A DNA stretch of 64,000 nucleotides from the NCBI GenBank assembly GCA_003697085.1, contig RFFU01000074.1, forward strand, positions 62,001 through 126,000, in the 5' to 3' direction. This document shows positions 1 to 64,000 of the stretch, in pieces. The stretch is from Candidatus Hydrogenedentota bacterium. Its GTDB lineage: Bacteria > UBA8481 > J006. The notes under the pieces are model-generated. The model did not search any database and was not told the DNA's origin. It saw only the letters and a list, made by a program, of their open reading frames with translations. Position numbers and translations under genes: made by a program. Each line of letters begins with the position of its first letter. Positions within the stretch are counted from its first letter, which is position 1.

Positions 1-50
1 CCGTTTCCTCGGCCCCCCGGGTCCTCAAGTTCAGGAAAGAGTTTCCGGTC

Positions 51-356
51 TTATTTCAGAAATCCGCGGACTTTCTGCTCCACGATCTTCGCCTTGATGG
101 ACATTGCGCTCTCTTCCGGAAGCGCCTCGACGTGATAACTGTCTCCCAATTCCCGTACGGAGGTCACTTTCAAACCGGTCCGGATCTTCGGTGTCTGAAT
201 CACCAATTGAAAGCGGCTTCCCAGCGCGACGGGATCAAGCGTATAGATTTCCAAATACCCCTTTTCGCTCACGTGAACCAGCTTGCACGGGATCGAATCG
301 GCATTTTCGTTCACGAGCACCCCGCTGATTTCGAGAGATTGCGTCATTTCACCCAT
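51..356 (-). CDS. Small hypothetical protein, PilZ-like beta-barrel possible
   Basis: The product is 101 residues with no membrane segment or signal peptide. The alternating beta-rich pattern and a segment reading CKLVHVSEKGYLEIYT followed by LGSRFQLVI resemble a PilZ-type barrel, but the RxxxR and DxSxxG signature residues of c-di-GMP binders are not visible, so ligand binding is doubtful. Two starts are possible: ATG at 356, or ATG at 347 preceded by GGTGAA. The gene is divergent from tadA, with only 22 bases between the starts, and a TATAAT-like stretch lies in that gap. Function is unknown. Confidence 0.55.
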   Translation of the reverse strand: MGEMTQSLEISGVLVNENADSIPCKLVHVSEKGYLEIYTLDPVALGSRFQLVIQTPKIRTGLKVTSVRELGDSYHVEALPEESAMSIKAKIVEQKVRGFLK

Positions 357-378
357 ATCATATTATATCTCGGCTGTT

Positions 379-903
379 ATGAACAGAGACTTTACCGATG
401 AAGACGTCCACTGGCTCGAAGAGGCCTTGAGACTCGCGGAAGAGGCGGCCGCGGCGGGAGAAGTCCCGGTGGGAGCCGTTGTCGTGGAGGACTCGGAAAT
501 GATTGGAAGCGCCCGGAACCGGATGATCGAGGGGAACGACCCGACGGCTCACGCCGAGGTGTTGGCTCTTCGTCAAGCGGCGCGCCGTCGCCGGAATTAT
601 CGGCTTCCCAACACGACCCTCTACACCACCCTCGAGCCGTGTCTTCTCTGCGCAGGAGCCATCGTGCAGGCCCGCTGCCGCCGCGTCGTCTTCGGAGCCT
701 TCGATCCGAAAGCCGGAGCGTGCGGCTCCGCGCTTTCGGTTCTGCCTCATCCGGCACTCAATCACCGGCCGGAGGTCCGGGGAGGTCTTTTGGCCGATCG
801 CTGCGGAATTCTCCTCTCCACGTTCTTCGCCCTTCGTAGAAATCCGAAAGGTTCGATAAGGGCACCGGCATCCGCCGCCTCCGACAGTGTCGTTCAGCGC
901 TGA
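379..903 (+). CDS. tadA: tRNA-specific adenosine deaminase TadA
   Basis: This is a zinc-dependent deaminase that converts adenosine-34 to inosine in tRNA-Arg(ACG) in the cytoplasm. The zinc site is visible as PTAHAEVLALRQA (residues about 55-67), containing the HAE catalytic motif, and EPCLLCAGAI, containing PCxxC. The ORF extends upstream to 283, but the ATG at 379 gives the family N-terminus (an EALRLAEEAAAAGEVPVGAVVV-type stretch) and a normal length. The C-terminal ~20 residues are a non-conserved tail. It lies ten bases upstream of der, so co-transcription is likely. Confidence 0.93.
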   Translation: MNRDFTDEDVHWLEEALRLAEEAAAAGEVPVGAVVVEDSEMIGSARNRMIEGNDPTAHAEVLALRQAARRRRNYRLPNTTLYTTLEPCLLCAGAIVQARCRRVVFGAFDPKAGACGSALSVLPHPALNHRPEVRGGLLADRCGILLSTFFALRRNPKGSIRAPASAASDSVVQR

Positions 904-912
904 AGAAGAGCG

Positions 913-2178
913 ATGAAGACCGTTGCAATCGTCGGGAGGCCGAACGTGGGAAAATCCCGGCTCTTCAACCGGTTGATCGGCCGGCGATACGCGATCGTCG
1001 AGGGCACCCCGGGCATCACGAGAGATCGAATAGAAAAAGTAGGCGAGTGGAGGGGAAGAAGAATTCGGTGGATCGATACGGGCGGCATCGGTTCCGATGA
1101 CGATCTTTCTTCCCTCGTCGCCTTTCAGGTTCGTGTGGCGATCGAAGCCGCCGATCTGATCATCTTCGTCGTGGATGGAGCGGAGGGGCTTCTCCCGCTC
1201 GACGAGGAAATCGCCGATTCCCTTCGGGGGCGCAAGCCGGTGATCCTTGCCGTCAATAAAATCGACCATCCGAAGCGGGAGTCGCTTGTTTCGGAATTCT
1301 TCTCTCTGGGATTCGAGGAGAGCTTCGCTGTTTCGGCGGAACACGGCCGCGGCGTCGGCGATCTCCTCGACTCCGTCGTCGAACGGCTCGGTTCCGAGGA
1401 AGAGGGAGAGTCGGATGAGGAAGGCGGCGTTCGCGTCTCGATCGTCGGGAGGCCCAATGTTGGGAAATCAAGCCTGCTGAACGCCTTTCTTGAGACGGAA
1501 CGCGTCATCGTTTCGGAGATTCCCGGTACAACCCGCGATACGGTTGAGGAAACGATCGATCTTCCTCAAGGACGAATCACGTTCGTGGATACCGCGGGAA
1601 TACGGAGGAAGCGCCGGAAATACGACCTTCTCGAAAGTATAATGGTCTCCCGAACGCGCAACGCCGTCAGTGCCAGTGACGCCGCGATCGTGGTCGCGGA
1701 CGCCGTGGAGGGAATCACGGAACAAGACGTCAAAATCGTTCAGGCCGTCTTCGCACTCGGCCGTTGCGCCGTGCTCGCGCTGAATAAATGGGACGCCGTT
1801 TCGGAAAAAGATTTCGACGCAGTTTTGAAAGGCTTTCGCGCAAAATATCCGACCGATGCTCACCTCCCCGTTATCAGTGTCTCCGCTCTCCGCCGCCTCC
1901 GCCTCCGCCGGCTCCTCTCGACGGTTCTCGATACGGTCGAACGGAGTCGATTTCGGTTTCGGACTTCGGAACTGAACAGGCTCCTCGGTCCGGTGGCCGC
2001 GCAAGCGCCGCGAAAGGTGAAACTCCGTTACGCGCTCCAGAAATCGATCTCACCGCCGACCTTCGTTCTCTTCGGAAGCGGGCGCCCGCCGCATTCCTAC
2101 CTCCACTTCATCCGGAACACGATCCGCGACGCAGGAGGCTTCCAGGGTATTCCCCTGAATATCGAGTTTCGGTCGTGA
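913..2178 (+). CDS. der: Ribosome-biogenesis GTPase Der (EngA)
   Basis: Der is a two-domain GTPase that assists 50S subunit maturation. It has 421 residues with the family architecture: G1 P-loop GRPNVGKS at residues 8-15, a second P-loop GRPNVGKS near residue 180, G3 motifs DTGG and DTAG, and NKxD motifs (NKID, NKWD). A C-terminal KH-like domain ends in NTIRDAGGFQGIPLNIEF, which is typical of the family. It starts with ATG nine bases after tadA, and its TGA overlaps the GTG start of plsY (GTGA), suggesting translational coupling. Confidence 0.96.
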   Translation: MKTVAIVGRPNVGKSRLFNRLIGRRYAIVEGTPGITRDRIEKVGEWRGRRIRWIDTGGIGSDDDLSSLVAFQVRVAIEAADLIIFVVDGAEGLLPLDEEIADSLRGRKPVILAVNKIDHPKRESLVSEFFSLGFEESFAVSAEHGRGVGDLLDSVVERLGSEEEGESDEEGGVRVSIVGRPNVGKSSLLNAFLETERVIVSEIPGTTRDTVEETIDLPQGRITFVDTAGIRRKRRKYDLLESIMVSRTRNAVSASDAAIVVADAVEGITEQDVKIVQAVFALGRCAVLALNKWDAVSEKDFDAVLKGFRAKYPTDAHLPVISVSALRRLRLRRLLSTVLDTVERSRFRFRTSELNRLLGPVAAQAPRKVKLRYALQKSISPPTFVLFGSGRPPHSYLHFIRNTIRDAGGFQGIPLNIEFRS

Positions 2179-2774
2179 GTTTCATTCTCTGGTTGGGAGC
2201 CGCCGTCATCGGATACTGCTGCGGGGCGATTCCCTTCTGCCTTCTGATCGGCTTGAAGCGGCACGGAATCGATATTCGTAAACACGGCTCGGGAAACGTT
2301 GGAGCCACGAATCTCTGGAGGACGTGCGGATTTCGGAGCGGTCTCCTGGGCTTTTTCTGCGATATGGGCAAGGGCCTCCTTCCGACACTGCTCTTCAAGG
2401 CCGCTGGCGGGGAATTTCTCGGCTTGACGGCGGGGATCGCCGCCGTCGTGGGACATATCTTTCCCGTCTCGATCGGAGCCCGCGGAGGAAAGGGCGTCGC
2501 GACGATGGCCGGAGTCCTGCTCGTCCTCGCCCCGCACACTTTTCTCTATTCCTTCTTCGTCTTTCTTATCGTCGGTCCGCTTGCGACACGAACGATATCC
2601 GGAGGGAGCCTGGCGGCGGCGGCGCTTCTTCCCTTCGTCTCCTTCACGAATGACTCGACACTCGTCGCTTCCGTCTGTACTCTCATCTCCCTCCTCGTAA
2701 TCTATCGCCACCGCGAGAACATCCGCCGCCTTTACAACGGCACGGAACGAAAAATTTGGGAAGGGCGTAAATGA
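2175..2774 (+). CDS. plsY: Acyl-phosphate:glycerol-3-phosphate acyltransferase PlsY
   Basis: PlsY is an integral membrane enzyme that transfers an acyl group from acyl-phosphate to glycerol-3-phosphate, the first step of phospholipid synthesis. The GTG at 2175, overlapping the der stop, gives a 199-residue protein of normal size beginning with a hydrophobic helix; the longer ORF upstream is antisense-like extension. The conserved loops KHGSGNVGATN (residues 36-46) and GARGGKGVATMAG, and the final YRHRENIRRL, are all present. Next comes gpsA, which supplies its substrate. Confidence 0.95.
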   Translation: MSFILWLGAAVIGYCCGAIPFCLLIGLKRHGIDIRKHGSGNVGATNLWRTCGFRSGLLGFFCDMGKGLLPTLLFKAAGGEFLGLTAGIAAVVGHIFPVSIGARGGKGVATMAGVLLVLAPHTFLYSFFVFLIVGPLATRTISGGSLAAAALLPFVSFTNDSTLVASVCTLISLLVIYRHRENIRRLYNGTERKIWEGRK

Positions 2775-2846
2775 CGAAATGAACCTTTACGAGAGATTAT
2801 CGCGTTCACGGTGGTCGAGGTGCGCCGGATTGAACGGAAATTCGGG

Positions 2847-3851
2847 ATGAGGATCGCTGTTCTCGGAGCCGGGGGGTGGGGAACGGCTCTCGCCGTACTC
2901 TGGCACCGCCACGGGCGCGACGTTCTTCTCTGGACGCCCTTCGAGCAGGAGCGGCGGGCGATTCGCGAAGCCGGTGAACATTCCCGCGTCCTCCCTGGAA
3001 TCCGCGTGCCGGAGACACTTCCTATTACGACCGACATCGAGGAAGCCGTCGGCGGCGCACAGGTCGTGCTCCTCGTGACTCCTTCTCAGTTCATCGAGGA
3101 AACGGCGTGCAAGGCCGCGCCCTTCCTCGCTGAGGGGACCCCCGTCATCTCCGCCGCCAAAGGTCTCGAACGAACGGAGAATCCGGTGCCGCGAACCTTG
3201 ACGGCGTTGATCGAGGAGGCCTTGCGAACTCACGGGGTCCTGTGCCCCGTTCTGGCGCTCTCCGGACCGAGCCATGCCGAGGAAGTGGGGCGGGGGCTTC
3301 CCACGACCATCGTTCTGGCGGGTGAGAATCCGGAACCGCTTCAAAAAGTCTTCAGCACCCCGACCTTCCGTGTCTATCGCTCCACCGATCGGCTCGGAGT
3401 GGAACTCGGCGGAGCCCTCAAGAACCCCATCGCCATCGCGGCGGGAATCGGAGCAGGGCTGGGAGGGGGTGATAACGCGCTCGGTGCGCTTGTCACGCGG
3501 GGAATGGTCGAGATCGCCCGTCTGGGAACCCGCGCCGGTGCCCGGCCGGAAACCTTCTGGGGTCTTTCAGGAATCGGTGATTTGGTCACGACATGCGCCA
3601 GCCCCCACTCCCGAAACCGGCGCGTCGGAATGGAACTGGCCAAAGGACGAGCCCTGGACGACATCTTAAGAGAACTCGGAATGGTGGCGGAAGGCGTTCA
3701 GACAGCGCAGACCGTCGATTGCTGGGCCCGCCATCTCGGGATCGAAACGCCGATCACCTCCGCCGTGGCTCGCGTCCTCTTCCAAGGTTCGTCTCCGATG
3801 GAGGAACTTCAAAATCTTATGACCCGAGACCTGAAGGAGGAGCATTTCTGA
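2847..3851 (+). CDS. gpsA: Glycerol-3-phosphate dehydrogenase [NAD(P)+]
   Basis: GpsA reduces dihydroxyacetone phosphate to sn-glycerol-3-phosphate for membrane lipid synthesis and so feeds PlsY directly upstream. The N-terminal Rossmann motif is MRIAVLGAGGWGTALA. The catalytic lysine lies in the GGALKNPIAIAAG segment and the substrate-binding SGPSHAEEV motif is intact. The ATG at 2847 places the dinucleotide motif at the very N-terminus; the in-frame ORF starts 12 codons earlier without family support. The length of 334 residues is normal. Confidence 0.95.
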   Translation: MRIAVLGAGGWGTALAVLWHRHGRDVLLWTPFEQERRAIREAGEHSRVLPGIRVPETLPITTDIEEAVGGAQVVLLVTPSQFIEETACKAAPFLAEGTPVISAAKGLERTENPVPRTLTALIEEALRTHGVLCPVLALSGPSHAEEVGRGLPTTIVLAGENPEPLQKVFSTPTFRVYRSTDRLGVELGGALKNPIAIAAGIGAGLGGGDNALGALVTRGMVEIARLGTRAGARPETFWGLSGIGDLVTTCASPHSRNRRVGMELAKGRALDDILRELGMVAEGVQTAQTVDCWARHLGIETPITSAVARVLFQGSSPMEELQNLMTRDLKEEHF

Positions 3852-4183
3852 AGGGATCATCGCCGGATCCGCTCGCTGATTCCCGGCGCCCGAAGGAAGG
3901 CACGCCGGCTGGTGGAGCGGGTTGAGACGGCTTTACGGTTGACGCCGGGGTGGCGGATAGAAATCCTCACCCGATCGAAGCGAAATTCGGGGTGTGCTCT
4001 CACACCTCACCTCCCTCCTGTCCCTCCGGGAAATCGTTTCGCCACGCGGGAGTTTTTTTGTGCCGCGGGAGGAGCTTCTGAAGAGGAAGGATTAGGTTGA
4101 CGACGGGGATTTTCGCAAAATACCACTTTCTCCCGTTAAATTCCTCACGGAGAACGCCGATAAGGATAATACCAAGGATGGTT
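3852..4183 (+). other. Non-coding stretch between gpsA and the next gene
   Basis: About 330 bases hold no convincing gene. Short ORFs here lack ribosome-binding sites and family resemblance. The 3' end contains AAGGA at 4174-4178, used as the likely ribosome-binding site of the next gene. No clear terminator or promoter was found. Confidence 0.4.
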
Positions 4184-5632
4184 ATGGAAATGATGCAAAC
4201 GGATTTGTCACAACTTCTTTCTTTCCGGGCCGACTCTCCCGGAAACGGCGTTTCCACCGCTGTTTCGGCTGCGCCGCCCGCTCCGCCCACCTCGCCTGAT
4301 CTTTCCGGCATACGCGTTCCGGTTTCCGTTCTTTCCCCGACCGAACCGACTTTCGATCAGCAAGTTTCGGATACCGCTGCGGGAGCCGATTCGGGAAACG
4401 ACAGAGTGGAGATTACGGGGGAAAAACCCGATTCCTCCCGGCAAGACCAACTTTTCGAGGACGTGGCGCGGAAGACGAAAGACCTTCCAACACCGGAGCA
4501 AATCTCCTCGGCCAATATCGTCCGAATCGTCAGTGAGAACGCTCCTCACGTTCTCCAGACACTCCGGGCCATTCTGGCGACACGACTCGGGCTCGAACCT
4601 CCTCAACCGGCAAGCGACACCGTCTCTGACGAAACAGGCGGTGATTCCTCGAACGAGGTTTTGCCATCCTTTCCCGCTCCGGAAGGAACGGTTGACGGTT
4701 CCACCGTAAAACCGCTCGAAGACGCCTTGACGGCCGCCGCCGGCTCACCGGACCCGAGCCGGCGCGTGGCGGCAGTTGTCGAGGGAGCGGCGAATTTACC
4801 GGAGAAGGTGCGCGATACCTTCTACAAGGCCGCAACGCATCTTCTGAAGAACGAAAGCGCAGTCGTGCGTCGGGATCTCGTTTCCGGCCAGACTTCCCCC
4901 GTTGCCGTCGATCCGTCCTCGGGGGTCTATTCCGCGGAGGGAACGGGGACCCGTGTCGGCGTCAAATTCGATCTCTTCTATTCCATCTCGTCACGCTACG
5001 CCGTTCAGGCCGGGAAAGATGCAAGCGGCTCCTTTTACGAAGCGACGGCGGCCGTGGAGGCGAAATTTGGCGCGTCCTTCTCTCTGGAGATCGGAGGACG
5101 CTTCCTCTCCCTCGCCGACGCCGCTTCCAAGGTCGATCCCACGGTGCTCGACGCTTTCTCGGAAGCGGTCTCGGGCCTGGCTGGACTCGACGAGAACGCC
5201 CTGGATCGCTTCTTCAAAGCGACCGAATCGCTCTTTTCCGCCGTCGAGGATTCCTTGGAGCTGGCCGACGGCAGCCTCGACGGTGTCGCCACCGAGGTGA
5301 AAGAGACGGCGAAATCCTTCTTCGCCGCCGTCTCCTCCGCGACGGCGGACACCTTTCCCGGGGTCGACGTAAGCCAAATCTTCTCGCTTCCCGAGGGACT
5401 GGATTCCAACGGCACGACCCCCTTGTTGGATATGTTGCTGGGGGCGTTGGAGCAGGGAGACGTATCGCCGACGGAACGACTCCTTGCCGCGCTCACGGGT
5501 GCGGAGAACGGTCGCGCCGCCGCCGCGCAACCGCCTTCAACGGAGAATCTCCCGAACCTTCCGGTCGGAAGTGTGCCGGGCACCGCTCAAGGAGGAACGA
5601 CGACTGCGGACACATCCGCGAAGGCGGTCTGA
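4184..5632 (+). CDS. Hypothetical Ala/Ser/Pro-rich protein, distantly DUF5610-like
   Basis: About 483 residues with no signal peptide or membrane helix. The first ~250 residues are low complexity (Ala, Ser, Pro, Asp, Glu). A folded-looking part follows (about 290-440), with a beta-rich segment (VGVKFDLFYSISSRY) and helices rich in phenylalanine and leucine (ALDRFFKATESLFSAVED). The helical pattern resembles the DUF5610-like protein at 49.2-49.9 kb in this window. Several in-frame ATGs cluster at 4178-4193; 4184 is best spaced from AAGG at 4174. A rho-independent terminator follows. Function is unknown; association with motility or envelope is a guess. Confidence 0.6.
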   Translation: MEMMQTDLSQLLSFRADSPGNGVSTAVSAAPPAPPTSPDLSGIRVPVSVLSPTEPTFDQQVSDTAAGADSGNDRVEITGEKPDSSRQDQLFEDVARKTKDLPTPEQISSANIVRIVSENAPHVLQTLRAILATRLGLEPPQPASDTVSDETGGDSSNEVLPSFPAPEGTVDGSTVKPLEDALTAAAGSPDPSRRVAAVVEGAANLPEKVRDTFYKAATHLLKNESAVVRRDLVSGQTSPVAVDPSSGVYSAEGTGTRVGVKFDLFYSISSRYAVQAGKDASGSFYEATAAVEAKFGASFSLEIGGRFLSLADAASKVDPTVLDAFSEAVSGLAGLDENALDRFFKATESLFSAVEDSLELADGSLDGVATEVKETAKSFFAAVSSATADTFPGVDVSQIFSLPEGLDSNGTTPLLDMLLGALEQGDVSPTERLLAALTGAENGRAAAAQPPSTENLPNLPVGSVPGTAQGGTTTADTSAKAV

Positions 5633-5694
5633 AGACGGAACTTTTACGAATAGGGTGAACGGCCTTATTCATACGTTATAATATAATTCAAATT

Positions 5695-5725
5695 GTCCCG
5701 CAACGACCTTGCGGGACATTTTTTT
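5695..5725 (+). terminator. Rho-independent terminator
   Basis: A nine-base-pair perfect stem (GTCCCGCAA / TTGCGGGAC) with loop CGACC is followed by a run of seven T residues at 5719-5725. It lies 60 bases after the stop at 5632 and marks the end of the plus-strand unit, in the convergent gap before hisZ. Confidence 0.85.
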
Positions 5726-5778
5726 GGATGGATAGAGGACGCCATTCCGTTTTCCGTTGTTTGCAATAGTGTGCTTGG

Positions 5779-6717
5779 TTATCCGCGCAAAATCGACTCC
5801 AATTGCACACTGAATCCGATGGCGGGAACGTCGGGACCGAAACGGCCGACAACATTATCGTAGCGGCCGCCGACGAGCACGGGGCGCCCGTGTCCCCGGG
5901 CCACTCCTTCAAAGACGATCCCCGTGTAATACGGCGTTACCGGCACCATCGCCGGGTCCACGATCACTTCGATCCCTTCCCCCCGCAAAAATTCCGCCAC
6001 GCCGAACAACCTCTCCACGGCGTCTCGAAATTCCGCATCGGAAGCAAGCGATTCCACCGCGGACCGCGACGGAGAAAAACCGAACTCAAGGAGTCGCACC
6101 AGTCGTTCGCCTCCTTCGAAAGCCCCGAGTGCCGTGCGATCCCGCCGCCGAATACTTTGGAGTATCGTCTCTCGTTCCGTCTCATCTCCGGCGGAAAGAA
6201 GCGCCGGGACAAGCGTGGAGTCTCCCAGGGCGATCCGAACATCCTTCAATCCCAGATCCCGCAAAGACTCGACCGCCAAACGCACCGTGGCGCGATCTTC
6301 TTCGGAAACATCGCCCCCATAAACCTCGTACCCGACCTGGCGGAATTCCCGGGTCCGGCCCGTATTCCGCAAGACTTGCCGAAAGACTTCGCCGGCATAA
6401 AAGACACGCACGGGAAGGTCTCGATCCGTCATTGCAGCGGCGAAAATCCGCGCCGCCGGAATCGTCAATTCGGGCCGCAGGGCCAGCGTCTTTCCGTCCG
6501 TGTCGGAAAAAAGAAAGAGATCGTCCCAACCGGCATTGGCTTCCTCGAAGACGGAAGCGTACTCGAGACACGGAAGCGAAATTTCTTCGGCTCCCCACGC
6601 GAGAAACCTCCGCCGCAAAATCTGCTCGCTCTCCCGCAAACGCCGGCAATCTTCGCCGAGCCACACCGACGTTCCCCAAGGGTACGGCGGAACAGCCCGT
6701 TCCTTCTTTTTCTTCAT
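5779..6717 (-). CDS. hisZ: ATP phosphoribosyltransferase regulatory subunit HisZ
   Basis: A 312-residue paralogue of histidyl-tRNA synthetase without the anticodon-binding domain. In organisms with short HisG it forms the complex that catalyses and regulates the first step of histidine synthesis. Class II core features are seen: TLALRPELTIPAAR, EFRQVGYEVYG and GGRYDNVV followed by PAIGFS. The length fits HisZ, not HisS (over 400 residues). No hisG lies in the window. It is the last gene of a minus-strand series lon-engB-serA-hisZ. Confidence 0.85.
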   Translation of the reverse strand: MKKKKERAVPPYPWGTSVWLGEDCRRLRESEQILRRRFLAWGAEEISLPCLEYASVFEEANAGWDDLFLFSDTDGKTLALRPELTIPAARIFAAAMTDRDLPVRVFYAGEVFRQVLRNTGRTREFRQVGYEVYGGDVSEEDRATVRLAVESLRDLGLKDVRIALGDSTLVPALLSAGDETERETILQSIRRRDRTALGAFEGGERLVRLLEFGFSPSRSAVESLASDAEFRDAVERLFGVAEFLRGEGIEVIVDPAMVPVTPYYTGIVFEGVARGHGRPVLVGGRYDNVVGRFGPDVPAIGFSVQLESILRG

Positions 6718-6863
6718 CTCTTCACACTCCCTCTTTCCTTCCCTCCGTTTCCTCTCGAAAACGTTCTCTCCTCGTTACCCATTCCGCTCCGGATAATCTT
6801 CCTCGCACCTTTCCTCGAGACGACACGCCATCGATCGCCCGAGGAAACGGGTCGAGGGACGAT

Positions 6864-7799
6864 TCAGACGAGCCGATTCCGAAACGTTCCCGAACGGGCG
6901 TATTCGACGATAATCGCGGCCGCCTCGGTCGAAACGCTTGCTTGTGCTTCATCCGTGGAGGCTCCGATGTGAGGCGTTGCGATCACCTTCGGATGACTCG
7001 CGATCGAATTCTCTCCCGGCGGTTCCGTTTCATACACATCGAAAGCCGCTCCGGCGACCCGACCGTCGTCGAGCGCTTCCCGCAGGGCCTGTTCATCCAC
7101 GACTCCTCCCCGCGCGCAGTTGATGATCCTCACACCCTTCTTCACCTTCTTCAATGTCTCCGTGCCGACCATATGCCGAGTCTCTTCCGTCAGGGGAACG
7201 TGGAGAGAAAGGTAATCCGCCTCCCGAAAAACCCGATCCAGATCGCATCGTTCGATTCCGGCGATATCTTCCGTCACGAGCGGATCGTAACCGATGACGG
7301 TCATACCGAAAGCACGGGCATATTCCGCAACCGTACGGCCGATCCTTCCAAGGCCGATCAGGCCCAAGGTCTTGTCCTTCAACTGCGTTCCCTGAAGCGA
7401 CTTCTTCTCCCAGCGGCCGGCCTTCATCGTGCGGTCCGCCTCGGGAAGACGCCGAGCCAGTCCCAGCATCATTCCTAAAACCAGTTCCGCCACGGCGCTC
7501 GTGGACCCGCCTGGCGTGTTCATTACCGCGATGCCTCGCTCCTTCGCCGCCGTCAAGTCGACGTTATCCACCCCGACCCCCGCGCGAACGATCGCTTTCA
7601 ACGAGACCGCCTTCTCGAGAATCGAAGCCGGAAGTTTCGTCGCTGATCGGATGATGATCGCTTCGTACCCCCCGATCCGTTCCGACAGCTCCTCCGGACT
7701 CAAGCCGACCGCGACATCGAGTTCCACCTCTTCCGCCGCCCGCAAAATCTCCAATCCCGCTTCCGACAACTTGTCCGATACCAAAACCTTCACCGCCAT
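6864..7799 (-). CDS. serA: D-3-phosphoglycerate dehydrogenase (short form)
   Basis: Oxidises 3-phosphoglycerate to 3-phosphohydroxypyruvate, the entry to serine synthesis. Seen: RAGVGVDNVDL, the NAD motif LGLIGLGRIGRTVAEYA, NCARGGVVDEQAL with the catalytic Arg, and TPHIGAST with the catalytic His. At 311 residues it ends just after the catalytic core and lacks the ACT or ASB regulatory domains, so it is probably not feedback-inhibited by serine in the usual way. Glyoxylate or hydroxypyruvate reductase activity is an alternative. ATG start with GGAGG a few bases upstream. Confidence 0.85.
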   Translation of the reverse strand: MAVKVLVSDKLSEAGLEILRAAEEVELDVAVGLSPEELSERIGGYEAIIIRSATKLPASILEKAVSLKAIVRAGVGVDNVDLTAAKERGIAVMNTPGGSTSAVAELVLGMMLGLARRLPEADRTMKAGRWEKKSLQGTQLKDKTLGLIGLGRIGRTVAEYARAFGMTVIGYDPLVTEDIAGIERCDLDRVFREADYLSLHVPLTEETRHMVGTETLKKVKKGVRIINCARGGVVDEQALREALDDGRVAGAAFDVYETEPPGENSIASHPKVIATPHIGASTDEAQASVSTEAAAIIVEYARSGTFRNRLV

Positions 7800-7915
7800 C
7801 GATCCGCCTCCTTAATCTTCTGTTCCTTTCAGGAGGAGCGACGATCGGCGTTTTCGCGAATCGAAGGTCTCCGCCTCGCGAAGCCCCCCGCTCCTCCGTC
7901 CGCAATGCCCGTTTC

Positions 7916-8464
7916 TCACTCCCCCTTCAACACCCGGTATATCCTCCGGCGCAATTCTTCCACCCCATAACCGGTCCGCGCGGAAATCGCGATCACTTCC
8001 GTTCCGGCCGGGGATTGAGCCTCTCTTCGCCGCATTATTCCCGGAATGGCGGAACGCGCAACCTTGTCCGCTTTCGTCAAAAGGAGCAGGTTCTCTCCCT
8101 CCCCCTTGGCGAACCACCCTAAAAATTCGCGTTCCTCCTCCCTCAACTCCCGCCGAATATCACAGCAGAGAACGAAGAGGGCGACATATCCGGAGGCGAG
8201 AAGTTCCCGAATCAGCGGTTCGAAGTTCCGTGAACGCACCTTCGCCGTGGCGGCGTAGCCGTACCCCGGAAGATCAACGAAATAACCGCCTTGGGAAAGA
8301 GAAAAGAAGTTCGCCGCCGCGGTGCAACCGGGCGTCTTCGAGACACGGGCTAATTTTCGGTTTCCGCACAGAAGATTGAGGACCGTGGACTTTCCGGCGT
8401 TGCTCCTCCCGCCGAACAGGACCCATCGCGCATCGTCCCGCGGGAAATCCCTCGCCGACACCAC
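7916..8464 (-). CDS. engB: GTP-binding protein EngB (YsxC/YihA)
   Basis: A 182-residue essential GTPase of 50S subunit assembly. P-loop GRSNAGKS is at residues 19-26, the G2 segment is TPGCTAAANFF, G3 is DLPGYGYA, and G4 is LTKADK. Starts with GTG at 8464, 35 bases after lon on the same strand. The size and motif order are exactly those of the family. Confidence 0.93.
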   Translation of the reverse strand: MVSARDFPRDDARWVLFGGRSNAGKSTVLNLLCGNRKLARVSKTPGCTAAANFFSLSQGGYFVDLPGYGYAATAKVRSRNFEPLIRELLASGYVALFVLCCDIRRELREEEREFLGWFAKGEGENLLLLTKADKVARSAIPGIMRRREAQSPAGTEVIAISARTGYGVEELRRRIYRVLKGE

Positions 8465-8499
8465 GCTTTTGTGGAAAGCGGCTTCAAACCGGATCGGAA

Positions 8500-10947
8500 C
8501 TACCTCTTCTTCTTCCGAGCCCTTCCCGACGGCGCCTTCCGCGCCAACGCCAAATCCAAAACCTCGTCCATCGACTCGACGGGATGGAATTGGATCTTTT
8601 TCTTGATGGATTCGGGAATGTCCTCGAGGTCACGTTCGTTCTCTTTCGGAAAGATGACATGATCGATTCCCGCGCGGGCGGCGGCCATAAGTTTCTCCTT
8701 CAATCCCCCGATCGGAAGAACCTTTCCTCGCAACGTGATCTCGCCTGTCATCGCCAAATCGCAACGAACGACGCGATTCGAAACGAGCGAAAGCAGCGCG
8801 GTGGCGATCGTGATTCCCGCCGAAGGCCCATCCTTCGGTATGGCCCCTTCGGGAACATGCACGTGGACGTCGGTCTTCTTGAAGAAATCCCGCGGACATC
8901 CGAACTCCTTCGCGCGCGAGCGGGTGTATCCGTAGGCGGCTTGAGCCGATTCCTGCATCACCTCTCCCAGTTTCCCCGTCAGGGTCAGTTTTCCCGTCCC
9001 AGGCATCTTCAGGGCCTCCACGGCCAGCAACTCGCCTCCCGTCTCCGTCCAAGCCAATCCCATCACGACACCGACCTCGGGTTTCTTTTCCGCGGTTCCC
9101 GGCCGGTATTTCGGCACGCCGAGATAGGTTTTGAGGTCTTCCGGAGCGATGCGGCGCGGAGCGGGCCTTTTCTTCTCCGGTCTCCCGGGGCTTCCCGCTT
9201 TCTTCTTTCTCTTCCCCCTTCCCGTTCCTTCTCCCTGCTCGACGATCTCACGTGCCACCTTCCGGCATGTGCGTGCGATCGAGCGCTCCAAGTTTCTAAC
9301 TCCGGCTTCGCGCGTGTACTCCCGGATGATTCGATACAGCGTTTCGTCTGGAAACGTGATCCGAAACTTCTTCAGCCCGTGCTCCTCCAGTTGTTTCGGA
9401 ACAAGAAAACGTTTCCCGATCTCGACCTTCTCGTCATCGGTGTACCCGGAAAGATTGATCACCTCCATCCGATCCAGAAGCGGACGAGGAATCGGATAGA
9501 GAACGTTGGCCGTGGTGATGAAGATGACCTGCGAGAGATTGTAGTCGACGTCGAGGTAGTGATCGGCGAAGGTCGCGTTCTGCTCGGGATCGAGAACTTC
9601 GAGGAGAGCTGCGGAGGGATCGCCCCGAAAATCCATCGCCATCTTGTCCACTTCGTCGAGAAGAAAGAGCGGATTGATCGAACCGGCGCGGCGCATTCCC
9701 TGAATGATCCTTCCGGGCAACGCCCCCACGTACGTACGGCGATGCCCGCGGATTTCCGCCTCGTCCCGCACACCCCCCAGACTCATTCTGACGAACTTCC
9801 GCCCGATCGCCCGCGCGATGCTCCGCCCCAAACTCGTCTTTCCCACCCCGGGCGGTCCGACGAAACAGAGGATCGGTCCGCGATGCGTGCGCGAAAGTTT
9901 CCGTACAGAGAGATACTCGAGGATTCGTTCCTTTGCCTTCTCCAACCCGTAATGGTCCTCATCGAGGATCCTCGCGGCCTTGCGGATATCGAGCCGGTCC
10001 CGCGTCGAGGTCTTCCATGGAAGTTCCACGAGCCAATCGAGATACGTGCGGCAGACGGAAGCCTCGGCCGACATCGGGCTCATTCGCTCCAGTCTCCGCA
10101 ACTCGCGCTCCGCCTTCACCCGAACCTCGTCCGGCATCCCCGCCGCGGCGATCTTCTGCTTCAGTTCCTCCATCTCGGTGAAGTCCTCGTCCTTCTTCCC
10201 GAGCTCCTTCTGGATCGCCTTCATCTGTTCGTTGAGATAATACTCCCTTTGCGTCTGCTCCATCTGACTTCGCACTTCGCTGCGGATCTTCTTTTCGATC
10301 TTGAGAATCTCGATCTCGGCCGTCAGTTTCTCCATGATCAACTCGATACGCCGCTTCAAGTCGCGCGTCTCGAGTATCTCCTGCTTGTCCTTGACCTTCA
10401 GAACCATCTGCGCCGCGATCGCGTCCGCTACGCGCGCGGGATCCTCCTGGTTCGTGATCGCCATCACCGTCTCCGGAGGAACACGCTTGTTCAATTTCAC
10501 GTATTGTTCGAAAAGCCCCACGCAACTGCGCAACAGTGCGGCGAATTCAACCGTCCCTTCCACAATGTCCGGATACGGCGCCGTCAAAACCTCGAAGTAT
10601 GCATCATTCGGAAGATAATCCCGGATCGCTCTCCGCTCGACCCCTTCCACCAGAACCTTGATCGTTCCATCGGGCAGTTTGAGCAGTTGGAGGATCTCAG
10701 AGACGGTTCCGATCCGGAAGATGTCGTCTTGAACCGGATCGTCGGTCGTGGGGTCTCGTTGAGCGGCAAGAAAGATGAGACGCGGTCCCTTCATCGCCGC
10801 GTTCAAGGCTTCGACCGAGCGCTCGCGTCCCACGAAAAGCGGAATGACCATATGCGGGAAAACGACGAGATCGCGCAAGGGCAACAGCGGCAGCGCCTCC
10901 GGAATCCGGGTGACCGAAGCCGCACGCTTGATCGGTCCCGCCGTCAC
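8500..10947 (-). CDS. lon: ATP-dependent protease Lon
   Basis: An 815-residue cytoplasmic AAA+ serine protease. Domains in order: LAN N-terminal domain (from [16 protein letters not shown]), coiled-coil region, AAA+ module with Walker [10 protein letters not shown] and Walker [10 protein letters not shown], then the protease domain with the serine nucleophile in PKDGPSAGI and its lysine partner in the [13 protein letters not shown] segment. GTG start preceded by GGAGAG. An insertion rich in Lys and Arg (about residues 575-600, [16 protein letters not shown]) separates the AAA+ and protease domains and is longer than usual. First gene of the minus-strand series. Confidence 0.97.
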
Positions 10948-11184
10948 GGACTCTCTCCGAAGAACCGCACCGGCCGCCTCCTGCGCCCGCGTCCTCGTTT
11001 TTTAACTCGTTTCGAACTCGTTTTCGTCATTCGTGGGACGGAGTCTAGCCGGGAATCCTTCCCGGTGGCAAGAAGATTGCGAACGTTTCCGAAGCGGGCA
11101 TGAGAAATTTTCGGTGAGGAACGTCCCTACGAGCGCGGGTTCTATATGCCGGGAACGCCGGCATCCCTGCCGGCAGAAATGGGG

Positions 11185-11204
11185 CGCAGGTTCTCCAACC
11201 TGCG
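11185..11204 (+). repeat. CTCC-loop hairpin repeat, copy 1
   Basis: Perfect 8-bp stem CGCAGGTT / AACCTGCG closed by the loop CTCC. Belongs to a dispersed family in this window (31869, 31907, 31951, 49073, 51698). Confidence 0.75.
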
Positions 11205-11247
11205 GAAGCCAAATCGTGCACCCGTAGGGGATTCCTCGTCGGACTGC

Positions 11248-11269
11248 GCCTGCCTGCCGGCAGGCAGGC
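11248..11269. repeat. 22-base perfect palindrome
   Basis: Two 11-base halves, GCCTGCCTGCC and GGCAGGCAGGC, directly abut. Related GCCTGCC/GGCAGGC words occur at about 28940-28975 and 32093-32112. Confidence 0.7.
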
Positions 11270-11333
11270 CCGCCTCGGAATGACACTACGTGCGGATCGC
11301 CGGTCGCCGCTACGATTGTCGGTCGTGCCAGGA

Positions 11334-11353
11334 GGGCGACCGGCCGGTCGCCC
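11334..11353. repeat. 20-base perfect palindrome
   Basis: GGGCGACCGG followed directly by its reverse complement CCGGTCGCCC. The word CCGGTCGCCCCT recurs near 49114 beside another hairpin copy. Confidence 0.7.
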
Positions 11354-11400
11354 CTGTGGGAAGGATGCCCGCGCTCCCAGGTTCCCCTCCTCCCCTTTTT

Positions 11401-11435
11401 CCTTCTCCCTTTTGCCTTTTTCCTTTTGCCTTCTT
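11401..11435. repeat. Tandem heptanucleotide repeat (five units)
   Basis: Five consecutive 7-base units of the form CCTTYTN (CCTTCTC, CCTTTTG, CCTTTTT, CCTTTTG, CCTTCTT) with exact period. The adjoining bases on both sides are pyrimidine-rich. Confidence 0.75.
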
Positions 11436-11446
11436 CCCGTTCCGTT

Positions 11447-11538
11447 TTTCGTGATTTCCGTGTCCGTGGTTTTACTTCCTTCCGCGTCTTCCGTGGTTCT
11501 CATTTTTTCCGTGTCCTTCCGCGTGCTCCGTGGTCCTC
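11447..11538. repeat. TTCCGTG units phased at about 10 nt
   Basis: Three lines of repeated words such as TTTCCGTGTC, CTTCCGCGTG and CTCCGTGGTC, spaced by about one helical turn. The block runs up to the stop codon of the cupredoxin gene. Similar blocks lie at 13622-13713 and 46761-46794. Confidence 0.65.
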
Positions 11539-11938
11539 AGTTTGTGACGACGAGTTTGAAGATCTGCCGGCTCCGAGCGGGACCGCAGGAAGCATGACAG
11601 GTGAAGGCGTAGGTCCCCGGGACAGTCGCCGGGATCTCGATCGGCCCCGCCTCAGGTCCCTTCTCCTCCCCCTCCTTCCGTGCCGGAATCACAAGGTCGA
11701 TCCCCAAGGCGCGATTCGTCAAGGTGTGTTCCACGTCGAGCGATCGCGCACGCAGCCGAAGAATCGTTCCCTTTCGCACCGTTATGCGCGCCGGCTCGTA
11801 TCCCCACTGCCATGCCGTAAGATTCACTTCGCGTACCGCCGGCAGCGGCTCCATCAGATTCTCCCGGCAACCCCACGCCAACAACGCCACGCCGAAAAGC
11901 GCGATCACGGCTCTCCGAGAAGGTCGAATTCCGCTCAT
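11537..11938 (-). CDS. Cupredoxin-domain protein, probable exported lipoprotein
   Basis: The start ATG at 11938 overlaps the thrC stop (ATGA). The product has 133 residues: a basic N-terminus, hydrophobic segment [14 protein letters not shown] with Cys24 as a possible lipidation site, then a cupredoxin-like beta fold. [11 protein letters not shown] and [12 protein letters not shown] lead to CHASCG near the C-terminus; His plus two Cys resemble the CuA/type-1 ligand set of cytochrome oxidase subunit II and nitrous oxide reductase (CxxxC plus His). It may carry electrons or copper on the periplasmic side. No oxidase subunits are adjacent, and its pairing with thrC is unexplained. Confidence 0.75.
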
Positions 11939-13305
11939 GAGGCCATTCGGTCCCGGTGCATCCGAATTGCCTCGAGAACCGCTTCCGCTCTCGCCGGTAA
12001 TTCCACCGGCTTGTTGACGTAATGCCCGACGACCCCTTCGAGCGCATCCGTGTGATATCGAATCTTGAACTCTGGAAACTTCAAACCGTTGGCCGTGGAA
12101 ATCACGACAACCTTTTCGTCCTTCCGAATAATTCCCTTTTCCAGACACTTGATCAACGAGGCCAATGCGACACCGGTGTGGGGACAATTGAAGAGTCCCG
12201 TCCGATCCGCGCGGGCGACGGCATCCGAGAGTTCCTGTTCCGTCGCCTGCTCGACGATCCCGTTGAACCGTTTCAATGTTCGTATCGCCCGCCGAATCGA
12301 TACCGGATTCCCGATCTGAATCGCCGAAGCCAATGTCTTTTCCGCTTTCTTCGGACGAAACTCCGCAAACCCGGTGAGAAAGGATTCGTAGAGCGGATTG
12401 GCGCGCGCGGCCTGCGCGCAAACGATCCGCGGCAATCGGTTGATCACGCCCAACTCCTTCATCATCCAGAAACCGCTTCCGAGGGCGGAGACGTTACCGA
12501 GGTTTCCGCCGGGAATCACGACCCAGTCCGGAACCTCCCAATCACACTGCTGAACGATCTCGAACGCGACCGTCTTCTGTCCCTCGATCCGCAACGAATT
12601 CATCGAGTTGGCGAGATAGATTGATTTGTCCTTTGTGATCTCCTTGACGATGGCCATGCACCCGTCGAAGTCGGTATCGAGAGAAAGAACGAGAGCGCCG
12701 TTGGCGATCGGCTGGATCAGTTGGGCCGGCGAGATCTTCGCTCGAGGAAGCAGAACCACCGCTGGGATGCCCGCGGCCGCGCAGTATGCGGCCAGCGCCG
12801 CCGAGGTATCACCGGTCGAGGCACACGCGACGGCGTCGATTGCGATTCCCTGAGCAATCATCTCGTTCACCATCGAAACCAACACCGTCATGCCGAGATC
12901 CTTGAAGGAGCCAGTGTGCGAATTGCCGCACTGCTTGATCCAAAGATCCTCGACCCCGATCTCGGCTCCAAATCGCTCCGCCCAAAAGAGATTCGTTCCG
13001 CCTTCATACATCGAGATGACATTCTCATTACTCACTTCCGGGCAGACCCATTCCTTTTTTCCCCAAACCCCTGATCCGTAAGGCCAATTCGTGCGCATAT
13101 AACGCTCGTCGAAGAGCCGGCGCCAGTAATTCGGAGATTGCTGCTTCAATCGTTCGATATCGTGTTCGACCTCGAGTAACCCTCCGCACTTCGGACAGTG
13201 ATAAACGATCTCGGTAAGATCCAAGCGAACATCGCAACCTTCTCCACATCGAAACCAGGCCCGATAAGGAGTCTGCTGTCGGTGATTTTCACGGTTGCCA
13301 GCCAT
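11935..13305 (-). CDS. thrC: Threonine synthase
   Basis: PLP enzyme converting O-phosphohomoserine to threonine. 456 residues. An N-terminal zinc-ribbon-like segment (CGEGC ... CPKCGG, residues about 20-42) precedes the fold-type II catalytic domain. The PLP lysine is in [12 protein letters not shown] and the phosphate loop in [27 protein letters not shown] motif binds substrate. ATG start; the stop overlaps the downstream cupredoxin start. Confidence 0.93.
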
Positions 13306-13758
13306 ACGCTGATCCTATCCGGGAACTTTCCTCTGCGGCAAGCACGGAATCCGATTTTCTTGGTGACCGGATTGCGCGGATGCGTTCGCTCCGCGTGGCA
13401 GTCGGCAACGAGGCGCGGATTCTCAACCCACGGAGGCGAAAAAAGCGCTGGAGAGGCGGACGTACCGTTGCGCCCTCCAATGGCCGCCTTCTTTTTTATC
13501 CCGGTTCCGATGCCGGCCCCTCGATCAGCCGATGGGGAATAGAGAGACGGGATTCGTGTTGGATAGCCAAGAGCGTTCGCGCCCTTCTTCCTTTGTTTCC
13601 TTTGCCCTGTCTCCTTCCTCCTATTTCCGTGCATTCGGTGTATTCCGGGGTTCTCCTTTTCCGTTTTCCGTCTCTTCCGCGGTTCCTTTCCGCTCCGTGT
13701 GTTCCGGTGTTTCGGGCTTGACCAGCGTTACTTTCGAATTGTAGGTGGGGAGGGGGTT
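13306..13758. other. Intergenic region with composite repeat
   Basis: About 450 bases without a gene. It holds a degenerate hairpin word near 13411 (GGCGCGGATTCTC) and a pyrimidine-rich block at about 13583-13620 followed by TTCCGTG-type units to 13713, in the same order as at 11401-11538. Confidence 0.5.
13583..13713. repeat. Pyrimidine block plus TTCCGTG-phased units, second copy
   Basis: CCTTCTTCCTTTGTTTCC-like pyrimidine words lead into TTTCCGTGCAT, TCGGTGTAT and TTCCGGGGTT, then TCTTCCGCGG, TTTCCGCTCC and GTGTGTTCCGGTG. Spacing is 9-10 bases. It lies just after the stop codon of the TPR gene, as the first copy lies after the cupredoxin gene. Confidence 0.6.
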
Positions 13759-14553
13759 TCAGAGGGCTCCGAGTTGTCTGAGGTTGACCCGGGCGGGCTC
13801 CATGTTGGGATCGATCAGAAGGGCCGCCCAGTAGTTCTCGACCGCCTTCCTCCGGTTTTGAAGAGATTGATAGGCTACCCCGAGGGAAAAGTATCCCAGT
13901 GCGTCGAACGGATGGTGCCGTACGTAACGGGTGAATATCTCGACGGCGCCCGTGTCATTGCCGAGCCGTAAACGACACGAACCGACCAACGTCATTACCG
14001 TCGTGTCGTCCGGCATCTCGCGAAGGACCGAAAGGCCGTACTCCTCGGCTCGCTCGTAGTCTCCGCCGTCGTAGTACTGGAGGGCGATATAGAGTCGCCG
14101 GAGCCGGTCCAGTTCCGAGAGGAAGGCGGCGCGGTCGGGAGGAACCGGGGCGGCGGCAGCGGCGGAAGCAGCAATGCCGACGGGACGGGAAGGAGCGGAA
14201 GGCGAAGGGGTCGTGGAGGGGGAGGCGGGAGCCGAAGGAGCGCGAACTGAGGACGCGTGTTGCGCGGTCTCGGCGGAAGCGGTGGAGGGGAGAAGGGAGG
14301 GCGAGGAGAGGGAGGCGGCAATGCTGGAGTCGGCGGTGGGAGCGGAGGCGGGTGCGGTTTCGATGCCGGGGACCGGCGCGCTTGCGGGGGGAGCGGAAGA
14401 AGACTCCGCCGCCCCGGCGGGACGCGCGGCCGCCAGAAGCAACACTAGCGGAAACAGCATCTTTCCCTTGCCGGAATATGCGAAGTGGGAAAGGACCGAG
14501 ACGAAGCACAGCGAGAAAACCGAATTCAATTTTGAGAACCCTTTGGACATCAT
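13759..14553 (-). CDS. TPR-repeat protein with signal peptide and Ala/Ser/Pro linker
   Basis: Likely exported. A hydrophobic segment (MLFPLVLLLAAARPAGAA) is followed by ~100 residues of Ala/Ser/Pro-rich linker, then tetratricopeptide repeats: YIALQYYDGGDYERAEEYG, a following unit ending in GNDTGAVEIFTRYV, and ALGYFSLGVAYQSLQNRRKA. TPRs usually bind partner proteins; the partner is not indicated. The open frame runs back through the tRNA gene, so the start must be at ATG 14553/14550, or at 14460, which has AAGGGAAAG upstream and gives a cleaner signal peptide. No outer-membrane system is adjacent. Confidence 0.7.
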   Translation of the reverse strand: MMSKGFSKLNSVFSLCFVSVLSHFAYSGKGKMLFPLVLLLAAARPAGAAESSSAPPASAPVPGIETAPASAPTADSSIAASLSSPSLLPSTASAETAQHASSVRAPSAPASPSTTPSPSAPSRPVGIAASAAAAAPVPPDRAAFLSELDRLRRLYIALQYYDGGDYERAEEYGLSVLREMPDDTTVMTLVGSCRLRLGNDTGAVEIFTRYVRHHPFDALGYFSLGVAYQSLQNRRKAVENYWAALLIDPNMEPARVNLRQLGAL

Positions 14554-14618
14554 TTCCAGATCCAGATAAATATAATCGGTCTTTCCGCTCGAGTCAGAAA
14601 GGATTTTCGAGTGAAAAA

Positions 14619-14706
14619 TGGTGCCCCGGGCGGGATTCGAACCCGCACTCCCTTTTGGGGAACCGGATTTTAAGTCCGGCGCGTCTGCCGATTCCGCCAC
14701 CGGGGC
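14619..14706 (-). tRNA. tRNA-Leu (anticodon UAA)
   Basis: 88 nt including an encoded 3' CCA (14619-14621). Acceptor stem GCCCCGG pairs with CCGGGGC. The anticodon stem CCGGA/TCCGG encloses the loop CTTAAAA, giving anticodon TAA. A long variable arm (class II) and a T-loop with GGGATTCGAACCC-type sequence are present. It lies 66 bases upstream of the TPR gene on the same strand. Confidence 0.95.
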
Positions 14707-15009
14707 TCCGACGGCGGAAATATCTTATGCCACTGATCCAACGTCGAAAACAGGATTTCAACCCCGCGAATGGTGTTTAAGAGAACTGCAATTTTTGTAA
14801 TTCTTTTTCATTTCCTGGTTTTTATGGTTTTTCCTTTTCCGGTGTCCCGTCTTTCAGAACAGAAGAAGATGGTTGGGAAAGCGGGACAGTCGTTTGCGAA
14901 AAATTCTTATCCAATAGCTATGGAATACAGATTCTCCAATTTGAGCGGGAATCGAGTTGTTTAAATCTTCTGTTCCTCATTTTTTTGAATTACGAAGTGA
15001 TCCGTGGTC
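14707..15009. other. Gap upstream of tRNA-Leu
   Basis: About 300 bases, AT-richer than its surroundings, lie between the 3' end of the DHH gene and the tRNA, both on the minus strand. It presumably carries the tRNA promoter. No gene is supported. Confidence 0.35.
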
Positions 15010-16140
15010 TCAAGCGGGGCGTTTTCGCGCCCGCCCTTCCGTCACGGGGAGACTTTCGGCGCGGGCCAGCCGGGAGAGCTGTTCATCGACGGTTTGTGCA
15101 ACCCGAGGGAAGTTCTCGTCGGTTACGTTCCTATACGGGAAGGGACGGTGGGGGCCGGCTCCGGCGCTTCCCGCTCCGCGATGTCCTCCGCCGCCGAACG
15201 GTCGCAGCATTTCTCCCGCGTGAAGTTCGTTCTCCCGCGGATTGATCCTGATCGAGAGGAACGGGTCGCGGTGGAGGAAGACGGCGACGCGTGCGTGAAG
15301 GTTCTGGAGGCAGTGAAGGCCGGCGGCGGTGACCTTAAGTCCGTGATGAGGGGGCATCAGAGCATAGACGACGTCGATGCGGCGTCCGGAGGCTAAGCGC
15401 CATCGGCGCCAGTGGTACCTCAATTCCCGCAAGAGGCGTTGCGTCTTCTCCTCCTGTCGGGAATGCACGGCGGCCAACTCGCGGTTCCAAAAAATTCCCC
15501 GGGAAAGGCAATCCGCTAGTTTCAAGGGAGGATAGTCGGCGCCGATCACGACCGAGATGCGATTGGCTTCGGGAATCTCACGGAGCCCGAAGTCCTGATC
15601 GTGCGCCCACCGCATAATCCTCCGCGCGGTTTCGTCCAGGGGGACGTTCCATACACGTTCGAGGAAACGGGCCGTGACTTCCGTCGCACAAAGTTTTCGA
15701 GTATGGTCCAGAACTCGATCCTCCTCGGGACAAAAGGGGCAGATCCAAAGGGAGCGGATCAATCCGTTTCGGTGGAATTCTTCGAAGATCGCTCGAGTCT
15801 CGCGTGTTACAGGGTGATGGTCGAGAAAATGGAGAATGACCTTCTGCGCGCGGAGTTTTTCGAGGCGTTGTCTGAGACCATCGCGGCCACCGGATTCCGG
15901 TTTCAATAATACATCGGGCGGAATATCCGCCAGTAAAATCTCCGTATTCCTTCGTTGAAGGAGGCGATCGAGCCCCGAGGAGTAGTAATCAATCATATCG
16001 AGTTCAAAGTCGCGACCGTACCGAAAGCCCTTTGCCATCGCTGTATGTTGGAGCAAGGCCAGAGATGCAACCGCGTCGAAATCCGTTCTTGTGTTCTCTC
16101 CCTCGGGAGATCCGTGGCTGACGTAGAGATAACGAGGCAT
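15010..16140 (-). CDS. DHH/DHHA1-type phosphoesterase
   Basis: 376 residues. N-terminal motif NTRTDFDAVASLALL (a DxDA-type metal site), then LLADIPPDV, the family's DHHP motif within LHFLDHHPVTRE (residues about 104-115), and a C-terminal FGGGGHRGAG matching the DHHA1 GGGHxxAxG motif. Such proteins hydrolyse oligonucleotides, nanoRNA or cyclic dinucleotides; the exact substrate cannot be told. The motifs are spread over a longer N-terminal part than in NrnA. It stands alone between tRNA-Leu and the divergent mnmA. Confidence 0.75.
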   Translation of the reverse strand: MPRYLYVSHGSPEGENTRTDFDAVASLALLQHTAMAKGFRYGRDFELDMIDYYSSGLDRLLQRRNTEILLADIPPDVLLKPESGGRDGLRQRLEKLRAQKVILHFLDHHPVTRETRAIFEEFHRNGLIRSLWICPFCPEEDRVLDHTRKLCATEVTARFLERVWNVPLDETARRIMRWAHDQDFGLREIPEANRISVVIGADYPPLKLADCLSRGIFWNRELAAVHSRQEEKTQRLLRELRYHWRRWRLASGRRIDVVYALMPPHHGLKVTAAGLHCLQNLHARVAVFLHRDPFLSIRINPRENELHAGEMLRPFGGGGHRGAGSAGAGPHRPFPYRNVTDENFPRVAQTVDEQLSRLARAESLPVTEGRARKRPA

Positions 16141-16364
16141 AGTACTTCCACTCCGATGAATTATGAAAAGTGAGTATAATCCGAAAGCAATTCACGTTAA
16201 GATATTTCTTCATTTCTCGGCCGGGATGTCAAAATACCCTTTACGCGACCGCGACGCGACGTGTGAACGCCGGGCCGGGATGCTTGAACTTTTTTCGTGA
16301 GGAGTATCTCCTTCCAAATTCAGCGACGTTTTTTCGGAGAGGGCCATAGGGTGACTGAGAACAA

Positions 16365-17411
16365 ATGAGCAAGATAGCGGTGGCAATGTCGGGAGGCGTC
16401 GACTCCTCGGTCGTTTTTCGTATGTTGTACGAGGAGGGGCACGAGGTTTTTGGAATCACGATGCGGCATCTTCCCGAAGAGTTGGTTCGGGACAGGATCG
16501 GTTCTTGTTGTGCTCCTCGGGCTGTTCGTGCGGCTTCTCGTTTGGCGGCGTCTCTGAACCGGCCGCACTATCTTTTTGATCTCTCGGAGGAGTTCGCCGC
16601 CACGGTGATGCGGTGGACGGCCGAGGCCTATCGAAGTGGAGTGACGCCGAATCCCTGCGTGTTGTGTAACGAGGGAATCAAGTTCGGCCTGCTTTTTCAG
16701 CGGGCGCGGGCTTTGGGGGCGGAGTTCCTCGCCACCGGTCATTACGCCCGTGTCCACAACGGGCGTCTTTTCGCGGCCCGGGATCGGATGCGGGACCAAT
16801 CTTATTTTCTCTACCGCGTGCCGAGATCGGTCCTTTCCGCGACGTTTTTTCCTCTCGGGGAAGTGGGCAAAGACGAGGTGCGGAGGATGGCCGAGGAATG
16901 GGATTTGGAGATGAAGGATGCGCCGGATTCGACCGACGTCTGCTTCGCTCCCGAGGGGGATTTTTCCTATATCTTCGAACGTTTCGCGCCGGAGGCGATC
17001 GAGTCCGGACCGATCGTCGACGAGGCAACGCGTCTCTTGGGAAGACACCGCGGCTTCGGGCGCGTGACGATCGGCCAGAGGCGAGGGTTGGGGATTCCGG
17101 CCTCCGAACGGCTTTATGTCCGGGCGATACGCCCGGAAACGAAGACGGTCGTTCTCGGCGGGCGTCCCGTTGCCTCGCGGATGCTCGTGGAGAACCTCAT
17201 TTGGCATCAGAAAATGCCGGAGCGATTCGAGGCGGTGGTCAAGATTCGGAGCCGGCATCCGGGGCGCGCCGTGTCGATCGAACGTATCGGAGACCGCTGT
17301 CATGTCACCTTTCCGGCTCCGGAACCGAACGTGACACCGGGGCAATCCGCCGTCTTTTATGAAGGCGATTGTGTTTTGGGGGGAGGCATTATTTGCCAAG
17401 GCGAAGTGTGA
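16365..17411 (+). CDS. mnmA: tRNA-specific 2-thiouridylase MnmA
   Basis: Thiolates U34 of tRNA-Lys, -Glu and -Gln. The ATP pyrophosphatase loop is SGGVDSS at residues 9-15. The catalytic cysteines are in NPCVLCNEGIKFG and TDVCFAPEGDF, and the GHYAR motif is present. 348 residues, a standard length. Leads a plus-strand run continuing with aroC 19 bases downstream. Confidence 0.95.
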   Translation: MSKIAVAMSGGVDSSVVFRMLYEEGHEVFGITMRHLPEELVRDRIGSCCAPRAVRAASRLAASLNRPHYLFDLSEEFAATVMRWTAEAYRSGVTPNPCVLCNEGIKFGLLFQRARALGAEFLATGHYARVHNGRLFAARDRMRDQSYFLYRVPRSVLSATFFPLGEVGKDEVRRMAEEWDLEMKDAPDSTDVCFAPEGDFSYIFERFAPEAIESGPIVDEATRLLGRHRGFGRVTIGQRRGLGIPASERLYVRAIRPETKTVVLGGRPVASRMLVENLIWHQKMPERFEAVVKIRSRHPGRAVSIERIGDRCHVTFPAPEPNVTPGQSAVFYEGDCVLGGGIICQGEV

Positions 17412-17430
17412 CGCGTAGAATCGGGTCGCT

Positions 17431-18519
17431 ATGAGCGGAAACACATTCGGCCGGTTGTTTCGAGTGACTTCCTGTGGAGAATCGCACGGGGCGGGAATCG
17501 GTGTGATCCTCGACGGCGTTCCGCCGGGATTATCGCTCGATCCATCCGAGATCGACGCAGCATTGGCCCGGCGACGTCCCGGGCAATCCGACCTCGTTTC
17601 GCCGCGGAGCGAGGCGGATCGTTGCGAGATTTTTTCGGGTGTCGAGTCGGGGGTGACACTGGGGACGCCGATCGGTGTTCTGGTGCGAAACAAGGATGCG
17701 CGACCGGAATCTTATGACGAAATCAAGAATGTGTATCGTCCCTCGCATGCCGATTTCACTTACGAACGAAAATACGGGCGGACGGCGGCGTCCGGGGGAG
17801 GGCGAGCCAGTGCGCGCGAGACGATCGCGCGGGTCGTCGGCGGCGTTGTTGCCGAGAAGATTTTATCGCGAGCCGGGAGGATCGAGATCGTCGCGGCGGT
17901 CGAGCGGGTGGGAACGATCGAGACGAAGATCAGTCCGGATGATCCGCGTTTGACCCGCGAGTCCGTCGATGCGCATCCGGTACGATGTCCGGTTGCGGAG
18001 ATTGCCGATAAGATGGGGGACTTGATCCGTGATACGCGCCGGCAGGGCGACTCGTTGGGGGGGATCATTTTGGCTGTGGCACGGAACGTCCCGGCGGGGT
18101 GGGGGGATCCCGTCTTCGATAAGATCGACGCGACGCTGGCCCACGCGCTCTTTTCGCTTCCTGCCGTGAAAGGTGTCGAGATCGGTTCGGGATTTGGAGG
18201 CGTTGCGCTTCGAGGAAGCGAACACAACGACGTCTTCGAAAATCGAGAAGGGCGAATACAAACCCGGACGAACCGCTCAGGCGGCATTCAAGGCGGGATT
18301 ACGAACGGTGAGAATATCGTGGTGCGCATCGCGTTCAAGCCGACCTCGACGATTGCTTTGGAGCAGGACACGGTGACGCGGCAAGGAGAACCGGCGCGGC
18401 TGAAAGGCCGGGGACGACACGACCCCTGTGTTCTTCCTCGCGCCGTTCCGATCGTCGAAGCGATGATTGCGATCGTTCTCGCCGACCATTACCTTCGCCA
18501 GCGCGCGATTACGTTCTGA
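17431..18519 (+). CDS. aroC: Chorismate synthase
   Basis: Converts 5-enolpyruvylshikimate-3-phosphate to chorismate using reduced FMN. Signatures: GESHGAGIGVILDGVPPG near the N-terminus, the FMN-binding GRASARETIARV, and a SGGIQGGITNG segment. 362 residues. ATG start. Confidence 0.96.
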   Translation: MSGNTFGRLFRVTSCGESHGAGIGVILDGVPPGLSLDPSEIDAALARRRPGQSDLVSPRSEADRCEIFSGVESGVTLGTPIGVLVRNKDARPESYDEIKNVYRPSHADFTYERKYGRTAASGGGRASARETIARVVGGVVAEKILSRAGRIEIVAAVERVGTIETKISPDDPRLTRESVDAHPVRCPVAEIADKMGDLIRDTRRQGDSLGGIILAVARNVPAGWGDPVFDKIDATLAHALFSLPAVKGVEIGSGFGGVALRGSEHNDVFENREGRIQTRTNRSGGIQGGITNGENIVVRIAFKPTSTIALEQDTVTRQGEPARLKGRGRHDPCVLPRAVPIVEAMIAIVLADHYLRQRAITF

Positions 18520-18540
18520 TTTGGTGGGTTGTCTGAAGCG

Positions 18541-21069
18541 ATGGATAAGACTCCAAAGCGGGAAAAGCGCGCGGCTTCCTTGACGATTCGCCTCCGGGTT
18601 CTTATCGGTGCTCTTCTCATCGGAAGCCTTGCCGTTTCGGCGGGCGCGGCATCGGTCGAAAGAGCACCGAACGGTGCGGCCTTGATACTGGAACACCGTG
18701 CCGGGGCTCCCGTGACGGCGGTACAACTCTGGGTTCGAACAGGTTCGCGCGACGAAGACACGGTGACGATGGGGCTGAGTCATTTTTTGGAGCATATGCT
18801 TTTCAAGGGAACGAAGACGCGACCGGTCGGGGAGATCGATGAGGAGGTCGAGAGCAACGGCGGTGAGATGAATGCCGCGACCTCGAAGGACTGGACCTAT
18901 TATCACGTCACGATTCGTTCGGAGGAGTGGCGGCGCGCCCTCGAGATCATCACGGATATTGCGAGGAATGCGTCCTTCCCTCCGGTGGAGATGAAGAAGG
19001 AGCGGGAGGTGATCAAGTCGGAGATCGACCGCCGTAACGATGATCCTGTCACGATGCTCTACGACAGCATCGATCGCGCCGCCTATCTTCGTCACCCCTA
19101 TCGCTTCCGCGTCATCGGAACAGACACCACGTTGGATCGCACGACGCGCGAGGACCTTGTTCGATACTACCGGTCACGTTACGAACCGACACATCTTGCC
19201 GTCGTTGTCGTGGGGGACTTCGACACGGTGATCGCACGGAATATCTTCAGGGAAACGCTCGGCGCGGACACTCGGCGGCCGGCCGTGGATCGGTTCTTCT
19301 CACCCGAGGTTGGGCTCCCCGCCGATACACTGCTCATTCTTCATACCAATGCCGTTTCCGCCTACGGAGCCATTTCCTATCCCGCGCCGGCCGCGCGGAA
19401 TTTCCGCGACAATGTTGCCGCCGACCTTCTTCTGACCCTCCTTTCCGGAGACGCCGTCGGTCGCATGCGGCGTCACCTTGTCGAGGAAACCCGCCTCGCT
19501 GATCGGTTTTGGATCTCCTTTCCGACTTCGCGCGATCCCGCGCGATTCAGTTTTCTCTACGCCTGTCCCGAGGAGAATATCGAGGTTGTGGAGGAGGAAA
19601 TACGGAACTTCGTCGAGATGTTTCTCGAGGACGGAGTGTCCTTCGAGGACGTGGACAACGCTCGGCGCGAGATGATTCGGGAAGAGGAGATGTCGAGGGA
19701 GGAGGCGGCCTCGCGTGCTTACGAACTCGGCTTCTGGTATGTTATGGGTGACGTCGGCGCGGCGGATCGCTACCGGAATGTTCTTCAGTCTCTGAAACCT
19801 GCGGATCTGGAGGATTTCGCCCGGCGGTATTTGAACGAGGAGCGCGCGGTTGTTCTCCGTCTTCTGCCGCGAAGATCAAGCTCACGGGCGGAAGAAATCG
19901 GTGTGATTCCCGCTCCGCGTTCGGGCACGCGCGCCGCGCTGGGGGTCTTTTTTCAGGGGGGACGTTTGGTGGAAGAAGAGCCGGGGGTCGCCGCGGTGGT
20001 CGCGGGAGTGATGAATCGCGGTCCGGCAGGACTCGAATACGAGACCTTTCGGAAGATGCTTGCCCGTTGGGGGTTGACTCTGTCGTTCGAAGCGGAGGAT
20101 GACGTTTTTACGGTGCTTGGAACGGCGCCGGAAGGGAGAGAGGGCTTGTTGGCTTACTGGATGAAACGTGTCCTGCTCGACCCGCGGATCGAGGATCTCG
20201 AGATCGTGAAGGAAGAACTCGCGGACGGTTTGCGGGCCCGACGAGATCGCCCCTTCTCGCGCGCCTACGACGGGCTCCTGGCCGAACGCTTTCCCGGGCA
20301 CCCCTACGGCCGCCCGGCGGCGGCAAGCGAAACCGCGATCCGAAAGATCACACGAAGCGCGGCCCGCCGTTTCGCAAAACGTCTCTTTTCGAAACCGCCC
20401 GTCCTGGTATTGGCGGGGACGGAGACGGCGACGATCGTGAAGGCTTTCGCGGAGTGGGGCGCGGTCGATTCGGGCCGCCCTTTCGTTCTTCCGGAACTTC
20501 CGGCCGTTTCCCCTCATCACCGCGTGGTGACGGAACCGATGGAACAGGTCCTGCTTCTCCGTTCCTATGCCGCCCCCTCCGTGAACGACGCGACTTATCC
20601 GGTTTGGAAGGTTGTGAACGCGTTGTTGGGAGGGCGCAGTTCCTCGCGAATGTATATTCGGATCCGCCGGGAACGGGCCTTGGCGTATTCGGTCGGTTCC
20701 TTCTTTCCCACACGCCGTCTCGGCTCTCACCTTGTGCTCTACGCCGCAACCCGACCGAAGGCCCTGGAAGAAGTTCGGACTCTTATGGATCATCTCTTCG
20801 ATAGGCCGCGTGAGGAGGAGGTGGCTCGGGCAAAGCGGCTTCTTCTCGGAGAATTCGATCTCGACCACGAACGCACCGAACGGCGGGTCTGGTATCGGGG
20901 ATGGTATGAGGCCTTGGGGAAGGGGTACCGTTTCGACACGGAATACCGCGAGAAGGTAAACGCGGTGACGGCCGATGATGTCGAACGTGTTTTGGAAATC
21001 TTGCGCCGAGAGAAACCGATCGAATATATTCTCGGGAAAATCGAGGAATCACGGAACGGAGAGCAATAG
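18541..21069 (+). CDS. Exported M16-family zinc peptidase (fused two-domain)
   Basis: 842 residues from ATG 18541, or 846 from the TTG at 18529. A basic N-terminus and a hydrophobic stretch (residues about 18-38) suggest export or anchoring. The first M16 domain has the inverted zinc motif HFLEH (about residues 80-84) with the downstream glutamate in REVIKSEID. The second M16 domain (about 450-840) lacks HxxEH, as in paired-half M16 enzymes where one half is inactive, and carries the RRERALAYSVGSF element. Both halves, encoded separately in many bacteria, are fused here. Confidence 0.88.
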   Translation: MDKTPKREKRAASLTIRLRVLIGALLIGSLAVSAGAASVERAPNGAALILEHRAGAPVTAVQLWVRTGSRDEDTVTMGLSHFLEHMLFKGTKTRPVGEIDEEVESNGGEMNAATSKDWTYYHVTIRSEEWRRALEIITDIARNASFPPVEMKKEREVIKSEIDRRNDDPVTMLYDSIDRAAYLRHPYRFRVIGTDTTLDRTTREDLVRYYRSRYEPTHLAVVVVGDFDTVIARNIFRETLGADTRRPAVDRFFSPEVGLPADTLLILHTNAVSAYGAISYPAPAARNFRDNVAADLLLTLLSGDAVGRMRRHLVEETRLADRFWISFPTSRDPARFSFLYACPEENIEVVEEEIRNFVEMFLEDGVSFEDVDNARREMIREEEMSREEAASRAYELGFWYVMGDVGAADRYRNVLQSLKPADLEDFARRYLNEERAVVLRLLPRRSSSRAEEIGVIPAPRSGTRAALGVFFQGGRLVEEEPGVAAVVAGVMNRGPAGLEYETFRKMLARWGLTLSFEAEDDVFTVLGTAPEGREGLLAYWMKRVLLDPRIEDLEIVKEELADGLRARRDRPFSRAYDGLLAERFPGHPYGRPAAASETAIRKITRSAARRFAKRLFSKPPVLVLAGTETATIVKAFAEWGAVDSGRPFVLPELPAVSPHHRVVTEPMEQVLLLRSYAAPSVNDATYPVWKVVNALLGGRSSSRMYIRIRRERALAYSVGSFFPTRRLGSHLVLYAATRPKALEEVRTLMDHLFDRPREEEVARAKRLLLGEFDLDHERTERRVWYRGWYEALGKGYRFDTEYREKVNAVTADDVERVLEILRREKPIEYILGKIEESRNGEQ

Positions 21070-21071
21070 AG

Positions 21072-22412
21072 ATGAACGGGGAGCCGGGGAAGGCGAATGC
21101 GGATTCGATGCGAAAGAGTATTGCTCCGGCGGGATGGAAAACGTTTCTCCGGAAATTCGCGGCTTGGTTTCTTCTCCTTTGCGTCCTTTATCTCCTTCGC
21201 CATCTCTTTCCCGTGATCTTTCTGACCTTTATTCTCGGGTACATCGGCAATGGGATTGTCAAAAAAATCGAGCGCGTGATCCGGTATCGCCGGCTTTCCT
21301 TGACCCTGATCTACTTTCTCTTTCTGGGATTGTTGATACTGATCGTCGGAACGGTTATTCCACGGATTTACGATGAAGCGCGAGCGCTGGCGCAACATTA
21401 CATTACGGCTCCTTTGACCTCCTCAGCGGAGGCATCGGGACCTTCCGGAGATGTTACGGAGCCGCCTTCGACAATGCCGGAGCTTTCGATTCCAACGCCT
21501 CCCCTCCTTTCCGCCGGAGGGAAAACCATTCCGGAAAGCGAGACCTTTGCGCTGGCGGAGTCGGTGGATACGAAGAGCCTTTCCCCGGAGGAGTGGGTCC
21601 TCGTCTCACGGGTCGGTGAGACATTGGACGAATACGGCCCGCGGATTCTTGGAGCGGAGGGCTACGCCAATTTCCGGAAATCCGAGGCCTTCAAACAGAT
21701 GCTGGGGAACGTCGAGGAGTGGTTATTGGCGCTCGTTCCGAAGATTGCGGAGAATGTCCGAGATTTCGCCAATGCGGTCTTAGGCCTGATCTTCCAGTTC
21801 TTTCTGGCGATTCTCTTCTCGTTCCTGATTCTGTGGGATCTCCAATGTCTCAAGGATATGGTTCGTGCGCTCGAACGCGGGCGGTTTTCCGGGTGGTATG
21901 CCGAGGTGGCCCCGGGGATCGCCAGTTTCGCCGGAATGCTGGGACGCGCATTTGAGGCGCAATCGTTGATCGCCTTGGTAAACGCTCTTTTGACGACGGT
22001 GGGCTTCTTCTTCCTCGGGCTTCCTTCTCTCGAACTTCTCGCCGTCATCGTCTTTTTCTGCTCGTACGTTCCTGTTTTGGGAGTTATCCTTTCCACGCTT
22101 CCGGCCGTATTATTGGCGTTGAAGGTCGGGGGTGTGATGAAAGTGGTGTGGGTGATCGCAATCGTGCTGTTGGTGCACGCCGTCGAGGCGTACGGTCTCA
22201 ATCCGCTTATTTACGGCCACCATATGCGGATGCATCCCGTCGTGGTTCTCGTTGTGCTCCTGATTGGAGAACATCTTTTCGGAATTTGGGGGCTTCTGTT
22301 GGCCGTTCCCGTGGCGGCGTGGATCGCGCAGTTGGTCACCGGAAATGGGGAGGAACGGGAACTTTTTGATGAGGGTGGAGGAGCGACCGAAGAAGCGGAG
22401 GGAGCCGGATGA
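21072..22412 (+). CDS. AI-2E/PerM-family membrane transporter
   Basis: 446 residues with seven or eight predicted hydrophobic helices. Two helices near the N-terminus (LLCVLYLLRHLFPVIFL and LIYFLFLGLLILIVG) are followed by a ~200-residue extracytoplasmic region of low-complexity Pro/Ser, then a helical block ending with GLNPLIYGHHMRMHPVVV, a family hallmark. Substrates vary in this family (autoinducer-2, sodium/proton, or unknown). It begins three bases after the peptidase and overlaps accB by four bases (ATGA). Confidence 0.82.
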   Translation: MNGEPGKANADSMRKSIAPAGWKTFLRKFAAWFLLLCVLYLLRHLFPVIFLTFILGYIGNGIVKKIERVIRYRRLSLTLIYFLFLGLLILIVGTVIPRIYDEARALAQHYITAPLTSSAEASGPSGDVTEPPSTMPELSIPTPPLLSAGGKTIPESETFALAESVDTKSLSPEEWVLVSRVGETLDEYGPRILGAEGYANFRKSEAFKQMLGNVEEWLLALVPKIAENVRDFANAVLGLIFQFFLAILFSFLILWDLQCLKDMVRALERGRFSGWYAEVAPGIASFAGMLGRAFEAQSLIALVNALLTTVGFFFLGLPSLELLAVIVFFCSYVPVLGVILSTLPAVLLALKVGGVMKVVWVIAIVLLVHAVEAYGLNPLIYGHHMRMHPVVVLVVLLIGEHLFGIWGLLLAVPVAAWIAQLVTGNGEERELFDEGGGATEEAEGAG

Positions 22413-22807
22413 AGATCGATCTGGGAAAGCTCGAGAACCTGGCACGATTGATGGAGGAGAATGACCTCGTAGAGTTGGAGATCGAGGATGGCGAGACCAT
22501 GATGGCGTTGGAGCGGGAGGAGGGATCCGGCGCGTTGCGGCGGGGCGGCGCCCTCTCGGCGGGGATCGAGGAGGGGGACGGAAGCGTAACCGTGACATCG
22601 AGCCACGTGGGAGTCTTCACGCGTCACCGAAGCGCGGGGGAGAGCGTCGCGGCGGGAGATCTTCTCGGAGAAGTGAGAGTGATGGACGTGAAATATCGTG
22701 TTCTTTCGCCCGTGGCGGGAGTAATCGAGGAGGTTCTCGTGGAGGACGGGATCGGCGTCGAGTACGGTCAGGCGCTTTTTCGTATCACGCGGACGGAACG
22801 GAATTAG
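22409..22807 (+). CDS. AccB-like carrier lacking the biotin-attachment lysine
   Basis: 132 residues, in the place of accB directly before accC. The N-terminal helix (MKIDLGKLENLARLMEENDL) and C-terminal biotinyl-domain fold match biotin carboxyl carrier proteins. Aligned without gaps, the EAMKM motif reads RVMDV, so the biotinylated lysine is Asp93; the nearest lysine, K95, is two residues away in DVKYRV. The flanking SPVAGVIEEVLVEDG is well conserved. It may be a non-biotinylated partner that regulates or scaffolds carboxylase, similar in idea to plant BADC proteins, with a true BCCP elsewhere. The carrier role is therefore doubtful although the family assignment is firm. Confidence 0.85.
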   Translation: MKIDLGKLENLARLMEENDLVELEIEDGETMMALEREEGSGALRRGGALSAGIEEGDGSVTVTSSHVGVFTRHRSAGESVAAGDLLGEVRVMDVKYRVLSPVAGVIEEVLVEDGIGVEYGQALFRITRTERN

Positions 22808-22813
22808 AAACCG

Positions 22814-24157
22814 ATGTTTCGGAAGATTCTCGTGGCGAACCGCGGTGAGATTGCCGTGCGGATATTGCGGGCGTGCCGCGAACTGGGGATCGAGACGGTG
22901 GCGGTTCATTCCGACGTCGATGCCGATGCCTTTCACGTGAAGTTGGCCGACGAAAGTGTTTGCATCGGCCCCGCCGCGGTCCGCGAATCTTATTTGAACA
23001 TTCCAGCAATTCTTTCCGCGGCGAAGATCACCGGTGCCGACGCCGTGCACCCGGGATACGGATTCCTGGCCGAGAACGACCGTTTCGCGGAGTTGACCGG
23101 TCACAGCGGCATCCGTTTCATCGGTCCGGCCGCCTCCGCCATTCGGACGATGGGAAACAAGAAAGAGGCGCGGAGGCACGTTGCTGCCGCCGGCGTGCCC
23201 GTCGTGCCCGGAATGGATATCTCTTCGGAGACGGATCCGAGGGAAGTGATCGAGAAGGTCGGCTTGCCGCTTATGATCAAGGCCGCCGCTGGCGGCGGCG
23301 GGAAGGGGATGCGGCTGGTGCGCGAGGCGGAAGACCTCCCGCGGGCCTTGTCCCGCGCCACGTCGGAGGCGATGGCGTCCTTCGGGAGTGGGGAAGTGTA
23401 TGCCGAACGGTATCTTGAGGGAGTGCATCACGTCGAGATTCAAGTTGCGGGGGATCGGTACGGGAATGTGATCCATCTGGGGGAGCGGGATTGTTCGAGT
23501 CAGCGGCGACACCAAAAACTCCTCGAGGAAGCCCCGTCCCCGGTCGTGACACCCGAACTGCGGCGCGCGATGGGGCAGGCGGCCGTCAGGGCGGCGCGCA
23601 GTGTCGATTACGATACCGTCGGGACCGTCGAGTTTCTTCTTCTTCCACCCGATGAATTCTACTTTCTCGAAATGAACACGCGGATTCAAGTCGAGCATTC
23701 GGTGACCGAGGAGTTGACGGGGGTCGATCTCGTCAAACTCCAGATCACGCTCGCCGCCGGAAACCGTCTCGAGATTCCCTCGTTCGACGAGATTCCGTCC
23801 CGTCACGTCCTGGAATGCCGCATCAATGCGGAAGATTATACGAAGGGATTTCTTCCGCGGGGGGGCACTATCCGGACTTTTCATCTCCCGGGCGGTCCCG
23901 GTATTCGGATCGATACGCACATCTATGCGGGCTATCGTATTCCGGTGAACTACGATTCCCTTTTGATGAAGATCATCGCGGTGGGGCATGATCGGAACGA
24001 GGCGATCGTGCGGATGCGCCGTGCCCTCGAGGAACTCGTCGTCGAAGGAGTTCCGACGACCGCTCCGTTTCACCTGCGCTTTTTGGAGGACGAAACGTTC
24101 CGGCAGGGCAAGGTCGATACCGGATACGTCGAGCGTTGGCTCGGGTCTATCCAATAA
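22814..24157 (+). CDS. accC: Biotin carboxylase subunit of acetyl-CoA carboxylase
   Basis: 447 residues, ATP-grasp enzyme that carboxylates biotin on BCCP, first step of fatty-acid synthesis. Visible: FRKILVANRGEIAVRILRA, HPGYGFLAEN, the glycine-rich loop AAAGGGGKGMR, EKYLEGVHHVEIQ-type and RDCSSQRRHQKLLEEAPS segments, and EMNTRIQVEHSVTE with catalytic Glu/Arg. All catalytic motifs look intact, in contrast to its AccB-like neighbour. Ends by overlapping thiE. Confidence 0.96.
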   Translation: MFRKILVANRGEIAVRILRACRELGIETVAVHSDVDADAFHVKLADESVCIGPAAVRESYLNIPAILSAAKITGADAVHPGYGFLAENDRFAELTGHSGIRFIGPAASAIRTMGNKKEARRHVAAAGVPVVPGMDISSETDPREVIEKVGLPLMIKAAAGGGGKGMRLVREAEDLPRALSRATSEAMASFGSGEVYAERYLEGVHHVEIQVAGDRYGNVIHLGERDCSSQRRHQKLLEEAPSPVVTPELRRAMGQAAVRAARSVDYDTVGTVEFLLLPPDEFYFLEMNTRIQVEHSVTEELTGVDLVKLQITLAAGNRLEIPSFDEIPSRHVLECRINAEDYTKGFLPRGGTIRTFHLPGGPGIRIDTHIYAGYRIPVNYDSLLMKIIAVGHDRNEAIVRMRRALEELVVEGVPTTAPFHLRFLEDETFRQGKVDTGYVERWLGSIQ

Positions 24158-24822
24158 TCGCTCCCCGGGATGTCCGGGAGGCTCCGGAAGCCGTTCGAGA
24201 ATTGCTTGACTTGAAGGTCCCGTTTCTCCAGATAAGGGGAGAGGAGCCGGCGGAGGTTTTGGCTGCGGCTCGAAGGATTCTGGAATGGCGGAAAGGATCG
24301 GGGCCGCGCCTCGTCATCAACGATTTTCTCGAGGTCGCGCAGGAGTTGGGAGCCGGACTTCACATCGGACAGGAGGACGGCGTCGATCCGAAAACGGCGA
24401 GGAAGCATTTGGGGCCCGAGGTGCCGTTGGGGTTCAGCACCCATTCGGTCGAGGAATTTCGGTCGGCGTTGAAAGAATACGGTTCGGTGCTCACGAGTCT
24501 TTCCCTTGGGCCGGTCTTCCCGACGCGTTCGAAACCGGACGCTCGTCCTCCTATCGGGATCGCACCGGTACGTGAGACGCGGAGAATGCTTGATCGTTTT
24601 TCCGGACCCGTTCCGGGGTTCCTTGTGGCGATCGGCGGAATCACATCCCACAACGCCGCCGATGTTTTCGCGGCGGGCGCCGATCTTGTTGCGGTCATCG
24701 GAGCCTTGCGGGACCACAGCGGTCTGCTTTCGAGGGATGTTCGAAAACGGATCGAGGAGTTTGAGGAGCGTGTTGGAGGAAAACTTCGTTCGATCACGAT
24801 CCGCTCCAGGACCGCCTCCTGA
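24136..24822 (+). CDS. thiE: Thiamine-phosphate synthase family protein
   Basis: 228 residues; TTG start inside the last codons of accC (22-base overlap). A TIM-barrel pattern typical of ThiE/TenI: VPFLQIRGEE, RLVINDFLEVAQELGAGLHI, SLGPVFPTRSK and AIGGITSHNAADVFAAGADL. ThiE joins HMP-pyrophosphate and thiazole phosphate. The usual HLGQEDL-type Asp is present as HIGQEDG. TenI-like isomerase is an alternative. No other thiamine genes are adjacent, but a thiamine-binding protein lies at 54.6 kb. Confidence 0.8.
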   Translation: MARVYPIIAPRDVREAPEAVRELLDLKVPFLQIRGEEPAEVLAAARRILEWRKGSGPRLVINDFLEVAQELGAGLHIGQEDGVDPKTARKHLGPEVPLGFSTHSVEEFRSALKEYGSVLTSLSLGPVFPTRSKPDARPPIGIAPVRETRRMLDRFSGPVPGFLVAIGGITSHNAADVFAAGADLVAVIGALRDHSGLLSRDVRKRIEEFEERVGGKLRSITIRSRTAS

Positions 24823-24889
24823 AATCGCGGGGGAAAATCGGCTGTCGAAGAAGGCGAAATCCGTTAAGATGGATCCTTGGTGAACCGCA

Positions 24890-26071
24890 ATGACGGGAGA
24901 AAGAGTTTACGAAACGATCGTTATTGGAGGAGGTCCAGCGGGGGCGACGGCCGCGCGTCGACTGGCGCTGGCCGGCCGCCACACTCTTCTCATTGATGCA
25001 GCCCGCTTTCCACGCCCGAAAGCGTGTGGCGGAGGCCTTACAGGAAACGTGCAACGTTTTCTCGATTTTCCCATCGATTCCGTCGTCGAGAACGCCGTGA
25101 CGGAGACGCTCTGTATGTTTCGGGGGCGGAGGACGATTCTTCTCAAGCCCGTCGGGCTCAACGTCGCGATGGTGCGTCGAGACCTCTTCGACCATCTCCT
25201 CGTGAAAAAGGCTCTCGAAGCCGGCGCGAATCTCAAGGACGGCACGCGTGTCCGGCGGCTCGAGAGAAAGAACGACCGATGGAGAGTCGAAACGACGAAG
25301 GGAGCCTATGAGTCGCAGACGGTTATCGGGGCGGACGGCGCGGCGGGGCGGACGGGCGAAGCGGCGGGTTTGCGCCGGGAGAAACGCCTTGGAATCGCGC
25401 TCGACTGCGAGGTATCGGTTCCCCGCGAGCGGTTCGAGCGGTTCAAGAGGAGAGCGATATTCGATTTCGGCATCGTGCCTCGAGGGTACGGATGGTCGTT
25501 CCCCAAGGGAGATCGTTTCTCGATCGGTGTCGGAACGACGGAAAAGCATTTTCCGGAGGCGAGGGAGCACCTGAGGCTTTTGATCGCGCGGCACGAGTCG
25601 TTACGCGGCGCGAAGGTGTTGGATACCCGCGGCGCTCCGTTGCCGTTCTGGAAGGGGTTCGAACCTCTTGCGCGGCAAGGAGTTTTTCTTGTCGGAGACG
25701 CGGCCGGGCTCGTCGATCCGCTTTCCGGCGAGGGGATCTCTTACGCGATCCGTTCCGGGATTTTGGCGGCGCGGTTCGTGGACGAAAAAATTTCGGGGGG
25801 GGCGAATGCGGAGGGGGGGTATACGGAAACCGTCGAGAAGGAGATTTCCCGGGGATTTGCCTTTGCGCTGAGGCTGGCGGAGATATTCTTCACGCATCCG
25901 CGGCTTTGTTATTTCATCGGAGTTCGTTCGATCAGCGTGAACAATGTCTTTGCACGGCTGATCTCCGGAGAAATCGATTACGCGCAACTCTACGAGGAAC
26001 TGGCGGCTTCGTTTCCCGGCCGCGTTTATCGCGCGCTCAAACCGGTTCTCAAGAGGTGGAAGGCAGCGTGA
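24890..26071 (+). CDS. Geranylgeranyl-reductase-family flavoprotein
   Basis: 393 residues. N-terminal FAD motif VIGGGPAGATAARRLA, the family's KACGGGLTGNV stretch, and the second FAD motif FLVGDAAGLVDPLSGEGISYAI near residue 265. These enzymes saturate isoprenoid chains or act as related oxidoreductases; the substrate here is unknown. A membrane-lipid role is suggested by the small membrane proteins and pssA-psd next door. Its stop overlaps the GTG start of the next gene. Confidence 0.85.
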   Translation: MTGERVYETIVIGGGPAGATAARRLALAGRHTLLIDAARFPRPKACGGGLTGNVQRFLDFPIDSVVENAVTETLCMFRGRRTILLKPVGLNVAMVRRDLFDHLLVKKALEAGANLKDGTRVRRLERKNDRWRVETTKGAYESQTVIGADGAAGRTGEAAGLRREKRLGIALDCEVSVPRERFERFKRRAIFDFGIVPRGYGWSFPKGDRFSIGVGTTEKHFPEAREHLRLLIARHESLRGAKVLDTRGAPLPFWKGFEPLARQGVFLVGDAAGLVDPLSGEGISYAIRSGILAARFVDEKISGGANAEGGYTETVEKEISRGFAFALRLAEIFFTHPRLCYFIGVRSISVNNVFARLISGEIDYAQLYEELAASFPGRVYRALKPVLKRWKAA

Positions 26072-26223
26072 GACCGGAACAGGTGGCGGTTCTCTTCCTC
26101 GTTCTGGCGGGTATCGCCGTGTTTCTCTTCTTTCTCTTCAATCAGGCATGGTTCGTTTCGGGAGCGCTCTTTTTCCTCGCCGGACTGATCGCTTTCGCGG
26201 CGATTGGTTCGCGTCTGTCCTGA
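26068..26223 (+). CDS. Small two-helix membrane protein
   Basis: 51 residues; GTG start overlapping the previous stop (GTGA). Almost entirely two hydrophobic helices (AVLFLVLAGIAVFLFFLF and VSGALFFLAGLIAFAAIG) with a short polar turn. No family recognised. Translational coupling supports that it is real. Confidence 0.6.
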   Translation: MRPEQVAVLFLVLAGIAVFLFFLFNQAWFVSGALFFLAGLIAFAAIGSRLS

Positions 26224-26227
26224 CGAA

Positions 26228-26629
26228 ATGACGGTTCCCGGTATCGATGTGTCCGACGCCGAGGCATGGCGGCGGCTTTATGCCGTTCCAACGGCCTTGC
26301 GCGTGGCGCTTATCGCTCAAGGAATATTGTTTCTGGTCTGGGGCCGGGCTTGGCGCCGCCGGCCTCCCTCCCCCGATTCCCTCATCGCGCTTCGGTTCCG
26401 TGTTTGCCGAGCGCTTCCGGAACTGCACGAGGCCGTTCATCGAAGGATGGGCAACTGGTTCCTTCTTCTTGGAATTTTTTTCCTGATCCCGTTTCCGAAT
26501 CTCGTCTGGACCTGGCGGGTTCAGATGCCGTTGATCGCGTTGGTGGGCGGCGCAGCGTTGTTGGAGACGTTACTCTGGGCGGAACGCAGAAAGAGAGAGG
26601 AGGAGAAAAAGCGTCTTAAGTCCTCCTAA
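26228..26629 (+). CDS. Hypothetical membrane protein
   Basis: About 133 residues from ATG 26228, four bases after the previous stop. Three hydrophobic segments (ALRVALIAQGILFLVWG, WFLLLGIFFLIPFPNLVW, PLIALVGGAALLETLLW) separated by basic loops, with a Lys/Glu-rich tail. No family recognised. It probably shares a transcript with the flavoprotein and converges on pssA. Confidence 0.6.
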   Translation: MTVPGIDVSDAEAWRRLYAVPTALRVALIAQGILFLVWGRAWRRRPPSPDSLIALRFRVCRALPELHEAVHRRMGNWFLLLGIFFLIPFPNLVWTWRVQMPLIALVGGAALLETLLWAERRKREEEKKRLKSS

Positions 26630-26645
26630 CGGGAAAGGACGGCGA

Positions 26646-27467
26646 TTATGAGGAAGAAGGCGGCAGGGAGGAGGAGGTTTCGGCAGACGCGGTTTCTTCC
26701 GTGACGCCGCGCCTCCGCTGCCGAAGCGTCATCAGATGCCAGATAGGGCCGGAGATATAATAGAGGGTGCCGAGAACGAGCCACGTCTCGACGAACCGGT
26801 AGATGAGAAGGACGAAGACGAGCAGTACGAGCACCAGCGATCGAAAGGGCCGGGGCGTATCCGGGCGGAGAATTTTTCGGAGTGAGGGATAATCGATTGA
26901 ACTCAGCATCAGGCAGGAGAAGAGGAAGAGGACGGTCACGACGACGCGGCGTTGCGGTTCATAGGAGAGGGAATCGAGCAGAAGCACGAAGCCGACGATC
27001 ATTCCCGCCGGAGCGGGTATCGGGGTTCCGCGGAAGTTGCGAGCGGCCTGCGGAGCGTCGAACGCGTTGTAGCGGGCCAGACGGAGCGCTCCGGCGACGA
27101 CGTAAAAGAGAGGAAAGATCCAGAAGGGATGGTTCCCGAGGTGAAACCGATAGATGACGAGAATCGCGGGAGCAACTCCGAAGGAGACGACGTCGGCGAG
27201 GGAGTCGATCTGTTTCCCGAAGGAGGAATCGTGTTTGATGAAGCGGGCCGTGGCCCCATCGAGAACGTCGGCGAACATTGCGGCGATGAGGAAGAGGCAA
27301 GCGGTTCGGAAATGTCCTTCAACGGAGAAGAGGATGGCGAGGAAGCCGCAGGAAAGGTTGGTTAGGGTCATCAGGGTCGGCACGAGGAAGATGCCGCGCC
27401 GTACTCGTTCGAGGCGTTCCCGGGAGCGGCGACTTCCGCGTCGCTTTCGCCGGAACGCCCGCGCCAT
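26646..27467 (-). CDS. pssA: CDP-diacylglycerol-serine O-phosphatidyltransferase
   Basis: Makes phosphatidylserine from CDP-diacylglycerol and serine. A 273-residue polytopic membrane protein with the CDP-alcohol phosphotransferase motif DG-x2-AR-x8-G-x3-D-x3-D (from VLDGATARFIKHDSSFGK to IDSLAD, residues about 68-92). The basic N-terminus and six or more helices are typical. It follows psd by three bases on the same strand; the two enzymes act in sequence to make phosphatidylethanolamine. Confidence 0.94.
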   Translation of the reverse strand: MARAFRRKRRGSRRSRERLERVRRGIFLVPTLMTLTNLSCGFLAILFSVEGHFRTACLFLIAAMFADVLDGATARFIKHDSSFGKQIDSLADVVSFGVAPAILVIYRFHLGNHPFWIFPLFYVVAGALRLARYNAFDAPQAARNFRGTPIPAPAGMIVGFVLLLDSLSYEPQRRVVVTVLFLFSCLMLSSIDYPSLRKILRPDTPRPFRSLVLVLLVFVLLIYRFVETWLVLGTLYYISGPIWHLMTLRQRRRGVTEETASAETSSSLPPSSS

Positions 27468-27470
27468 CCG

Positions 27471-28223
27471 TTATTTCTCCGTCTTCGTGGTCTCTTCTTC
27501 GGAGGCCTTATCCTTTGCCCTTCCCGAGGCTTTCCGAGGAGCGCGGGTTCGCTTTCCCGCGCGTTTCCTGGGAACGGATTTCTTCGGCGGACTTTCCGCC
27601 AAAGCCGTGATTCCCGCCAGCGTTCGGTCGCCGATATCGACCATCAAGCGAAAATCACGGGGAAAATAGACATCGACCCGGGAACCGAAAAGGATGATTC
27701 CGAAACGTTCCCCTTGCCGCACAACATCCCCCGGCTCCGGCCGACAAACGATCTGGCGTGCGACGAGGCCGGCGACCTGACGCACCGCCGTCTTGAATTC
27801 CCCCTCGATTCCCAGCGTGGCGCGGCGGTTCTCCTCGGAGGCCCGATCGTCCCAAGCCGCCAGGAACGTTCCCTCGGAGCGCGACTTATGGATGACGGTA
27901 CCGTCCACGGGATTCCGATTCACATGGCAATCCGCGAGGCTCATAAAGATCGAGACGCGGCGCACGGGTTCGTTGAAGAATTCCGGTAGTTCGACTTCGT
28001 CGATTCGGATGATCTTACCGTCGGCCGGGGCCAAGACCCCGTTTTCGATTGGAATGATCATTCTGTCGGGATCCCGGAGGAACCATCCCAAGCCGGCGCT
28101 CAAAAGCGTGCCCAGCGTTCCAAGTCTGCGGAGGAAACGCGAGCCGGAGAGGAGGAAGACCAAGGACGCCACCGCGGTTCCAAAGACATAAGGCTGCCCT
28201 TCCCGGGCGATCGGGATTTTCAT
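27471..28223 (-). CDS. psd: Phosphatidylserine decarboxylase (short PSD-A form)
   Basis: Decarboxylates phosphatidylserine to phosphatidylethanolamine. 250 residues, a self-processing pyruvoyl proenzyme. The catalytic His region is SLADCHVNRNP and the cleavage Gly-Ser lies in ILFGSRVDVYFP (about residues 183-194). One N-terminal membrane segment (VASLVFLLSGSRFL). The last ~40 residues are Lys/Arg/Glu-rich and not part of the core. First gene of the psd-pssA unit. Confidence 0.93.
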   Translation of the reverse strand: MKIPIAREGQPYVFGTAVASLVFLLSGSRFLRRLGTLGTLLSAGLGWFLRDPDRMIIPIENGVLAPADGKIIRIDEVELPEFFNEPVRRVSIFMSLADCHVNRNPVDGTVIHKSRSEGTFLAAWDDRASEENRRATLGIEGEFKTAVRQVAGLVARQIVCRPEPGDVVRQGERFGIILFGSRVDVYFPRDFRLMVDIGDRTLAGITALAESPPKKSVPRKRAGKRTRAPRKASGRAKDKASEEETTKTEK

Positions 28224-29309
28224 CTTTCCTCGCTTTCCTCCCTGTCCGAACGGGATTTTTCCTGCTGTCGAACACTATATAGGACGACTATCTCGATGCA
28301 AGGAAAAAGGGGAAATGGAGAAAGGCGCAGTTTTGACTTGTAGGTAGGTTTGGACAGTCGCAAACGCCTTGGAACGGGTTCACGAGCCGTTGGAAATTCC
28401 CAGGGATGGACCTTGAGGTGTATGCCTCGGCGGGGTGGGACGGACGAGGGCATCCGCCCCCTCCACTGCTGATTCACCGATGGAGGTCCCGACGTCCTCG
28501 CCGGGATGAGCACGGAAGAGAAAAAGCGCGGTAGCGTCTTTTTCCGGCCCTACTCCTGCCTTCGCCCCCGTCCTTGATCCTTCTCCTTTTTGCCCTTGTG
28601 CTTGCCCTTGCCGCTGCCCTTGCCCTCCCTGTTACGCTGGCCGGGTGACTACCTACAAAATAAAATCGCACCCGGGGAAGAGGACAAATTGTTGGCGGGA
28701 TGTTCAATTTCGTGAATAAGCCTTTTTCGGATCGGGTATCTTGTCCACAGGAGTGGTGCGCAGGTTCTCCACCCCTCGGATGCGAGGGCGGGCGAGGACG
28801 CCCGGGCCTGGTGTCATTTCGAGGAGGGCGTGGACCGACACCTCCCCTGTCATTCCGAGAGAGGCGGCGCGGAGCGATGCCGAAGAGGAATCCCCAAAGA
28901 TCGTCAGCAACAACGTTATTTTCCCTCGCCCCGCCGGGGCCCCGCCTGCCGCGGCGCATCGCGGCGCAGGCAGGGAGGGCCGGGCTGATGAGGCGCCCCC
29001 GGCTGCAAGATACCTCGGGAAGGGATCCCCCACGGAGCCTATCCCGAGCGAATGCGAGGGATTCGAAATGACAAGAGAGACCCCGGCGGCGGTACCGAGG
29101 CATGCTCAGACGAGGGCGCGGAAAACGCGTGGCTTTTCCCGGAAGTGCAGGCATCTTGCCTGCAAGAACGGCTTCGTAAACGCTTCCCTTTCGGCAGCGT
29201 TCTTTCTTTCCCGTGACCGAGGGACCTAGTAGAGTCTGGGAAAGAAAAAGGAGCGTTTCGGCCTTCGGTATCGGCCGAGTCTTTTCGAGAAAGCAGGAAG
29301 GAGAGAGAA
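28224..29309. other. Long intergenic repeat island
   Basis: More than 1 kb without a credible gene. ORFs here are GC-rich read-throughs of repeats. Contents: a TGGAGGTCCCG element near 28479-28505, pyrimidine-rich GCCCTT runs at about 28590-28640, a degenerate CTCC-loop hairpin near 28760, a CGGGCG/CGCCCG hairpin near 28790, GC-rich palindromic words at 28935-28975, and a perfect hairpin at 29146-29164. The 3' end gives the promoter and ribosome-binding site region of the GH13 gene. Confidence 0.55.
29146..29164. repeat. Perfect 8-bp hairpin with TCT loop
   Basis: TGCAGGCA and TGCCTGCA flank the loop TCT. Similar AGGCAGGCATCTCGCCT words occur at about 32104-32120 and a GCCGGCATCCCTGCCGGC hairpin at about 11158-11175. 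Confidence 0.65.
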
Positions 29310-31853
29310 ATGGAACGGGACGGAATTAAGCGGAAACGTCGGTGGCGTGGAGTCGGTCGAACGAAAGGCGCGGGTTTGTGTACCATCGGGGATTCCACCG
29401 GGGTTTCGGCCTTGATTGTCTGTTTTCTGTTTGCGTTGAGTTTCCGGGCGTGCGCCCCCTTGTCGGCGAAGACCGAGGGAACAGCCGTGCCGGATTCCGG
29501 TTCGGCCGCCGCGCCTTCCAAAGAGGCGGGTCTTTCGTCCGCTGCGGGTTCCTTCTTCGGATGGATTCCCGTGCAATACGCGACGGCGGGGGTCGAGTCA
29601 TCGTTGGACTTGAAGCGGTTCCTTGCGGTCGGCTCGCAGGGAAGCCTTCGTGTAGAAAATGGTCCGGACTACAGAGCCTCGATCGATACGATGAACGGGG
29701 TTCTTCATCTTACTCCTTCGAAATACCGGCAGGGATTGCTCGAGATTCCGCTGATTTTCGAGAATGGCGGAGAAGAGAAGCGGACGGTAATCGAGTTTGT
29801 GGTGGTGCGCCGGGCCGCACACCGTTTTCGGTATGAACCGGGGCATAAGATTGATCGGGCCGTGGTGGCGGGTTCCTTCAACGGTTGGAATCAGGGGGCG
29901 ACGGTCCTGGAGGATCCGGACGGAGACGGTATTTACGAAGCCGTGGTCTTTCTGGATCCGGGAACGTACCCGTACAAGTTTGTTGTCGATGGAAAATGGA
30001 TCCCGGACCCACGGAATCCCGACAAAGTCCCCGATGGTTTTGGAGGGTTCAACTCGGTTTTTACAGTAAAAGGCGGTCCCGCGGGCCCGCCGCCTTCCCT
30101 CTTTGCAGCCTTCAGGAACGAGAACGAGGTGGCGGTTCGTCTGATTCCCGGAAGCAGTCCTGTCACGGATGTCTCGGTCGTCGAGGAGGGACGAGAGGGG
30201 ACGGTACGGAGGATCGATTTTGAACGCGTGGAGCAGGGAATTCGCATTCCACTCGAGAACCTCGACACCGCTTCCTGGGTGCGTGTCACGGCCGTTGATG
30301 CGGCGGGACGGGTCGGGAACGTCGTTCGATTTCCCGTAACGGACTCTCCGCGTTTCGAATGGAAGGACGCAATCGTTTATTTTGCTTTCACCGATCGTTT
30401 TTCGAACGGCAAGAAGGAGAACGATCGGCCCGTGCCCGATTCGAGGGTCCTTCCGCCGGCCAATTTTCACGGTGGCGATTTCGAGGGGATCCGGCGGAAG
30501 ATCGAGGAGGGATATTTCGATGAACTCGGAATCAATACGCTCTGGATCTCGCCGGTCAATCGCAATCCTGACGGCGCTTATCGAGAATACTTGGCACCGT
30601 ACCGGTATTACACCGGTTACCATGGTTATTGGCCGGTTTCGCCGACGGAGGTCGATCCCCGTTTCGGCACTCTCGAGGAACTGCGCTCGCTCGTTGAAAC
30701 CGCTCATCGGCATGGAATCAGGGTCATCGCTGACCTGGTCCTCAATCACGTTCACAAGGAGCATCCGTGGTGGAAGAAGCATCGGGACTGGTTCGGAAGA
30801 TTGGAACTACCGGACGGGACACGGAACTTGCGCCGTTTTGACGAATACCCCTTTACGACATGGTTCGAGCCTTTCCTGCCGTCGTTCGATTTCGGAAATC
30901 CCAATGCGGTCGCGGCTCTTCTCCGAAATACCCGTTACTGGCTGGAGGAAACGGATCTCGACGGCTTTCGACTCGATGCGGTGAAGCATATTCCGCGGGA
31001 GTTCTGGAACAGGTTTCGGGAGTATCTCCGCGCAACGGTGGAACGGCCGCGCGGGCGAAGACTCTTTCTTATCGGAGAGACCTTCCTGGATCGAGCGGGA
31101 ATCGCCTCGTACGTCGGACCAAACCGGCTCGACGGTCAGTTCGACTTTCCGCTCTATGACGCTTTGGTTTCGACCTTCGCGATGCGAAAGACGGGGTTCA
31201 ATCATCTGGAGAAGGCGTTGGAAGAGTCGGAACGCGTGTACGGGAAGGAGAGCACGATGGCTCCGCTTCTGGGCAACCACGACAAGGCGCGTTTTATGGC
31301 TTATGCCGACGGAGACCTGCCCGACCCGACGGAGTCGGACGAAGAGGAGGTGGGCTGGAAACGGCCGCCTCGGGTCGATCACGATACGGCTTACGGGCGG
31401 TTGAAGCAGGCCTTCGTCTTCTTGATGTCGATCGACGGGGCGCCGACGATCTATTACGGTGACGAGATCGGGATGACCGGCGCGGGAGACCCGGACAACC
31501 GGCGGGATATGAGGTTTGGTTCCGCGGTGAAGCCGGAGGAAGAGGGTGTGAAAGAGACGGTTGCGTCTGTGGCGCGGGCGCGCCGAAAACATCCAGCCTT
31601 GCGTTACGGAAGTCGCCGGCCGATCATGGTGACGAAGGATTTCTATGCATTCGTGCGCGCGTGGTTCGAGGATCGGGCCTTGGCAGCCTTTAATCGAACG
31701 GAGAAACCCGAGACGATCTCGGTGGAGAACGTTCCGGAGTTGCCGAACGGGGTTTACCGTGATGCGGTTTCGGGGCGCGTGGTGGAGCTGAAGGAAGGGG
31801 GCCGTTTTGTCGAGGTTCCTGCCGGTTCCGCCGTCCTTCTGGTTCGGGAATGA
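29310..31853 (+). CDS. Exported GH13 alpha-amylase-type enzyme with glycogen-binding domain
   Basis: 847 residues; ATG with AAGGAGAGAG upstream. A basic N-terminus and hydrophobic segment (about 32-55, with Cys in FRACAP as a possible lipidation site) indicate export. Residues about 169-265 form a CBM48/AMPK-type starch-binding domain (VVAGSFNGWNQGATVLEDP, YPYKFVVDGKWIPDP). The GH13 barrel spans about 350-770: DLVLNHVHKEHPWW, nucleophile Asp in DGFRLDAVKHI (about 550), acid/base Glu in FLIGETFLD (about 588) and LLGNHDKARF (about 656). Probably hydrolyses external alpha-glucans; malQ at 53 kb could process the products. Debranching or neopullulanase activity cannot be excluded. Confidence 0.9.
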   Translation: MERDGIKRKRRWRGVGRTKGAGLCTIGDSTGVSALIVCFLFALSFRACAPLSAKTEGTAVPDSGSAAAPSKEAGLSSAAGSFFGWIPVQYATAGVESSLDLKRFLAVGSQGSLRVENGPDYRASIDTMNGVLHLTPSKYRQGLLEIPLIFENGGEEKRTVIEFVVVRRAAHRFRYEPGHKIDRAVVAGSFNGWNQGATVLEDPDGDGIYEAVVFLDPGTYPYKFVVDGKWIPDPRNPDKVPDGFGGFNSVFTVKGGPAGPPPSLFAAFRNENEVAVRLIPGSSPVTDVSVVEEGREGTVRRIDFERVEQGIRIPLENLDTASWVRVTAVDAAGRVGNVVRFPVTDSPRFEWKDAIVYFAFTDRFSNGKKENDRPVPDSRVLPPANFHGGDFEGIRRKIEEGYFDELGINTLWISPVNRNPDGAYREYLAPYRYYTGYHGYWPVSPTEVDPRFGTLEELRSLVETAHRHGIRVIADLVLNHVHKEHPWWKKHRDWFGRLELPDGTRNLRRFDEYPFTTWFEPFLPSFDFGNPNAVAALLRNTRYWLEETDLDGFRLDAVKHIPREFWNRFREYLRATVERPRGRRLFLIGETFLDRAGIASYVGPNRLDGQFDFPLYDALVSTFAMRKTGFNHLEKALEESERVYGKESTMAPLLGNHDKARFMAYADGDLPDPTESDEEEVGWKRPPRVDHDTAYGRLKQAFVFLMSIDGAPTIYYGDEIGMTGAGDPDNRRDMRFGSAVKPEEEGVKETVASVARARRKHPALRYGSRRPIMVTKDFYAFVRAWFEDRALAAFNRTEKPETISVENVPELPNGVYRDAVSGRVVELKEGGRFVEVPAGSAVLLVRE

Positions 31854-31868
31854 TCCGCGGCGGGAGAA

Positions 31869-31888
31869 CGCGGATTCTCCGGTCCGCG
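31869..31888 (+). repeat. CTCC-loop hairpin repeat, copy 2
   Basis: CGCGGATT, loop CTCC, GGTCCGCG. Eight pairs, the two next to the loop being T-G wobbles. Confidence 0.65.
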
Positions 31889-31906
31889 AACCAAGGGGCT
31901 GCTCTT

Positions 31907-31926
31907 CGCAGGTTGAAGAACCTGCG
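31907..31926 (-). repeat. Hairpin repeat, copy 3 (reverse orientation)
   Basis: CGCAGGTT, GAAG, AACCTGCG. Read on the minus strand the loop is CTTC, so the same stem as copy 1 occurs in the opposite orientation. Confidence 0.65.
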
Positions 31927-31950
31927 CCCCATCTCCATTTCGGCATGGAG

Positions 31951-31970
31951 CGCGGACTCTCCAGTCTGCG
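31951..31970 (+). repeat. CTCC-loop hairpin repeat, copy 4
   Basis: CGCGGACT, loop CTCC, AGTCTGCG. Eight pairs including one G-T wobble. Nearly identical to the copy at 49073. Confidence 0.7.
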
Positions 31971-32010
31971 AATTGCCGTTCCGCTCGTTCACCCCACCAT
32001 CGATGCTCTA

Positions 32011-32039
32011 CTGATGGAGGTCCCGGCGGCATTGCCGGG
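32011..32039 (+). repeat. TGATGGAGGTCCCG repeat with downstream hairpin
   Basis: The word GATGGAGGTCCCG is followed by a CCCGGC/GCCGGG hairpin with loop GGCATT. A related copy with the same 13-base word lies at about 28479-28505. Confidence 0.55.
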
Positions 32040-32313
32040 GCAAGCAAGGAAGGGGCAAAGGCAACGAAAATTCTTTCCTGGGAACGCACTCCTGCCTGCC
32101 GTTAGGCAGGCATCTCGCCTGAAGTGAAGCGCGGACTCTCAATGACGCGAACCAACGTCCGGCAACGCTGATTTTTCGGCATCGGAGAAATTCTCATCTT
32201 TGTTCAAGTTGGAAAGAAAGGATGTCGATAGAAGGAAGAGAGGGAGAGACCGGGCTCTTTCGAAGAAGGGACACGGTCGAACCTGACAAACGTTTGAGGA
32301 AGTAGGGCGAGGA

Positions 32314-33159
32314 ATGGATCGAGGGCTATACACCGGAGCGTTGGCGATGCTGGCGCGGGTGACGGATACAGACGTCATTTCGAACAATCTGGCGAATCTC
32401 AATACCGTCGGATACAAGAGGGACACGACCGTCTATCGCGACTTTCCCTCGATTCTGGCTCACCGACTCCACGACGAAAAATTCTACACGCCTTTGCACA
32501 TCTTCGATCGAGCCCCGTTCGTCGGGAGAATGGGGACGGGGGTTCAGGTGGACGATATCGTGACCGAGCATGATATTTCTCCATCGCTACGCCAGACTGA
32601 TCAGCCGCTGGACATGGCTCTGGAAGGGATTCCGGGGGTCAAGAGATCCTATGCCTTCTTCGAGATTATGACGCCGCAGGGGCTGCGTTATACCCGTGCC
32701 GGAAATTTCACCGTCAATGCGGACGGATATTTGGTGACACAGGACGGGGCTCAAGTCTTGGGAGAGAAAGGCCCCATCCAGATCAATCTTCAAAACGTCC
32801 GTTTTCAGCCCGATGGAACGATTCTTTACAACGCCCAGTACAACGGAACCGGCGTGAATATGTGGGAACAGCCGCGGGAGCTGGACAAATTGCGGATCGT
32901 CTCGTTCGAGAACGTCGGAGGACTGGAAAAGGTCGGATACACCTTCTTCAAGGCCACGAAGGAGTCCGGGCCTCCGCAGACGGTGCTCTTCGGAGTGAAA
33001 CTGCGGACGGGAATGCTGGAGGTGTCGAACGTGAATCCGGTTCGTGAGATGGTGGACTTGATCAAGTCTCAGAGGGCCTATGAAGCGGCCTCGAAGGTCA
33101 TCACCACGCACGACAATCTCCTCGGCCAGGCGATCAACAACGTCGGTCGTGTGGGATGA
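32314..33159 (+). CDS. Flagellar hook-basal body rod protein (FlgF/FlgG family)
   Basis: 281 residues. The N-terminal rod-protein helix (MDRGLYTGALAMLARVTDTD) is followed by the family signature VISNNLANLNTVGYKRD. The C-terminus has the conserved NVNPVREMVDLIKSQRAYEA. The segment YRDFPSILAHRLHDEKF and GRMGTGVQVDDI resembles my recollection of spirochaete FlgF/FlgG proteins. It would form part of the periplasmic rod. It stands alone: no flg, fli or flh neighbours. FlgF is favoured over FlgG but not certain. Confidence 0.88.
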   Translation: MDRGLYTGALAMLARVTDTDVISNNLANLNTVGYKRDTTVYRDFPSILAHRLHDEKFYTPLHIFDRAPFVGRMGTGVQVDDIVTEHDISPSLRQTDQPLDMALEGIPGVKRSYAFFEIMTPQGLRYTRAGNFTVNADGYLVTQDGAQVLGEKGPIQINLQNVRFQPDGTILYNAQYNGTGVNMWEQPRELDKLRIVSFENVGGLEKVGYTFFKATKESGPPQTVLFGVKLRTGMLEVSNVNPVREMVDLIKSQRAYEAASKVITTHDNLLGQAINNVGRVG

Positions 33160-33361
33160 CATTACCGTACGCGATGACATTCTTTTTCTTTTTCTGACCG
33201 GGGCGATGCCGACGGCGGGCAAGGAACAACGACGCGAACGGAGATTGGAATAGAATCGGTAAACACGCTCGTGCGCCGTGCCGATGGTAGCCCGAAGGAG
33301 AGCCGGGAGGGGGGCGCGTGCCGGTTTTGACGGCGGCGCGAGAGTTTGGTAAATTGCCGTT

Positions 33362-33742
33362 ATGCGATTTCTTCACACAATGATTCGGGTGCGGAATCTC
33401 GAGGCCTCGATCGAGTTCTATCGCTTGCTGGGGCTGGAACTGCGTCGGAAGAATGATTATCCGGGCGGGAAATTCACGCTCGCTTTTCTCGCGGCTCCGG
33501 ACGAAGGGGGCGAGATCGAATTGACGTACAATTGGGATCGCGAGGAACCCTACGAATTGGGTGATGCCTGGGGGCACCTTGCCTTCGCCGTCGACGACAT
33601 CTATGCCACCTGCGCCGCGTTGAAGGAAAAAGGAGTCGAGATTACGCGCGAACCGGGACCAATGAAGCACGGAACGACGGTCATCGCTTTCTTGAAGGAT
33701 CCCGATGGCCATACAATCGAACTGATCGAAAAGCGTGATTGA
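33362..33742 (+). CDS. gloA: Lactoylglutathione lyase (glyoxalase I)
   Basis: 126 residues, the size of bacterial nickel-type GloA. Converts the methylglyoxal-glutathione hemithioacetal to S-lactoylglutathione. Visible metal-ligand regions: His in MRFLHTMIRV (His5), Glu in GEIELTYNW, His in WGHLAFAVDD, and Glu in DPDGHTIELIEK. N-terminal RVRNLEASIEFY matches the VOC fold. Confidence 0.92.
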   Translation: MRFLHTMIRVRNLEASIEFYRLLGLELRRKNDYPGGKFTLAFLAAPDEGGEIELTYNWDREEPYELGDAWGHLAFAVDDIYATCAALKEKGVEITREPGPMKHGTTVIAFLKDPDGHTIELIEKRD

Positions 33743-33784
33743 GGTGAACGAAAGCGAAACTGAGCGGGACGGATTTTTCGAGAG

Positions 33785-34108
33785 ATGAAAGTGAAGAGGA
33801 AGAAGGATTCGAGGATTTACCGTATTTCCTATTCGAAGGATGGCGAAACCACGTGTGAAATTCATGCGCGCAATGTAAGAACTTCCGAGATATTCGGGTT
33901 CGTCGAGATATCGGAATTCGTGCAACCGAAGAAGACCTCGATCATCATTCGCCCCGATTCAGCGCGCGTGGAGGAGGAATTCCGCGGGGTCTTTCGAACC
34001 TTAATTCCGATTCGAGATATTCGTCGAATCGACGTGCTTTCGGAGGAGGAGTTCGAGGTGGAGGCGGGGCCGTTGAAGGTGGTGGAATTCCGCGCGCGCG
34101 GAGGCTGA
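33785..34108 (+). CDS. DUF1820-family protein
   Basis: 107 residues, no signal or membrane segment. The pattern RIYRISYSKDGET, IHARNVRTSEIFGFVEISEF, and the final FRTLIPIRDIRRIDVL match DUF1820, a family I know mainly from gammaproteobacteria. Function is unknown. It lies 43 bases after gloA and before an SGNH hydrolase. Confidence 0.8.
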   Translation: MKVKRKKDSRIYRISYSKDGETTCEIHARNVRTSEIFGFVEISEFVQPKKTSIIIRPDSARVEEEFRGVFRTLIPIRDIRRIDVLSEEEFEVEAGPLKVVEFRARGG

Positions 34109-34238
34109 GACGAAGATTCCTGGAACCAAAGAAGAACCGGGTTCGGAAACGGAAAAACGCGGTGGAGCGATTCTAGAGAAGGAGAAACGTAAGGGCCTCC
34201 TTGGCCGGGGGCGCCGCGCTTTTGGGTTCTGGGGAGCG

Positions 34239-35318
34239 GTGCTGTTGGGTCTGGAGATCGGCGTGCGGCTTGCGGCCTCGGTTTCACCGACGGGCCCCGG
34301 GTTTTTCTTGAAACCTTCTCCACCGACTCCCGGCCTTCTTCACGTGAAGGACCCGGATTTGGAGTACCTTTTGTCCCCGGAAAGGGACCGTTCCGGGGGA
34401 TACGGTTTCGAAACCGCTCCGTTGAGGATTCTTTGCATCGGCAATTCCAATGTGTGGGGACAATACGTCCGTGAGGAAGAGAGTTTCCCTTATCGGCTTT
34501 ATCAGATGTTAAGGGAAAGCGGCGTTCAGGCCTTCGTCGTGAACGCGGGTGTTCCGGGACATCGAGCGCGGAATATCCGCCGTCATCTCGAATACGAGTG
34601 GAAGAAGCGTTCCTACAATGTCGTGGTCTTCACCGCGGGCTGGAATGATCTTCACGCATCTGTTCTCACACCACGACTTCGTGCTCTGACCGCTCACGGC
34701 CCCCCTCCGGGCTGGATGGGGCGGATTGGGATTCTGCGTTTGGCGGACGGTCTGCTCGAACGGCTTCTCCCTCATCTCCTTGCACCCGACCGCTGGGACG
34801 AAACGGTGCTGGATGCGGCGATGCTTGAGATCGAGAAGATCGTTCGTTTTTCACGCAATCGCGGAGCCCTCGTCCTCGCGGTCGATCTCCCGTGCAGTCT
34901 GGCTCCGGACGGAGGGAGCGAAGTCCACGGGAGCGCGGAACCGGTGGTGTATCCTCCCGTCCGGCGCTTCAGCCCCGCCGCCTACCGACGACTTTTCGAG
35001 GCGTTATCGCGTCGTTACCGCGAAACCTTGGAGAGGATGGGAGTTCCGATCGTGAAAAGCGGTCTCGAGTACGAAGTTCCGTGGAAAGAGAAAAAATTCC
35101 TTATTTTTGATCAATGCCATCCGAGCCGCGAGGGACATCGGCGCATCGCGGAAGCGATTCAGAAGGCTCTTACGGCGGGAAGGAGCGAGGTTCAGGGATT
35201 GATGCCGAGCGTCGAGAGAGTCCGCTCCCAGCATTTGTCGGGCGGCGTTCGGAAGACGAGGGACGGATCGACTTCCGCCAGGAACCAGAAGCCGCCCGCC
35301 AATTCCGCTTCCAACTGA
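34239..35318 (+). CDS. SGNH/GDSL-family hydrolase
   Basis: 359 residues from a GTG at 34239; no ATG is available in frame and an earlier non-standard start is possible. A hydrophobic N-terminus (VLLGLEIGVRLAA) suggests a membrane anchor. The SGNH blocks are LRILCIGNSNVWG (the usual GDS nucleophile motif appears as GNS), GWNDLH (block III) and DQCHPSREGH (block V with catalytic His). The family includes esterases and acyltransferases of surface polymers. The last ~42 codons overlap the 3' end of yqgE on the other strand. Confidence 0.75.
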   Translation: MLLGLEIGVRLAASVSPTGPGFFLKPSPPTPGLLHVKDPDLEYLLSPERDRSGGYGFETAPLRILCIGNSNVWGQYVREEESFPYRLYQMLRESGVQAFVVNAGVPGHRARNIRRHLEYEWKKRSYNVVVFTAGWNDLHASVLTPRLRALTAHGPPPGWMGRIGILRLADGLLERLLPHLLAPDRWDETVLDAAMLEIEKIVRFSRNRGALVLAVDLPCSLAPDGGSEVHGSAEPVVYPPVRRFSPAAYRRLFEALSRRYRETLERMGVPIVKSGLEYEVPWKEKKFLIFDQCHPSREGHRRIAEAIQKALTAGRSEVQGLMPSVERVRSQHLSGGVRKTRDGSTSARNQKPPANSASN

Positions 35319-35728
35319 CGCGGCGCCCAGCCGGCGTAACCGAGAAAGATACGGTAGGAGCCGGCGGGTTCGAGAAAGAAGGCACGGACCGCCGCTGCAT
35401 CCGAGGAGAAGAGGATTCCGTTACCCAAATCCTTCGTCACCCCGGCCCCTCGGGCTCCGTCGTGAAGGCACCATACCGTGTCCCGTGCCACGGGGCCGCC
35501 TTCCCAAGCGTGTTCCGGGGCCGTTCCGCCGCCCCACGAGAGGTTCAACTTGCGTGCCATCTCCTGAAGTGTGATCCGAAGAGGGCGATTGATGATCAAA
35601 CCGAAAGCGCCGTCCTCGTCATGATGAACGATCAACACCACGGTCTCGCGGAAGTTCGGATCGATCAGATTGGGATGCGCGACCAACGCCATTCCCGTGC
35701 ACCGAATTTCTTTTTCCGGATCCTTCAT
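35192..35728 (-). CDS. yqgE: YqgE/AlgH family protein (UPF0301, DUF179)
   Basis: 178 residues from ATG 35728. Family signatures: LVAHPNLIDPNFRETVVLI near the N-terminus, GAFGLIINRPL, the EGGPVARDTV segment, and YAGWAPRQLEAEL followed by WFLAEVDP. The exact molecular role is not known; it has been linked to transcriptional control in some bacteria. Its 3' end overlaps the convergent SGNH gene by 127 bases. Confidence 0.9.
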   Translation of the reverse strand: MKDPEKEIRCTGMALVAHPNLIDPNFRETVVLIVHHDEDGAFGLIINRPLRITLQEMARKLNLSWGGGTAPEHAWEGGPVARDTVWCLHDGARGAGVTKDLGNGILFSSDAAAVRAFFLEPAGSYRIFLGYAGWAPRQLEAELAGGFWFLAEVDPSLVFRTPPDKCWERTLSTLGINP

Positions 35729-36030
35729 GGCAACCTCGATTATAACACAGTGTCGCAAGGGAACGGAAGACGACGATCGTTTTTTGTAGGTGAAAAAGAT
35801 GAGCCTCGGTAAAATACGTTTCGCCTTCGCTTTCGTTCTTCGCTTCTCGTTTTTCGTCCGCCGCCAAATCCCAAAGAATGAACGTCAAGCGGAAGACGGC
35901 GGCGGTGGCGGCGGTTTCTCATCTCCGTTTGGTCTGTGTCGTTTTTTCTAGGCCGTTCGCGCAAGTCTGGTTAGGATGTCTCGAAACTGTCAAATTGGAA
36001 GAATGACACCTTTTTTGGAAGGGAAGGCGG

Positions 36031-36576
36031 ATGCGACGATTTCAACCGGTGGAGAGACGACATGCCTTGAGATTGGTCAACCACGGGGCGGTGATAATGG
36101 TGTCCACTGGAACGGGTTCGGAGGTCGCCTTGATGCCGGCTGCGTGGAATACGCCGCTCAGCCACGATCCTCCGCTTTTCGGTGTCGCGATCGGCGCCGG
36201 AAGGAGTACGCTTGAGATCGTTCGAGAGTACGGCGAAATGGTTATCAATCTTCCGGGAAAGGAACTTTTGGGTGCTGTTATGTTGAGCGGGAAAACCTCG
36301 TCGCGTGCCGTGGACAAATTCAAGGCGGCGGGACTGACGCGGCGTCCGTCGAGGAAACTGAATTCCCCCGGCATCGAGGAAGCGCGGGCGCATCTGGAAT
36401 GCCGCGTCGTCCGGGAATGTCCTCTCGGCGATCACGTTCTGGTCGTGGGAGAGGTCGTCTTCGCGGACGCGCTCGAAGGAACTTTTGGCGAAACCTGGCT
36501 TTCCTCCCCGGAGGGGATTCATCATCTGGGCGGCGCGGCGGTCTGTTTCACGGGGGAGAGAATCGAGGTAAGATAG
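36031..36576 (+). CDS. Flavin reductase-like FMN-binding protein
   Basis: 181 residues of the FMN-binding split-barrel flavin reductase family. VNHGAVIMVSTGTGSEVALMPAAWNTPLS is typical of the FMN-binding N-terminal half, and SREYGEMVINLPG-like VREYGEMVINLPG and the C-terminal HHLGGAAVCF are family features. It probably reduces or binds flavin; no partner oxygenase is adjacent. ATG with GGAAGGGAAGG upstream. Confidence 0.82.
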   Translation: MRRFQPVERRHALRLVNHGAVIMVSTGTGSEVALMPAAWNTPLSHDPPLFGVAIGAGRSTLEIVREYGEMVINLPGKELLGAVMLSGKTSSRAVDKFKAAGLTRRPSRKLNSPGIEEARAHLECRVVRECPLGDHVLVVGEVVFADALEGTFGETWLSSPEGIHHLGGAAVCFTGERIEVR

Positions 36577-36628
36577 CAGGGCGGGCGTGCGCCGAGGAGG
36601 AGCGAGGCGAAGGAAAGGGGTAGAACGA

Positions 36629-37000
36629 ATGGCGGCTGATACTCCGATCACTTCGGCGGCGGCTTCGACGAATGTCGTTCCGGATGGATCTAGGCGCGAG
36701 CCGACCGCGGAAGAACGGAAGGAAACGAAAGAGGAACAGGAAGAGGAGGCAAAAACCTGGGATTGGGAGGATCTTCTCGAGGAGGTTCGAAAGGCCAACG
36801 AGCATTATCAGATACGAAAGATTCCGATTCGCCTCTCGCTTCACCGTCATTTCGGAAAGATTTATCTTCAGGTCGTGGACGACCGTCCGGACCGTCCGGG
36901 CCCGCGAAGGCACTTTCGCGTCGTCGAGGAGAAGGATTTCGAAGGGCTCCTGCGTGATGTCGCCGAGACGCACGGCCTGATCTTCGATGCCAGCGGTTGA
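36629..37000 (+). CDS. Small acidic protein, FlaG-like fold possible
   Basis: 123 residues from ATG 36629, which has GAAAGGGG upstream. The first ~50 residues are disordered and Glu-rich. The rest (IPIRLSLHRHFGKIYLQVVDDRP, then a final helix DFEGLLRDVAETHGLIFDA) has the strand-strand-helix order of FlaG-like flagellar proteins, which often carry disordered N-termini. The IRxIP motif is not intact, so the assignment is tentative. Confidence 0.55.
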   Translation: MAADTPITSAAASTNVVPDGSRREPTAEERKETKEEQEEEAKTWDWEDLLEEVRKANEHYQIRKIPIRLSLHRHFGKIYLQVVDDRPDRPGPRRHFRVVEEKDFEGLLRDVAETHGLIFDASG

Positions 37001-37216
37001 AGGCGGTTTTGAGAGCGCGGGCATCCGACCCGCAAGAAGATCCGCCCCCGACCCGGCTGTCCCTGGGAACGCGGCATCCCACCTGCGGAAGGGGAGCGCT
37101 GGTTTTCCAACTGTTGTAAGGCTTGCGGTTTCGCGGCGACGAATTCCGGTGAAGGCCGAGGGATCGGTGAGGTCATTCTTGAGGCTGTTTCGACGAGAAG
37201 AGATGAGGGTAGGAAC

Positions 37217-38335
37217 GTGGAAGCATTCGTGATGCTGTGTCTTTTCGGGATCGCCTTTTACAACGGGGCGAATGACAACTTCAAGGGGGGCGCGACGCTT
37301 TTGGGGTCGCGGACGGCCGATTACCCGACGGTTCTCGGTTGGGTGACCTTGACGACCTTCGCGGGATCGGTGACGGCGTTTTTTCTCTCGCGGGGACTCC
37401 TGAAGGCTTTCTCGGGAGCGGGGTTCGTTCCGGCCGACGTTCTTCACGAACCGGGGTTCCTTGCGGCGACGGCGTTCGGTGCGGTCGCTACCTTGCTTGT
37501 GGCGACGAAGGCCGGGCTTCCCGTTTCGACGACCCATGGTCTTATCGGGGCGCTCGTCGGTGCCGGATTTGCTTTTGCGGGAAATGGTCTGGCCGTGGGC
37601 CGAATACTTCAGAAATTCCTTCTTCCTCTTCTGATAAGTCCGCTCTTGGCCGTGGCCGGGGCTCTTCTCGTCTATCCGATTTTGCGGCGAGTAAGGGGTT
37701 TGTTGGGCGTTGAGCGGGAATCGTGTATCTGTGTCGAGGGGAGGATGATTCCGGTGGGCGCGCGTTCGTTTCCGGAAGGGGAGGCCGCCGCCGTCGCCGT
37801 CGAAGGGACGGTGGTGCCGGCGATTTCCGCTTCGCGATCCGGTTGCGTGGAGCGATATACCGGACGTATTCTCGGTGTCTCGGCGCAGGGGGTTCTCTCC
37901 GTGATGCATTTTCTTTCGGCGGGCGCGCTTTCGTTCGCCCGAGGGCTCAACGATACACCCAAGAACGCGGCTCTGTTGCTCTCTATGGCGGTTCTTCCCG
38001 CACAACAAAGCCATCTCACGGTCGGGCTGCTTATTGCTCTGGGAGGAATTGTTTCCCCCCGGCGTGTCGCGGAGACCGTCTCGTGGAGAATCACCGAAAT
38101 GAATCCTGGCCAGGGATTCACGGCGAACAGCATCGCCGCCTTTCTCGTGATCGTCGCCTCGCGATGGGGAGTTCCCGTCTCTACGACCCACGTTTCCTGC
38201 GGAGCGCTCTTCGGAATAGGTACCGTGACGGGCCGAGCCGAGTGGAAGACGATCCGGGCGATCTTGGGAGCCTGGATCGGAACGCTGCCTCTGGCTGCGG
38301 TTCTTTCCTTTCTCTTCGCGAGTGTTCTGGGGTAG
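37217..38335 (+). CDS. Inorganic phosphate transporter, PiT family
   Basis: 372 residues, GTG start with GAGGGTAGGAAC upstream. Cation-coupled phosphate permease of the inner membrane. Both inverted PiT repeats are seen: FYNGANDNFKGGATLL with PVSTTHGLIGALVGAG, and FARGLNDTPKNAALLL with PVSTTHVSCGALFGIG. About ten hydrophobic helices. No PhoU-like gene is adjacent, and sulfate transport is a less likely alternative. Confidence 0.92.
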   Translation: MEAFVMLCLFGIAFYNGANDNFKGGATLLGSRTADYPTVLGWVTLTTFAGSVTAFFLSRGLLKAFSGAGFVPADVLHEPGFLAATAFGAVATLLVATKAGLPVSTTHGLIGALVGAGFAFAGNGLAVGRILQKFLLPLLISPLLAVAGALLVYPILRRVRGLLGVERESCICVEGRMIPVGARSFPEGEAAAVAVEGTVVPAISASRSGCVERYTGRILGVSAQGVLSVMHFLSAGALSFARGLNDTPKNAALLLSMAVLPAQQSHLTVGLLIALGGIVSPRRVAETVSWRITEMNPGQGFTANSIAAFLVIVASRWGVPVSTTHVSCGALFGIGTVTGRAEWKTIRAILGAWIGTLPLAAVLSFLFASVLG

Positions 38336-38595
38336 GCCGCGAGGGGCTGCCGCGGTGGGCGGGAAAGGAAGAGAAAGAAGCAGGCGATCCTTTTGGCGCG
38401 CGGTTGAGGCCTTCAAGGAATGAAAGGCCGCCGCGAAAACCTCTTCGACAATCTCGGGGGCGTTGACCCTGGGAGAATCCGAAAAAACGGCGGGACCCGA
38501 AAGACGGCGGGAACGTTCATTCCACGAAAGGTTGCGAATCGGGGAAGGGGAACGCAAATTCGGTTTTCGTTGCTTCCGGACGGCGGAACGGTTCT

Positions 38596-39822
38596 TCAGG
38601 CGGCGCGGAGGATGACGATGTCCGGAACCTCGGCGAGAGAGATCGGTGCAATCGTTTCGGAATTCTTCCGCAGAACAACCGGTCGATACGGGAGGCGGGA
38701 ATCCGCGGCGAGAACAACGGCGGTGGAGCCGTCCGAGAGGATGACATCGGAGCCGATCGGATAGAGACCGACGGCGCGGAGAAAGGCGGAGAGGATCGTT
38801 GGATCGAAGCGCTGTCCGCTTTCCGAAAGAATCTTCCGCATTGCCTCGTAGGGGCGAAGCGGCTTGCGGTGCGGCCGGGGGCTGGTGCGGCCGGCGAAAT
38901 AGTCGGCGACGGCGACGATCCGCGCGAAGACCGCGATGCCGTGACCTCGTTTTCCTCGCGGGTAGCCTTCTCCGTTCCAATGTTCGTGATGTTGGTAGGC
39001 GACAACCTCGGTCCAGAAAGCGGTTTCAGAGATCTGCGAAAGAATATCAGCGCCATGGAGAACGTGTTTTTGAATCTCGAGGCGTTCATTCAAGGGAAGA
39101 TGTTCGGCGCGCCGCCAGAGGCGCGGGCGGACTCGGATCATTCCGATATCGTGAAGGAGAGCAGCCTCGCAAAGGTCGCAAAGAGTTTTCTCGTCGTACC
39201 CGAGTTCACAGCCGATCAGAACGCTGTAAAGCGCGGTGCGGAGGGCTTGATCAACGAGCTGATCGTCGTAGGAGCGCAGGACGAGCATCGCGGTGAAGAC
39301 GATCGGGTTTTCGGCTCCCGTGGAAACGAAATTCGAGATGAAATCGCGAAGCGAACAGAAATCGACCTGATTTCCTCCAGCGAAGCGGACGAACGCATCG
39401 CGGCAGACCTCGATGGCCTTTCGGCGGAGCGAGACGGCCTGGTACCAACAGCGGCGCAGGGTCTTCTCGTCTCGGGGGAGAGTCGGGATGCGTGAGCGGT
39501 GGTTTCGCACGACCGGTTCTTCTCCCACGCGAACCTTTTCGTCGATGCGGGAGGAGAGATTCCGAATCTCGGTCTCCGTGAAGGATCGAAGGCGAAGGAA
39601 GCGATGCCAATCGATGGGAGCGGGATCTCGTTCGATCGGATGCTCCGGATCGGCGAGGCGAAGGGCGGTGATTCCGTTGGAACGGAGGTGATGGAGACGG
39701 CGTTGTGTTAACACGGCTCCCGCGGGGAGAAGGATATTCCCCGAGGAATCGAAGACCGGTTCCGACAGGACGTCGCCGGGCTCGACCGAATCGATGGGAA
39801 CATTGTTTCGTATTCCGAGCAC
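38596..39822 (-). CDS. HD-GYP domain protein with degenerate metal site
   Basis: 408 residues from the GTG at 39822, chosen because GGAGG lies six bases upstream; the open frame begins ten codons earlier with TTG. The N-terminal ~60 residues resemble the DUF3391-like domain preceding many HD-GYP modules. The HD is in LLHDIGM (about residue 222) and HHEHWNGEGYP (about 277-287) is the HHExxxGxGYP signature. The first metal-binding His appears replaced by Gln in DQALRTALYS, and the usual DIGK Lys is Met. If active, it hydrolyses c-di-GMP; it could instead be a sensor. Confidence 0.85.
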   Translation of the reverse strand: MLGIRNNVPIDSVEPGDVLSEPVFDSSGNILLPAGAVLTQRRLHHLRSNGITALRLADPEHPIERDPAPIDWHRFLRLRSFTETEIRNLSSRIDEKVRVGEEPVVRNHRSRIPTLPRDEKTLRRCWYQAVSLRRKAIEVCRDAFVRFAGGNQVDFCSLRDFISNFVSTGAENPIVFTAMLVLRSYDDQLVDQALRTALYSVLIGCELGYDEKTLCDLCEAALLHDIGMIRVRPRLWRRAEHLPLNERLEIQKHVLHGADILSQISETAFWTEVVAYQHHEHWNGEGYPRGKRGHGIAVFARIVAVADYFAGRTSPRPHRKPLRPYEAMRKILSESGQRFDPTILSAFLRAVGLYPIGSDVILSDGSTAVVLAADSRLPYRPVVLRKNSETIAPISLAEVPDIVILRAA

Positions 39823-40076
39823 GCTCGCCCCTCCTCGAGGATCGATCCGCAATTTTCTCCTGCGGGTCGATAAAGAATTTATTGATGTGGATAATACTAT
39901 GTCAAGAAAAAATAAACAATATCAAGGGTGACGCGGGTATTTGAACCACGACATATAGGTGGCTATTTTTTATAAGTAGCCGTCCACGTAAGTGTCATAG
40001 GTGAAGTCAAGCGGTGGAATCTGATTTGGAGCCATTGCTTTCTTTTCGGACCAGTACTTTCTTCTCAAAGAGACAA

Positions 40077-43000
40077 TCAACGGATCACCATCAATTTTTT
40101 GATCATTCGCTCACCCGAGTCTGTTTCGATAACGATGAGATACATTCCGGAGGCAAGGGGCCGGCCGTCGTCGGAGCGGACATCCCAGTGGAGTCGTCCT
40201 TCGGCGGAATTCTTCTCGATACGGCTCACAATTTTTCCCGCGAGGTTGTAAACCGTGATGCGAGCCTGAGAAGTGAGGTTATCGAAGAGGACTCCCGAGG
40301 CGGGATCGGAGGAAGACCACGGGCGTCCGGTTCGATCGTTGTTATCGAAAGGGATATACGGGTTCGGATAAACAACGACATTATCGAGAGAGCCGGCGGC
40401 GTTGGTGGCGGCGAGGACGGCGAAGAGTGTGAAGTGCCGGATGGTCGCCGTCACCGTGTTGTGAACGGGATCGACGATCGAGGAGTTCTCTTTGATCCAG
40501 AGGTTTGAGCCTTCGTCGAAGTGATAGATGGCCAAGGCTGCTTCGAGGATATTCGAATCGCCGACTTGATCGTTCTCCGGATCCGTATCGGGGTACGGCA
40601 ATGTCAGAGTCAAGGTTTTTTGAAACGAGCGTGCCCCATCCTCGCGGATCAACTTTCGAACAACCGCTTGAACGGGAACCGAGAGAGAGGTTCCCAAAGG
40701 TGCGGTGTCGGGGATATCAGCGAGAGAGATCATCCGAATCCAAACGGTGTCCGCAACGGCCCCGGAAGGAAGAGAAAGTATCGACGGGCCGAAATTTTCG
40801 ACGAGAAGAATCGTTGCGGAGGAATCAGGAAAAATCCTTTGGCGCGTGGCGGGTTCTCCGGCCGTGGTGAGAAATCCATCGACGACGGAATCAGCGTTGG
40901 AGATGGAGACGAGAAGGGGGGCGGGGTTGGTATCGACCGTTCCGAAGAGATCGGTTCCGACGGCGCGCAACTCGTAAAGGCCATCGGGGAGTGAAGAGAC
41001 ATCCCAGAGAAAACTCCAGAAGGGTCCCGTGGTGTCAGGATTGCTATTGTCGGGCGAGGAAGCCTTTACCCAGGTTCCATTGATCGGTCGGTATTCGAAA
41101 CGCACTTTGGTGATCGTATCCGAGAAACCTGCGCTGACGGAAACCGCGTTGCCGGAGAGGGAATAGGGAGCGAGGCCGGTTTCGGAGATCGTAACGAGCG
41201 AGGGCGATGTATCGAGCACGGTAACCGTCATCGAAAAAGAGTCGGAGTTTCCTTGCGCGTCGCGGAGGATCACGGAAAGGGAGGAGGTTCCTCCGGAAAC
41301 GGTGGTGTCGGTGACGAAGGTGAGGATCCAGGTCGTATCGGAATTCTTCGCCAGCGGGGTCGAAGCCCCCCCGCCCAGTGGAGTGAGGTCGATCAGAATT
41401 TCAAAGACGCCGGTGGAATCCGTGGCGGAGACGGAGAAGGAAAGGGTGTTTGTTTCGCTGTTGGAAATGGAATTGGGAGAGACACGGCTGTCGAGGAGCA
41501 GCGGAGGGGTTGTATCGACGGCGGAGACAACGAAGAAACCGAAAACAGCGCTCGTATTGCCCGCGTTGTCTTCCGTGATAATCTCCCAGAACCAGGTATC
41601 GGGTCGAAGGCGAACGAAGGTATCGGGTTTCAGAAAAACAGTATCAGCGGTCAAGGGGAGAGAGAAGGAGAGTTCGGTATCGATGAGAAGCCTATAATGT
41701 TTCAATCCGGAACCGGAATCGGCGGAAGGCGTCCAATCGAGGAAAGCGGGGGCGACGACGGTGGTCCCGCCCGTGGGGGTGAGAGGTTCAGGGAGCAACG
41801 GAGGAAGAATGTCGGTTAAGAATCGCGAATCGCCGGCGACCGTCGTATTCCCACTCGCATCCGTTGCAATCACGCGCCAGAAGAATGTGTCGTTTGCACC
41901 AGCGATCACGGTGACGTTCGTTTCCGCCAAGGTTGTGTCGATGGCGAACGGCGCGAAGAGGTCGGTGTCAACCAAAAGCCGGTAGGAGACGGAGGAGGAG
42001 TCGACCGCCTCGCTCCAGCGAAAGGTTATCTGAAGTTCACGAGTCTCCGCACCGTCGGAGGGAGAAAGGAGCAAGAAGGGACCGGGGGGGGTTGTGTCCG
42101 GCGGAAGCACGACAACGAAGCTTTCCGGCCCCTTTGTGTCGGTGTTGCCGGCCCCGTCGGTTACGATGACTCTCCAGAAATAGGTATCGGCCGCGAGAAG
42201 AAGTGTGGTGTCGGGCAGGGACTGAAAACCATCAAGGAGCGTCGATAATGGAGAAAAGGTGCCGACGGTATCCAATTGGAAGTGGTAAGTGAGGGAGGAG
42301 GAGAAGGAATCCGAGGCGGCGGACCATGTGAAGTCAACCGGGGAGAGCACGGATTCCCCGTTGGCAGGAGATGTGAGGGAGAGACCGGAGGGCGGGAGGG
42401 TATCGATGAGGAAGTACGAATCCCCCGCGGGAGTCGTGTTTCCGTTGATGTCCGTGGCGATCACCCGCCAGAGGTAAGAATCATTGGGGGAGAGTGTGAT
42501 GGTGAGGAACGTATCGGCGACCTTTGAATCGACGGCGTACGGAAACGACATATCGGTGTAGACGAGAACCGAATAGGAGACGGAATTAGAATCGAACGCA
42601 TCCGTCCAGCGAAGCGGGATCGTCGTCGCCGAGGTTTCCGTGCCATTTGTTGGAGCCGTCAGGGTGAAGGAATCGGGAGGGACGAGGTCGGCGGTTCCCA
42701 CGACGACGAAACTTTCCATAGTGGAGGCCGAAGTGTTCCCGGCGTCATCCACTGTAATAATCCTCCAAAACCACGTGTCCAGGGAAAGGGCGACGGTGGA
42801 GTCGACGGAGGTCTGAAAGCCGTCGAGAAAAGGGGCGAAAAAAAGGCCTGTGGTGTCGACCTGGAGTCGGTAGCCGGCAAGACCGGATGGTGTATCCGAA
42901 ACCGCCGTCCATTGGAGCGGGACGGGAGAAAGAACAGAGGTACCCGCCGTGGGGGAAAGGAGGAGGGAGGACGGAGGAGGGAGGGTGTCGATGATCAACA

Positions 43001-46000
43001 GAGAGGTGGTTGTCGTTGTGGTATTTCCGACGTTGTCGGAAACGAGAATTCTCCAGAAGAAGGTGTCGTTGGCGGCGAAGGTGAGGGTTCCCGTGGTATT
43101 CCTCCCCGTGCTGGAATCATCGAGAAGGGAGAGGAAGGTTCCGGCGGTGTCGGTTTGGATACGATATTCCCCGACTCCCGTCAGAGTGTCACTTACGGCA
43201 TTCCAGGAGAAAACGAGTGAACGGGAGGAAGTTTCGGTCGGGTTGGTGGGGGTGACCACGCCGGGAGCCGGAGGCGGCTCCGTATCAACGATGATTCGGG
43301 AATCTCCGGAGGGCGTGGTGTTCCCGGCGTCATCGGCGGCGATCACCCGCCAATACCAGGTATCCGCCGCGGGGAAGACGAGGATTCCGGTTGTCGAGGA
43401 AGAGGTGGAGGAGTCGATCAGGTCGAGCGTGAAGACCGTGTCCCGGGCGGCCTGAAGCCGGTAGGTTACGACGGAAGAGATACTGTCAGCCGCGGCCGAC
43501 CACGTGAAGGTTATCGACGCGGACCGGGTTTCGAATTGGTCCGCGGGCAGAAGCGGTTTGGGAGCCGTCGGCGGTCCCGTATCGACGGTGAAAGAATCGA
43601 ATGGTATCGGCCCCCCTGCGATATTTCCGAGGGAATCCGCCGCTTGAACCCGCCAGTAATAGACACCCTGGGGCAGCGGAGAAGCAAGAAGCGTTTGCGT
43701 GTCGGGAGGAGTGGTCGTTTCGGAAGCGAGAATCGTCGAGAAGGAAGACGAATCGGAAACAAGCAAGAGGTAGAAGGCCGTTCCGATACCGCCGTCCGAA
43801 GCACGGGACCAGGAAAAGGTCGGAGTCCGCGGGGCCAAGGCACCGCCGATCGGCGAGAGAGGAAGGACGGTATCCGGAGGCAAGGTGTCGGCGCGGAGAA
43901 GAATGAGCACGGAGTCGGAAGTTCCGGAGGTGTCATAGGCCGTGGCGACGACGATGGTGTCGGTTTTGTGCCGGAATTTGATGTGAAAGACGGCGGTGAA
44001 GGGCGAGGAAGCATCGGTTTGAAGCGGCGAATCGAAGGCTTGGGAAAAAGTAACCGAATCGGGATTCGGGGAGGTAAAGTCCACGGTGACCGTGAGTGTT
44101 TGTGTTTCGTTGGAGTACCAGACCGTGTCCCTACCGGTTGTTGTATCGAAGGACACCGGGGGGGAGATGCGGAGCGGCGTGTCGGAGGAAACGGTGAGGC
44201 TTGTGATGACCGGCGTCTCGACGACCGTCGCGGTGCTGCTGCTGTCTCCGGTCCATCGGATGTCGTCGAGATAAATGACCGCAGAGGCGGACGGATTGAC
44301 AAAGCGAAAGGATTGGACGAGGTGTCCCCAATCCATCGTCCCGTCCCCCCCGGCTCCGGAATTGATGGTGAAATCGCTTTTTCGGATTTGGAATCGCGTC
44401 CAAGAATCGGCTGTCGTGACGGTGACAATTTTCTCGGCGATATCGCCGGCCCCGAAGGTTCCATCGATCGCGCCGATCGTGAAACTGACCCCCGCGACAT
44501 TGGAACGTGCGAGGAATGTAAAGGTGTCGAAGGGATTCGCGTTCAGTGGGAAATCCTGGTCCTCCATCCAAACAACACCGAACCCTCCCCCCCCTCCGGA
44601 TTTCGTGTAGGTGATCTTCAGAGACATGTCACCCTCGCCGGCGGGGATATCATCGGCGAGCCGATCGATGGAGATGGCGTCCCCTCCGCCCGCCGCATAA
44701 GAAATCGGAGACTGGTGGCCGTCCCCGTAACGATTTCCATAGAGGATGAGGTCCCCGATCGTCAGAACTTCCGTGGGAGCGTTGCTCAATCCGGGTGCGG
44801 AGGCATCGATCGATACGGACTCGAGCTCCGTGTCCCACAGGGTCGTATAGGCGACTCCGCTTTCAAAAATGGGGGTCGACGTCCCAAGATGGACCGAGTT
44901 CGGGGACTGGGTGCCGTGTTCCGTGATGGTGATCGTGACATTTCCGGAATAAGAACGGTCAATTCTATTAGACGCGTCCAAGGCCCAGACTGAGACGAGG
45001 ATCGTCTCTCCCGCCGCGGCAAAGTCCCGCGCCATGAGACGAAGATGCGTCGCCGCTGTGAAAACGGCGTAGGAATCACGAAAGGAGGACGTTACCGAAC
45101 GAGGGAAACGATTCGTACCGCTCGCATCAATGCCCACCACCCCGAACCACTCTTCCTGCATCCCATTGTCGGTGTACTGAGTATTCGTCCAGGAAACCGT
45201 ATTGTCATGCGTCGAATTGTTTCCGGCTTTCCACCACTCATCGAGAAATTCGAAGGCCGTATGGGCTACAAGAATTCCTCCCGCGGAATCCTCGGCAAGA
45301 TTGGCGAAGATCTCATCGAGTTGCGGGTCGATTTCCGCTTTCTGCATCGCTTGGTCTTCGGAGGCGCTTCCCGTGTTGTAGGCATCGGCGCCGTGTTCCG
45401 AAATCCAAAAGGGCTTCGAAGAAAGCCCCGGATACGTGACCCAAAGCGTCGAGAATCCTCCCCCACGATAAATGTTGCCGCCCCAAATGTCCAGGTTGGT
45501 CATAGAGGCGTCGTCCGAGCCGACCCCCGGATCGCCCAGGTTCGCAATGTCACCGTTCGCGGATGCGACCGGATGAAAGGAATCCTCCGCTTTCAACTCG
45601 CCCGCGGCTTCGTTCAAAAGAGAATACCAACAACTCAAGGGATAACCGTCGTAGTTCTCTTCGTTTCCGAAACTCCAAAAGAGAAGTGCGGGATGCCCCT
45701 TGTGCTGTCGCATCATATTTCGGAGATGTTTCTTGAGAGTGGAGCGTGTCGAAGCATCACAGAAATCGGAACCCGCCGGCGGCAAGTAGTTCATTATGAC
45801 ATAAAGTCCGTACGCCGAAGCAGAATCCATTACCAAATCCCGCGTTACGGGATGATAGGTTCGGATAACATCGGCATTGAACGATTTCAGCAACGGGAAG
45901 TCCACGGTATGCGTCCGTGTTCCGTCTTCTTCCCACGCATATCCGCCTCCTTCTCCCACCGGTGTCGAAGAATAGGCGAAACCATGAGCCGTGTAGGGAA

Positions 46001-46142
46001 GACCCTCAACGAGTAATTGGCGGCCGGCCGTGCTGACTTTCGTCGGACCGGCGAGACCGCTCGTTGAGAAAAAAACGGCAAGATTGAAGGAAAGAAGGAA
46101 TCGGAAGAGATGACGACCCCGAAATGCGGTGGATAGAATCAC
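40077..46142 (-). CDS. Giant secreted multidomain glycosidase with eight Fn3-like repeats
   Basis: 2021 residues, GTG start, signal peptide (FRFLLSFNLAVFFSTSGLAG). Residues about 30-460: GH2-like TIM barrel with acid/base Glu in FWSFGNEEN (about 158) and nucleophile Glu in FWISEHGAD (about 248). Residues about 464-630: CBM11-like jelly roll. Eight fibronectin-III-like repeats of ~99 residues, each ending in WR(V/I)-x-DxxGNT, cover about 750-1540. Two further Ig-like domains and a ZU5-like segment follow. The last ~95 residues (from VVYPNPYIPFDNNDRTG, then ITVYNLAGKIV and GMYLIVI) match FlgD-Ig/type IX sorting domains. It probably degrades external polysaccharide at the cell surface. Substrate unknown. 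Confidence 0.88.
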   Translation of the reverse strand: MILSTAFRGRHLFRFLLSFNLAVFFSTSGLAGPTKVSTAGRQLLVEGLPYTAHGFAYSSTPVGEGGGYAWEEDGTRTHTVDFPLLKSFNADVIRTYHPVTRDLVMDSASAYGLYVIMNYLPPAGSDFCDASTRSTLKKHLRNMMRQHKGHPALLFWSFGNEENYDGYPLSCWYSLLNEAAGELKAEDSFHPVASANGDIANLGDPGVGSDDASMTNLDIWGGNIYRGGGFSTLWVTYPGLSSKPFWISEHGADAYNTGSASEDQAMQKAEIDPQLDEIFANLAEDSAGGILVAHTAFEFLDEWWKAGNNSTHDNTVSWTNTQYTDNGMQEEWFGVVGIDASGTNRFPRSVTSSFRDSYAVFTAATHLRLMARDFAAAGETILVSVWALDASNRIDRSYSGNVTITITEHGTQSPNSVHLGTSTPIFESGVAYTTLWDTELESVSIDASAPGLSNAPTEVLTIGDLILYGNRYGDGHQSPISYAAGGGDAISIDRLADDIPAGEGDMSLKITYTKSGGGGGFGVVWMEDQDFPLNANPFDTFTFLARSNVAGVSFTIGAIDGTFGAGDIAEKIVTVTTADSWTRFQIRKSDFTINSGAGGDGTMDWGHLVQSFRFVNPSASAVIYLDDIRWTGDSSSTATVVETPVITSLTVSSDTPLRISPPVSFDTTTGRDTVWYSNETQTLTVTVDFTSPNPDSVTFSQAFDSPLQTDASSPFTAVFHIKFRHKTDTIVVATAYDTSGTSDSVLILLRADTLPPDTVLPLSPIGGALAPRTPTFSWSRASDGGIGTAFYLLLVSDSSSFSTILASETTTPPDTQTLLASPLPQGVYYWRVQAADSLGNIAGGPIPFDSFTVDTGPPTAPKPLLPADQFETRSASITFTWSAAADSISSVVTYRLQAARDTVFTLDLIDSSTSSSTTGILVFPAADTWYWRVIAADDAGNTTPSGDSRIIVDTEPPPAPGVVTPTNPTETSSRSLVFSWNAVSDTLTGVGEYRIQTDTAGTFLSLLDDSSTGRNTTGTLTFAANDTFFWRILVSDNVGNTTTTTTSLLIIDTLPPPSSLLLSPTAGTSVLSPVPLQWTAVSDTPSGLAGYRLQVDTTGLFFAPFLDGFQTSVDSTVALSLDTWFWRIITVDDAGNTSASTMESFVVVGTADLVPPDSFTLTAPTNGTETSATTIPLRWTDAFDSNSVSYSVLVYTDMSFPYAVDSKVADTFLTITLSPNDSYLWRVIATDINGNTTPAGDSYFLIDTLPPSGLSLTSPANGESVLSPVDFTWSAASDSFSSSLTYHFQLDTVGTFSPLSTLLDGFQSLPDTTLLLAADTYFWRVIVTDGAGNTDTKGPESFVVVLPPDTTPPGPFLLLSPSDGAETRELQITFRWSEAVDSSSVSYRLLVDTDLFAPFAIDTTLAETNVTVIAGANDTFFWRVIATDASGNTTVAGDSRFLTDILPPLLPEPLTPTGGTTVVAPAFLDWTPSADSGSGLKHYRLLIDTELSFSLPLTADTVFLKPDTFVRLRPDTWFWEIITEDNAGNTSAVFGFFVVSAVDTTPPLLLDSRVSPNSISNSETNTLSFSVSATDSTGVFEILIDLTPLGGGASTPLAKNSDTTWILTFVTDTTVSGGTSSLSVILRDAQGNSDSFSMTVTVLDTSPSLVTISETGLAPYSLSGNAVSVSAGFSDTITKVRFEYRPINGTWVKASSPDNSNPDTTGPFWSFLWDVSSLPDGLYELRAVGTDLFGTVDTNPAPLLVSISNADSVVDGFLTTAGEPATRQRIFPDSSATILLVENFGPSILSLPSGAVADTVWIRMISLADIPDTAPLGTSLSVPVQAVVRKLIREDGARSFQKTLTLTLPYPDTDPENDQVGDSNILEAALAIYHFDEGSNLWIKENSSIVDPVHNTVTATIRHFTLFAVLAATNAAGSLDNVVVYPNPYIPFDNNDRTGRPWSSSDPASGVLFDNLTSQARITVYNLAGKIVSRIEKNSAEGRLHWDVRSDDGRPLASGMYLIVIETDSGERMIKKLMVIR

Positions 46143-46585
46143 GGGCGGGTGAACAATCTCAGGCTAGCGGTGCAGAGGCGATTCGGAGGAGGGAAAGGAC
46201 GCCGTTGAAGGCGGAGAGTCCTTCCCGTCCTTTCGCCATTAATTCTTTCGTGGTGACGGGCGGTCTTCCTCATATTTTCCTTCTCATCACTCCCCGACGC
46301 GCCGGCCAGGAATTCCCTCGAAAGAGGCGTGATATTGAACGTGATATTGAAAAATGACGACTCATCTTTTCTGTAACAGACATGGAATATTATAGCAAAG
46401 GCGGCGCACCTATGCAACCGCTTGCACAATCGGCGTCGGTTTTCTTGAATTTGGTGTCTTGTGCCCTGCGAGCTCATCGTTCTTCCCCTCACCCCCCCCC
46501 CCTCTTTCCTCCTCCCTCCAGGTGGCTCACTGTGTACCTGCGCATTTCCCCCTTACATCTTTCCCTATTCCCCGGAGGTCTGTTC

Positions 46586-46616
46586 ACCACAAGAGTTCAC
46601 AGAGAGCACGAAAGGC
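46586..46616 (-). repeat. CTCTGTG-phased repeat, inverted arm
   Basis: Reads ACCACAAGAG, TTCACAGAGA, GCACGAAAGG on the plus strand; its complement has CTTTCGTGCT and CTCTGTGAAC units followed by TCTTGTGGT, 10-base spacing. It is the inverse of the block at 46761-46794. Confidence 0.65.
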
Positions 46617-46760
46617 AAGGAAGGAGAAGGGAGGCAGCTTTTTCTCAAAGAAGGCTTTTCACCCATCAGGTGAAAATAAGGGTGAACTTCCCGTCTACCC
46701 CGTCTTCGCGTCAAATCCCGCCTCATTTCCGCTTTTTCTTTATTTCTTCTCTGTTTTCTT

Positions 46761-46794
46761 CTCTTGTGATCTCTCGTGTACTCTCGTGGTGAAA
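46761..46794 (+). repeat. CTCTCGTG-phased repeat, three units
   Basis: CTCTTGTGAT, CTCTCGTGTA, CTCTCGTGGT then GAAA, exactly 10 bases per unit, preceded by a pyrimidine-rich stretch (about 46725-46760). Same plan as the blocks at 11401-11538 and 13583-13713. Confidence 0.7.
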
Positions 46795-46952
46795 TCTTCT
46801 TCGGGGATTCAGGTCTCCCTCGTCTTGAAAACGGATGGCGAAAGTGGTATTATTGGTTCGAATGGATGGGGGGGCGCGAAGGAGAAAGGAAAAATTTCGA
46901 ATACCGGGAAGAGGCGGGAAGATTTCACAGGGCCGGAAGAAAGGAAAGGGAG

Positions 46953-48203
46953 ATGCACAAATCGCAAAACCGATGGATGGGACGGACTTTTCTTTCGGGT
47001 GCGTTTTTCCTTCTTCTTGTCGGAACGGTCTTTAGTCGTGGAGAGGCGGAAGCCGTGAAGGGAGACGCGGGAAAGGCGCCTTCGAGCGCCGATGCCGTGG
47101 AGCCCGAGACGGATTCCGATTCAGCGGAGGCGATCTTTGCCGGGGGGTGTTTCTGGTGCGTGGAAGCGGACTTCGAAAAATTGCCGGGAGTACGCGAGGC
47201 GATTTCAGGTTACACGGGAGGCAACGCTCCGAATCCGACTTACGAGCAGGTCTGTTCGGGAACGACGGGGCATTACGAGGCGGTGTTGGTGCGTTACGAT
47301 CCCGCGCGAGTCGGCTACAAGGAACTGGTCGAATATTTTCTAAAACACATCGACCCGACGGACGGAGGGGGGCAGTTTGCGGATCGAGGCGCTCAATATC
47401 GACCGGCGATCTTTTACGGCACCGAGAGGGAGAAGGCCGAAGCGGAGGAGGCGCTGAACGCCCTGGCTCGTTCCGGCCTCTTTTCCGAACCTCCGGCCGT
47501 TGCGGTTCTTCCCGTAGCGCCGTTCTATCCCGCGGAGGAATATCACCAGGACTATTACAAGAAGAACCCGTTTCGATACCGGCGGTATCGGTATGGTTCA
47601 GGGCGGGAGGCGTTTCTCGAGAGTCAAGATTGGAGTCGCGTCAAATTCTCGGTGGAACGTGGGGGAGAAGAGAGGGAACGCGCCGGTGGACGGGAAGAAG
47701 CGGCGCGTGGAGAGGAGAAGCGGCGGCAGGGCCGAGCCGTTGGCGAATCGCGGGAGTGGTGGAGAAAGAAGCCGATTCCGCCGGACCAGGTGCTTCGGGA
47801 GCGCCTGACGCCGTTGCAGTACAAGGTCATTCGGAAGAACGGAACGGAGCCCCCCTTTCAGAACGAATACTGGAACCTCGATGCCGAAGGAATCTACGTG
47901 GATCGTGTTTCGGGCGAGCCGCTTTTCTCTTCACGCGACAAGTTTCATTCAGGGACGGGATGGCCGAGCTTCACGCGGCCTTTGGAGCCGCGGAACATCG
48001 TCGAACGAGAGGATCGAAGTCTTTTTCTGCGACGGACGGAGGTTCGGAGTCGATATGCCGACTCCCATCTCGGCCACGTCTTCCCGGACGGGCCGCCCCC
48101 GACCGGGTTACGTTACTGTATCAATTCGGCGGCTTTGCGATTCATTCCGAAGGATCGTCTGGCCGAACAGGGGTATGGGAAGTACCTAAAACTTTTCGAA
48201 TAG
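46953..48203 (+). CDS. msrAB: Exported fused methionine sulfoxide reductase MsrA-MsrB
   Basis: 416 residues from ATG 46953, which has AAGGAAAGGGAG upstream. Signal peptide ([23 protein letters not shown]). MsrA domain about 55-235 with catalytic [15 protein letters not shown] and HPTD-like [16 protein letters not shown] charged Arg/Glu-rich linker (about 240-275) joins the MsrB domain (about 280-416), with SGTGWPSF and catalytic Cys in [11 protein letters not shown]. The MsrB zinc-binding CxxC pairs are absent. It repairs S- and R-sulfoxides of exported proteins, as known for PilB-type fusions, but no thioredoxin domain is present. Confidence 0.93.
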
Positions 48204-48214
48204 GCCAGTTTCGG

Positions 48215-48895
48215 TCATTTCATCGCGAAGGCGGGAGGGCTTCCGTCGGGGAGCCGGTAGATCGTCTCGTTGGGGTAAGCCATATTGAGTTCGTCGCGTG
48301 CAAGGCGTTCGATCGTGTGCGGGTCCCGCGTGAGGCGATCCACCTCGGTAGCAAGCGCATCGCGTTCGCGGCGAAGAGATTCAACGTGTTCTTCTTCCCG
48401 TGCGACGATGCCGGCGAGACGGTGGCGCGCAAGGTAGCCCGTGGGGGAGAAGAGGTAGAGATAGGTGCAGAGGAAGGAGGCGAGGAGCAGAAGCGATACG
48501 ATGAGCCGCCGACGTCGCGCGGGGGGAATGAGGGAGACGATGTCATAGAGGGAAAGGGAACGTTTTTGCGGGCGTCGGGGGGAAGGAGGTCGTCGTGACG
48601 GCCGGTGTTCTCGAGACGTTTGCGTGCGGAACCCGGGAACACGGACGCGGGCGGCAACGCGCTGAAGGAGGGGGAGAAGAGCAAGAGGGGAGAGGATTTT
48701 CCGGAGGAGGAACGAGAGAATCGCGAGAAGGGGGCGAAGCGTGAGGAAAAACCATCCCGAGGTCTTTCGGCCGCGGTGCCTTCGGGGGCCTCGTTGCGGA
48801 ACCGCGTGCAGACTTCGCGTTCGGGCACGAGGTCGGCTGGAGTTTTGAAGCCGCCGTGCGCAATTTCCAGAAACGATGTAACGAAACGAAGCCAT
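48215..48895 (-). CDS. FtsB/DivIC-like septum formation protein, long N-terminus
   Basis: The C-terminal ~105 residues are FtsB-like: a membrane helix (LIVSLLLLASFLCTYLYLF), a coiled coil (VAREEEHVESLRRERDALATEVDRL) and the DPHTIERLARDELNMAYPNE motif. Such proteins bridge divisome proteins in the periplasm. The only start codon found upstream in frame is ATG 48895, giving 226 residues with an Arg/Ser-rich extension and an extra hydrophobic stretch (FFLTLRPLLAILSFLLRK). Whether that extension is translated is unclear; a non-standard internal start would give the usual length. Confidence 0.7.
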   Translation of the reverse strand: MASFRYIVSGNCARRLQNSSRPRARTRSLHAVPQRGPRRHRGRKTSGWFFLTLRPLLAILSFLLRKILSPLALLPLLQRVAARVRVPGFRTQTSREHRPSRRPPSPRRPQKRSLSLYDIVSLIPPARRRRLIVSLLLLASFLCTYLYLFSPTGYLARHRLAGIVAREEEHVESLRRERDALATEVDRLTRDPHTIERLARDELNMAYPNETIYRLPDGSPPAFAMK

Positions 48896-49213
48896 ACATT
48901 CCGGCTATCGGGAGCGGAAGCAGCCGACTTGAGAGAGGAAGACGTGAGAGAGCAGGCTTTTCAGAAATCGCCCGAACGAATTTTATACAAAACTACACAA
49001 ACCTGCTTCGGTACCTTGATTTCAAAGCGAGAAACTGTCCTGGAGAACGAATCGTTCCGCCCGCAATTGGAGCGCGGACTCTCTAGTCTGCGGGGCGCCG
49101 GTGGACGATCCGCCGGTCGCCCCTACAGAACCGGTGGGGGGGGCGACGGGGATCGCCGCGTCCGCGTGCCAGTGTCCCGCAGGTTAGGAACACAACTTCC
49201 GTTGGAGCGAACC
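48896..49213. other. Intergenic region with hairpin repeat
   Basis: About 320 bases without a gene. It contains the hairpin at 49073-49092 and next to it CCGGTCGCCCCT, also found in the palindrome at 11334. Confidence 0.5.
49073..49092 (+). repeat. Hairpin repeat, copy 5
   Basis: CGCGGACT, loop CTCT, AGTCTGCG. Differs from the copy at 31951 only in the last loop base. Confidence 0.7.
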
Positions 49214-49936
49214 TCAGACGACTCCCGTTTCGCCTATCGTTTCCGTTCCAGACGAGACGGCGACGGCGTCTTCGGTTCCGCCGGCTCCGCTCTCGTCCTG
49301 TTTGTTTCCGCTCTGAAGGCGTTCAAGAACGGATTTTCGGAATTCGTCTAGGAGATCGCCGATGATGTCCCGGGTGGCCGAGATGCGATTCTTCTTCTCG
49401 TCGGGGATTTCACCGTTGAAGTGTTTTCCAAGGATCTTTTTTGCTTTCGAAAACCCTTCGTCGATCGCCCCCTCGACGATTCCGAGAAACTTGTCGAGTG
49501 TGTCCTTCGACTCGCCGTCGTGAGCCTTCGAGAAGGCGTCGTAGAACTTCAACGCGAAATCCACGATCCGCTTCGCCGTTTTTTCCGGCGTGAACGGATC
49601 CTCCTTTTCGGCGTGCTCGGTTTCCTTCGGCGCCTCCGCGGTCTCGATGTTTCTGAAGGCTTGTCTTATCTGCAACGTACTCTTTTCTTGAAGGATCATC
49701 AGAGTCGTCCCGTCCCCCGGTTGTAACCCTCGGGAATTCCCGGTATCGAGGATGTCGCGGAGAGAGGGGGGGAGGGAATCGATGCCTTCGAAGGTTTCCT
49801 TGGTCGAAGAATCAGGATGATCCAGGGTATTCGGTTGTGCCTGCCGCACGATGCCTTTTCCGTTGGGATCGTAGAGAACCGCCAAGGTCCGTGAGTAAGT
49901 CGCTTCCAGGGATTGATAACCGGCCAGAGCCTGCAT
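49214..49936 (-). CDS. DUF5610-like protein
   Basis: 240 residues from ATG 49936, with a strong AAGGAGG upstream. No signal or membrane segment. The segment AKRIVDFALKFYDAF, then LDKFLGIVEGAIDEGFSKAKKILG, matches the helical DUF5610 pattern as I recall it. The C-terminus is Gly/Thr/Val-rich and disordered. Function unknown. It shares a minus-strand run with arsC and the SGNH gene upstream but is 140 bases from the latter. A distant relation with the protein at 4.2-5.6 kb is inferred from similar helices. Confidence 0.65.
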   Translation of the reverse strand: MQALAGYQSLEATYSRTLAVLYDPNGKGIVRQAQPNTLDHPDSSTKETFEGIDSLPPSLRDILDTGNSRGLQPGDGTTLMILQEKSTLQIRQAFRNIETAEAPKETEHAEKEDPFTPEKTAKRIVDFALKFYDAFSKAHDGESKDTLDKFLGIVEGAIDEGFSKAKKILGKHFNGEIPDEKKNRISATRDIIGDLLDEFRKSVLERLQSGNKQDESGAGGTEDAVAVSSGTETIGETGVV

Positions 49937-50076
49937 GATGCGCCCTCCTTGAAGTTTTGTGTCGCGGGAATCCTTTCCCGCCGCCAGTCTTCCTATCGGA
50001 CGTTTTTGAACAAACTTGAGCAAAAATGAAGAATTTTTTTCAAGGGAGGAAAAGACGAGGAAGGCCGGGGCCGGGA

Positions 50077-51069
50077 TCAAATCTTTTCCGCGATGATTCT
50101 TGCCGTCAGGCGATGCCCTTCCTCGGTGGGATGCACGGGGTCGTTCATTACGAAAAGCGCCGCTCCGCCGTTCTCCTGAAACGGTTTCCAGAGATCGATG
50201 ACACGGACGCGCCGTCTTTCAAGAAAGCGGGTCAGAGTCCGTTGGGCTCCGGTATCGTCGCCCATAAACTGGGTTGCCAGAGGAAAGAAGACGACGGTCA
50301 AATCGAGATCATTTGTTCCGCAGTAGGCGGCCATTCGATCGAGGGTATCGAGCACGGCGTGATAGCGGGGTTCCTCGGGGCGGTACATATCCAGAACGCG
50401 CCGGCAGTACGGCGCATAGTCTCCGATGGGAGGTTTGCGATTCCGACGGATGAAGAGGGATTGCAGAAAGCGGCCGGTCCGAACGACGAGTCGGCTGCGG
50501 CGGAGGAAGACGCCGAGGGAGAATCGCGCCGGTTTCAGCGCTCCCCCCTCGTCTACGGCTCCCGGCGGGAGGATGTCGTTGAGGCAGAAACCGTAAACGA
50601 CGCTGTCGGGCTCGACGAGGGGCGAATCGAGTTGGAGGCTCCGGAAAACCTGTTCGACATTATAACCGGTTACGCCTCCATTGATCGCCTCGATCGGCTT
50701 TTTCGTTCGGGCGCGGAGTCGTTCGACGAGAGCGGGGTAAACGATGTCGTCATCGCGGGCTCCGTCCGTGATCGAATCCCCGATGAAAAGAACCCGCGGC
50801 CTGCCGGGTCTCTTCGGCCCGATCTCCGGCCCCCGGAATCCCAGCGAGTTGTAATGCACGTTCCAACCGGGCCGTTCGAGAGAGAAGGAAGGGATGTGAG
50901 CATAGATCAGGATCGGGTCGTCGATTTTTCGGATCGTCTTGACGGGGGCGGGAGTGATGACGCGAAGGACGATCTCGACGAGAAGAAGTGCGAAAAGGAG
51001 GCCGAGCGAAAGAAGAAGGATTCGGGCGGCGAGGCGATGAGAGGATGGGTGAACGGAATTCGCGCTCAC
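50077..51069 (-). CDS. Membrane-anchored SGNH hydrolase
   Basis: 330 residues; GTG start overlapping the arsC stop (GTGA). One N-terminal membrane helix (ILLLSLGLLFALLLVEIVLR), then an SGNH domain: VLFIGDSITDGARDDD (nucleophile Ser), GGVTGYNVEQ (Gly block), VYGFCLNDILP (Asn block), and MNDPVHPTEEGH (catalytic Asp/His). NSLGFRGPE upstream of the GDS motif is common in cell-surface SGNH proteins of poorly characterised phyla. Distinct from, but organised like, the SGNH gene at 34.2 kb. Confidence 0.85.
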   Translation of the reverse strand: MSANSVHPSSHRLAARILLLSLGLLFALLLVEIVLRVITPAPVKTIRKIDDPILIYAHIPSFSLERPGWNVHYNSLGFRGPEIGPKRPGRPRVLFIGDSITDGARDDDIVYPALVERLRARTKKPIEAINGGVTGYNVEQVFRSLQLDSPLVEPDSVVYGFCLNDILPPGAVDEGGALKPARFSLGVFLRRSRLVVRTGRFLQSLFIRRNRKPPIGDYAPYCRRVLDMYRPEEPRYHAVLDTLDRMAAYCGTNDLDLTVVFFPLATQFMGDDTGAQRTLTRFLERRRVRVIDLWKPFQENGGAALFVMNDPVHPTEEGHRLTARIIAEKI

Positions 51070-51527
51070 GCGTGCCGAACCTGACTACCGGGAAGCAGCG
51101 TTTCGAGCGTGGCCGGGAGGTGTTCCACGAAACGGCGTATCTCGTCGCGCACGCGGCGGTAAACATCGAGCGCTTCTTGGTCCGTGTCGCAATCGAGGGC
51201 AAGGCGCGGAGGATCGTCGAAGGGTTGGTGGATCAGGCAGGGAGCATTTGGAAAGGCCGGGCAGAGATCGTGGGCCTTCCCGCAGACGGTCACGACGGCG
51301 TCGAAGGAGACGGGCCCGAGCTCCGCGATGGTCTTCGAACGATGGGAGGAGATGTCGATGCCGACTTCCTTCATGACTTGCACGGCGAAAGGGTTGAGGC
51401 CTTGCGCGACGAGCCCGGCGGACGCGACGTCATAGCGGTCGCCGAGGATGTGCCGCGCCCAGCCTTCGGCCATCTGGCTCCGGCAGGAATTTCCCGTGCA
51501 GAGAAAGAGGATTCTTTTCTTCGTCAC
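51066..51527 (-). CDS. arsC: Arsenate reductase, low-molecular-weight phosphatase type
   Basis: 153 residues from GTG 51527, with GGAGGAGAG upstream; the open frame extends further 5' without family support. The P-loop CTGNSCRSQMAEG is near the N-terminus and the resolving cysteines are in VTVCGKAHDLCP, as in thioredoxin-coupled ArsC. The DDP segment (QPFDDPPRLA) supplies the general acid. It may detoxify arsenate; no ars operon is adjacent, so a protein tyrosine phosphatase role is possible. Confidence 0.88.
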   Translation of the reverse strand: MTKKRILFLCTGNSCRSQMAEGWARHILGDRYDVASAGLVAQGLNPFAVQVMKEVGIDISSHRSKTIAELGPVSFDAVVTVCGKAHDLCPAFPNAPCLIHQPFDDPPRLALDCDTDQEALDVYRRVRDEIRRFVEHLPATLETLLPGSQVRHA

Positions 51528-51925
51528 GCGCTCTCCTCCCAGTCCACTGGATTTTCCGTAAGGGAATTCCTTCGCGAAAGAGACTATACCGGAAAAGGAG
51601 AAGTCGCATTTCAAAAAAAGGGCGAGGGGGACAGGAAAGAGTAACGTAGATTTCCGGAGGGGATATGAGAATGAGGTTTCTCCATTCCGCCAGGGAGCGC
51701 GGATTCTCCAATCCGCGGCGCTCCCAGGGATCGCACCGCTTGCAGGTCTTTTTGGAGGCAAGGATGCCAGCGATTCCATGTTGGAACAGCCGCGCTCCAC
51801 CTTCGCCGAGTTGAGGACGCCTCTTGCTCGCGGAAAAGGACTCGTTGAGGGCTTTTGCGTTCGGCCGGGCTCGGAAGGATTCGCGATTGCCCGGTATCGT
51901 GAGCGGAGATAGAGTCAGCAAACCG
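51528..51925. other. Intergenic region with extended hairpin
   Basis: About 400 bases between divergent arsC and yihY. It contains the hairpin at 51693-51725, and a GCTTGCAGGTC word near 51749. No gene is supported. Confidence 0.5.
51693..51725 (+). repeat. CTCC-loop hairpin repeat, copy 6, extended
   Basis: Core CGCGGATT, loop CTCC, AATCCGCG (51698-51717). Outer arms GGGAGC and GCTCCC add six pairs below a three-base bulge. The most stable member of the family. Confidence 0.75.
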
Positions 51926-52825
51926 ATGCCGAAAGGGTTCGAAAAACGTCTTTGGCGATGGGTCGAGAACACGCGCGCGGTGGGAAAGCAGGTTCTTGAC
52001 GATCATCTCTTCGGACATGCCGCGGAGATTGCGTTCTATGAGTTAATCGCGCTCGTGCCGCTCTTCGGTCTTCTGATGCAGTTGGTCAGTCTTCTTCCAA
52101 GACAGGGCGTGATGGATCGAGTCCTGGAGGTAATGGCGAGGTACATTCCGGCGCAGGCCGTGACTCTGATCGAGAACTGGCTTTCCGTTCCCAGTGCCAC
52201 CGGGAAGGCCTCGCTTCTTTCGGCCGGCGCGGTTGTGATGATCTGGGTCGGCTCGGCCGCCGTCGGGGCCTTCGTCGACGCGCTCGACAAAATCTATCAC
52301 CTGGAAGGGCGGATCAAGAGGCCGTTCGTCCACCGGGCGACGGTGCGTGTCACCTTCACGCTCTTCGGCGGGCTCGCCTTGCTCGTCCTCGTCTTTCTCC
52401 AGATCGTTGTTCCTCCGCTCCTGGAGTTCTTCCTCGAGGCCTTCCGGCTTGAGGCGGCCTGGGCCTGGGCGTGGCATTTCGTCCGCGGCCCCGTCGTCCT
52501 TCTCGGGATGGTTCTAGGTCTTTGTTGTTTCTACCATTTTCTCGAGCCCTTGGGGCTGCGGTGGAGGGATCACTTGCCGGGCGCCTTTCTCGGGACGATG
52601 CTCTTTCTCATCAGCTCGGCGCTCTTCAGTCTCTATGTCTCGAACGTGGCGAACTTCGACGCGGTTTATGGAGGAATGGGGGCGCTGGTTGTTTTCCTCT
52701 TCTGGTTGCAATTCCTCAACCTCTCCGTTTTAATCGGCGCCTCCTGGAACGCGCAGTCGTGTGGTTCGGGAAGCGTTCCGTTGGGGCCGCCGGACAGCCC
52801 TCCCCGTTACAAGCCTCCGGTGTGA
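51926..52825 (+). CDS. YihY/BrkB family inner-membrane protein
   Basis: About 299 residues from ATG 51926; the open frame reaches 51824 without family support. Six helices: LIALVPLFGLLMQLVSLLP, ASLLSAGAVVMIWVGSAA, and three C-terminal ones ending with MGALVVFLFWLQFLNLSVLIGA. The YAFFALFALVPL-like YELIALVPLFG and the GxxxALVVFLFW motifs are typical. Function unknown; earlier annotation as a ribonuclease is not supported by the family. Confidence 0.85.
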   Translation: MPKGFEKRLWRWVENTRAVGKQVLDDHLFGHAAEIAFYELIALVPLFGLLMQLVSLLPRQGVMDRVLEVMARYIPAQAVTLIENWLSVPSATGKASLLSAGAVVMIWVGSAAVGAFVDALDKIYHLEGRIKRPFVHRATVRVTFTLFGGLALLVLVFLQIVVPPLLEFFLEAFRLEAAWAWAWHFVRGPVVLLGMVLGLCCFYHFLEPLGLRWRDHLPGAFLGTMLFLISSALFSLYVSNVANFDAVYGGMGALVVFLFWLQFLNLSVLIGASWNAQSCGSGSVPLGPPDSPPRYKPPV

Positions 52826-52970
52826 TCGGAGGAAAGCGGAGAAGCCGGGGAAAAGGGTTTCGCCGGGTGGGGGGAAGAGGTGAAACCGGGGGGGGAAGAG
52901 AACGGAGAGAGCGGTGCCGGTGGAGAAATGTGTTTAGGGAAGCGAGGACGGGGGGGCGGGAGGAAGAAAA

Positions 52971-54473
52971 ATGACGGACATCTTGAAGAAACGCGGCGCG
53001 GGGATCCTTCTGCACCCGACCTCGTTGCCCGGGCCCTATGGAATCGGGGAGATGGGAGAGTTCGCGTACGGCTTTCTCGAATTTCTTTCGCGCGCGGGCC
53101 AGTCTTTCTGGCAGACGCTTCCCTTAGGCCCGACGAGTTACGGCGATTCTCCGTATCAATGTTTTTCCGCTTCGGCGGGTAATCCGCTCCTCATTTCACT
53201 CCGGCGCCTTGTGGAGGAGGGACTTCTCGAGGAAAAAGATCTCGCGTCGGATCCGGGAGTCGAGGCGGCGGTCGATTACGGAACGGTTATCCCGTGGAAG
53301 ACGACGGTCCTGCGGAGGGCCTTTGAGCGGTGGCGGGGGCGTGGCGGCGCGGAGAGCGAGGAGTTTCTCCGATTCCGATCCGAGCAAGGGGAGTGGCTTT
53401 CGGAGTACGCGCTGTTCATGGCGATCAAGGATTCGCAAGAAGGACGAAGTTGGGTCGAATGGCCGGAGGAGTACCGAAAGCGGGAGCCGGCGGCCTTGGA
53501 AGCGGCGCGGAGCGAATTGGAAACCGGAATCCTCTTCCACGAATTCCTGCAGCACCTCTTTTTCCGGCAATGGTCCGATCTTCGCCGGGCCGCGAATGAA
53601 AGAGGAATCCGGATCATTGGAGATGCTCCGATCTTCGTCGCGCTCGACAGCGCGGACGTTTGGAGCCGGCAGGACCTGTTCTATCTCGACGACGAAGGCC
53701 GGCCGACCGTTGTGGCGGGGGTTCCTCCCGACTATTTCAGCGAGACGGGGCAGCGTTGGGGAAATCCGTTGTATCGTTGGGACCGCCTGGCGGCGGAGGG
53801 GTTTCGCTGGTGGAAGCGGCGGATCGAGGTTCTGTTGAAGATGGTGGATGTGATCCGGATCGATCATTTTCGTGGATTCGAGGCGTACTGGGAGATTCCC
53901 GCGACGGAGCCGACTGCGGTGAAGGGAAACTGGGTCAAGGTTCCAGGCGAAACCCTCTTTGCGAGCCTGAGGGAGTTGGGTGAGGTTCCGGTCATCGCGG
54001 AGAACCTCGGTGTGATTACGGAAGAGGTGGAACAGTTGCGGCGAAGAGCCGGGTTTCCCGGGATGAGCGTTCTTCAGTTCGCCTTTGAGGGACGCGATCC
54101 GGAGAATCCCTTTCTTCCGCACAACTGTGATCCGGAGACGGTGGTGTACACCGGAACTCATGATAACGACACGACGCGGGGGTGGTTTTCGGGGTTGAGC
54201 GCGGAGGATCGGGAATGGTTTTGGCGATATTCCGGAGCGGCGGCGGGTGAAGAGCCGGAGTGGGAGATGATTCGATTGGCGCAAGGATCGGTGGCGCGCC
54301 AGGCGATCATTCCGATGCAGGATTATCTCGGCTTGGGAAGCGAAGCGCGTATGAACTATCCGGGACGGAAGGGGGGGAATTGGACGTGGCGGTGTCGGGC
54401 GGGCGCATTCTCGGAGGCGTTGGCGGACCGAATCCGAGAAATCACGCACCGATACGGGCGGCTGAATGGGTAA
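52971..54473 (+). CDS. malQ: 4-alpha-glucanotransferase
   Basis: 500 residues, GH77. Transfers alpha-1,4-glucan segments during maltodextrin or glycogen metabolism. GAGILLHPTSLPGPYGIGEMG is the family N-terminus. Catalytic residues lie in VIRIDHFRGF (nucleophile Asp), VIAENLG (acid/base Glu) and YTGTHDNDTTRGW (stabilising Asp). NYPGRKGGNWTWR closes the barrel. Works naturally downstream of the secreted GH13 enzyme at 29 kb. ATG start. Confidence 0.95.
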   Translation: MTDILKKRGAGILLHPTSLPGPYGIGEMGEFAYGFLEFLSRAGQSFWQTLPLGPTSYGDSPYQCFSASAGNPLLISLRRLVEEGLLEEKDLASDPGVEAAVDYGTVIPWKTTVLRRAFERWRGRGGAESEEFLRFRSEQGEWLSEYALFMAIKDSQEGRSWVEWPEEYRKREPAALEAARSELETGILFHEFLQHLFFRQWSDLRRAANERGIRIIGDAPIFVALDSADVWSRQDLFYLDDEGRPTVVAGVPPDYFSETGQRWGNPLYRWDRLAAEGFRWWKRRIEVLLKMVDVIRIDHFRGFEAYWEIPATEPTAVKGNWVKVPGETLFASLRELGEVPVIAENLGVITEEVEQLRRRAGFPGMSVLQFAFEGRDPENPFLPHNCDPETVVYTGTHDNDTTRGWFSGLSAEDREWFWRYSGAAAGEEPEWEMIRLAQGSVARQAIIPMQDYLGLGSEARMNYPGRKGGNWTWRCRAGAFSEALADRIREITHRYGRLNG

Positions 54474-54610
54474 AGTGACGGAAGGGGAGATTGTCATCAA
54501 GGAAAAGAAAACGAGATTGGTTCAATGCCTCAAAGTTGCTTCGAAGTTGCAGAATGATGGGAATTGGAATTTGGAGGAAGAATCGGGTATCTGGGAAGGT
54601 GGAGTCGGAG

Positions 54611-54916
54611 TCAGGGGTTTTTGAGTTTCTCCTCGACACTGCGGATTTTCGCTTCAATTGATTCGGCGCGGTCGGTGCGCGTTCCCACGCGGATCGTCGT
54701 TGAGATGCGGGGCACGCCCATTCTGTGAACGGCTTCGTGGCAGGCTTTGACGACGCGGAAGACCTCGTCCCACTCCCCTTCGATGTTGGTTCCGTATCCG
54801 TGAAGACGGTACGTCAGACCCGAATCGCGAATGATCCTTTCGCATTCGGCGACATATCTCGAAAGAGAGACACCGACACCGATCGGAACAACACAGAGAT
54901 CGACGATGACTTTCAT
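54611..54916 (-). CDS. MTH1187-family thiamine-binding protein
   Basis: 101 residues; UPF0045/YqgV family. VIVDLCVVPIGVGVSLSRYVAE and YRLHGYGTNIEGEWDEVF are characteristic, with VPRISTTIRVGTR at the C-terminal strand. Homologues bind thiamine or its pyrimidine part. Alone on the minus strand between malQ and the lacI gene. Confidence 0.85.
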   Translation of the reverse strand: MKVIVDLCVVPIGVGVSLSRYVAECERIIRDSGLTYRLHGYGTNIEGEWDEVFRVVKACHEAVHRMGVPRISTTIRVGTRTDRAESIEAKIRSVEEKLKNP

Positions 54917-54989
54917 AGAATATATTTTCTCACCTTTCCTCCCGGTAAAAAAGAAAAAAGAAGATATTCACTTTCGAAAAACGCCTTGT

Positions 54990-56012
54990 TCAGAATGTCG
55001 TGTCCCTTTGTATGAGCGATACCGGAAGGACATAATGGTATCGGCGGATTTTTTTACCGGCGATTATTTTGAGAAGAAGATCCGCGGCTTTATAGCCCAT
55101 TTGCCACGCAGGAACCCGGATGGTCGTTAATCCGATCGCCTGAGTGTAACGCCAACTCACATCGTTGTAGCCGACGATTCCGGCTTCTCCAGGAACGGAA
55201 AGGCCCGCCTCGGAAAGGATTTCCAGGAGAGGAAGTGCGAACTCGTCGATCGAAAGAAAAAAACCGGCGGTATGGGATTTCCTTTTGAGAATATTCCGGA
55301 GTTTCTGTAACGGGGCTTTACCCGATTCATCGACATTGACGAAAATGACCGGTTGAGGATCAAGTCCCTTTTGAAATCCGGCCAATTTTTGTTTTTGGCT
55401 GTAACTCGAAGAAAGAGAGAGAAAATAGTATTTTTCATAACGCCCCCGCTTCAGTACGCGTGCTGCTTGTATTCCTCCATCAAAGGCGTCGGCCATGACA
55501 GAGGGAACCATGTCAAGAGAATCGTTGCGGAAATTGACGAACACGAACGGAAAAGACCGGGAGATTAATTGGCGCAGTTCACCGGGTTTTATTCTTTCTC
55601 CGAAAAATAGTCCCCCGTCGACCCGGCCTTCCCGGATCGCTCGAAGATAATTCGGGGTCTTATCAAGACGGGAAGTATTTTCTAGAGTGGAAGCAAGTTG
55701 AACGTAATAATTGGATTTTTCCAGTAAATGGGCCGCACCCGAAAGAACCAACGAATGGTACGGCGCCGCTGCTGAGTAAAGTTCGTCGCTTACGAAGAGA
55801 ATGTTGGACGTTCTGCTCATTACCAGACCGCGGGCGGCCGCGTTGGGGTAATAGTGATTCGCTTTACAAACCTCAAGAACCCTTTTTCTCGTCTTGGGAG
55901 CAAACGGTACCTTTTTGTCTGGATCGTTGAGAATGCGCGAAACGGTCGAAATGGAAACTCCCGCTCTTTTTGCGATCTCTTTGATTCCTACACGCGTTCT
56001 CGATTGCCCCAT
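54990..56012 (-). CDS. LacI-family transcriptional regulator
   Basis: 340 residues. N-terminal helix-turn-helix TRVGIKEIAKRAGVSISTVS and hinge segment ARGLVMSRTSNILFV, then a periplasmic-binding-protein-like effector domain (VDGGLFFGE, AGIVGYNDVSWRYTQAIGLTT and KAADLLLKII are family features). Divergent from the transporter genes at 56467, which it probably controls in response to a sugar. The effector is unknown. It lies in the AT-richer locus. Confidence 0.92.
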   Translation of the reverse strand: MGQSRTRVGIKEIAKRAGVSISTVSRILNDPDKKVPFAPKTRKRVLEVCKANHYYPNAAARGLVMSRTSNILFVSDELYSAAAPYHSLVLSGAAHLLEKSNYYVQLASTLENTSRLDKTPNYLRAIREGRVDGGLFFGERIKPGELRQLISRSFPFVFVNFRNDSLDMVPSVMADAFDGGIQAARVLKRGRYEKYYFLSLSSSYSQKQKLAGFQKGLDPQPVIFVNVDESGKAPLQKLRNILKRKSHTAGFFLSIDEFALPLLEILSEAGLSVPGEAGIVGYNDVSWRYTQAIGLTTIRVPAWQMGYKAADLLLKIIAGKKIRRYHYVLPVSLIQRDTTF

Positions 56013-56466
56013 AGTCTCATCCTGGTTCTCACCGCTATATCTTCAAACCTCATCATTCAAAATGCAACGTTTGCACTTTTTTGAGGATTGACGTGTTCCG
56101 GGTCCTTTCCGGCCCTTCGAACCGCAGTGTTTTCAAGGCGGAACACACAAAAATCCCCATTGCAACAATCTTTAATAGTAAGATGAGAGAAAAACAAGAA
56201 AAAAATGAAATTTAGGGAAGAACCAGGAAGGGAGGGCGATGTGACGCGGAACGATTCTCCTCTCATTTGATTTCACGGCGTTGAGGAGCCGGGATTCTCG
56301 ATGACAGAAGATCGGGAAGGCCGCGCGGTGGCGTGCCGTTACAAAAAGAAATGATTCTGGCCGATATCCGAGACATTGAATAATATTTTTAGAGGAATTA
56401 AAACGTGCCAAGTAAAAAATACTGGAAGAGGTTCAGGTAAACGAATAAAATCACGGTGAGAGGGAA
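56013..56466. promoter_or_regulatory. Divergent control region of the sugar locus
   Basis: About 450 AT-rich bases between the regulator and the transporter operon hold no gene. An imperfect LacI-type palindrome sits at 56062-56075. A GAGAGGG ribosome-binding site precedes 56467. Both promoters should lie here but I cannot fix their -35 and -10 boxes. Confidence 0.55.
56062..56075. promoter_or_regulatory. Candidate LacI-family operator
   Basis: Reads ATGCAACGTTTGCA; the AACGTT centre is a perfect palindrome and the arms TGCAA/TTTGCA match the family's TGCAAxCGxTTGCA type apart from one missing base. It is about 50 bases upstream of the regulator start, fitting autoregulation. Confidence 0.5.
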
Positions 56467-59130
56467 ATGGAACCCGGCGAGGACGTAAATTTAGGGAACG
56501 AGCGTTGGCGCGCGTGGCAGATTCTGGGGTGGATCGGAATTGCTTTGGTAGCCTGTATTGTACTTCTCTTTGGTTCCCATAAAGAAACCGTTGTGGAGAA
56601 GGGCGTTGTCCTTCACTTGAAGGAACGTCCCGAGTTTAGTTACGACAATTTGGAAGTCCGCGCGGAAAAAGCGGTTTTTAAGGAGTTCATTAGAAGACAT
56701 CCGGAAATTACGCTTCGGAATACCTCGGACCTAAAGGTGCCGAATACGCCGAGCACCGAGCTGCTTTCCATCGCCGGCAACATCGCACCGGATGTCTTTC
56801 GCGTCTCCTTTTCCCAGATGCGGAGTTATATTGAAGAGGGCTTTGTCGCCGATATTACTGATGATTTGGACACGGAATATCGCAGGAATATCCCGGAGAA
56901 GATATGGAAGATTGCGGAGAAGGAGGGGCGCTATTACGGAATTCCCGCGGAGTATATGAACGCAGGATTGATTTACAACAAACAACTCGTTGCGGAAGCC
57001 GGGTTGGATCCTGAAAAGCCTCCCCAAACATGGGAGGAACTCTTTTATTGGGCGCAAGTGTTGACGGATCGGGACAAGATTATGCATTGGGGGGATAAAA
57101 CTTTGGTTGGGCGATGGGGACTGGGTTGGCTGCTGGGGGAAGCGATCGAAGATCGAAATTTTACGACGACGGCGGGAGAATTTTTCGCGAATTTGGTGTG
57201 GCAATATGGCGGAAAAATGGCTGTCGAAAAGGACGGGAAATACAGGGTGTCCTATGCCTCACCCGCCGGAAAAAAAGCTCTGGATCTGATCTGGAAATTC
57301 AAATGGGCACACTGGTTCAAGGATGAACAGGGCCGCGTTATTACGTTGCGGGATGCCTCCGGAAATGTGGTGGTGACCCGGGACCAGTTTGAAAAACTCG
57401 CCGCCCGTGGACCGTACAGAGACGAATACGGCCAAAAGTGGGATTTGCGAAAATTGGATTCGGAAAGAAGAATTATTCGCGGCGTGATCAATGGTAGCGC
57501 TTCCGGCGAAGAGGCCTTAGGAGGAACGAGTCGAGGGTTCGTGCTCTTTGCCGTGGGCGCCGAACGCTGCGCAATGGCGATCGGCTATCCGCGTAGAAAT
57601 TTGGTCAAAATGGTCCAAGGATACGGCCATAAGGACCTCTATGGTTTCGCCCCTTTGCCCGTCGTCAAAGGGGGAAGGCCTGCTAACATGGTTCGCGGTT
57701 TTGTTTATGCCGTGAATGCTCAGATTCGGGATCCGAAGATTCGAAAGGCGGCCGTAGAGTACATCAAATTCCTCTGCTCTGAAGAAGCGAATCGAATGCG
57801 GACGGAACAGTACCTCGCGGAGGACTGGGGTATCCTTGTCCGACCGGATTGGCTTAGAAAATTCGGGTACAACGATGTCTATGAACAGATTCCAAAGGAA
57901 TGGCGGGAGTCCTATCAAAAGATGATGGCGCATTCCCGTTTGGCTCCGCTCTTTGGAAAATACGCCCAAATCCAGTCGAACGAGCTCAAAGAACCGCTCC
58001 AAAGGATTCTGTTGGCGGATGCGGAAAAGCCGGATTTGATGCGGTTGTTGAAAACTTCCGAAAAACGGGCCAATACGATGGTGTTGGGAATGCGCGATCC
58101 AAAGGATATGGCCCGGAAACGACGGATCGCGATAATTGTGCTTTCGTTGGCCGTGTTGGTAATCGGCTTTATCGTTGTTCGGTATTTGAGAGAGCTGACT
58201 CAGGCCTATTCTTCGGACACGGGGCCGGCCGCCGTCAGCGGCCGGAAAGGGGGGTGGACACATCACGTCGGAGCATGGATTTTCTTGATTCCGGCAGTTC
58301 TGACTATACTTCTTTTTCAGTACTATCCACTCCTTCGCGGCTCGGCGATGGCATTTTATGATTGGAAACTCCTGGGGCCGAAAACTTTTGTAGGACTCGA
58401 TAATTTTATCGAGGCCTTCAGCCAACCGCTCTTTTATAAGGTGGTCAAGAATACTTTGTATTACGTCGGGCTTACAATGTCCCTTGGATTTGTTGCACCG
58501 GTGATTCTCGCTATTCTCCTCGCGGAGGTCCCCAAGGGGAAGATATTCTTTCGTGTCATTTACTATATCCCGTACGTGACGACTGGGCTGGTTATTCTTT
58601 TTCTCTGGAAGATGCTTTACTATCCGGGAGAGAGCGGCTTTCTGAATACGTTGTTGGCCCATTTCGGTCTGGGCCCCTATCGCTGGCTTGAGGATCCGAA
58701 ACTTGCGATGATTTGTGTTGTACTTCCGGGAATTTGGGCCGGTGCCGGTGCCGGATCGATAATTTATCTTGCAGCTCTTGCAGGAATCCCTGAAGAAGTT
58801 TATGAAGCAGCGGATCTTGACGGGGCCGGAGTCTTTGACAAGATCATCAAGATTACAATTCCGTTTCTCAAACCTTTGTTGATTATTAATTTCGTCGGGG
58901 CGTTTATCGGGGCGTTTCACGCGTCCGCCAACATATTAATGATGACAGGAGGAGGTCCGCTTAATGCAACGAATGTTTTGGGAACGGAGATTTTCATTAA
59001 ATCGTTTATCTATTTGAAGTTTGGTTATGCTACCGCGCTCGCCTGGATCCTCGGAGCGTTCCTTATCGGATTTACACTGCAGCAACTAAAGATTATGAAG
59101 AATCTCGAATATCGTACGACGGGGAAATAG
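56467..59130 (+). CDS. Fused sugar-binding protein and MalF-type ABC permease
   Basis: 887 residues in one frame. A membrane helix (WIGIALVACIVLLF, about 21-36) anchors an extracytoplasmic solute-binding domain (about 45-540) of the sugar-binding SBP family: GRYYGIPAEYMNAGLIYNK, TWEELFYWAQVL and AVEYIKFLCSEEAN. A second helix (IAIIVLSLAVLVIGFIVVRY, about 553-573) and a short Gly/Ser linker lead to a CUT1 permease domain (about 600-887) with the EAA loop EEVYEAADLDGAG near 775. The SBP thus has two anchors and is tied to its own permease. Partner permease begins four bases downstream. No ATPase is nearby, so a shared MsmK/MalK is likely. Confidence 0.9.
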   Translation: MEPGEDVNLGNERWRAWQILGWIGIALVACIVLLFGSHKETVVEKGVVLHLKERPEFSYDNLEVRAEKAVFKEFIRRHPEITLRNTSDLKVPNTPSTELLSIAGNIAPDVFRVSFSQMRSYIEEGFVADITDDLDTEYRRNIPEKIWKIAEKEGRYYGIPAEYMNAGLIYNKQLVAEAGLDPEKPPQTWEELFYWAQVLTDRDKIMHWGDKTLVGRWGLGWLLGEAIEDRNFTTTAGEFFANLVWQYGGKMAVEKDGKYRVSYASPAGKKALDLIWKFKWAHWFKDEQGRVITLRDASGNVVVTRDQFEKLAARGPYRDEYGQKWDLRKLDSERRIIRGVINGSASGEEALGGTSRGFVLFAVGAERCAMAIGYPRRNLVKMVQGYGHKDLYGFAPLPVVKGGRPANMVRGFVYAVNAQIRDPKIRKAAVEYIKFLCSEEANRMRTEQYLAEDWGILVRPDWLRKFGYNDVYEQIPKEWRESYQKMMAHSRLAPLFGKYAQIQSNELKEPLQRILLADAEKPDLMRLLKTSEKRANTMVLGMRDPKDMARKRRIAIIVLSLAVLVIGFIVVRYLRELTQAYSSDTGPAAVSGRKGGWTHHVGAWIFLIPAVLTILLFQYYPLLRGSAMAFYDWKLLGPKTFVGLDNFIEAFSQPLFYKVVKNTLYYVGLTMSLGFVAPVILAILLAEVPKGKIFFRVIYYIPYVTTGLVILFLWKMLYYPGESGFLNTLLAHFGLGPYRWLEDPKLAMICVVLPGIWAGAGAGSIIYLAALAGIPEEVYEAADLDGAGVFDKIIKITIPFLKPLLIINFVGAFIGAFHASANILMMTGGGPLNATNVLGTEIFIKSFIYLKFGYATALAWILGAFLIGFTLQQLKIMKNLEYRTTGK

Positions 59131-59134
59131 AGCG

Positions 59135-61453
59135 ATGCCAATCATTGCCAAGGTCGGCCGGAAGGATATCGGGGTTCGCTTTACGATTCTTGCCATTTAC
59201 CTGCTGTTGATCTTGGGAGGGATTACGATGGTGTATCCCTTCCTCCTAATGGTGAAAATTTCAATTTCATCCAAAATGGACAATGATGATTATGGATTGC
59301 CCCGCTTTCTTTACGATGAAAACCTCCTGATGGCGAAATACTTGAATGAAAGGCATTCCTACTGGACTGGGCCGATGGCGTTACGTTACCACCGTGACTA
59401 CGGCATCTGGAAAGATCTGATAACTCCTGTAGCTCAAAAAGTGTATCCGCTGGATGACTCCACCCGCGTTGATCGGATTCGAAAAGCTGCGGAAAAATTG
59501 AAAAACGATTTGGAGGCACGGATTCATCCGAAAGACCAAAGGTTGATTACCGCGAAAAACCTGATACTGAGTCATCTTCAACGTATTTTGGCGAGAAAAA
59601 CGCCTTATGACGACCCTCTTCTCACTCGGCTCTTTGAAAGAAATTATGTGGAATTGGGGGAAAGGCTGGGCGAAATAAGGGATCCGAAACATTCGTCCGT
59701 TCTCCGGATTATTCGAAAGGATATCAAGAATCTCGAAGCGTTACGTTCCCCGAAATTCGATCTGAATGACAAGAAGGTGATGGCGGATGTTCAACGGTTG
59801 GGAATTGAGTGGCTGAATTATAAAAAGACGCTTCCGTTGGAATTGAAACAAGTGAATTTTATGAACTACAGTAACAATGGGAAAAACCAACGGGCGTTTC
59901 AGGAGTTTGTTAAGAAAAAATACGGAGGGGATATTTCGAGGGTAAATCGAATTTACGAGGACGGTGTCACCTATTTTTCGGAAATTCTTGCCCCTCATGG
60001 AGGCAGTATCTTTGGTGTGGTCCGTTCTCGTTATTCTGCGAAGGATCGAGATTGGATCGCGTTTAATAAAACGTTGAAGGAAGAGGAATTCTGTGTCCGT
60101 TACTGGGAGGGAAATGAAGCGCGTTGGGGGGAATTTTTTGCCGATCAAGTGAAACGTTATGCCCTGAAAAATGCTCCGGAGAAGTACCATCGATGGGAGG
60201 CCTATTTCAATACGGAGTACAGCGTGGAAGCCATCAACGATATTTTGGGGACCTCTTTTATTCAGGCAAGTTGTCTCTCGCTTCCACTCCCTGACAAAGG
60301 ATTGCTGAAAAATAGAGTCGTTCGCGGTATATGGAAAAGGTTTCTTCTGGAAAATCGGGAAAATCTCAATTTCCTCAGGATCAACGTTACAAAGAAACTT
60401 CAGGAGCGGTTTTCGGAATATCTTCAAAAAAAATATGGAACCGTCTCGCGGCTTAATCGGGTATTGTCCCGGGAATTGTCAGAGGGGGGGACGAAGTTTC
60501 GGAGGTTTGAAGATTATGAATTGGCCGCCAATCGCCCGTTGGAGACGATGGCGATGCGGAGAGATTGGGATGAATTTGTGCGGACTCAGTGTCCTATTGA
60601 ATATATTCAATATTATTCCTACGAGGCGCGGTGGCGGGACTACCTGAGACAAAAATACGCGAAGATTGAGAACTTCAATAAAACTCTTAAAACACGGCGT
60701 TACCGGTCGTTCTCAGAGGTTCCAGCCCCCTTTGCAGAATATGACCTCTATGATTATCTCAAGCATAGAAAAGGGTTGCGTTGGCGTTTTGTATGGGCGA
60801 ATTATCGGTATGCCTTGGATCGCCTCTTCTTTAATGGAAGGGCGGCCTATAATACTCTTGTCCTCGTGGCCTTATCCCTGTTTACTGCGCTGACGGTGAA
60901 TCCGCTTGCGGCTTATGCACTTTCGAGATTTCGTTTGAGTTACGCCCATAAAGTTCTCCTTTTCTTTTTGGCGACGATGGCGTTTCCCCCCGAGGTGACG
61001 ATGATTCCGAATTTCCTTTTGATAAAAGAATTGGGCCTCCTGAACTCGTACGCGGCTCTCGTGCTTCCCGGGATGGCGAATGGCTTTTCAATCTTTCTTC
61101 TGAAAGGGTTCTTTGACAGTATTCCGTTGAGTTTGTATGAGGCGGCAGAGCTTGATGGGGCCAACAATTTTCAAATGTTTTATAAAATCACACTTCCCTT
61201 GTCGAAACCTGTCTTGGCCGTCATTGCGTTGAACACGTTCATGTATGTCTACGGAAGCTACCTGTGGGCGTTGCTGATTTGTCCGGCCAGAAAATTTTGG
61301 ACGATTATGGTTTTTGTTACACAATTTCAACAGGTGCAACTTCCTCATCAAACAATGGCGGCGTTGGTCCTGGCTGCATTGCCCCCCTTGATTGTCTTTG
61401 TGCTTTGCCAAAAGGTGATTATGCGCGGGATTGTCATTCCCCAGTCGAAGTGA
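59135..61453 (+). CDS. MalG-type ABC permease with a ~515-residue extracytoplasmic insertion
   Basis: 772 residues instead of the usual ~280. The first helix (FTILAIYLLLILGGITMVYP, about 13-34) is followed after residue ~45 by ~515 polar residues, and the other permease helices start near 572 (NTLVLVALSLFTALTVNPLA). The EAA loop is LSLYEAAELDGANNF near 661. The insertion contains four spaced units of the pattern F..Y(L/F)..KY..(I/V)..(L/I)N (about 250, 350, 422, 495), e.g. QEFVKKKYGGDISRVN and RDYLRQKYAKIENFN, resembling a helical piece of GH42-like enzymes. It may contact the tethered binding domain or substrate. ATG four bases after the fusion gene. Confidence 0.9.
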   Translation: MPIIAKVGRKDIGVRFTILAIYLLLILGGITMVYPFLLMVKISISSKMDNDDYGLPRFLYDENLLMAKYLNERHSYWTGPMALRYHRDYGIWKDLITPVAQKVYPLDDSTRVDRIRKAAEKLKNDLEARIHPKDQRLITAKNLILSHLQRILARKTPYDDPLLTRLFERNYVELGERLGEIRDPKHSSVLRIIRKDIKNLEALRSPKFDLNDKKVMADVQRLGIEWLNYKKTLPLELKQVNFMNYSNNGKNQRAFQEFVKKKYGGDISRVNRIYEDGVTYFSEILAPHGGSIFGVVRSRYSAKDRDWIAFNKTLKEEEFCVRYWEGNEARWGEFFADQVKRYALKNAPEKYHRWEAYFNTEYSVEAINDILGTSFIQASCLSLPLPDKGLLKNRVVRGIWKRFLLENRENLNFLRINVTKKLQERFSEYLQKKYGTVSRLNRVLSRELSEGGTKFRRFEDYELAANRPLETMAMRRDWDEFVRTQCPIEYIQYYSYEARWRDYLRQKYAKIENFNKTLKTRRYRSFSEVPAPFAEYDLYDYLKHRKGLRWRFVWANYRYALDRLFFNGRAAYNTLVLVALSLFTALTVNPLAAYALSRFRLSYAHKVLLFFLATMAFPPEVTMIPNFLLIKELGLLNSYAALVLPGMANGFSIFLLKGFFDSIPLSLYEAAELDGANNFQMFYKITLPLSKPVLAVIALNTFMYVYGSYLWALLICPARKFWTIMVFVTQFQQVQLPHQTMAALVLAALPPLIVFVLCQKVIMRGIVIPQSK

Positions 61454-61523
61454 TCGCCGGAACATAAACGAATACAACTTTCGAGGGGAAAAGGGGGATT
61501 TTTTGAAAAAAAAGGAGGAAACG

Positions 61524-62603
61524 ATGGTTTCGGAAAATAGGTCTTTTATGGAAAACCTGGCTGTCTTGAAAAGGGCAAGAACCCGTTCCATCAGTCCAGA
61601 GAATTTTTCCGGGGAGAAAGGAAAGGGCGGAATGGCCACGGAAGGAACGGGTAAAGAATGTGCACGTGATTTAGGACAGGGCTGGAAGATATCACCGAGT
61701 GTTGTGATTGGTTCGGGGACCACGTTTGTGTTGGCCGAAATAGAAGGTCCCGGGGTGATTCAGCAGATTTGGCTTACGCCAACCGGGAATTGGCGCCATC
61801 AAATCCTCCGGATTTTCTGGGATGATCAAGAAGTTCCGTCGGTTGAATCGCCCGTGGGGGATTTTTTCGCTATGGGGTGGGGGAGATTCGCCCCGATTTC
61901 CTCGTTGGCTGTCTGTGTTAATCCGGGAAGTGCCTTCAATTGTTATTGGGCGATGCCATTTCGAAGGAAATGTCGCATTACTTTGGAGAATATTTCGGAG
62001 GAGGATGTTGTTCTTTATTATCAGATTAACTATTCATTGGAGGATGTTTCCGAAGAGTGCGCGTACTTTCATGCGCAGTTTCGTCGCACGAATCCCCTGC
62101 CCTATAAACAGGTTTATACCATTTTAGACGGTGTCCGCGGCCGCGGACATTATGTGGGGACTTATATGGCCTGGGGTGTCAATAACAATGGATGGTGGGG
62201 GGAAGGGGAGATTAAGTTTTATTTGGACGGGGACGGGAAATTTCCAACGATTTGCGGAACCGGAACGGAGGACTACTTTTGCGGTTCCTATAATTTTGAA
62301 AACCGTGAGACGAAACAGTACCAGGAGTTTTCGACACCTTATTCCGGCTTGCACCAGGTAATTCGTCCCGACGGCGTCTATCAGTCTCAAACGCGTTTTG
62401 GGCTCTATCGCTGGCATCTTGTTGATCCGATCCGTTTTGAACAGGATCTGCAGGTTACCATACAAGCGTTGGGATGGCGAGGAACATCGGGGCGTTACCT
62501 TCCGCTCCAGGATGATATCGCTTCCGTGGCGTATTGGTATCAGACTTTACCGACGGCTCCTTTTCCGAGACTCCCAGACAAAGATTACCTGGAGGTGATA
62601 TGA
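61524..62603 (+). CDS. GH172 (DUF2961) family glycoside hydrolase
   Basis: 359 residues from ATG 61524, preceded by AAAAAGGAGGAAACG. No signal peptide, so probably cytoplasmic. DUF2961 features: KISPSVVIGSGTTFVLAEIEG, GPGVIQQIWLT, and the signature TICGTGTEDYFCGSYNFE with the likely catalytic Glu. Characterised GH172 members act on difructose anhydride or D-arabinofuranosyl and related furanosides. In this operon it probably cleaves the imported oligosaccharide. Its TGA overlaps an ATG at 62600 by four bases. Confidence 0.9.
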   Translation: MVSENRSFMENLAVLKRARTRSISPENFSGEKGKGGMATEGTGKECARDLGQGWKISPSVVIGSGTTFVLAEIEGPGVIQQIWLTPTGNWRHQILRIFWDDQEVPSVESPVGDFFAMGWGRFAPISSLAVCVNPGSAFNCYWAMPFRRKCRITLENISEEDVVLYYQINYSLEDVSEECAYFHAQFRRTNPLPYKQVYTILDGVRGRGHYVGTYMAWGVNNNGWWGEGEIKFYLDGDGKFPTICGTGTEDYFCGSYNFENRETKQYQEFSTPYSGLHQVIRPDGVYQSQTRFGLYRWHLVDPIRFEQDLQVTIQALGWRGTSGRYLPLQDDIASVAYWYQTLPTAPFPRLPDKDYLEVI

Positions 62604-62606
62604 ACC

Positions 62607-62876
62607 TTGAGGGCGGGCTCGGCCTATCCAAGTAGAGAAGAACACGGAAGTCCGGAGGCGATTGTTCTCGAAGACGAACGATTGACGTTCCTTGCGGCGA
62701 TTCCGTCACTTGGGGAAGAACCACCCCATTTTGTTCGCGGGGAAGAGGAGGGGTGGAAGAATTTGAGGTTTGCCTGGGATCTCCGGGAGCCCGTGCAACA
62801 AGATTCACTGGAGGTCGTGTTTACGCTTCAGGGATTGATAAAGTTTTTCCGGGGCGCCGCATCTTGTCCCGTGTGA
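62607..62876 (+). CDS. 5' fragment of a frameshifted hydrolase-like gene
   Basis: 89 residues from TTG 62607, with GGAGGTGAT 11 bases upstream. Hydrophilic and beta-rich (SREEHGSPEAIVLEDERLTF, VQQDSLEVVFTLQGLIKFF). It ends at a TGA just after the reading continues sensibly in the +1 frame (fragment at 62842-64000). The ATG at 62600, tightly coupled to the GH172 stop, leads to only 11 codons in the third frame, which hints at a second indel near 62607-62640. Not a complete protein as written. Confidence 0.55.
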   Translation: MRAGSAYPSREEHGSPEAIVLEDERLTFLAAIPSLGEEPPHFVRGEEEGWKNLRFAWDLREPVQQDSLEVVFTLQGLIKFFRGAASCPV

Positions 62877-64000
62877 CGGAAACTGTATTCCCCGCGAAGT
62901 GTTTCGGTCTCCAGCACTTATTGCGGGGGACGGGACGGCCATCGTAGCGCTTGTGCCGGATTTGCAGGTCTGTGAACGATATCCCTTGCGGCCGTGGTTT
63001 CTCGATGTGGATGCTTCCGAGCAGAAGTTTGTATTTGGGATTTCCCGAGCGGAAACTGAGGGGCATGTGGGCTTTCGGAAGGTAGGGGGCACGGTATTCC
63101 CGAAGGGGAGAACGGAAATCGGCTTTTATTGGAGGGGATTTCGTGTCAAAGAAGGCATTAAAGACCCTTGGGAAGCGGTAAGCCGGTTTTTATGGCGGAA
63201 ATATGGCCGGCCTCTTTTTCAACAGGGCCAACCGTCTAAGATTCCGTTGGACCGCTATGTTGAAACGGCGTACGGGTGGGCCTTTAACCGGTGGGAAAAG
63301 ATCGTTTGGCGGGAATTTCAAATGGGAGAAACAAAGGTCGGAGCCTGTCGCCTGATCGTCACCGCAAGCGATTCGCCGAATTCACCGGGAAAACGTCCTT
63401 CGTGGGAGAAAGATTCGATCTGGAATCAAGCGTGGTTCAGCTCATTGCGGAGCGCATCGGGACTTTACCGGTATGCGCGCCGTACCGGCAATGTGGCTTT
63501 GAAGGAAAGAGCATGTATGACGAAGGAATTGGCGCTTTCGGCCCCTCAGAGGGCGGAGGGAATCTTTCCTTCCGTGTTTCTGGCGAGTGATCGATATTCC
63601 GAAGACGGAGTGCAATCGTGGGAGGAGGGGCGCTGGAGTAATTCGGATCGGGTCCCCGCTGAGCGCGGAATAACCAGGGAATGGTATCATGTATTGGACA
63701 CCTCATGGACGGCTTTACAGGTGGTGCGATGGTACCGGGAATTGGAAGGAGATGAACGACTGCTCCGATATGCAAAACGGTATGCGGATTTCCCACTTGA
63801 GCGTCAAGAGGAGAAGGGCTTTTTTCCGGCTTGGTTGCATCCTGAAACTCTCGAACCAGCAAAGATTCTTTTCGAATCGCCGGAAACGTCGTTGAGTGTA
63901 ACTTTCCTTTTGGAGTTGGCCGATCAGAAAACTGGGAGGGGTGAAGCCTATCGGAAGGCGGCGCTAAAAGGGATGGATGCCGTGATCGATGAAATTATTC
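62842..64000 (+). pseudogene. 3' part of the frameshifted gene, cut by the window end
   Basis: Open in the frame of codon start 62842 to the last base, 386 codons without a stop. Residues resemble a polysaccharide-active enzyme: ALVPDLQVCERYPLRPWFLD (strand-rich), then a Trp/Tyr-rich alpha-helical part (WYHVLDTSWTALQVVRWYRE, LLRYAKRYADFPL, LSVTFLLELAD) as in alpha/alpha-toroid hydrolases. A single extra base within 62842-62873, for example in the TTTTT or GGGG runs, would join it to the 5' fragment. Family not recognised. It may be a true pseudogene, an assembly error, or a recoded gene. Confidence 0.6.

Follow-up and report, generated by a model that had tools for sequence, protein, structure and literature searches.

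A candidate type of bacterial sugar importer with a receptor fused to MalF and a repeat-built ectodomain in MalG

Two adjacent genes of a Candidatus Hydrogenedentota bacterium belong to a real, apparently undescribed type of bacterial sugar importer. They lie in a window of 64,000 nucleotides (the whole stretch of DNA that was analysed), where one gene joins an extracytoplasmic solute-binding protein (SBP) to a MalF-type permease and the next encodes a MalG-type permease with a giant insert after its first helix. We consider it probable that these genes form the membrane half of a CUT1 importer of a distinct, ancient lineage, with one tethered receptor and a repeat-built MalG ectodomain that would act as a docking scaffold, and this is the best explanation of the findings described below. 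At the level of sequence, the architecture is well supported, and it is new relative to the known MalGs with giant inserts and the known importers with fused SBPs.

The two transporter genes and their surroundings

Both genes, and all parts of them described here, are on the + strand. The SBP-MalF fusion (56467..59130) encodes a protein of 887 aa. Hydropathy places a membrane anchor or signal, either retained or cleaved, at aa 14-43 (56506..56595), followed by the extracytoplasmic solute-binding domain at about aa 44-545 (56596..58101), which matched Pfam SBP_bac_1 (1e-19, spanning aa 68-210) and SBP_bac_8 (3.8e-12); SBP_bac_1 was also matched in 24/24 fused relatives. The binding domain is joined to the permease by a second membrane helix (aa 548-578; 58108..58200) that is present in the relatives too (residues 482-512 in L046 and 509-538 in L138), and a linker of about 20 residues, which should be cytoplasmic, separates this helix from the first MalF helix at aa 598-624, as judged by hydropathy. 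The MalF-type permease core (aa 598-887; 58258..59127) matched BPD_transp_1 (1.5e-11, aa 679-867) and the UgpA/MalF models. Its EAA loop, the predicted contact with the ATPase (aa 779-799; 58801..58863; YEAADLDGAGVFDKIIKITIP from the translation), is conserved in the family and intact (YEAADLDGA...ITIP). Some fused MalFs have extra hydrophobic segments between MalF helices 3 and 4 (L144:2524-5790, L155:516-3551 and L160:1295-4312).

Four bases after the stop codon of the fusion, a second gene (59135..61453) begins that encodes the MalG-type permease of 772 aa. Helix 1 (aa 10-45; 59162..59269), predicted from hydropathy, lies behind a conserved N-terminal signature, and the conserved columns of the MalG N-terminus are M1, V7, G8, K10, Y34, P35 and F36. 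The inserted ectodomain that follows (aa 46-556; 59270..60802), predicted from hydropathy to be extracytoplasmic, gave a Pfam match to GH42 (2.5e-7). Helix 2 begins at about aa 570, and the permease core (aa 561-772; 60815..61450) matched BPD_transp_1 (4.5e-14, aa 604-765). The EAA loop of MalG, likewise a predicted ATPase contact (aa 668-690; 61136..61204; YEAAELDGANNFQMFYKITLP from the translation), is also intact (YEAAELDGA...ITLP). The best NCBIfam matches of the pair were UgpA/MalF and UgpE/MalG and, as in CUT1 systems, two distinct BPD_transp_1 permeases with EAA loops are combined with an SBP_bac_1-family receptor. The first-pass annotation had described an SBP joined to a MalF-type permease through a second helix and about 515 extra residues after helix 1 of MalG; the reading frame, Pfam and hydropathy agree with the former, and the insert measured about 511 residues. 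Its suggestion that the receptor is permanently attached holds for the encoded protein, with the topology read from hydropathy only.

A LacI-family regulator (54990..56012, - strand; Pfam LacI 4.1e-13, Peripla_BP_3 6.3e-19) is divergent from the transporter genes and, judged by its position, is likely their repressor. Downstream and in the same operon is a DUF2961 (GH172) glycoside hydrolase (61431..62603, + strand; Pfam DUF2961 1.3e-96), although its translation may in fact begin at the ATG at 61524. Further downstream in the same direction, beyond the window end, are genes for an L-fucose-isomerase-family protein and a ribulokinase (552 bits against an NCBIfam cut-off of 428), and between the GH172 gene and the isomerase gene is an ORF of 402 aa with no Pfam or NCBIfam match (L015:12900-14108; window 62899 to beyond its end). 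Characterised GH172 members include alpha-D-arabinofuranosidases (PMC10115798) and a difructose dianhydride I synthase/hydrolase (PMC8605356). Because the GH172 enzyme, the L-fucose-isomerase-family protein and the ribulokinase follow the transporter in the same direction, its substrate in this organism is probably a pentose-containing oligosaccharide. In the G222 phylum, the operon has a GH130 phosphorylase gene next to it at two loci, and GH106 enzymes are encoded at two loci of the G005 phylum (both phyla are introduced below); therefore the substrate probably differs between lineages. The neighbourhoods in other phyla revealed no shared sugar pathway and no conserved neighbour apart from the fusion. 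No MalK gene was found beside the pair in the window; MalK-type ATPases are encoded elsewhere in the same genome, on contigs C91 and C55. Two other long frames were noted: a frame of 3326 aa that lies past the operon on the same contig, about 5 kb beyond the window end, and matches TIG domains and a beta-propeller (L194:8039-18016), and an open frame of 2021 aa within the window (40077-46142, - strand).

Recurrence and ancestry of the pair

The MalG protein was used to search 290 genomes that span the bacterial tree, and three matches stood far above ordinary MalGs: one in G222 (open frame of 763 aa) and those in G005 and G153 (506 and 524 aa). Many other long MalG open frames of this first broad search were discarded, being upstream frames that overlap malF in GC-rich genomes. 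G222 has the same adjacent pair, with an SBP-MalF of 812 aa and a MalG of 758 aa. In its phylum, 9/13 genomes matched the MalG profile, and the fused pair was present at 6/7 fetched loci, the seventh being truncated by a contig end; in four of these loci (L124-L127), a MalK gene immediately precedes it. In the phylum of G005, which is probably Armatimonadota, MalG matches were found in 133/251 genomes (125 of them strong), and the fused SBP-MalF directly adjoins MalG at 23 of the 34 further loci that were fetched. The two genes are apart in family f6, where a single SBP-MalF fusion stands out at another locus in all seven genomes examined, near recA at four of the five loci read (L195, L196, L198 and L199); a MalG of this family adjoins a rhomboid gene (L047), which gives a sugar transporter housekeeping surroundings. 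Counting the phylum of the window, in which this is the one copy among 2 genomes, the pair is found in at least three bacterial phyla. Three matches in a fourth phylum, in G561, were set aside as probable contamination (a 3.3 Mb genome at 5% contamination, with two cleaner congeners that do not have the gene). A scan of the genome contigs for close relatives returned one ordinary MalG, and the viral contigs yielded only a chimeric fragment of a repeat-type MalG; in this fragment (IMGVR_UViG_3300035158_000188; L173:4752-5249), the MalG N-terminus is the in-frame continuation of a phage-like ORF, either as an assembly chimera or as a recombination product.

A profile built for the SBP-MalF fusion was run against the 251 genomes of the G005 phylum as well, and strong matches only were counted. 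Both proteins were found in 120 genomes and neither in 125; five had only MalG (G393, G411, G438, G457 and G459) and one only the fusion (G396), and all six of these assemblies are incomplete or fragmented. Fisher's test gave 2e-64 for this co-occurrence, a value that does not count independent events since the genomes are related. In a tree with 45 other MalGs, all 44 repeat-bearing MalG cores, the window protein among them, formed one clade (support 100/100, stem of 1.54 changes per column), although the relatives were found by similarity to the window MalG and the sample thus favours one clade; no other long MalG was placed within it. The fused MalF partners, including that of the window, likewise formed one clade (35/35, support 100). 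The suggestion that these genes represent a distinct transporter class is strengthened by these results, since the adjacency recurs in many genomes and the permeases form their own clade; homologues with the same architecture, whose absence would have spoken against it, were found in well over a hundred genomes.

The pair was compared with known systems. E. coli MalFGK2-MalE also has MalF and MalG with EAA loops, an SBP_bac_1 receptor and a large extracytoplasmic permease loop. In contrast to E. coli, however, the SBP is here covalently part of MalF, and the large ectodomain, which in E. coli lies between MalF helices 3 and 4, here follows helix 1 of MalG and comprises 511 aa with GH42-like repeats. 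OpuA and GlnPQ are glycine-betaine and amino-acid systems, respectively, in which permease homodimers carry two or more receptors. Their receptor is covalently attached to the translocator, as it is here, whereas a CUT1 heterodimer of the present type would have one receptor and its permeases are not of the betaine or polar amino-acid families. No CUT1 or sugar-type SBP-permease fusion was found in the open papers searched.

The repeat array and its possible role

The insert is a tandem array of repeats of about 67 residues, of which a profile built from the recurring motif recognised 196 copies in 44 MalGs. Seven copies per MalG are found in the G222 phylum, usually five in the G005 phylum and two or three in family f6. 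The window MalG has four recognisable repeats, the first 200 residues of its insert being too diverged to call: aa 252-315 (59888..60079; i-E 6e-13), a partial unit at aa 352-395 (60188..60319; i-E 2e-4), aa 423-496 (60401..60622; i-E 1e-16) and a last unit at aa 497-562 that runs into helix 2 (60623..60820; i-E 2e-10), with a GH42 Pfam match at aa 496-533. The repeat consensus is EALYRKFLEEKYKGDIEALNKAYGTDYKSFEEIRLPERLPDN...DWEEFVREFLPRNYLRVLDY, and its conserved positions hold chiefly N, P, W, F, Y and L rather than paired acids. AlphaFold2 gave a pLDDT of 37.5 for the whole MalG (single sequence) and 44.7 for two of the window repeats, values too low for either model to be used. No single conserved insert surface is evident, because the net charge of the inserts among the relatives ranges from +26 to -26.

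As read from hydropathy, the SBP has a membrane helix at either end and continues into MalF. The fusion, which the sequence shows, fixes one receptor per transporter, so that a MalF-MalG pair has a single receptor and this receptor is unable to leave. Two MalK-type ATPases, encoded elsewhere in the genome, may dock on the intact EAA loops. The repeat array is anchored at both ends by MalG helices 1 and 2; since both ends are bound to these helices, it must start and end at the membrane on the same side of the channel as the receptor, beside the SBP. There it is most probably a protein scaffold that would place the tethered SBP above the channel or clamp it in position, in the role of the P2 loop of E. 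coli MalF. A docking or clamping scaffold is the simplest reading because of the strict partnership of the repeats with the fusion.

Previous work on MalG1 and MalG2 of Thermotogales described a hydrophilic region of about 500 aa that separates helix 1 from helix 2, which was then absent from any other known MalG and whose function was unknown (Noll et al., 2008; PMC2246101). The position of the insert is the same as here, but the Thermotogales insert has no sequence relationship to the present one, and the SBP is a protein of its own, as published and also in L214. For comparison, we retrieved four large MalGs (L213-L216; assigned to Thermotogota from length and similarity); the repeat profile had no match in them at i-E < 1 and their permeases fell outside the repeat-bearing clade, elsewhere in the tree, and on these grounds we rejected the idea that the window insert is the Thermotogales insert. 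The giant insert, which the first-pass annotation had singled out as unusual, is confirmed in this MalG, although an insert of similar length at the same place had already been published. Other CUT1 MalGs have unrelated inserts of roughly 100-150 aa after helix 1 (L013:1767-3089, L014:5981-7210, L069, L070, L077 and L081), and the MalG loop at this place looks like a hotspot for domain insertion. The unrelated Thermotogales insert raises the thought that this site may suit spacers, and the array could then be an envelope tether that extends outward and places the importer at the peptidoglycan, at a porin of the outer membrane or at a glycosidase on the surface, with SBP docking unchanged. A repeat architecture with a variable copy number would suit such a tether, and a repeat number of 2 to 7 fits a spacer or outward tether as well as a clamp. 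However, both ends of the array are anchored in the same permease, and its near-perfect co-occurrence is with the fused SBP, the sole conserved neighbour, rather than with a known envelope partner; we regard a tether as possible but rather doubtful.

The repeats themselves resemble part of a glycosidase. Against solved structures, the repeat profile gave its best match to residues 158-226 of the GH42 beta-galactosidase 1kwg (E 1.4e-8), to which the unit is homologous, with weaker matches to GH14 beta-amylases and GH50 agarases. The Pfam GH42 profile matched 27/48 single repeats and 16/22 whole MalGs; the matching part comprises only about 40-65 residues, at positions about 147-214 of 376. This part is the helical segment that follows the acid/base residue of GH42; the acid/base stretch is absent from the repeats, as are about five GH42 residues between two conserved blocks (the FWSQR loop in 1kwg), where the repeats have a gap. 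NE[YFWHG] motifs are sporadic (11/44 proteins) and occur in inconsistent places. The notion of a hidden GH42 enzyme was rejected: unlike GH42 enzymes, the window insert matches a partial profile that includes neither the TIM barrel nor the acid/base and nucleophile regions, and has this segment tandemly amplified in a permease. Tandem arrays were found in the permease only; in the genomes examined, the motif occurs just once in any other protein that has it, and 3/4 of those checked are GH42/GH35-like. The permease thus seems to have gained its tandem copies by amplification of a helical element from a glycosidase barrel, a direction of descent that we infer. The homology to a segment of three glycosidase families suggests that the repeats might bind carbohydrate, or act on it, and so pre-concentrate substrate for the tethered SBP, but with so short a segment downstream of the acid/base residue, the missing loop and the scattered motifs, we consider this improbable, and the same features leave the earlier proposal that the MalG ectodomain holds the substrate unsupported. 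We favour a scaffold rather than an enzyme because only one GH42 segment matches, with no catalytic region and no paired acids.

It is also conceivable that the fusion and the insert are unrelated neutral decorations of an ordinary CUT1 importer, since each feature can exist alone. Unrelated inserts occupy the same MalG site in other systems, and SBP-MalF fusions arose elsewhere at least three times, twice in the window genome, with MalGs that have no repeats. These independent fusions are at L012:5212-7764 (contig C91), L013:1-1770 (contig C55), L083 in G001 and L079 in G228, their MalGs being ordinary or with a small insert; the C91 fusion adjoins genes for a GH94-like phosphorylase and MalK. 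In the repeat-bearing lineage, however, 120 of the 126 genomes having either protein have both, unlinked cases included; shared ancestry explains part of this, yet within the clade there was no clear case in which the repeats alone or the fusion alone had been lost, and mere decoration seems still less credible than carbohydrate binding. Although the source is a draft assembly in 145 contigs, an assembly error, frameshift or pseudogene can be dismissed, since no such error was found, the ORFs contain no internal stops, and full-length, intact homologues occur in many independent genomes, several of them single-contig.

Meaning for binding-protein importers

Taken further, the scaffold reading suggests, more tentatively, that a glycosidase segment was amplified in MalG into a solenoid that would arch over and hold the MalF-fused receptor, giving a self-contained importer with one receptor, in which docking would be governed by the ectodomain. 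In binding-protein importers generally, a mobile receptor that outnumbers the transporters is considered an advantage. A lineage that gave up this arrangement and has one receptor per channel and a large dedicated ectodomain would be natural material for asking what the free pool of receptors is for and how docking is controlled. The pair also suggests that part of a glycosidase became the unit of a tandem repeat within a membrane transporter, and it brings back into view the unexplained giant inserts of MalG that were described in 2008.
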